A stretch of 19,157 nucleotides of DNA from an uncultured Victivallales bacterium (lineage in GTDB: Bacteria; Verrucomicrobiota; Lentisphaeria; Oligosphaerales; JAFGRS01). The stretch is taken from the NCBI GenBank assembly GCA_903834675.1, contig CAILKC010000014.1, forward strand, positions 1-19,157, read 5' to 3'. Every line of letters begins with the position of its first letter. Position 1 is the stretch's first letter. Below are positions 1 to 19,157 of this stretch, piece after piece. The notes below the pieces were generated by a model. That model ran no database searches and was not told the origin of the DNA. It saw only the letters and a list, made by a program, of their open reading frames with translations. Both the position numbers and the translations under genes were made by a program.

Positions 1-205
1 CCAGGGCAACGCCCTGGGAATTGAATGGTGATGGGTTTGAGCCCTGTAGGGGCGAGCCATCTACCCTACCTTCGCACCGAGGTCGCATGATCCGCCCCTT
101 CAGGGCTCGATCTTCGCTGTGGACGGGTACCCAGGGCGTTGCCCTGGGCGCCCGAAACGCCCCCTTGGGGCTGAATACCACGGCCCATCCTTATTGCACA
201 GGTCG
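1..205. repeat. Dispersed 205-bp structured repeat, copy 1 (5' side cut by window)
   Basis: This stretch aligns without gaps to 12938-13142, with about 17 mismatches counted by eye (about 92% identity). It contains several inverted repeats. CCAGGGC-aac-GCCCTGG forms a hairpin at the very start. GAGCCCTGTAGGGGCG near 40-55 faces CGCCCCTTCAGGGCTC near 93-108. CCCAGGGC-gtt-GCCCTGGG lies near 130-150. It ends in CTTATTGCACAGGTCG (190-205), the same 16-mer that forms a terminal inverted repeat in copy 2. Small ORFs read through it on both strands but copy 2 preserves structure rather than a protein. I read it as a REP- or MITE-like element; the left end lies outside the window. Confidence 0.85.
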
Positions 206-208
206 CGG

Positions 209-250
209 CTGAACCCTGAACCCTGAACCCTGAACGCTGAACCCTGAACC
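209..250. repeat. Heptamer tandem repeat, CTGAACC x6
   Basis: Six consecutive 7-bp units start at 209. Units 1-3, 5 and 6 read CTGAACC and unit 4 reads CTGAACG. The array begins just after the end of repeat copy 1, so it may mark a recombination or insertion boundary. A short piece of the same word occurs near 16523-16536 (GCTGAACCCTGAAC). The minus strand carries regularly spaced GGG runs. Confidence 0.85.
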
Positions 251-266
251 CCAGGACCCGAGTAGT

Positions 267-294
267 CACCACCTACGGAGCTGACCTGCGCCCC
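267..294 (+). repeat. Partial copy of dispersed repeat family 2
   Basis: The core CCACCTACGGAGCTGAC plus TGCGCCCC matches the reverse complement of 16269-16296 with about two mismatches over 26 bases. At 16246-16296 the core continues into a further 23 bp that also occur at 7050-7072, so the three sites appear to be fragments of one intergenic element. This copy lies just downstream of the stop codon of the URO-D gene ending at 312. Confidence 0.6.
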
Positions 295-311
295 AGCTGA
301 AGATGCGCCAC

Positions 312-1412
312 TCAGGGCGTGTCGATGGGCGTGTTCAGCACAACCTCACGCAGGCGCTCCATGAAGGCGCGGTACTGCTCCCAACTGGTGTGCGACTGCA
401 CGAAGTGGTCCGGGCCGGGGATGAAGCGGCCCTTGCGAATCAGGCGGGCGGCCTTGACCATCTCCGCCTCCACCGCTGCGGGCCCCTCGGCCATGGCCTC
501 TTTCTTCAGCCCCCCGATGGCAGCCATGCCCGGCAGGCGCTCCCGCAGAAGGTCGACGTCGTTACCCGCCAGCACTTCCCAGGGATAGATGGCGTTGACC
601 CCCGCTTCCAGCATCACCTCGGCCAGGCGCATGGTGTTGCCGTCCGAGTCCACCAGGATAATGGGGATACCGTGAGCGCGGGCGAAGGCCTGGATCTTCT
701 CGTAGTTGGGCTTCATGAACTCCCTGAAGGTGGTCGGCGAAATCATGGAGCCGTGCTTGCTGGCCATGTCCTCCCAGCACTCCACCAAGTCGTAATCGGT
801 GTCCCGAACCATCTTCTCCCACACCCTGATCGCGAAATCGGTATAGCTATCCATGATGTCGTGGACCAGCCCCGGGTCGTCGTAGAAAGCCAAAGCCAGT
901 GCCTGGTCGCCCATGAGTACCCGCGGAAAACCGTACACGCCCCGATGGGTGAGCTGCAGCGGGAAGTCGCGCCCTTGGTAGCCGGCAACCACCTCCCCCC
1001 AGTTGGCCGGAAAGCGCGCCGGATCATCGGGATCGAGGAACTCCGCCTTGAGGCGTTCCCAGTCCCGACGCGTCTTCACCGGAAACTCGACGGTCTGGTG
1101 GTGGTAGTCGGCCGCCCCCTTGATGTAGAGCTTGACCATGCCGTCGGCACGCCGCGCCGTGCGGGTGTCGGCGTCTTCGGCAATGACCTCCCAGCGCTGA
1201 ACACAGGACACGTCCAGGTTCACCGGCGGACAGTCCCAGCCGCGGTAGCGCCCCTCGAACTGGCAGAGAGCATCGATCTCGTTCTTCAGCCCGGGCCGTT
1301 CCTGCTCCCAGCGCGGCAGGACGGCATGGGTCCCGCCAAAGACTTTGATAAAGGGTACGCGATCCGCAGGTTTACCAGTCAGGACGTTGACGAAGCGTTC
1401 GCGGGTGGTCAT
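312..1412 (-). CDS. Uroporphyrinogen decarboxylase (URO-D) family protein, not HemE
   Basis: The 366-residue protein has the URO-D/methyltransferase family layout. It opens MTTRERFVNVLTGKPADRVPF (the 'R.R...L.g...DR.P' signature), has a central TIM-barrel strand IILVDSDGNTMRLAE near 251-265, and ends with the family's C-terminal signature FIPGPDHFV near 330-338. The HemE N-terminal substrate motif (MRQAGR-like) is absent, and the H-x-C zinc motif of MtaA-type corrinoid methyltransferases is not visible, with VDSDG in its place. It is therefore one of the many functionally unassigned URO-D paralogues that expand in PVC-like and anaerobic bacteria. ATG at 1412 is preferred over an upstream TTG at 1433 because GCAAGGAG sits nine bases before the ATG. 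It is divergent from proS across a 230-bp gap. A second family member is at 17855-18901. Substrate unknown. Confidence 0.88.
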   Translation of the reverse strand: MTTRERFVNVLTGKPADRVPFIKVFGGTHAVLPRWEQERPGLKNEIDALCQFEGRYRGWDCPPVNLDVSCVQRWEVIAEDADTRTARRADGMVKLYIKGAADYHHQTVEFPVKTRRDWERLKAEFLDPDDPARFPANWGEVVAGYQGRDFPLQLTHRGVYGFPRVLMGDQALALAFYDDPGLVHDIMDSYTDFAIRVWEKMVRDTDYDLVECWEDMASKHGSMISPTTFREFMKPNYEKIQAFARAHGIPIILVDSDGNTMRLAEVMLEAGVNAIYPWEVLAGNDVDLLRERLPGMAAIGGLKKEAMAEGPAAVEAEMVKAARLIRKGRFIPGPDHFVQSHTSWEQYRAFMERLREVVLNTPIDTP

Positions 1413-1642
1413 GCGGGACGGCTCCTTGCCCAAGCGTTACGGTGTGGGTAGCCGTGGAATGTACTCGGCGGGCCGCCGAGCGTCCAACGCCGCAGCGCCC
1501 GCCCGGCCTGCATCCGGTTGCGGCTCCCGCCTCGGCGTATTACGTTCCCAGCCGACGGTTTCGGACCGCAAGATCTTTCTGGAGCCAGAGGTTACACCGC
1601 GTCTGCCACGGCGGGCGCATACACACGACAGGATAGACCACC

Positions 1643-3373
1643 ATGCGCTTGTCACAGCTGGTTGGACAACGGATCAAGGAAGCCCCCCGCGACGCCCAGA
1701 CTGCCAGTCACATCTTCCTCCTGCGCGGCGGCTACTGTCGCCCGGTCTCCACCGGCATCTATACCCTGCTGCCACTCGGTTTCCGCGTAGCCGCCAAGAT
1801 CGAAACGATCATCCGCGAAGAAATGAACCGCGTCGACGGCCAGGAAGTCCTCATGCCCGTGGTCCAGCCCGCGGAACTCTGGGAAGAGAGCGGACGCTAT
1901 CTGACCGTCGGCCAGGAACTCCTGCGCTTCCGCGACCGCAATGACAAGCCCATGGTCTTGGCCATGACTCACGAGGAAGCCGTCTGCCACTTGGCGCGCA
2001 CCGAGCTAAGTTCCTACAAGCAACTTCCCTGCATGCTCTACCAACTGCAGACAAAGTACCGTGATGAGGCCCGCCCGCGCGCTGGCCTGATTCGCGTCCG
2101 CGAGTTCACCATGAAGGATGGCTACAGCTTCCACACCTCGCAGGAATGCCTGGAAGCCTACTACCGCCGGGTCCACGAGGCCTACGAGCGCATCTTCCGC
2201 CGCGTCGGCCTGCGCGACTGCATCAGCATCGAGTCGGACTCCGGCATGATCGGCGGGGCCGTCAGCCATGAGTTCATGGCCGTCGCCGACTGCGGCGAAG
2301 ACACCATCTTCGCCTCGCCCGATGGGCGCTACAAGGCCAACCGCGAATGCGCTGTCTCCAGCCCCGTCTTCACCAAGGAAGCTCCTCTGCCCCTGGAGAA
2401 AGTGCAGACGCCGGGAACCAAGAGCATCGAGGACGTGGCCGCCTTCCTGGGGGTCCAGCCGACCCAGACCGGCAAGGCGGTCCTCTACCGGGACATTGAG
2501 GGCAAACTGGTCTTCGTCTGCATCCGCGGCGACATCGAGGTCAACGAGGCCAAGCTGCGCAAGGTCTTGCAGAGTCCGCAACTGGAATTTGCCAACGACG
2601 CCGAGATCGTGGCCGCGGGGACGGCGCCGGGCTATGCCTCGCTGCTGAACCTCGATCTGACCAAGATGCGCGTCGTCGTGGACCGCTCGTTTGCCGAATC
2701 CAGCAACCTCGTGGTCGGGGCCAACCTCACCGACTATCACGTGCGCAACTTCAACTTCGAGCGTGATCTGACCCTGGAGCAGCGCGCCAAGATCACCCTG
2801 GCGGACATCGCCACCGTACGCGAGGGCGACCCCTGCACCCTCACCGGTCAGCCGCTCAAGATGCTCCGCGGCATCGAGGTCGGCAACATCTTCCAGCTCG
2901 GCACCAAGTACAGCGTCGCCATGAACGTGAACTACCTGGACCAGGACGGCAAGGCCAAACCTATGATCATGGGCTGCTACGGCATCGGCGTCGGCCGTAC
3001 GCTCGCCGCAGTGATCGAGCAGAACCATGATGACTACGGCCCCATCTGGCCCGCCGCCATCGCCCCCTTCGACGTACACCTCTGCGCCCTGAACATCCGC
3101 GATGAGGCCGTGCGCACCGCGGCGGAGACGCTCTACCGGGAACTGCAGGCGGCCGGGTTCGACGTACTCTTCGACGACCGCGGCGAAAAGGCCGGCTTCA
3201 TGTTCAACGACGCCGACCTGATCGGCGTACCGCTGCGCCTGATCGTGTCGCCCAAGACGCTGGCCGAGGGCAAGGCCGAGTTCAAGCGCCGCAGCAGCCC
3301 CGAGAAGACCATGATCGACCTGGCCCAGGTCGTCGCCAGGATGCTCGCCGAGGCCACCCCGGCCAAGCCCTGA
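1643..3373 (+). CDS. proS: Prolyl-tRNA synthetase, bacterial type with editing domain
   Basis: This class II aminoacyl-tRNA synthetase charges tRNA(Pro) with proline in the cytoplasm. At 576 residues it matches the usual bacterial ProS length (about 570). Motif 1 lies around TLLPLGFRV..EMNRVDGQEVLMPVVQP (41-76). Motif 2 lies around RDEARPRAGLIRVREFTMKDG (140-160). Motif 3 is GIGVGRTLAAVIEQNHDDYG (447-466). Between motifs 2 and 3 lies the INS (YbaK-like) domain, roughly 225-395, which hydrolyses mischarged Ala-tRNA(Pro). Its TGKAVLYRD segment carries K278, at the place of the E. coli editing lysine. The anticodon-binding domain is about 477-576. The start ATG follows AGGA nine bases upstream. 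No gene is closely coupled, and the repeat array begins 31 bp after the stop. Confidence 0.98.
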   Translation: MRLSQLVGQRIKEAPRDAQTASHIFLLRGGYCRPVSTGIYTLLPLGFRVAAKIETIIREEMNRVDGQEVLMPVVQPAELWEESGRYLTVGQELLRFRDRNDKPMVLAMTHEEAVCHLARTELSSYKQLPCMLYQLQTKYRDEARPRAGLIRVREFTMKDGYSFHTSQECLEAYYRRVHEAYERIFRRVGLRDCISIESDSGMIGGAVSHEFMAVADCGEDTIFASPDGRYKANRECAVSSPVFTKEAPLPLEKVQTPGTKSIEDVAAFLGVQPTQTGKAVLYRDIEGKLVFVCIRGDIEVNEAKLRKVLQSPQLEFANDAEIVAAGTAPGYASLLNLDLTKMRVVVDRSFAESSNLVVGANLTDYHVRNFNFERDLTLEQRAKITLADIATVREGDPCTLTGQPLKMLRGIEVGNIFQLGTKYSVAMNVNYLDQDGKAKPMIMGCYGIGVGRTLAAVIEQNHDDYGPIWPAAIAPFDVHLCALNIRDEAVRTAAETLYRELQAAGFDVLFDDRGEKAGFMFNDADLIGVPLRLIVSPKTLAEGKAEFKRRSSPEKTMIDLAQVVARMLAEATPAKP

Positions 3374-3404
3374 CGCACCACGGCGAAGGGGTCTGACGGG
3401 GCTC

Positions 3405-3921
3405 CCGCCGTACTTGGAGCCGGCACTCTCCGCCGTATCTGGAGCCGGCGTTCTCCGCCGTATCCCCTGGAGCGCTCTCCGCCGTACCTGGAGCCGGCGG
3501 TCCGCACCGGCCACGAGCCGGGGCTTCCGCCGTATCCCCTGGAGCGCTCTCCGCCGTACTTGGAGCCGGCGGTCCGCACCGGCCACGAGCCGGGGCTTCC
3601 GCCGTATCTGGAGCCGGCGGTCTCCGCCGTATCCCCTGGAGCGCTCTCCGCCGTATCTGGAGCCGGCGGTCTCCGCCGTATCCCCTGGAGCGCTCTCCGC
3701 CGTATCTGGAGCCGGCGGTCTCCGCCGTATCCCCTGGAGCGCTCTCCGCCGTATCTGGAGCCGGCGGTCCGCACCGGCCACGAGCCGGGGCTTCCGCCGT
3801 ATCCCCAGGAGCGCTCTCCGCCGTATCTGGAGTCGGCGGTCCGCACCGGCCACGAGCCGGGGCTTCCGCCGTATCCCCAGGAGCGCTCTCCGCCGTATCC
3901 CCTGGAGCGCTCTCCGCCGTA
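3405..3921. repeat. Mosaic tandem array: 18 CCGCCGTA words separating three module types
   Basis: The 8-mer CCGCCGTA occurs 18 times from 3405 to 3921. The 17 intervals fall into three classes: a, 17 nt (TCTGGAGCCGGCGGTCT and variants); b, 16 nt (TCCCCTGGAGCGCTCT, or with CCCAGG); c, 40 nt (starts like a, then CCGCACCGGCCACGAGCCGG and GGGCTT). The order is a a b c b c a b a b a b c b c b b. Repeat periods are 25, 24 and 48 bp. Each module has its own inverted repeat: GGCGG-tct-CCGCC, GAGCGCTC, and CCGGC-cacga-GCCGG. A partial unit continues to about 3937. The array lies between the convergent genes proS and the M48 protease. Open frames cross it on both strands because the modules contain few stops, but nothing supports translation. 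A single c module recurs at 6861-6906. Confidence 0.95.
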
Positions 3922-3954
3922 TCCCCAGGAGCCGACTGTCCGCAGCGGCAGAGG

Positions 3955-3971
3955 GCGCCCCGCTGGGGCGC
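3955..3971. terminator. Candidate GC-rich hairpin downstream of the M48 protease gene
   Basis: GCGCCCC-gct-GGGGCGC is a perfect 7-bp stem with a 3-base loop, 36 bp beyond the protease stop codon on the minus strand. No T-tract follows on either strand, so it is at best a hairpin-type transcription end or an mRNA 3' stabiliser. Confidence 0.3.
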
Positions 3972-4006
3972 GTGTGGGTGGGTCAGGGCGGACGGCACAG
4001 ACGGGC

Positions 4007-5971
<1,965 letters not shown>

Positions 5972-5989
5972 ACCTGTTACTTATATACG

Positions 5990-6007
5990 CCGCCACGGCG
6001 GTGGCGG
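5990..6007. other. Hairpin in the lemA-M48 intergenic gap
   Basis: CCGCCAC-GGCG-GTGGCGG is a 7-bp stem with a 4-base loop, about 20 bp ahead of the protease ATG on the minus strand. A short AT-rich stretch (TATATAAGTAAC on the minus strand) separates it from the start codon. It could affect processing or translation between lemA and the protease gene; nothing more can be said. Confidence 0.3.
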
Positions 6008-6090
6008 TCCGAACGTCGACGGCTGATTGGCCTTCGTCTTGGGGCGCTTCGTCACTCGCCAGCGGGCGGAGTGCCCCGCCGCCGAAACGG

Positions 6091-6681
6091 TCAGAACTTC
6101 ACCTTGGGGGCTTCCTTCTCGGTCGCGTTGGTGATCTCGAACAACTGGGCCGGGGTGAAGCCGAACATGCCGGCGAAGACGACCGCGGGGAAGACCTCGC
6201 GACCGGTGTTGTAGCTCATCACCGCGTCGTTATAGGCCTGGCGGGAAAAAGCGATCTTGTTCTCCGTGGACGTCATCTCTTCGCTGAGTTGCATCATGTT
6301 CTGGTTTGCCTTCAGATCGGGATAGGCTTCCGCCAGGGCGAACAGCCGGCCAAGGGCGCCGCCCAGTTGGCTCTCCGCGCCGATGAGGCCCTGCATGGCG
6401 GCCGGATCACCGGGATTGGCCGCCGCCCGGGTGTTGGCACTGGCAGCCTGGTTGCGGGCCGCGATCACCGCCTCCAGAGTCTCACGCTCATGCTTGATGT
6501 ACCCCTTGGCTACCTCTACCAGATTCGGGATCAGATCGTAGCGCCGTTTGAGCTGCACATCGATCTGCGCAAAGGCATTCTTGTAGCGGTTCCGCAGTGC
6601 AACCAGCTTGTTGTAAAGCCCCGCTACCAGCAACCCCAGGATCCCCACCACCGCGACTGCAATCAAGGCCGGTATCATCAT
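6091..6681 (-). CDS. lemA: LemA family protein
   Basis: The 196-residue protein is the normal length for LemA. It has an N-terminal membrane anchor (MMIPALIAVAVVGILGLLVA) followed by a mostly helical domain. The conserved segments are LYNKLVALRNRYKNAFAQID, VQLKRRYDLIPNLVEVAKGY and ERETLEAVIAARNQA, ending EVFPAVVFAGMFGFTPAQLFEI. RRYDLIPNLVE is the family hallmark. LemA proteins project into the periplasm and are found next to HtpX/M48 proteases or TPM-domain proteins. Their molecular function is unsettled; an envelope-stress or membrane-remodelling role is likely. The open frame extends to 7011, but ATG at 6681 is the start because AAGGAG lies eight bases before it and the upstream extension is composed of repeat DNA. 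The M48 protease gene follows in the same direction, so the two are probably co-transcribed. Confidence 0.95.
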   Translation of the reverse strand: MMIPALIAVAVVGILGLLVAGLYNKLVALRNRYKNAFAQIDVQLKRRYDLIPNLVEVAKGYIKHERETLEAVIAARNQAASANTRAAANPGDPAAMQGLIGAESQLGGALGRLFALAEAYPDLKANQNMMQLSEEMTSTENKIAFSRQAYNDAVMSYNTGREVFPAVVFAGMFGFTPAQLFEITNATEKEAPKVKF

Positions 6682-6860
6682 CGCACGCTCTCCTTGCCCC
6701 AAGGGCGTTTGTGAACCCGGTTCTCCGCCTGCCGACGCCAGCGCCGCACAACCCTGACAGGCGCCTGCCCGGCACGTGGCACTATACCGCGCCCTGCCCT
6801 GCCGCGCCAAGACACCCAGCGCCACGCCAGGGCTGTTTCTTTTTCCGGGTGGTAGGCACG

Positions 6861-6906
6861 CTGGAGCCGGCGGTCCGCACCGGCCCTGCCGGGGCTTCCG
6901 CCGTAC
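6861..6906 (+). repeat. Solo copy of the proS-downstream array module c
   Basis: CTGGAGCCGGCGGTCCGCACC followed by GGCC-ctg-CCGGGGCTT and CCGCCGTAC matches module c plus its CCGCCGTA word. Only the loop is changed and shortened by two bases (ACGAG becomes CTG). It shows that the 48-bp module exists outside the array, so the array probably grew from a dispersed hairpin element of the REP type. Confidence 0.8.
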
Positions 6907-7042
6907 ATTGGGATACCGCGAACCCGCCCGAAACGGGCTGGGCATCGCGGGCTCCAAGGCGGCAAGCAGCACCATGGCAGACGCATGCCAGATCCCGCGG
7001 CGGTTCCCCATCCCGGGCCTCTGGCCGACGCCTCACCGGCGC

Positions 7043-7072
7043 CTGCGCGCCTGGGGAGGTTCGCCCTCCAGG
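7043..7072 (+). repeat. Fragment of dispersed repeat family 2
   Basis: The 23 bp at 7050-7072 (CCTGGGGAGG..GCCCTCCAGG) are the exact reverse complement of 16246-16268. The preceding CTGCGCG resembles the TTGCGCC that precedes it there. Confidence 0.75.
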
Positions 7073-7079
7073 CGTCCGT

Positions 7080-7097
7080 CGTCCGCGGCCGCGGACG
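7080..7097. repeat. 18-bp perfect palindrome
   Basis: CGTCCGCGGCCGCGGACG is fully self-complementary. A related interrupted palindrome is found at 16348-16379, also next to a family 2 fragment, so the two loci share an architecture as well as sequence words. Confidence 0.6.
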
Positions 7098-7162
7098 TGG
7101 ACGGAATCAGAGGCGCGCGACGGAGCGGCCGGGCGCGGGCTCGGTCTGTACCATCCGGCCGC

Positions 7163-9223
7163 TCACGCCTCTTGCAGAACAACATCCAAGATCGTCACGC
7201 CGCCTGGCGTGACCTTGACTCTGAACGTGCGTTGCGTGCCGTTAGAGTCCTTGCCCACCCACCCGACTCCGGCGCTGGGGGAATCCATGAACTTGACCGG
7301 CAAGACGGGGTACTTGCTGACACTGACCACTTGCCTGATCGCGTACTTTGCGGTCACATTCGCGTAGCCGTAGCTATTCATTTCGGGGTTCGATAGATAC
7401 AACCTGTAGCGTCCGTCATCCATCCGCATGGGGACCATCGGCAGATTGCAGGTGAACAGATCGCAGCCGACCGTCTTGAGCAGCAAGGCGCACGCCTTAC
7501 GGAAGCCGGTGGTCACCTTGCAGAAGGTCAGGGTTTCCACCAGGACATTAGTGTGTTCCGGCGCGTCGGCAGGGTCGCCCTTGAGATTCTCCGTGCCATC
7601 GTCCGTCTCCGTCAGGGCGGTCAGCGCGTCCTTGTCCCCAATGCTCGCGTTGAAGGCGAAGGCGCACATCGGGTAGTTCGAGAACTTATCCACCAGGTAG
7701 AGGTCGGGACTGATACCGTGGTCTGCCGGAGCAAAGTTCTCAACCGCCGCCGTGCAGACAACCGCGCCCTTCCTGTAGGCGGCAACCGCCTGCTTCTCAG
7801 CCTCTGACAGCAAGTCGAAGTTGGGGACGAACAGGCAGCCCTCCGCACTGGCCAGGTACTCACTGCGCATGACCGCACCGCACAGAGTGCCCCGTTCTGC
7901 CATGTCGTAGTAGAACTTGTGTACCGTCCAACGTCGGGTGCGGATGTAGGCAGGCAAGGTGTTATACAGAGCCGTGTCAGACCAGATCAGGGTCGGCGCC
8001 AGGACCTGCCGCACGCCCTCCACAAAGCCGATATCGAGGCGTTCCCGCAGCCACTTCCATTCCTCGCCGCGGATCCCGTCACCGAGGCAGACCATCAGCC
8101 CGTCGAGAGCGCGCTTCAGGCCCTTGCCGGTGGTGGTCATGTAGCTGAGCAGGGTGTAGATGTCACGCTCAAGCAGGCATGGCGCGTGATGAAGGACGTC
8201 CCACTCCTCGGTGGCGTCCTTCACCCCCAGCAGGCTCAGCAGCTTGCCCTCCGGCACAAAGGCGGCGGTCAGCGGCGCGAGGGTCATGTAGCGGTGAAAG
8301 CGGTCGGGGTGCTCGGGGTGCTGCAGGCGCAGGCCAGTCGGAACGAGGTTCGGCATCAGGTAGTCCACGCCGGCCTGGACCAGGCGCTTCAGATCGACAC
8401 CCTTACAGTAGAGGGTCTCGAACGGGTCCGTGCAGTACATGCCGAGCACAATGACCTTCTTGCCGATCCGGTGCAGTCGACCGCAGACCTTCCGCCAAAA
8501 CTGCTCCCAGCGCCAGGCGTTGAACTCCACCCACTCCGCCCGGCAGGCACGCCAGATCCAGTCGCCGCGCCGGTTGCGCATGGGCCGACTGTCGTCCTGC
8601 ATGCCGTCGGCAAGGTCGGCGGGAAGCTCCAGGCCGGCATGGCCGCTGAATTGGCTGAGCATATCAGCCGAGAAATCGCCCTGGTGGAGGTTTGCGGAAA
8701 CAGGACAGAAGCAGTCCGCCACCTGCAGGCCGGCAAAGCCGTAATCCGTGAGCACCTCGCAAAGCCTGTCGACGAAGAAGTCCTCGTAGTAGCTGCCATC
8801 GGCCAGGCGCTTCAGGACATGCAGACCCCACTCGTGGCTGCGCGAGGCTAGCTTTACTTCGGGGTGCTCACTGAGCCACTCCGTGTGCCAGCGGTTACCA
8901 AGCTCAACGCCCATGATGCCGAGGTAGGGCTCGACGCCTGCCGCGGTCAGGTTCTGCAGCAGTATTCTCAGGTCGTAGTTGGTCCAGTCCTGACGAGCGC
9001 GGTCTTCATTGCGCGGGCTGCCGTAATAGGAGCAGTTGTCCGCTGGCAACGTGCGCTCAACCCTCATCCCCGCGTGTTGGTTCACGATGTCGGGATGGAA
9101 CAGGAACGCAGACACCCCGGTCGGGGCAAAAGACATCCGCTCAAGCAACTTCCCCACGCCTTTGTCCGCTTCCTCGCGGTCAAAGCCGATCATGGGCATC
9201 CAGACGTGGATCTCGCCTCGCAT
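7163..9223 (-). CDS. Unrecognised 686-residue protein, probable TIM-barrel glycoside-hydrolase-like enzyme
   Basis: I do not recognise a named family. The first 400 or so residues look like a beta/alpha barrel, with alternating strand and helix segments such as GVEPYLGIMGVELGNRWHTE (96-115), YEDFFVDRLCEVLTDYGFAG (146-165) with VADCF just after, KKVIVLGMYCTDP (255-267) and VDYLMPNLVPTGL (286-298). Acidic and aromatic residues at strand ends, the W/Y richness and a later Rossmann-like stretch (about 455-500, GCLFVPNFDLLSEAEKQAVA) resemble GH42-type or unclassified GH-A clan enzymes. The C-terminus (from about 600) looks like a small beta domain. No signal peptide is seen, so a cytoplasmic role is expected. 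ATG at 9223 is chosen because CAAGGAG lies eight bases upstream; a GTG at 9232 directly abuts that site. The gene is on the same strand as the secreted beta-helix protein, which suggests shared sugar metabolism. Catalytic residues cannot be assigned. Confidence 0.8.
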   Translation of the reverse strand: MRGEIHVWMPMIGFDREEADKGVGKLLERMSFAPTGVSAFLFHPDIVNQHAGMRVERTLPADNCSYYGSPRNEDRARQDWTNYDLRILLQNLTAAGVEPYLGIMGVELGNRWHTEWLSEHPEVKLASRSHEWGLHVLKRLADGSYYEDFFVDRLCEVLTDYGFAGLQVADCFCPVSANLHQGDFSADMLSQFSGHAGLELPADLADGMQDDSRPMRNRRGDWIWRACRAEWVEFNAWRWEQFWRKVCGRLHRIGKKVIVLGMYCTDPFETLYCKGVDLKRLVQAGVDYLMPNLVPTGLRLQHPEHPDRFHRYMTLAPLTAAFVPEGKLLSLLGVKDATEEWDVLHHAPCLLERDIYTLLSYMTTTGKGLKRALDGLMVCLGDGIRGEEWKWLRERLDIGFVEGVRQVLAPTLIWSDTALYNTLPAYIRTRRWTVHKFYYDMAERGTLCGAVMRSEYLASAEGCLFVPNFDLLSEAEKQAVAAYRKGAVVCTAAVENFAPADHGISPDLYLVDKFSNYPMCAFAFNASIGDKDALTALTETDDGTENLKGDPADAPEHTNVLVETLTFCKVTTGFRKACALLLKTVGCDLFTCNLPMVPMRMDDGRYRLYLSNPEMNSYGYANVTAKYAIRQVVSVSKYPVLPVKFMDSPSAGVGWVGKDSNGTQRTFRVKVTPGGVTILDVVLQEA

Positions 9224-9413
9224 GGCCGCCACTCCTTGCCTGCCACTATGCCTCCGGGCAAAGCAGTAGCATAGCAGGCACAGTGACCAACAATCGGGGG
9301 CTCAGGTTGACCGCCCGAAAAGGACCCGCGCTTGCCGCACGTCACGGCGTCACGGAGGCCACCCCCGCCAGGCCGGAAACCTTGCGGAGGAGGCGGACCG
9401 CCAGCCAGGAGCC

Positions 9414-9605
9414 TCAGCCCGGCTCCGCCGCCTCATCCGGCGCGTGAACCGCCTCAGGCTCTACCGTCACGGTCTCCACGCGGCGGTCGACTTTGCCGCC
9501 GTTACGGCCGCGCCAGTCAGTGCGGGGACCGTTGGCCATGCGCCGGGCAATGACGATGTACGCGGCGATGGTCTGTGCGTCTTTGTTGACTTGGGTGGTA
9601 GTCAT
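9414..9605 (-). CDS. Possible small ORF, 63 residues, no known family
   Basis: It starts with ATG at 9605, preceded by AAAGGGG seven bases upstream, a good ribosome binding site. The N-terminal half (MTTTQVNKDAQTIAAYIVIA) could form a helix; the C-terminal half is charged and acidic. Its ATG overlaps the stop codon of a short upstream ORF (ATGA), as in translationally coupled genes. It lies between the beta-helix gene and the 7163-9223 gene, on their strand. It may be a real small protein or chance; no homology is recognised. Confidence 0.4.
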   Translation of the reverse strand: MTTTQVNKDAQTIAAYIVIARRMANGPRTDWRGRNGGKVDRRVETVTVEPEAVHAPDEAAEPG

Positions 9606-9736
9606 CTGGTATCCCCTTTGTTGCCATTAACGTAGTGCCGCAGAACCGGATCGCGAATCTCTTCTTGACGAACGCGGTCCAGGCAGGCACAAATAAGGTC
9701 AAGGCTGCGGCGGGCCACAAAGAGCGCCACGGGCAT
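9602..9736 (-). CDS. Possible 44-residue ORF overlapping the next small ORF by ATGA
   Basis: The frame opens far upstream inside the beta-helix gene, but the first plausible in-frame ATG outside it is at 9736, with only GGTGAG as a weak binding site. The product (MPVALFVARRSLDLICACLD then RVRQEEIRDPVLRHY) has an amphipathic helical look. It could also be the remnant of a longer gene. Low confidence. Confidence 0.25.
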   Translation of the reverse strand: MPVALFVARRSLDLICACLDRVRQEEIRDPVLRHYVNGNKGDTR

Positions 9737-9822
9737 CTTCTCACCGCACCAGACCGAATCGGATTCCTCACCTACAGCCCGAAAGGCCCTTTTCTGAGGT
9801 GGCCTGCGAGAACCTGGCGCCT

Positions 9823-12504
9823 TCACGGCGTCGGCTGGATCCTCACATTGTCGACGTAGAACACCGCAGCCTGTTCGGCCAGACTGACAAATCCGAGCCA
9901 GTGGAGTTCGTGGAAGTCTGTGCCCTGGTTCGGGATGTTGTCGAAGCGCTGGGGTGGCTGGCCCGGCAGCGTGATGCTGACCGCATACGTCGTGGCGGCA
10001 TCCTTGCCAACCGCACCCTCGATCTCGAGGTGTACCCACTGGCTCAGCGGAATCCGCAGCAGCGGCCGGCCCGACGCCGTCACCTGGCCATCGGGCAACA
10101 CCGTCACCGTGGGGCCAATGTTTTCCGGGTAGACGCTATCGTCGCGCCATTCGGTGAACAGGTGAGCGCCCGGCTCCAGGCGCAGGTCGAGACTCTCGCG
10201 AACCCGGCCGGTCAGGTAGTGGGGCTGGTAGAACAGATGCGGTTGCCACGGCTGTGACAGCCCCGCGGCGTCGGTGAACTTCAGGCTGTGTTTGCCCGTG
10301 GCGGCCGCTTCATCGGTCACCCGGATGGTGGCGCCCTTCTCCTCTTGGTCATTAGCATCCTCCGGCGGCGCGCCCACGACGGTGTCTTCGAAGTCGTCAG
10401 CAACCCGCAGCGGCGGTGGTGGCGGCGGCAGCGGCGGCAGGACCGTCGGCGGGTAGACCAGGTCCCGCGCCTCATTCACCCACGCCGCATCGCCATACAA
10501 GCCCACCTCGCGAGTGTCAATCTGCGTGAAACCCAGGGCCAACGCCGGGGAGGTCGAGCGCAGCCGGAAATCGTACCTCGCCGCATCCACGAACTGCGGG
10601 TCGGCCACCACCGAATGCAGGTCCAGGCCAAGCGCCTGCCAGTCAGCGAAGGTCTTGCCATAGAAGCTGACGTCAGGGTTCGCGGCATTGTAGTAGACGT
10701 TGTAGTCCCAGTCGCCGGGCTTCTCGTTGGCGGCAAGGCGTTGCTTCAAGCTGCTTTCTGAGAACGGGATGAACAGATCGCCCTGGGTAAAGTCGATGAT
10801 GTTGTTGCGGAAGGTGTTGAGCCGACGTTCGTAATAGGGCCACAGCGCCTGCCGGGCGCTGCCGGCGAAGACGTTGTTACGGATCACGTGCTCGTGGCCG
10901 CCATTGTTGTACATCAGGCCGCCGCTGAAGGTGTTGTAGACGATGTTGTTCTCGACCAGGTAACGGTTGGTGGTGGCATCGAGGTAGATCCCCCAGCCGA
11001 TGTGCTTGTACGGCCAGACGTCATGGAAGAGGTTGTTGCGGATCACGCTACCGGGGGAATTCCCGAGCGTGTAGATCGCCCCGCCGTCGTCCAGCCACCC
11101 GTTCATCACGTGATGGACGTGGTTGTGCTCGACCAGGTTGTCGCGGCAGCGGCTGAACTCGTCGCCCCAGGTCCAGCCGATCGAAATGCCAGAGTAACGT
11201 ATGTCGTGGATCTCGTTGTGAGTGAGCTGGTTGCCAAATGACTGCAGGACTAACAGGCCGACGCCGCCAGGGTAGACATGCCCGGTGTCGTAGATGTGGT
11301 TGTTGTCCACAATGTTAGCGCTGCTGGTCAGGAGATCGGAACCGAGGTCGTTGGGAGTCCCGATACGGATGCCGCCAGTGCCGGTGTCGTGGACGCGGCA
11401 GTGTACGATGCGGGTACGTTTGCAGGCCTTCTGCAGGGAGATCGCATAGTCGCCCACCCGCGCGATCTCGCAGTTCTCGAAGCGGCAGTCCACCGCGCCG
11501 TCGACCATGATTGCCGCGGGGGCGCGGACGACAGCCTGCGGGTCGCTGTGCCCTCCGGGCTCAAGCACATAATCCTCGTACATGAAAGCCAGGCCCAGGA
11601 AGGTGACGTTGCTGACCGGGAGCCCCGGCGCGGCTTCACCGCGGAGCTCCATGAGCCGCACCAGGCGCGGGGCGACCACCACGGCGGTCCGCAGGTCCTC
11701 CCCAGGCATGGGGTAGTAGAGCAACTGTCCGGCCGTACGGTCCACGTACCACTCACCGGGAGCGTCGAGCGCCGCACGGATGTGCTCCACATAGTAGCGC
11801 TGCCCCTTGCCCCACCGCTCAAACGGCCAGGCGGCTCCGCCCGTAAAGGTCACCACCTTCTGCGTCTCATCGAGATCCTTGATCCGCAGGCGCGAGGTCT
11901 CCCAGGAGTGGAAGACGATGAGGTTGGCCCCGTCGAGGTCGCCCCAGCGCTCGAGGTCACCGGGCTTGTAGCGGAAGGCGGTGTGGCTGCGGTCCGTCTC
12001 CTTGCCGGCCGCGTCAAGCGCCGGTCCCGCTTTGCCGACGACGTAGAAGAAACCCTCGTTGGGGCTCCGGGCCGGTTGGCGCCGCTGGCCGTTGACCCAT
12101 AGCTGCCGGAAAGCCCAGCGCCCCTCGGCCACGCCCGGTAGCGGCGCCACCCATAGTTCGCCCGGCCCCGGCCTGAAGCCGGTGATCTCCTGCCCGCCGC
12201 TGAGGATCGGGCGCTCGTCAGGATAGGCGGCATAGGTGACGTTGGAGTCCTGCGGCCCGAGAATGAAGGGCGCCTCGAGCCCATAGGTGCCGCCGCGCAG
12301 CAGCACGGTCACCGGCTCCTGATTGCCGCCGACGCGCAGGGCACGGATACCGTCGCGAGCGCCACTGATCGTCGCCCACGGCGCCGCCAGCGTGCCGGCC
12401 TGGCCATCATCGCCCCCGGGGGCGACGTAGCGCGTGATCTCGGCGGCGGCCGAGGCGAGGGCAAACAGCGGCAGAGCCAGCAGAGCGAGTAGAGCGCGGG
12501 TCAT
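9823..12504 (-). CDS. Secreted right-handed beta-helix protein, GH141-like, with C-terminal beta-sandwich domain
   Basis: The mature protein is probably exported: MTRALLALLALPLFALASAA is a classic signal peptide. The N-terminal module (24-150) has the ARDGIRAL and TVLLRGGTY motifs that open GH141/pectate-lyase-like beta-helix enzymes, and FRQLWVNGQRRQPARSPN (132-149) is typical of that group. Parallel beta-helix rungs follow from about 295 to 575 (NVTFLGLAF, CRFENCEIARVGDYAI, IVDNNHIYDTGH, LVENNIVYNTFSGG, VIRNNVF). LDDGGAIYTLGN (471-482) and GWGIYLDATTN (503-513) carry candidate catalytic acids. A proline-rich linker (PPLPPPPPPL, 690-699) leads to a jelly-roll-like domain (700-893, VADDFEDT..VFYVDNVRI) that may bind carbohydrate. 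Its 893 residues fit a multidomain exo-enzyme. ATG at 12504 is supported by GGAGG nine bases upstream; the open frame reaches 12840. The likely substrate is a plant or algal polysaccharide, unproven. Confidence 0.88.
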   Translation of the reverse strand: MTRALLALLALPLFALASAAAEITRYVAPGGDDGQAGTLAAPWATISGARDGIRALRVGGNQEPVTVLLRGGTYGLEAPFILGPQDSNVTYAAYPDERPILSGGQEITGFRPGPGELWVAPLPGVAEGRWAFRQLWVNGQRRQPARSPNEGFFYVVGKAGPALDAAGKETDRSHTAFRYKPGDLERWGDLDGANLIVFHSWETSRLRIKDLDETQKVVTFTGGAAWPFERWGKGQRYYVEHIRAALDAPGEWYVDRTAGQLLYYPMPGEDLRTAVVVAPRLVRLMELRGEAAPGLPVSNVTFLGLAFMYEDYVLEPGGHSDPQAVVRAPAAIMVDGAVDCRFENCEIARVGDYAISLQKACKRTRIVHCRVHDTGTGGIRIGTPNDLGSDLLTSSANIVDNNHIYDTGHVYPGGVGLLVLQSFGNQLTHNEIHDIRYSGISIGWTWGDEFSRCRDNLVEHNHVHHVMNGWLDDGGAIYTLGNSPGSVIRNNLFHDVWPYKHIGWGIYLDATTNRYLVENNIVYNTFSGGLMYNNGGHEHVIRNNVFAGSARQALWPYYERRLNTFRNNIIDFTQGDLFIPFSESSLKQRLAANEKPGDWDYNVYYNAANPDVSFYGKTFADWQALGLDLHSVVADPQFVDAARYDFRLRSTSPALALGFTQIDTREVGLYGDAAWVNEARDLVYPPTVLPPLPPPPPPLRVADDFEDTVVGAPPEDANDQEEKGATIRVTDEAAATGKHSLKFTDAAGLSQPWQPHLFYQPHYLTGRVRESLDLRLEPGAHLFTEWRDDSVYPENIGPTVTVLPDGQVTASGRPLLRIPLSQWVHLEIEGAVGKDAATTYAVSITLPGQPPQRFDNIPNQGTDFHELHWLGFVSLAEQAAVFYVDNVRIQPTP

Positions 12505-12865
12505 CGAGGCTATCCTCCGCCAGGATCCGTAGAGGTGATACATGGGGTTGAAGCTACAGCAGGGACGCGCCAATATCAACGGCTCGGCAGCCTGGCGTCG
12601 GCGAGCCTCCACACGCCCTGGGACCCGTCGGCTCGCGCATTGCATCCCCAGGAGTAGGGCGCTACCCTTGCTTGACCACAGGGTCGGCACCCGGAGTTGG
12701 ATGATTTCGGAGCTCCATGGCCGGCCGACGCTTCCCCCTGTCAACGCTTCAGCCGTCGCCTCGCCGCGACCGCCGCATGACTCGGGGCCAACGTGCTGCG
12801 CTAGTCCTTCGTCGTCAGACTCTTTCATCCTCAGTTCCACACCAGCTTTCCCCGGCGCTTTCGGC
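12505..12865. other. Intergenic region upstream of the beta-helix gene
   Basis: The 361-bp stretch separates the beta-helix start from the miniature element at 12866. Apart from the ribosome binding site (GGAGG on the minus strand, about 12514-12518) I see no gene, RNA or convincing promoter. Open frames here have no supported start. Confidence 0.5.
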
Positions 12866-13203
12866 CAACCCTCGATTTTTCGACCTGTGCAATAAGAGAG
12901 TCCGTCTGAAGCGCTGAAGGCGCGCTGCCATACCAGCCCAGGGCAACGCCCTGGGAATAGGACGGTTATGGGTTTGAGCCCTGTAGGGGCGAGCTATCTG
13001 CCATACCGCCGCACCGAGGCCGCATGGTCCGCCCCTTCAGGGCTCAATCCGCGCTGTGGACGGGTACCCAGGGCGTTGCCTTGGGCGCCCGGAACGCCCC
13101 TTTGGGGCTGAATACCACGGCCCATCCTTATTGCACAGGTCGCGATTTTTTGGCTCTATGCTGTAGTATCCAATATCAACGTAAAGCTAAAAGTCGAGGG
13201 TTG
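12866..13203. mobile_element. MITE-like element containing copy 2 of the 205-bp repeat
   Basis: Repeat copy 2 occupies 12938-13142. The element is framed by a perfect 16-bp inverted repeat: CGACCTGTGCAATAAG at 12881-12896 and CTTATTGCACAGGTCG at 13127-13142. A further outer pair is CAACCCTCGA at 12866-12875 and TCGAGGGTTG at 13194-13203, with T-rich runs just inside. The interior holds three stem-loops as in copy 1 and no transposase. I read it as a non-autonomous, structured element that could be mobilised by an enzyme elsewhere in the genome. No target-site duplication is obvious. The element sits between the divergent beta-helix and FGE-type genes. Confidence 0.7.
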
Positions 13204-13213
13204 ACCCCAATTA

Positions 13214-13240
13214 GTTCGTCCAGCTCGTCCAGTTTGTCCG
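13214..13240 (+). repeat. Short tandem repeat of a 9-mer, TCGTCCAG-type
   Basis: GTTCGTCCAGCTCGTCCAG is followed by TTTGTCCG: about three degenerate 9-bp units. They lie in the presumed promoter region of the FGE-type gene, just ahead of a TAGAAT (13252-13257) that could be a -10 box but lacks a good -35 partner. Confidence 0.4.
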
Positions 13241-13338
13241 TAGCCAAGCTGTAGAATACCGACGCGGTTCCGCGTTACTCGGGTGTAGCGCCGGGACGTG
13301 GCCCGGCCCCAGACGGTCTCAGCGGGAGCACGCCGACG

Positions 13339-14112
13339 ATGAACTTCCAAGCCAGAACGCTGCGGGTCAGGGCGGTAGCGTGGCTGGCCGTGCTCGCCTG
13401 CCTGGCGGCGGGGGCAGGGGATGCCCTGCCTGGCTTCGCCCTGATCCCGGCGGGGCAGTTCGAGATGGGCGACCACCACGGCTTCGTCGACCCCAAGCAC
13501 GGCGGCGACGAGACCCCGCTGCACCCGGTCAGGGTCGACGCCTTCTACCTGGGCATCAACGCCGTCACCACCCGCGCCTACTGCAACTTCCTGAACTCCG
13601 CCCTGGCCGCGAAGACGATCGAGGTCCGCGACGGCGGAGTCTATCTGACCGGCGGTAAGGAGTTACTGTGCAAGACCCGGGCGCTGTCCCCCTTCAGTCG
13701 CATCGGCTGGACGGGTGAGACCTTCGCTGTGCTCGACCGCAAAGACGACCATCCCATCGTCTGCATCCGCTGGCCCGGCGCGGCGCTCTACTGCAACGCC
13801 CTCAGCGCGCAGAGCCAGCGCCCCCTGTGCTACGACCCCGCGACCTGGGCCTGCAACTTCAACCGGAGCGGCTTCCGCCTGCCCACCGAGGCGGAATGGG
13901 AGTACGCCGCGCGCGGCGGCCAGAAAGGCCCTTACCGTAACTTCCCCTGGGGCGACGAGGCCGATCCCCTGAAAGCGAACTGGCCAGAGTCGCGAAACCC
14001 CTTCCGGACCGGGCCGCTGCCGTGGACCACGCCGGTCGGCTTCTTTGCCGCCCCGGCCGGGCGGCCCCCACGTGACCCCAACCGCAAACCCGAGAAAAGG
14101 AGCCGACCATGA
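13339..14112 (+). CDS. FGE-sulfatase (SUMF1/EgtB-type) domain protein, C-terminally truncated
   Basis: The 257-residue protein starts with a probable signal peptide (AVAWLAVLACLAAGAG) and then the FGE-sulfatase fold: GFALIPAGQFEMGD (32-45), HPVRVDAFYLGINAVTTRAY (62-81), HPIVCIRWPGAALYCN (138-153), FRLPTEAEWEYAARGG (179-194), FPWGDE (202-207). The domain stops at TPVGFF (231-236). The second half normally continues with the 'yGLyDMaGNVWEW' and 'RGGSW' blocks and, in true formylglycine-generating enzymes, the catalytic cysteines. Here only an unrelated Arg/Pro-rich tail (AGRPPRDPNRKPEKRSRP) follows, so catalysis is unlikely. The stop overlaps the next start (ATGA), and GGGAG precedes the ATG. 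The tail is read from what looks like the 5' leader of the next gene, which points to an internal deletion. It may be a decayed gene or a minimal binding domain. Confidence 0.85.
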   Translation: MNFQARTLRVRAVAWLAVLACLAAGAGDALPGFALIPAGQFEMGDHHGFVDPKHGGDETPLHPVRVDAFYLGINAVTTRAYCNFLNSALAAKTIEVRDGGVYLTGGKELLCKTRALSPFSRIGWTGETFAVLDRKDDHPIVCIRWPGAALYCNALSAQSQRPLCYDPATWACNFNRSGFRLPTEAEWEYAARGGQKGPYRNFPWGDEADPLKANWPESRNPFRTGPLPWTTPVGFFAAPAGRPPRDPNRKPEKRSRP

Positions 14113-16229
14113 ACAGACTTGCCATCGCACTGATCGGACTGGGGGTGGCCGCAGCCGTGCAGGTGTCGGCACAACCCCAGGACCCACCCCGCACTGACAA
14201 CCAACCACCGCCCCGCGCCGAGGACCGCGCCGGGGGAACGGAAGCCCTCACCCCGGCGCAGGCCGCACAGGTGAAGACCATCCTCTCGAAATACGACGCG
14301 AAGACCCTCACGGCCGACCAGGCGAAAACCATCCACGAAGCCTTCCGCCAAGCCGGCATCCGGGGCGGCCCGGCCATGAACGCTGCCGTCAAAGCGGCCG
14401 GTTTCGACCCTGACCAGTTGCGCGACCTGGCCCCGCCGCCGGGGCAAGCCGGCGCTGGCGACCGGCCTGCGGCTCCCCGTCGCGAGGGCGCCCCGGCCCC
14501 GGGCGACGACAACCGCCCCCAGCCCCAAAGCCAGGAAGCGCGCGGACAAGGCGGCTACTCCACCGAACAGGCCATCTCGGACCGGGCGCAACTGAACACC
14601 ATCGCCTTCGACGGCCTCGCCTTCCTGACCGGCGACCTCGGCGGCAATACCTTCCTGCCTCCCGGTAAGGTCGCAGACTTCTGCGGCTTCCAGTACATGC
14701 GCGACGTGGATACCAACCAACTCGGCCACAATACCTCGTTCGTGCCGCGCGCCGCCAACAACATCCTGCACCTCCTGAGCGACGCCCAGAAGGCCCAACT
14801 CGTCGCCCTCGCCAAAGAGCAGGAAGCCATGTTGACCCAGTTCGCCCACCAGCGCTTTCCGTTGATCAAGGCCTTCTGCCGGCAACTTGCCGGCGATCTC
14901 CCGCCGGGCACCAGCGGCCTCAACCGCGAGGCGGTTATGGCCTACACCGCCGGGGTCTTTGAAATCGACGGCCAGCTCAGCTACCGGCGCGCCCAAGTGC
15001 TCGGCGGCATCATCCGCTCCCTCACCGACAAACAGCAGGAATACCTGGCCAAAATGGCCTTCAACAACTCCTCCACCTGGCCCGAACTGGAAGATCAGGT
15101 CGATAAGAAGAGCCTCTCGCATACCGCCCACGTCGCCGTCATGACCTACGCCAGCGAAATGTTCAGCTGGTACGCCGGCAACCTCGAGGCCGATGTGTAC
15201 TTCTGCCCCGAACGACACGCTACCTACTTCGGGTCGTTCTACATGAAGGACATCCCGGCCATGGGCAACCCCAACTACTCCATCAGCACCTCCCTCACCG
15301 GCGACAGCGGCGAAGCCTTCCTCGCCGCCCTCACCGAACCCCAGCGCCAGCTCGTTACCAACCTGGTCGAGCAGCAGCGCGCCGACCTCGCCGAGATCGT
15401 CACCACCCGCCGCGCTATCGCTACCGAGTTGCGGCGCTTCATGCGGGAAGCCACCGTCGACCAGAACCAGGTCATCGCCCTGTCGCGCCGCTACGGTGAA
15501 CTGGATGGCGAAATCTCCTACTTCTATGCCAGCGCCTTCGCCCAGGTGGGCAAAACCCTGACGCCCGAGCAGAAGAAAACACTGCTGAAGCTGCGCAACC
15601 TGGACGCCAAGTACACCTGCAAAGGCGCTTACCTGTTCTCGCGGGCCATCGACATGCCCACCCTCCCCAATACCGATTTCCTGTTCGCCGCCGGCACCCC
15701 CGCCACCACCGCGCCCGCCGCCAAGACGGCCTTCGTCCTGCGCAGCCCGGCCGTCGCCGCTGGCGGACTGCTCCCCCAGGACTACACCGGCGATGGCAGC
15801 AGCGCCACCCTGCCGCTGGAATGGAGCGGCGCCCCCGCTGGCGCCAACAGCTACGCGGTCATCATGCACCACATCCCCGGCCCTGGCGAGGTCAAGTGGT
15901 ACTGGATCCTCTACAACCTTCCGGCCGGCACCCAGAGCCTGCCCAGGAACGTGACGGGCCTCGGCACCCTCGGCAACAACAGCGTCAATGGCCGCACCGA
16001 GTACGCCCAGCCGCATTCCAAAGGGCCCGGCCCGAAAACCTACATCTACACCGTCTATGCCCTCTCGGCAGCCCCGCAACTCAAGCTCCCGTCGGCCCAG
16101 GTCAACCGCGAGGTCCTGCTGGCTGCCATGCAGGATCGTATCCTCGCCACCGCCGAACTGCGCGTGGTCTACTCGCGGCCCGCAGGAGCGACGGCTGTGA
16201 AGGGCGAAGCTCCTCCTGAGCGGCAGTAG
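14109..16229 (+). CDS. Secreted protein with duplicated LTxxQ region and C-terminal PEBP (YbhB/YbcL-like) domain
   Basis: The 706-residue protein has a signal peptide (MNRLAIALIGLGVAAAVQVS). A short Spy/CpxP-like helical part, LTPAQAAQVKTILSKYDAKT (47-66), is followed by a Pro/Gln-rich linker (about 109-150). Two similar domains follow. Repeat 1 is about 175-317: PPGKVADFCGFQYMRD, a helical stretch, then LTDKQQEYLAKM. Repeat 2 is about 358-497: CPERHATYFGSFYMKD, then LTEPQ and LTPEQKKTLLKL. The end (541-690) matches the PEBP family: FVLRSPAVAAGGLLPQDYTG, LEWSGAPAGANSYAVIMHH, WYWILYNLPAG, GNNSVNGRTEYAQPHSKGPG. The DPDxP and H-W pocket residues of canonical PEBP are replaced (HHIPGPGEVKWYW), so ligand binding may differ. 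AAAAGGAG lies six bases before the ATG, and the gene is coupled to the truncated FGE gene. Role unknown; a periplasmic chaperone or ligand carrier is possible. Confidence 0.85.
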   Translation: MNRLAIALIGLGVAAAVQVSAQPQDPPRTDNQPPPRAEDRAGGTEALTPAQAAQVKTILSKYDAKTLTADQAKTIHEAFRQAGIRGGPAMNAAVKAAGFDPDQLRDLAPPPGQAGAGDRPAAPRREGAPAPGDDNRPQPQSQEARGQGGYSTEQAISDRAQLNTIAFDGLAFLTGDLGGNTFLPPGKVADFCGFQYMRDVDTNQLGHNTSFVPRAANNILHLLSDAQKAQLVALAKEQEAMLTQFAHQRFPLIKAFCRQLAGDLPPGTSGLNREAVMAYTAGVFEIDGQLSYRRAQVLGGIIRSLTDKQQEYLAKMAFNNSSTWPELEDQVDKKSLSHTAHVAVMTYASEMFSWYAGNLEADVYFCPERHATYFGSFYMKDIPAMGNPNYSISTSLTGDSGEAFLAALTEPQRQLVTNLVEQQRADLAEIVTTRRAIATELRRFMREATVDQNQVIALSRRYGELDGEISYFYASAFAQVGKTLTPEQKKTLLKLRNLDAKYTCKGAYLFSRAIDMPTLPNTDFLFAAGTPATTAPAAKTAFVLRSPAVAAGGLLPQDYTGDGSSATLPLEWSGAPAGANSYAVIMHHIPGPGEVKWYWILYNLPAGTQSLPRNVTGLGTLGNNSVNGRTEYAQPHSKGPGPKTYIYTVYALSAAPQLKLPSAQVNREVLLAAMQDRILATAELRVVYSRPAGATAVKGEAPPERQ

Positions 16230-16245
16230 GCTGGAGGGCGGTTCC

Positions 16246-16296
16246 CCTGGAGGGCGAACCTCCCCAGGGGGGCGCAAGTCAGCTTCGTAGGTGGTT
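16246..16296 (-). repeat. Dispersed repeat family 2, longest copy (inverted relative to the others)
   Basis: Bases 16246-16268 are the exact reverse complement of 7050-7072, and 16269-16296 match the reverse complement of 267-294 with about two mismatches. This copy therefore joins the two fragments and defines the order of the element: on the minus strand CCACCTACG..GCTGAC, then TGCGCC, then CCTGGGGAGG..CCTCCAGG. Confidence 0.75.
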
Positions 16297-16347
16297 GATT
16301 GTATGATACTTGCCGCAACCTCGTATGACACCAGGCGCTTCCCATTC

Positions 16348-16379
16348 CGCCCCTCGTCTGCCGCGGCGGACGAAGGGCG
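16348..16379. repeat. 32-bp near-perfect palindrome
   Basis: CGCCC-ct-CGTCTGCCG pairs with CGGCGGACG-aa-GGGCG. All 16 base pairs form except one mismatch and one G-T pair. It sits ahead of the kinase gene and resembles the palindrome at 7080-7097. Confidence 0.7.
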
Positions 16380-16381
16380 TT

Positions 16382-16431
16382 GGAGGGCGCCGCTGCGTCG
16401 GCGCCGCGGCGGCCACGCAGGGCCGCCCTCC
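16382..16431. repeat. Nested hairpin element
   Basis: Outer arms GGAGGGCG (16382-16389) and CGCCCTCC (16424-16431) enclose an inner perfect stem GGCGCCG-ctgcgt-CGGCGCC (16386-16405), so the two pairings are mutually exclusive at their shared bases. This could be a switchable RNA structure or simply a REP-like palindrome. Confidence 0.55.
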
Positions 16432-16625
16432 AGGCGATCCGGCGCGTCCCGGCCGGATCGGAATGGGAACCGCGTTGGCAAGTCTCATTCTGGTATGTCC
16501 GGCCTCCAAGCCGGGGGCCCCGCTGAACCCTGAACTGATCTTCTTGCAAAGCACTGCCGGGCCAGGCACATTACGGGCCATGTCCGAAACCGCGCCTGGA
16601 GCAGCGGCAGCGAGCCTGAAGTAAG

Positions 16626-17858
16626 ATGGTCGGCAAACCCCCTGAAAAACGTCCGTCGGGCCGACTCTGGCGCGCAGCCGGGCCGGTGGTCATCCTGCTG
16701 GCCGCCCTGGCTATCGTCGCGGTCATGTTGCAGGTCCTCGGTCCGGCCTATCTGCTGGTGTTCGCCATGAACGTCAGCATGGTCACCCTCGTCCTGACCC
16801 TGATCATCTACCGGCGTTACCACGACTGGCGGGTTCTGCCCCTGGCCCTGCTGTTCTTCTGGAACACCTTCCAACAGACGCTGTGCTCGGCCACCGACAT
16901 CCTGGGCTTACGCGCTCCTGCCTGGGTGACCTGGCTGGCCGACGCGCCGCTGGTGGTGCCGACCCTCCTGGGCTTCGCCGCCGTCGTTTATCTGTGGCGG
17001 GTCTTCCAGGTACAGGCCGACCTGCAGCAGCGTGAACAGGCCCTGGCCGAACGCCTACGCCAGGCGCAGCACTTGGAAAGTCTTGGGGCCATGGCCGGCG
17101 GGGTGGCGCATGACTTCAACAACATTCTCACCACCATCGTCGGCAATACGGCCTTGATCCTGCTCGATGCCCCGAAGGGCTCCGAGATGGCCGCCGCGGC
17201 ACGTAGCATCCAGCAGGCCGCGGACCGGGCCACCGCCGTCAGCCGACAGATGCTCGACTACTCCGGCTGCGGCAAGTTTCGGCCGGAACGTCTGGACTTG
17301 GCCCGACTCGCCGAAAGCCTGCAACCGCGGCTGCGGGCCAGCCTGCCAGACCGGGTGCGACTGCTCGTCGAGGCCGCTCCGGAACCGGCGCCGGAGGTGG
17401 TGGCGGACTGCTCTCAGATCCAACAGGTCCTCGTCAATCTGGTGGCCAATGCCGCCGAGGCCACCCCTGGCGCTGGCACGGTGACCCTCCGCACCTCCGC
17501 CGTCAGCGCCGACGAAGCCTTGTTGGCCACCGGCGTCAACACCACGGCGCTGGCGCCAGGCCTGTATGCCGTACTCGAGGTCGAGGACACGGGCGCCGGC
17601 ATGGACGAGAACACTCGCCAGCGCCTGTTCGAGCCGTTCTTCAGCACCCGCGCCGTGGGCCGGGGCATGGGCCTCGCGGCCGTGTTGGGCATCGTGCGTG
17701 GACACCATGGAACCATCCGGGTGCAGACGGCGCCCGGCAAAGGGACCCGCCTGCAGGTACTGCTGCCGGCAGCCCGCGACGGCGAGGCCCCCGCGGTCAC
17801 GACGGCAAGCCCCCGCCAGTATGAGCTTCGTCCACCTCAGCCAGGAGCCGAGACATGA
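16626..17858 (+). CDS. Membrane sensor histidine kinase (NtrB-like core, no receiver domain)
   Basis: This 410-residue two-component sensor has an N-terminal membrane part with hydrophobic segments at about 18-37, 43-63, 69-90 and 104-125 and little extracellular sequence, so the signal may be sensed within the membrane. A coiled coil (127-152) leads to the H-box ESLGAMAGGVAHDFNNILTT, with phospho-acceptor H162. The ATPase domain shows the N-box QQVLVNLVANAAEA (N275), the G1 box VEDTGAGMD, the F-box LFEPFFSTR, and the G2 box GRGMGLAAVLGIVRGHHG. All catalytic boxes are intact. This is the class usually seen in hybrid kinases, but no receiver domain or regulator gene is in the window. The stop overlaps the URO-D start (ATGA). 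ATG at 16626 has only a weak GAAG upstream; a later start would remove the first membrane segment. Confidence 0.94.
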   Translation: MVGKPPEKRPSGRLWRAAGPVVILLAALAIVAVMLQVLGPAYLLVFAMNVSMVTLVLTLIIYRRYHDWRVLPLALLFFWNTFQQTLCSATDILGLRAPAWVTWLADAPLVVPTLLGFAAVVYLWRVFQVQADLQQREQALAERLRQAQHLESLGAMAGGVAHDFNNILTTIVGNTALILLDAPKGSEMAAAARSIQQAADRATAVSRQMLDYSGCGKFRPERLDLARLAESLQPRLRASLPDRVRLLVEAAPEPAPEVVADCSQIQQVLVNLVANAAEATPGAGTVTLRTSAVSADEALLATGVNTTALAPGLYAVLEVEDTGAGMDENTRQRLFEPFFSTRAVGRGMGLAAVLGIVRGHHGTIRVQTAPGKGTRLQVLLPAARDGEAPAVTTASPRQYELRPPQPGAET

Positions 17859-18901
17859 GCCGACAGATTGCCCGGGATGCGATCAACCTGCGCCCCACTC
17901 CCCGCCTTGCCCATACCGAGTACTCCGTGGGGCACTACCACTCGGGGATCATCGAGGCCACGATCGGCAAACGTACCGGCACCGCCGCCGACAGCCGCCG
18001 CTTCAATGACGCCTGGGATATCGACTTCCTCTTCGGCGTCCACGACGGCCCGGTGGGCTGGGGGCAGCGCGGTCGCGTCACCGATATGGGCCACGCGGAC
18101 TACGCCGAGGGCGGCACGGACCGGCGCGAGCCCCAATCCTCCCCCTTCGAGTCCGCTGCGCAGGTCCTTGAATTCGATGCGGTCAAGGAGTACGGCCTGC
18201 CCGATTTCGCGGGGCTGGTGAAGTGCTATGAAGACCACTTCCAGGCAACCCAGACCGCCAACCCGAATCAACTCTACACCGGCGGCTACTACAAGACCGT
18301 GATCTCCGGCGCCATCCAGGCTTTCGGCTGGGACATGCTGCTGACGGCCGCCGCCGACAAGGAACGCTTCGCCCACGTGCTGCGCTCCTTCGGCGCGCTT
18401 ACCCTGCATCACGTCAAAGCCTGGGCCGAAACCTCCATCGAGGTCTTCATCCAACACGACGACTTCGTCTGGACCGAAGGGCCCTTCATGGATCCCGCCT
18501 TCTACCGCCAGGTCATCATCCCGCTGTACAAGCAATGCTGGGATGTCCTGCACCGCGCCGGCAAGAAAGTGATCTTCTGCAGCGACGGCACCTTCACCGT
18601 GTTCATGGACGACCTGGCCAAAGCGGGCGCTGAAGGCTTCATCTTCGAGCCGACCAACGACTTCGCCTGGGTGGTACAGAACTTCGGGCGAACCCACTGC
18701 CTGGTGGGCAGCGCGGTGGACTGCCGCACCATGACCTTCAACGGCTGGGACGCCGTCAAGCGCGAGATGGATGCGACCCTGGCGCTGGCGCCGCAGTGCG
18801 CCGGGCTGATCTGGGCCGTGGGAAACCACATGCCGGCCAACATACCGACCGAGATCGGCATGTGCTACATCCAATACCTCAAGTCGCACTGGAGCCGCTG
18901 A
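17855..18901 (+). CDS. Uroporphyrinogen decarboxylase-like protein, coupled to the histidine kinase
   Basis: The 348-residue protein is a divergent URO-D-superfamily TIM barrel. Recognisable segments are FGWDMLLTAAADKERFAHVL (157-176), HDDFVWTEGPFMDPAFYRQV (201-220), LHRAGKKVIFCSDGTFTVFM (232-251) and GFIFEPTNDFAWVVQNFG (261-278). VGNHMPANIP near 322-331 sits where other members have 'iPgpDH'. The H-x-C zinc motif of corrinoid methyltransferases is not present (IFCSDG keeps only the cysteine), and the HemE N-terminal motif is absent. GGAG lies seven bases before the ATG, and the start overlaps the kinase stop by ATGA, so the two are translationally coupled. The function may be a methyltransfer or demethylation step, or ligand binding linked to signalling; unproven. 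It is a distant paralogue of the 312-1412 protein. An octamer array follows directly after the stop. Confidence 0.85.
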   Translation: MSRQIARDAINLRPTPRLAHTEYSVGHYHSGIIEATIGKRTGTAADSRRFNDAWDIDFLFGVHDGPVGWGQRGRVTDMGHADYAEGGTDRREPQSSPFESAAQVLEFDAVKEYGLPDFAGLVKCYEDHFQATQTANPNQLYTGGYYKTVISGAIQAFGWDMLLTAAADKERFAHVLRSFGALTLHHVKAWAETSIEVFIQHDDFVWTEGPFMDPAFYRQVIIPLYKQCWDVLHRAGKKVIFCSDGTFTVFMDDLAKAGAEGFIFEPTNDFAWVVQNFGRTHCLVGSAVDCRTMTFNGWDAVKREMDATLALAPQCAGLIWAVGNHMPANIPTEIGMCYIQYLKSHWSR

Positions 18902-18907
18902 AGAGGG

Positions 18908-19157
18908 AGCGTGATAGCGTGAGAGCGTGAGGGTGTAAGGGAGTAAGGGAGTGAGGGAGTAAGGGAGTAAGGGTGTAAGGGAGTAAGGGTGTAAGGGAGT
19001 AAGGGAGTAAGGGAGTAAGGGTGTAAGGGAGTAAGGGAGTAAGGGAGTGAGGGTGTGAGGGTGTAAGGGAGTAAGGGTGTAAGGGTGTAAGGGAGTAAGG
19101 GTGTAAGGGTGTAAGGGTGTAAGGGTGTAAGGGTGTAAGGGTGTAAGGGTGTAAGGG
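18908..19157. repeat. Octamer tandem array (GGTGTAAG / GGAGTAAG), runs off the window
   Basis: About 31 consecutive 8-bp units begin 7 bp after the URO-D stop, with no insertion or deletion up to the window edge. The first three read AGCGTGAT, AGCGTGAG, AGCGTGAG. From 18932 the units are GG(T/A)GT(A/G)AG, almost all varying only between T and A at position 3. The last seven are identical GGTGTAAG, so the array looks youngest at its right end. GGG runs recur every 8 bases on the plus strand, a spacing compatible with G-quadruplex formation. Total length is unknown because the window ends inside it. Confidence 0.95.

Follow-up and report, generated by a model that had tools for sequence, protein, structure and literature searches.

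A head-to-tail mosaic array of REP/REPIN-like palindromes between convergent proS and M48 peptidase genes of an uncultured Victivallales bacterium

REP sequences usually exceed 100 copies per genome, and in the BIMEs of Escherichia coli they alternate in orientation and are separated by inter-REP sequence (PMC2817692). In Pseudomonas fluorescens SBW25, REPINs are extragenic units made up of two inverted palindromes each, and REPs also form tandem arrays, evenly spaced arrays of a single REP type among them; the two largest contain 12 sequences (PMC3116915). The GTAG- and CGTC-tagged REP superfamilies are described as 20-40 bp palindromes that form head-tail dimers and tandem clusters, with members in the PVC superphylum (O. 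terrae) (PMC3733652). The main text of that paper does not mention "Lentisphaer-", and a literature search, by title and abstract, gave no paper on such repeats in Lentisphaerae or Lentisphaera. Here, we describe an array of palindromes from an uncultured Victivallales bacterium, located in a 19,157-nt stretch of contig CAILKC010000014.1 that was analyzed as a whole and is referred to below as the window.

The array lies between proS and a gene for an M48-family peptidase (Table 1). The initial annotation had placed it between convergent proS and protease genes, and this was borne out by gene calls made with our own codon-score script. The 8-mer CCGCCGTA occurs 18 times from 3405 to 3921, and every copy is on the + strand. 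A recount in the window confirmed the 18 copies, the 17 intervals, and the three insert classes reported previously (a, 17 nt; b, 16 nt; c, 40 nt). Copies are spaced by 25 nt (five intervals), 24 nt (eight), or 48 nt (four), and, written by insert class, the units run a a b c b c a b a b a b c b c b b, including the a-b alternation that had been described for the middle of the array. A 19th copy, missed in the initial annotation, is found outside the array at 6898; the 19 copies of the window compare with a mean of 0.88 and a maximum of 3 in 200 dinucleotide shuffles. By eye, both ends of the array carry degenerate half-units, the left one at about 3390-3404, which fits the pattern often left by tandem growth. 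No Rfam family matched the array at gathering scores. A coding role was considered and rejected: the 25-nt units shift the reading frame, and the long + strand open reading frames (ORFs) starting at 3414 and 3560 were not picked by the gene calls.

Table 1. Positions of the array, its parts, and related features (window coordinates; R1 is the covariance model described in the text; loci L220 and L226 to L229 are from the related genome G001)
Feature	Positions	Strand	Remarks
proS, prolyl-tRNA synthetase	1643..3373	+	PF00587, PF04073, PF03129
Whole mosaic array	3405..3937	+	18 head-to-tail units; lies in the gap of 633 nt (3374-4006) that separates the convergent genes
186-nt block, large internal duplication	3423..3608	+	Recurs at 3690-3875; 179/186 identical; 267-nt shift
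First long-form unit of four (40-nt class)	3489..3537	+	TGGAGC-CGGCGG-apical hairpin-CCGCCG-TATCC; R1 67.8 bits at 3487-3541; R1 training sequence
Second long-form unit	3561..3609	+	Ends TATCT; R1 63.6 bits at 3559-3619; outside training
Middle stretch, three a-b pairs	3599..3745	+	49-nt period; short (CGGCGG-TCT-CCGCCG) and truncated (GGAGCGCTCTCCGCCG) forms in alternation
Third long-form unit	3756..3804	+	R1 66.7 bits at 3754-3808; training sequence
Fourth long-form unit	3828..3876	+	TGGAGT variant; R1 62 bits at 3826-3880; outside training
Degenerate half-unit, right array end	3922..3950	+	By eye
M48-family peptidase gene	4007..5971	-	Convergent to proS; PF01435
REPIN-like doublet, single, outside the array	6862..6956	+	Long-form half on +, then an inverted half whose feet are the same but whose stem differs
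L220, Y1 locus			Array unit 89 nt
L226, Y1 gene			Array unit 62 nt, x4 and x7, on both sides of the gene
L227, Y1 locus			Array unit 123 nt; palindrome by eye
L228, Y1 locus			Array units 36 and 48 nt
L229, Y1 locus			Array unit 33 nt, x3.8; palindrome by eye

The initial annotation treated the 8-mer as independent punctuation shared by three modules. Folding showed this to be wrong: the 8-mer makes up one side of a stem, being the 3' arm and foot (CCGCCG-TA) of a single palindrome, TGGA-GC-CGGCGG...CCGCCG-TA-TCC. What had been read as three modules with punctuation is therefore three lengths of one palindromic unit arranged head-to-tail. Class c is the long form, whose arms enclose an apical hairpin; class a is the short form, with TCT where class c has the hairpin; and class b is a truncated form in which most of the 5' arm is missing. 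Classes a and c are indeed palindromic, as had been claimed for every class, once the 8-mer is included, but class b is only weakly so. Folded as a single DNA strand, the array was more stable than 99 of 100 shuffled sequences (z -2.69). RNA folding, which had been proposed as a check, is less striking for pieces of the array: the a-b-a stretch gave a z of -2.38, a lone c unit did not exceed shuffles in stability (z -1.10), and the b-b stretch folded no better than shuffles (z 0.48). Among the short variants, 97% of cells are paired in the stem (28 of 29 distinct variants), two of the six stem pairs are changed on both sides, and the covariation score was reached by none of 500 shuffles; since the rows of this test are related to each other, the covariation is support and not proof. 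A 20-40 bp palindrome whose stem pairing is kept is what is expected of a REP.

The regular spacing and the invariant arm are what might be seen in a protein-binding array, held at its length by selection and occupied by a nucleoid protein or DNA gyrase, and there is a precedent in that BIME-2 binds gyrase and BIME-1 binds IHF (PMC2817692). However, no binder is known for the array sequence, and the spacings are mixed (24, 25, and 48 nt); we consider this reading very improbable.

We then compared the site with that of a relative. ProS, the one protein used for placement, assigns the window to Lentisphaerota. The closest of 80 loci listed by ProS (92% identity over residues 1-575) belongs to an uncultured Victivallales MAG (L057, contig CAILUI010000217.1), whose genome is designated G001. 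The order proS, M48 gene, lemA is common to both, with blastn pieces of 84%, 78%, and 85%. In L057, proS ends at 7731 and the M48 gene occupies 7825-9789, encoding a protein of 654 amino acids, the same length as that of the window. The gap between the two genes is 93 nt in L057 versus 633 nt in the window, and no tandem repeat is present between them in L057. Within the array, periods of 49 and 72 nt occur throughout, and a 186-nt block is repeated 267 nt further on, indicating that the array grew by block duplication. This duplication and the lack of the array in the nearest relative support the earlier suggestion of a recombination product. Repeats are prone to misassembly from short reads, and the whole array, or the number of its units, might thus be an artifact; against this, individual units carry position-specific variants (TCCCCAGG, CTTGG, GGAGT), and classes a and c were found independently in other assemblies. 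An artifact is, in our judgment, highly improbable, though the exact unit number may be wrong.

With the array as the query, single long-form palindromes were found at other places in G001. A covariance model (R1) was trained on seven long-form copies from G001 and two units of the window. In the window, R1 matched all four c units. It also matched one isolated copy, at 6860-6918 (61.5 bits), that was outside the training set and is the long-form half of a doublet; on either side of this doublet lie lemA and a gene at 7163-9232. Like a REPIN, this doublet consists of two palindromes, inverted, as one unit, and inverted doublets were also seen by eye among the copies in genomes G007, G019, and G005 (L369 and L371 included). 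The array is made of the + half alone; the inverted half is absent, and no inverted foot ([CG]TCCA) is present between 3380 and 4006.

R1 gave 17 matches in G001 at an E value of <=1, eight of which scored 52-77 bits (the seven training sequences and one other, C38); these counts are a lower bound, with 150 of 9358 candidates scored. The nine matches below 52 bits were not counted as copies, except that one (C233, 35.7 bits) was retained in the context count below. Among 59 relatives, R1 matched only G001 and G007 at an E value of <=0.001 with stricter filters. The short form TGGAGCCGGCGGTCCTCCGCCGTA, with up to 3 mismatches, was present in 8 of the 148 genomes searched, namely, G007 (30 places), G019 (18), G005 (8), G009 and G010 (4 each), and G006, G014, and G114 (1 each), and was absent from G001; the reversed-pattern control gave 0. 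The pattern GCCGGCGGTC N{1,30} CCGCCG was enriched in G007 (38 versus 9 reversed) and not in G001 (25 versus 40 reversed). The feet by themselves (exact TGGAGC N{10,38} GTATCC) were below the reversed control in G001 to G004 (23 versus 56 in G001) and about equal to it in G005 (19 versus 15) and G006 (20 versus 17). No exact match was obtained to the class a 24-mer in genome contigs or to a 21-mer in viral contigs. Whether the modules exist anywhere else had been named as decisive for the array; classes a and c do have copies in other genomes, but class b had none in the 6 genomes searched.

The surroundings of 52 copies were examined, from loci of G007 (32), G019 (8, of 18 places), and G001 (9). 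Outside predicted genes were 47 of the 52 (14 of the 47 at contig edges), in DNA that is 73-91% coding according to our own script run on fragments, so the copies are mostly extragenic, as REPs are. One of the five copies inside predicted genes (L325) has no foot and is probably a chance match. An inverted partner foot was found downstream of 21 of 48 testable copies versus upstream of 8 of 48, at a background of 10% per 116 nt; a stricter script gave 14 of 40 downstream versus 4 of 40 upstream. Doublets are thus common among the dispersed copies but not universal. Direct runs of the short form outside the window were seen at two loci, with three copies at a 31-nt period in L303 and two copies 38 nt apart in L302. 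At seven loci of G007 (L300, L304 to L307, L310, and L316), the doublet by eye forms part of a more extended element common to these loci, which has GGAACGCCC..GGGCGTTCC-like outer ends and may be a larger MITE.

The initial annotation also proposed a two-way transcription barrier. Hairpins kept by selection for that purpose, or as mRNA 3'-end stabilizers for proS and the M48 gene, would be in keeping with an array that takes up most of the gap between convergent genes and whose DNA strand folds better than nearly all shuffles. However, no intrinsic terminator (G+C-rich hairpin followed by a T run) was found on either strand in 3300-4100, the nearest relative manages without an array in its short gap, and the dispersed copies are not specially convergent (20 of the 52 lie between tandem genes, 8 between convergent and 5 between divergent ones, 14 at contig edges, and 5 inside predicted genes). 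We regard a selected role of this kind as unlikely. Nothing was found in favor of a dedicated role for the array; it may affect transcription from both sides passively.

We favor as likely the view that the array arose when one half of the lineage's REPIN-like palindrome was amplified locally, head-to-tail, probably by slippage or unequal exchange, and that it is presumably passive and has no dedicated function. The complete element would be a doublet of inverted halves, TGGAGC-[stem..stem]-TA...TA-[stem..stem]-GCTCCA, present as isolated copies mainly in intergenic DNA, and its dispersed copies may have been spread by a Y1/RAYT-type transposase acting in trans. One copy, or the + half alone, would have arrived between proS and the M48 gene, after which the half was presumably duplicated directly. 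Class a would have arisen through loss of the apical hairpin and class b next through loss of part of the 5' arm, giving the putative direction c to a to b; alternatively, class a could have come directly from the short form known in G007. Because class b had no copies in the genomes searched, its origin is inferred from sequence. The mixed units would then have been multiplied by repeated block duplication with periods of 49, 72, and 267 nt, most likely through replication slippage and unequal exchange aided by the hairpins, and duplication of this sort would account for the order of units without any code. The outcome would be a passive, hairpin-rich buffer behind two converging genes.

A transposase of the Y1 type was also sought. 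Y1 (PF01797) matches were present in all 11 genomes tested, with 13 in G001. A scan of 43 Y1 loci from 8 genomes (drafts, with some loci cut by contig ends, and distinct from the window's own genome) for the short form with up to 4 mismatches gave two matches, neither of which has the palindrome by eye; the same scan recovered 39 of 45 element loci and gave 7 matches in 400 kb of G001. R1, applied to 18 of the 43 loci, gave at best a 22.4-bit match within an ORF, plus one of 15.7 bits. With no convincing match to the array's palindrome at the 43 loci, the enzyme of this palindrome family was not found among them.

At five of the 13 Y1 loci of G001, other palindromes are arrayed in direct tandem next to or within the ORF (Table 1), and head-to-tail palindrome arrays therefore appear to be a habit of the lineage. 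These arrays adjoin the Y1 genes or lie in their N-terminal part, seemingly with another palindrome for each gene. A Y1 transposase that copies single hairpins head-to-tail, one by one, and not as inverted doublets would make such arrays direct products of the enzyme and not of slippage; we hold this to be quite improbable, and slippage or unequal exchange remains our preferred reading. Some Y1 proteins bear a REP sequence insertion (PMC6006769). Strain comparison of Y1 genes that lie in or contain direct palindrome arrays could tell slippage from transposase growth of REP arrays. A survey of 400 kb of G001 revealed one clear palindrome array by eye (L200:4828-4972), a perfect 50-nt tandem of 2.9 copies with another palindrome, GGCGGGTGCCCTCACCCGCC, which is also found all around the L226 Y1 gene. 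A permissive script that looked for GGAG..CTCC double hairpins of any kind was abandoned: shuffled DNA scored higher (40 pairs versus 15 in 400 kb of G001), so the script does not discriminate, and its only use was as a pointer to L228 and L229, which were then read by eye.

Further repeats and genes were noted in the window. An 8-nt array of the AGGGTGTA type (28.5 copies) at 18930-19157 continues past the contig end, and CTGAACC is repeated 6.1 times at 209-251. Two CCAGGGC-NNN-GCCCTGG palindromes, at 1-17 and 131-147, resemble those next to the L221 Y1 gene. On the - strand, 12614-12823 matches a group II intron (D1-D4-6, RF02005, 89.9 bits) upstream of a predicted gene at 9823-12504, and a single ORF at 14109-16229 matches both the LTXXQ and PBP (phosphatidylethanolamine-binding) domains.

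How the array compares with described systems can now be set out. The REP/BIME likeness noted in the initial annotation holds insofar as the palindrome of the units also occurs dispersed, mostly between genes and in part as inverted doublets, but it does not extend to alternating orientation. As in BIME-2 of E. coli (PMC2817692), palindromes are clustered in tandem outside genes; unlike BIMEs as described there, all units point one way, with nothing between them. The 20-40 bp palindromes, their head-to-tail and tandem clustering, and the PVC host recall the GTAG/CGTC superfamilies (PMC3733652), whereas the feet here are TGGAGC/TATCC or TGGAGA/TTAA, and by eye neither tag is present at either end. 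The copy number is also below that of REPs, with a maximum of 30 at 3 mismatches (G007, 5.8 Mb) and at least eight strong R1 matches in G001. The inverted, extragenic two-palindrome unit and the tandem arrays are shared with SBW25 (PMC3116915). Unlike the arrays reported there, the 18 units abut without inter-REP spacers (24/25 nt) and come in three lengths, and, unlike for SBW25 REPINs, no Y1/RAYT locus flanked by the same palindrome was found (43 loci, 8 genomes). The novelty of the array is thus REPIN-half anatomy in a spacer-free, single-orientation arrangement of three lengths, which departs from REPs in copy number, tag, and RAYT. It is a mosaic whose units can be traced to isolated copies dispersed in relatives, and for this phylum our literature search gave, by title and abstract, no paper on such repeats. 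Since related genomes reveal the source of its units, the family is best called REP/REPIN-like and the array a bacterial repeat of known kind in an unusual layout, not a new system.
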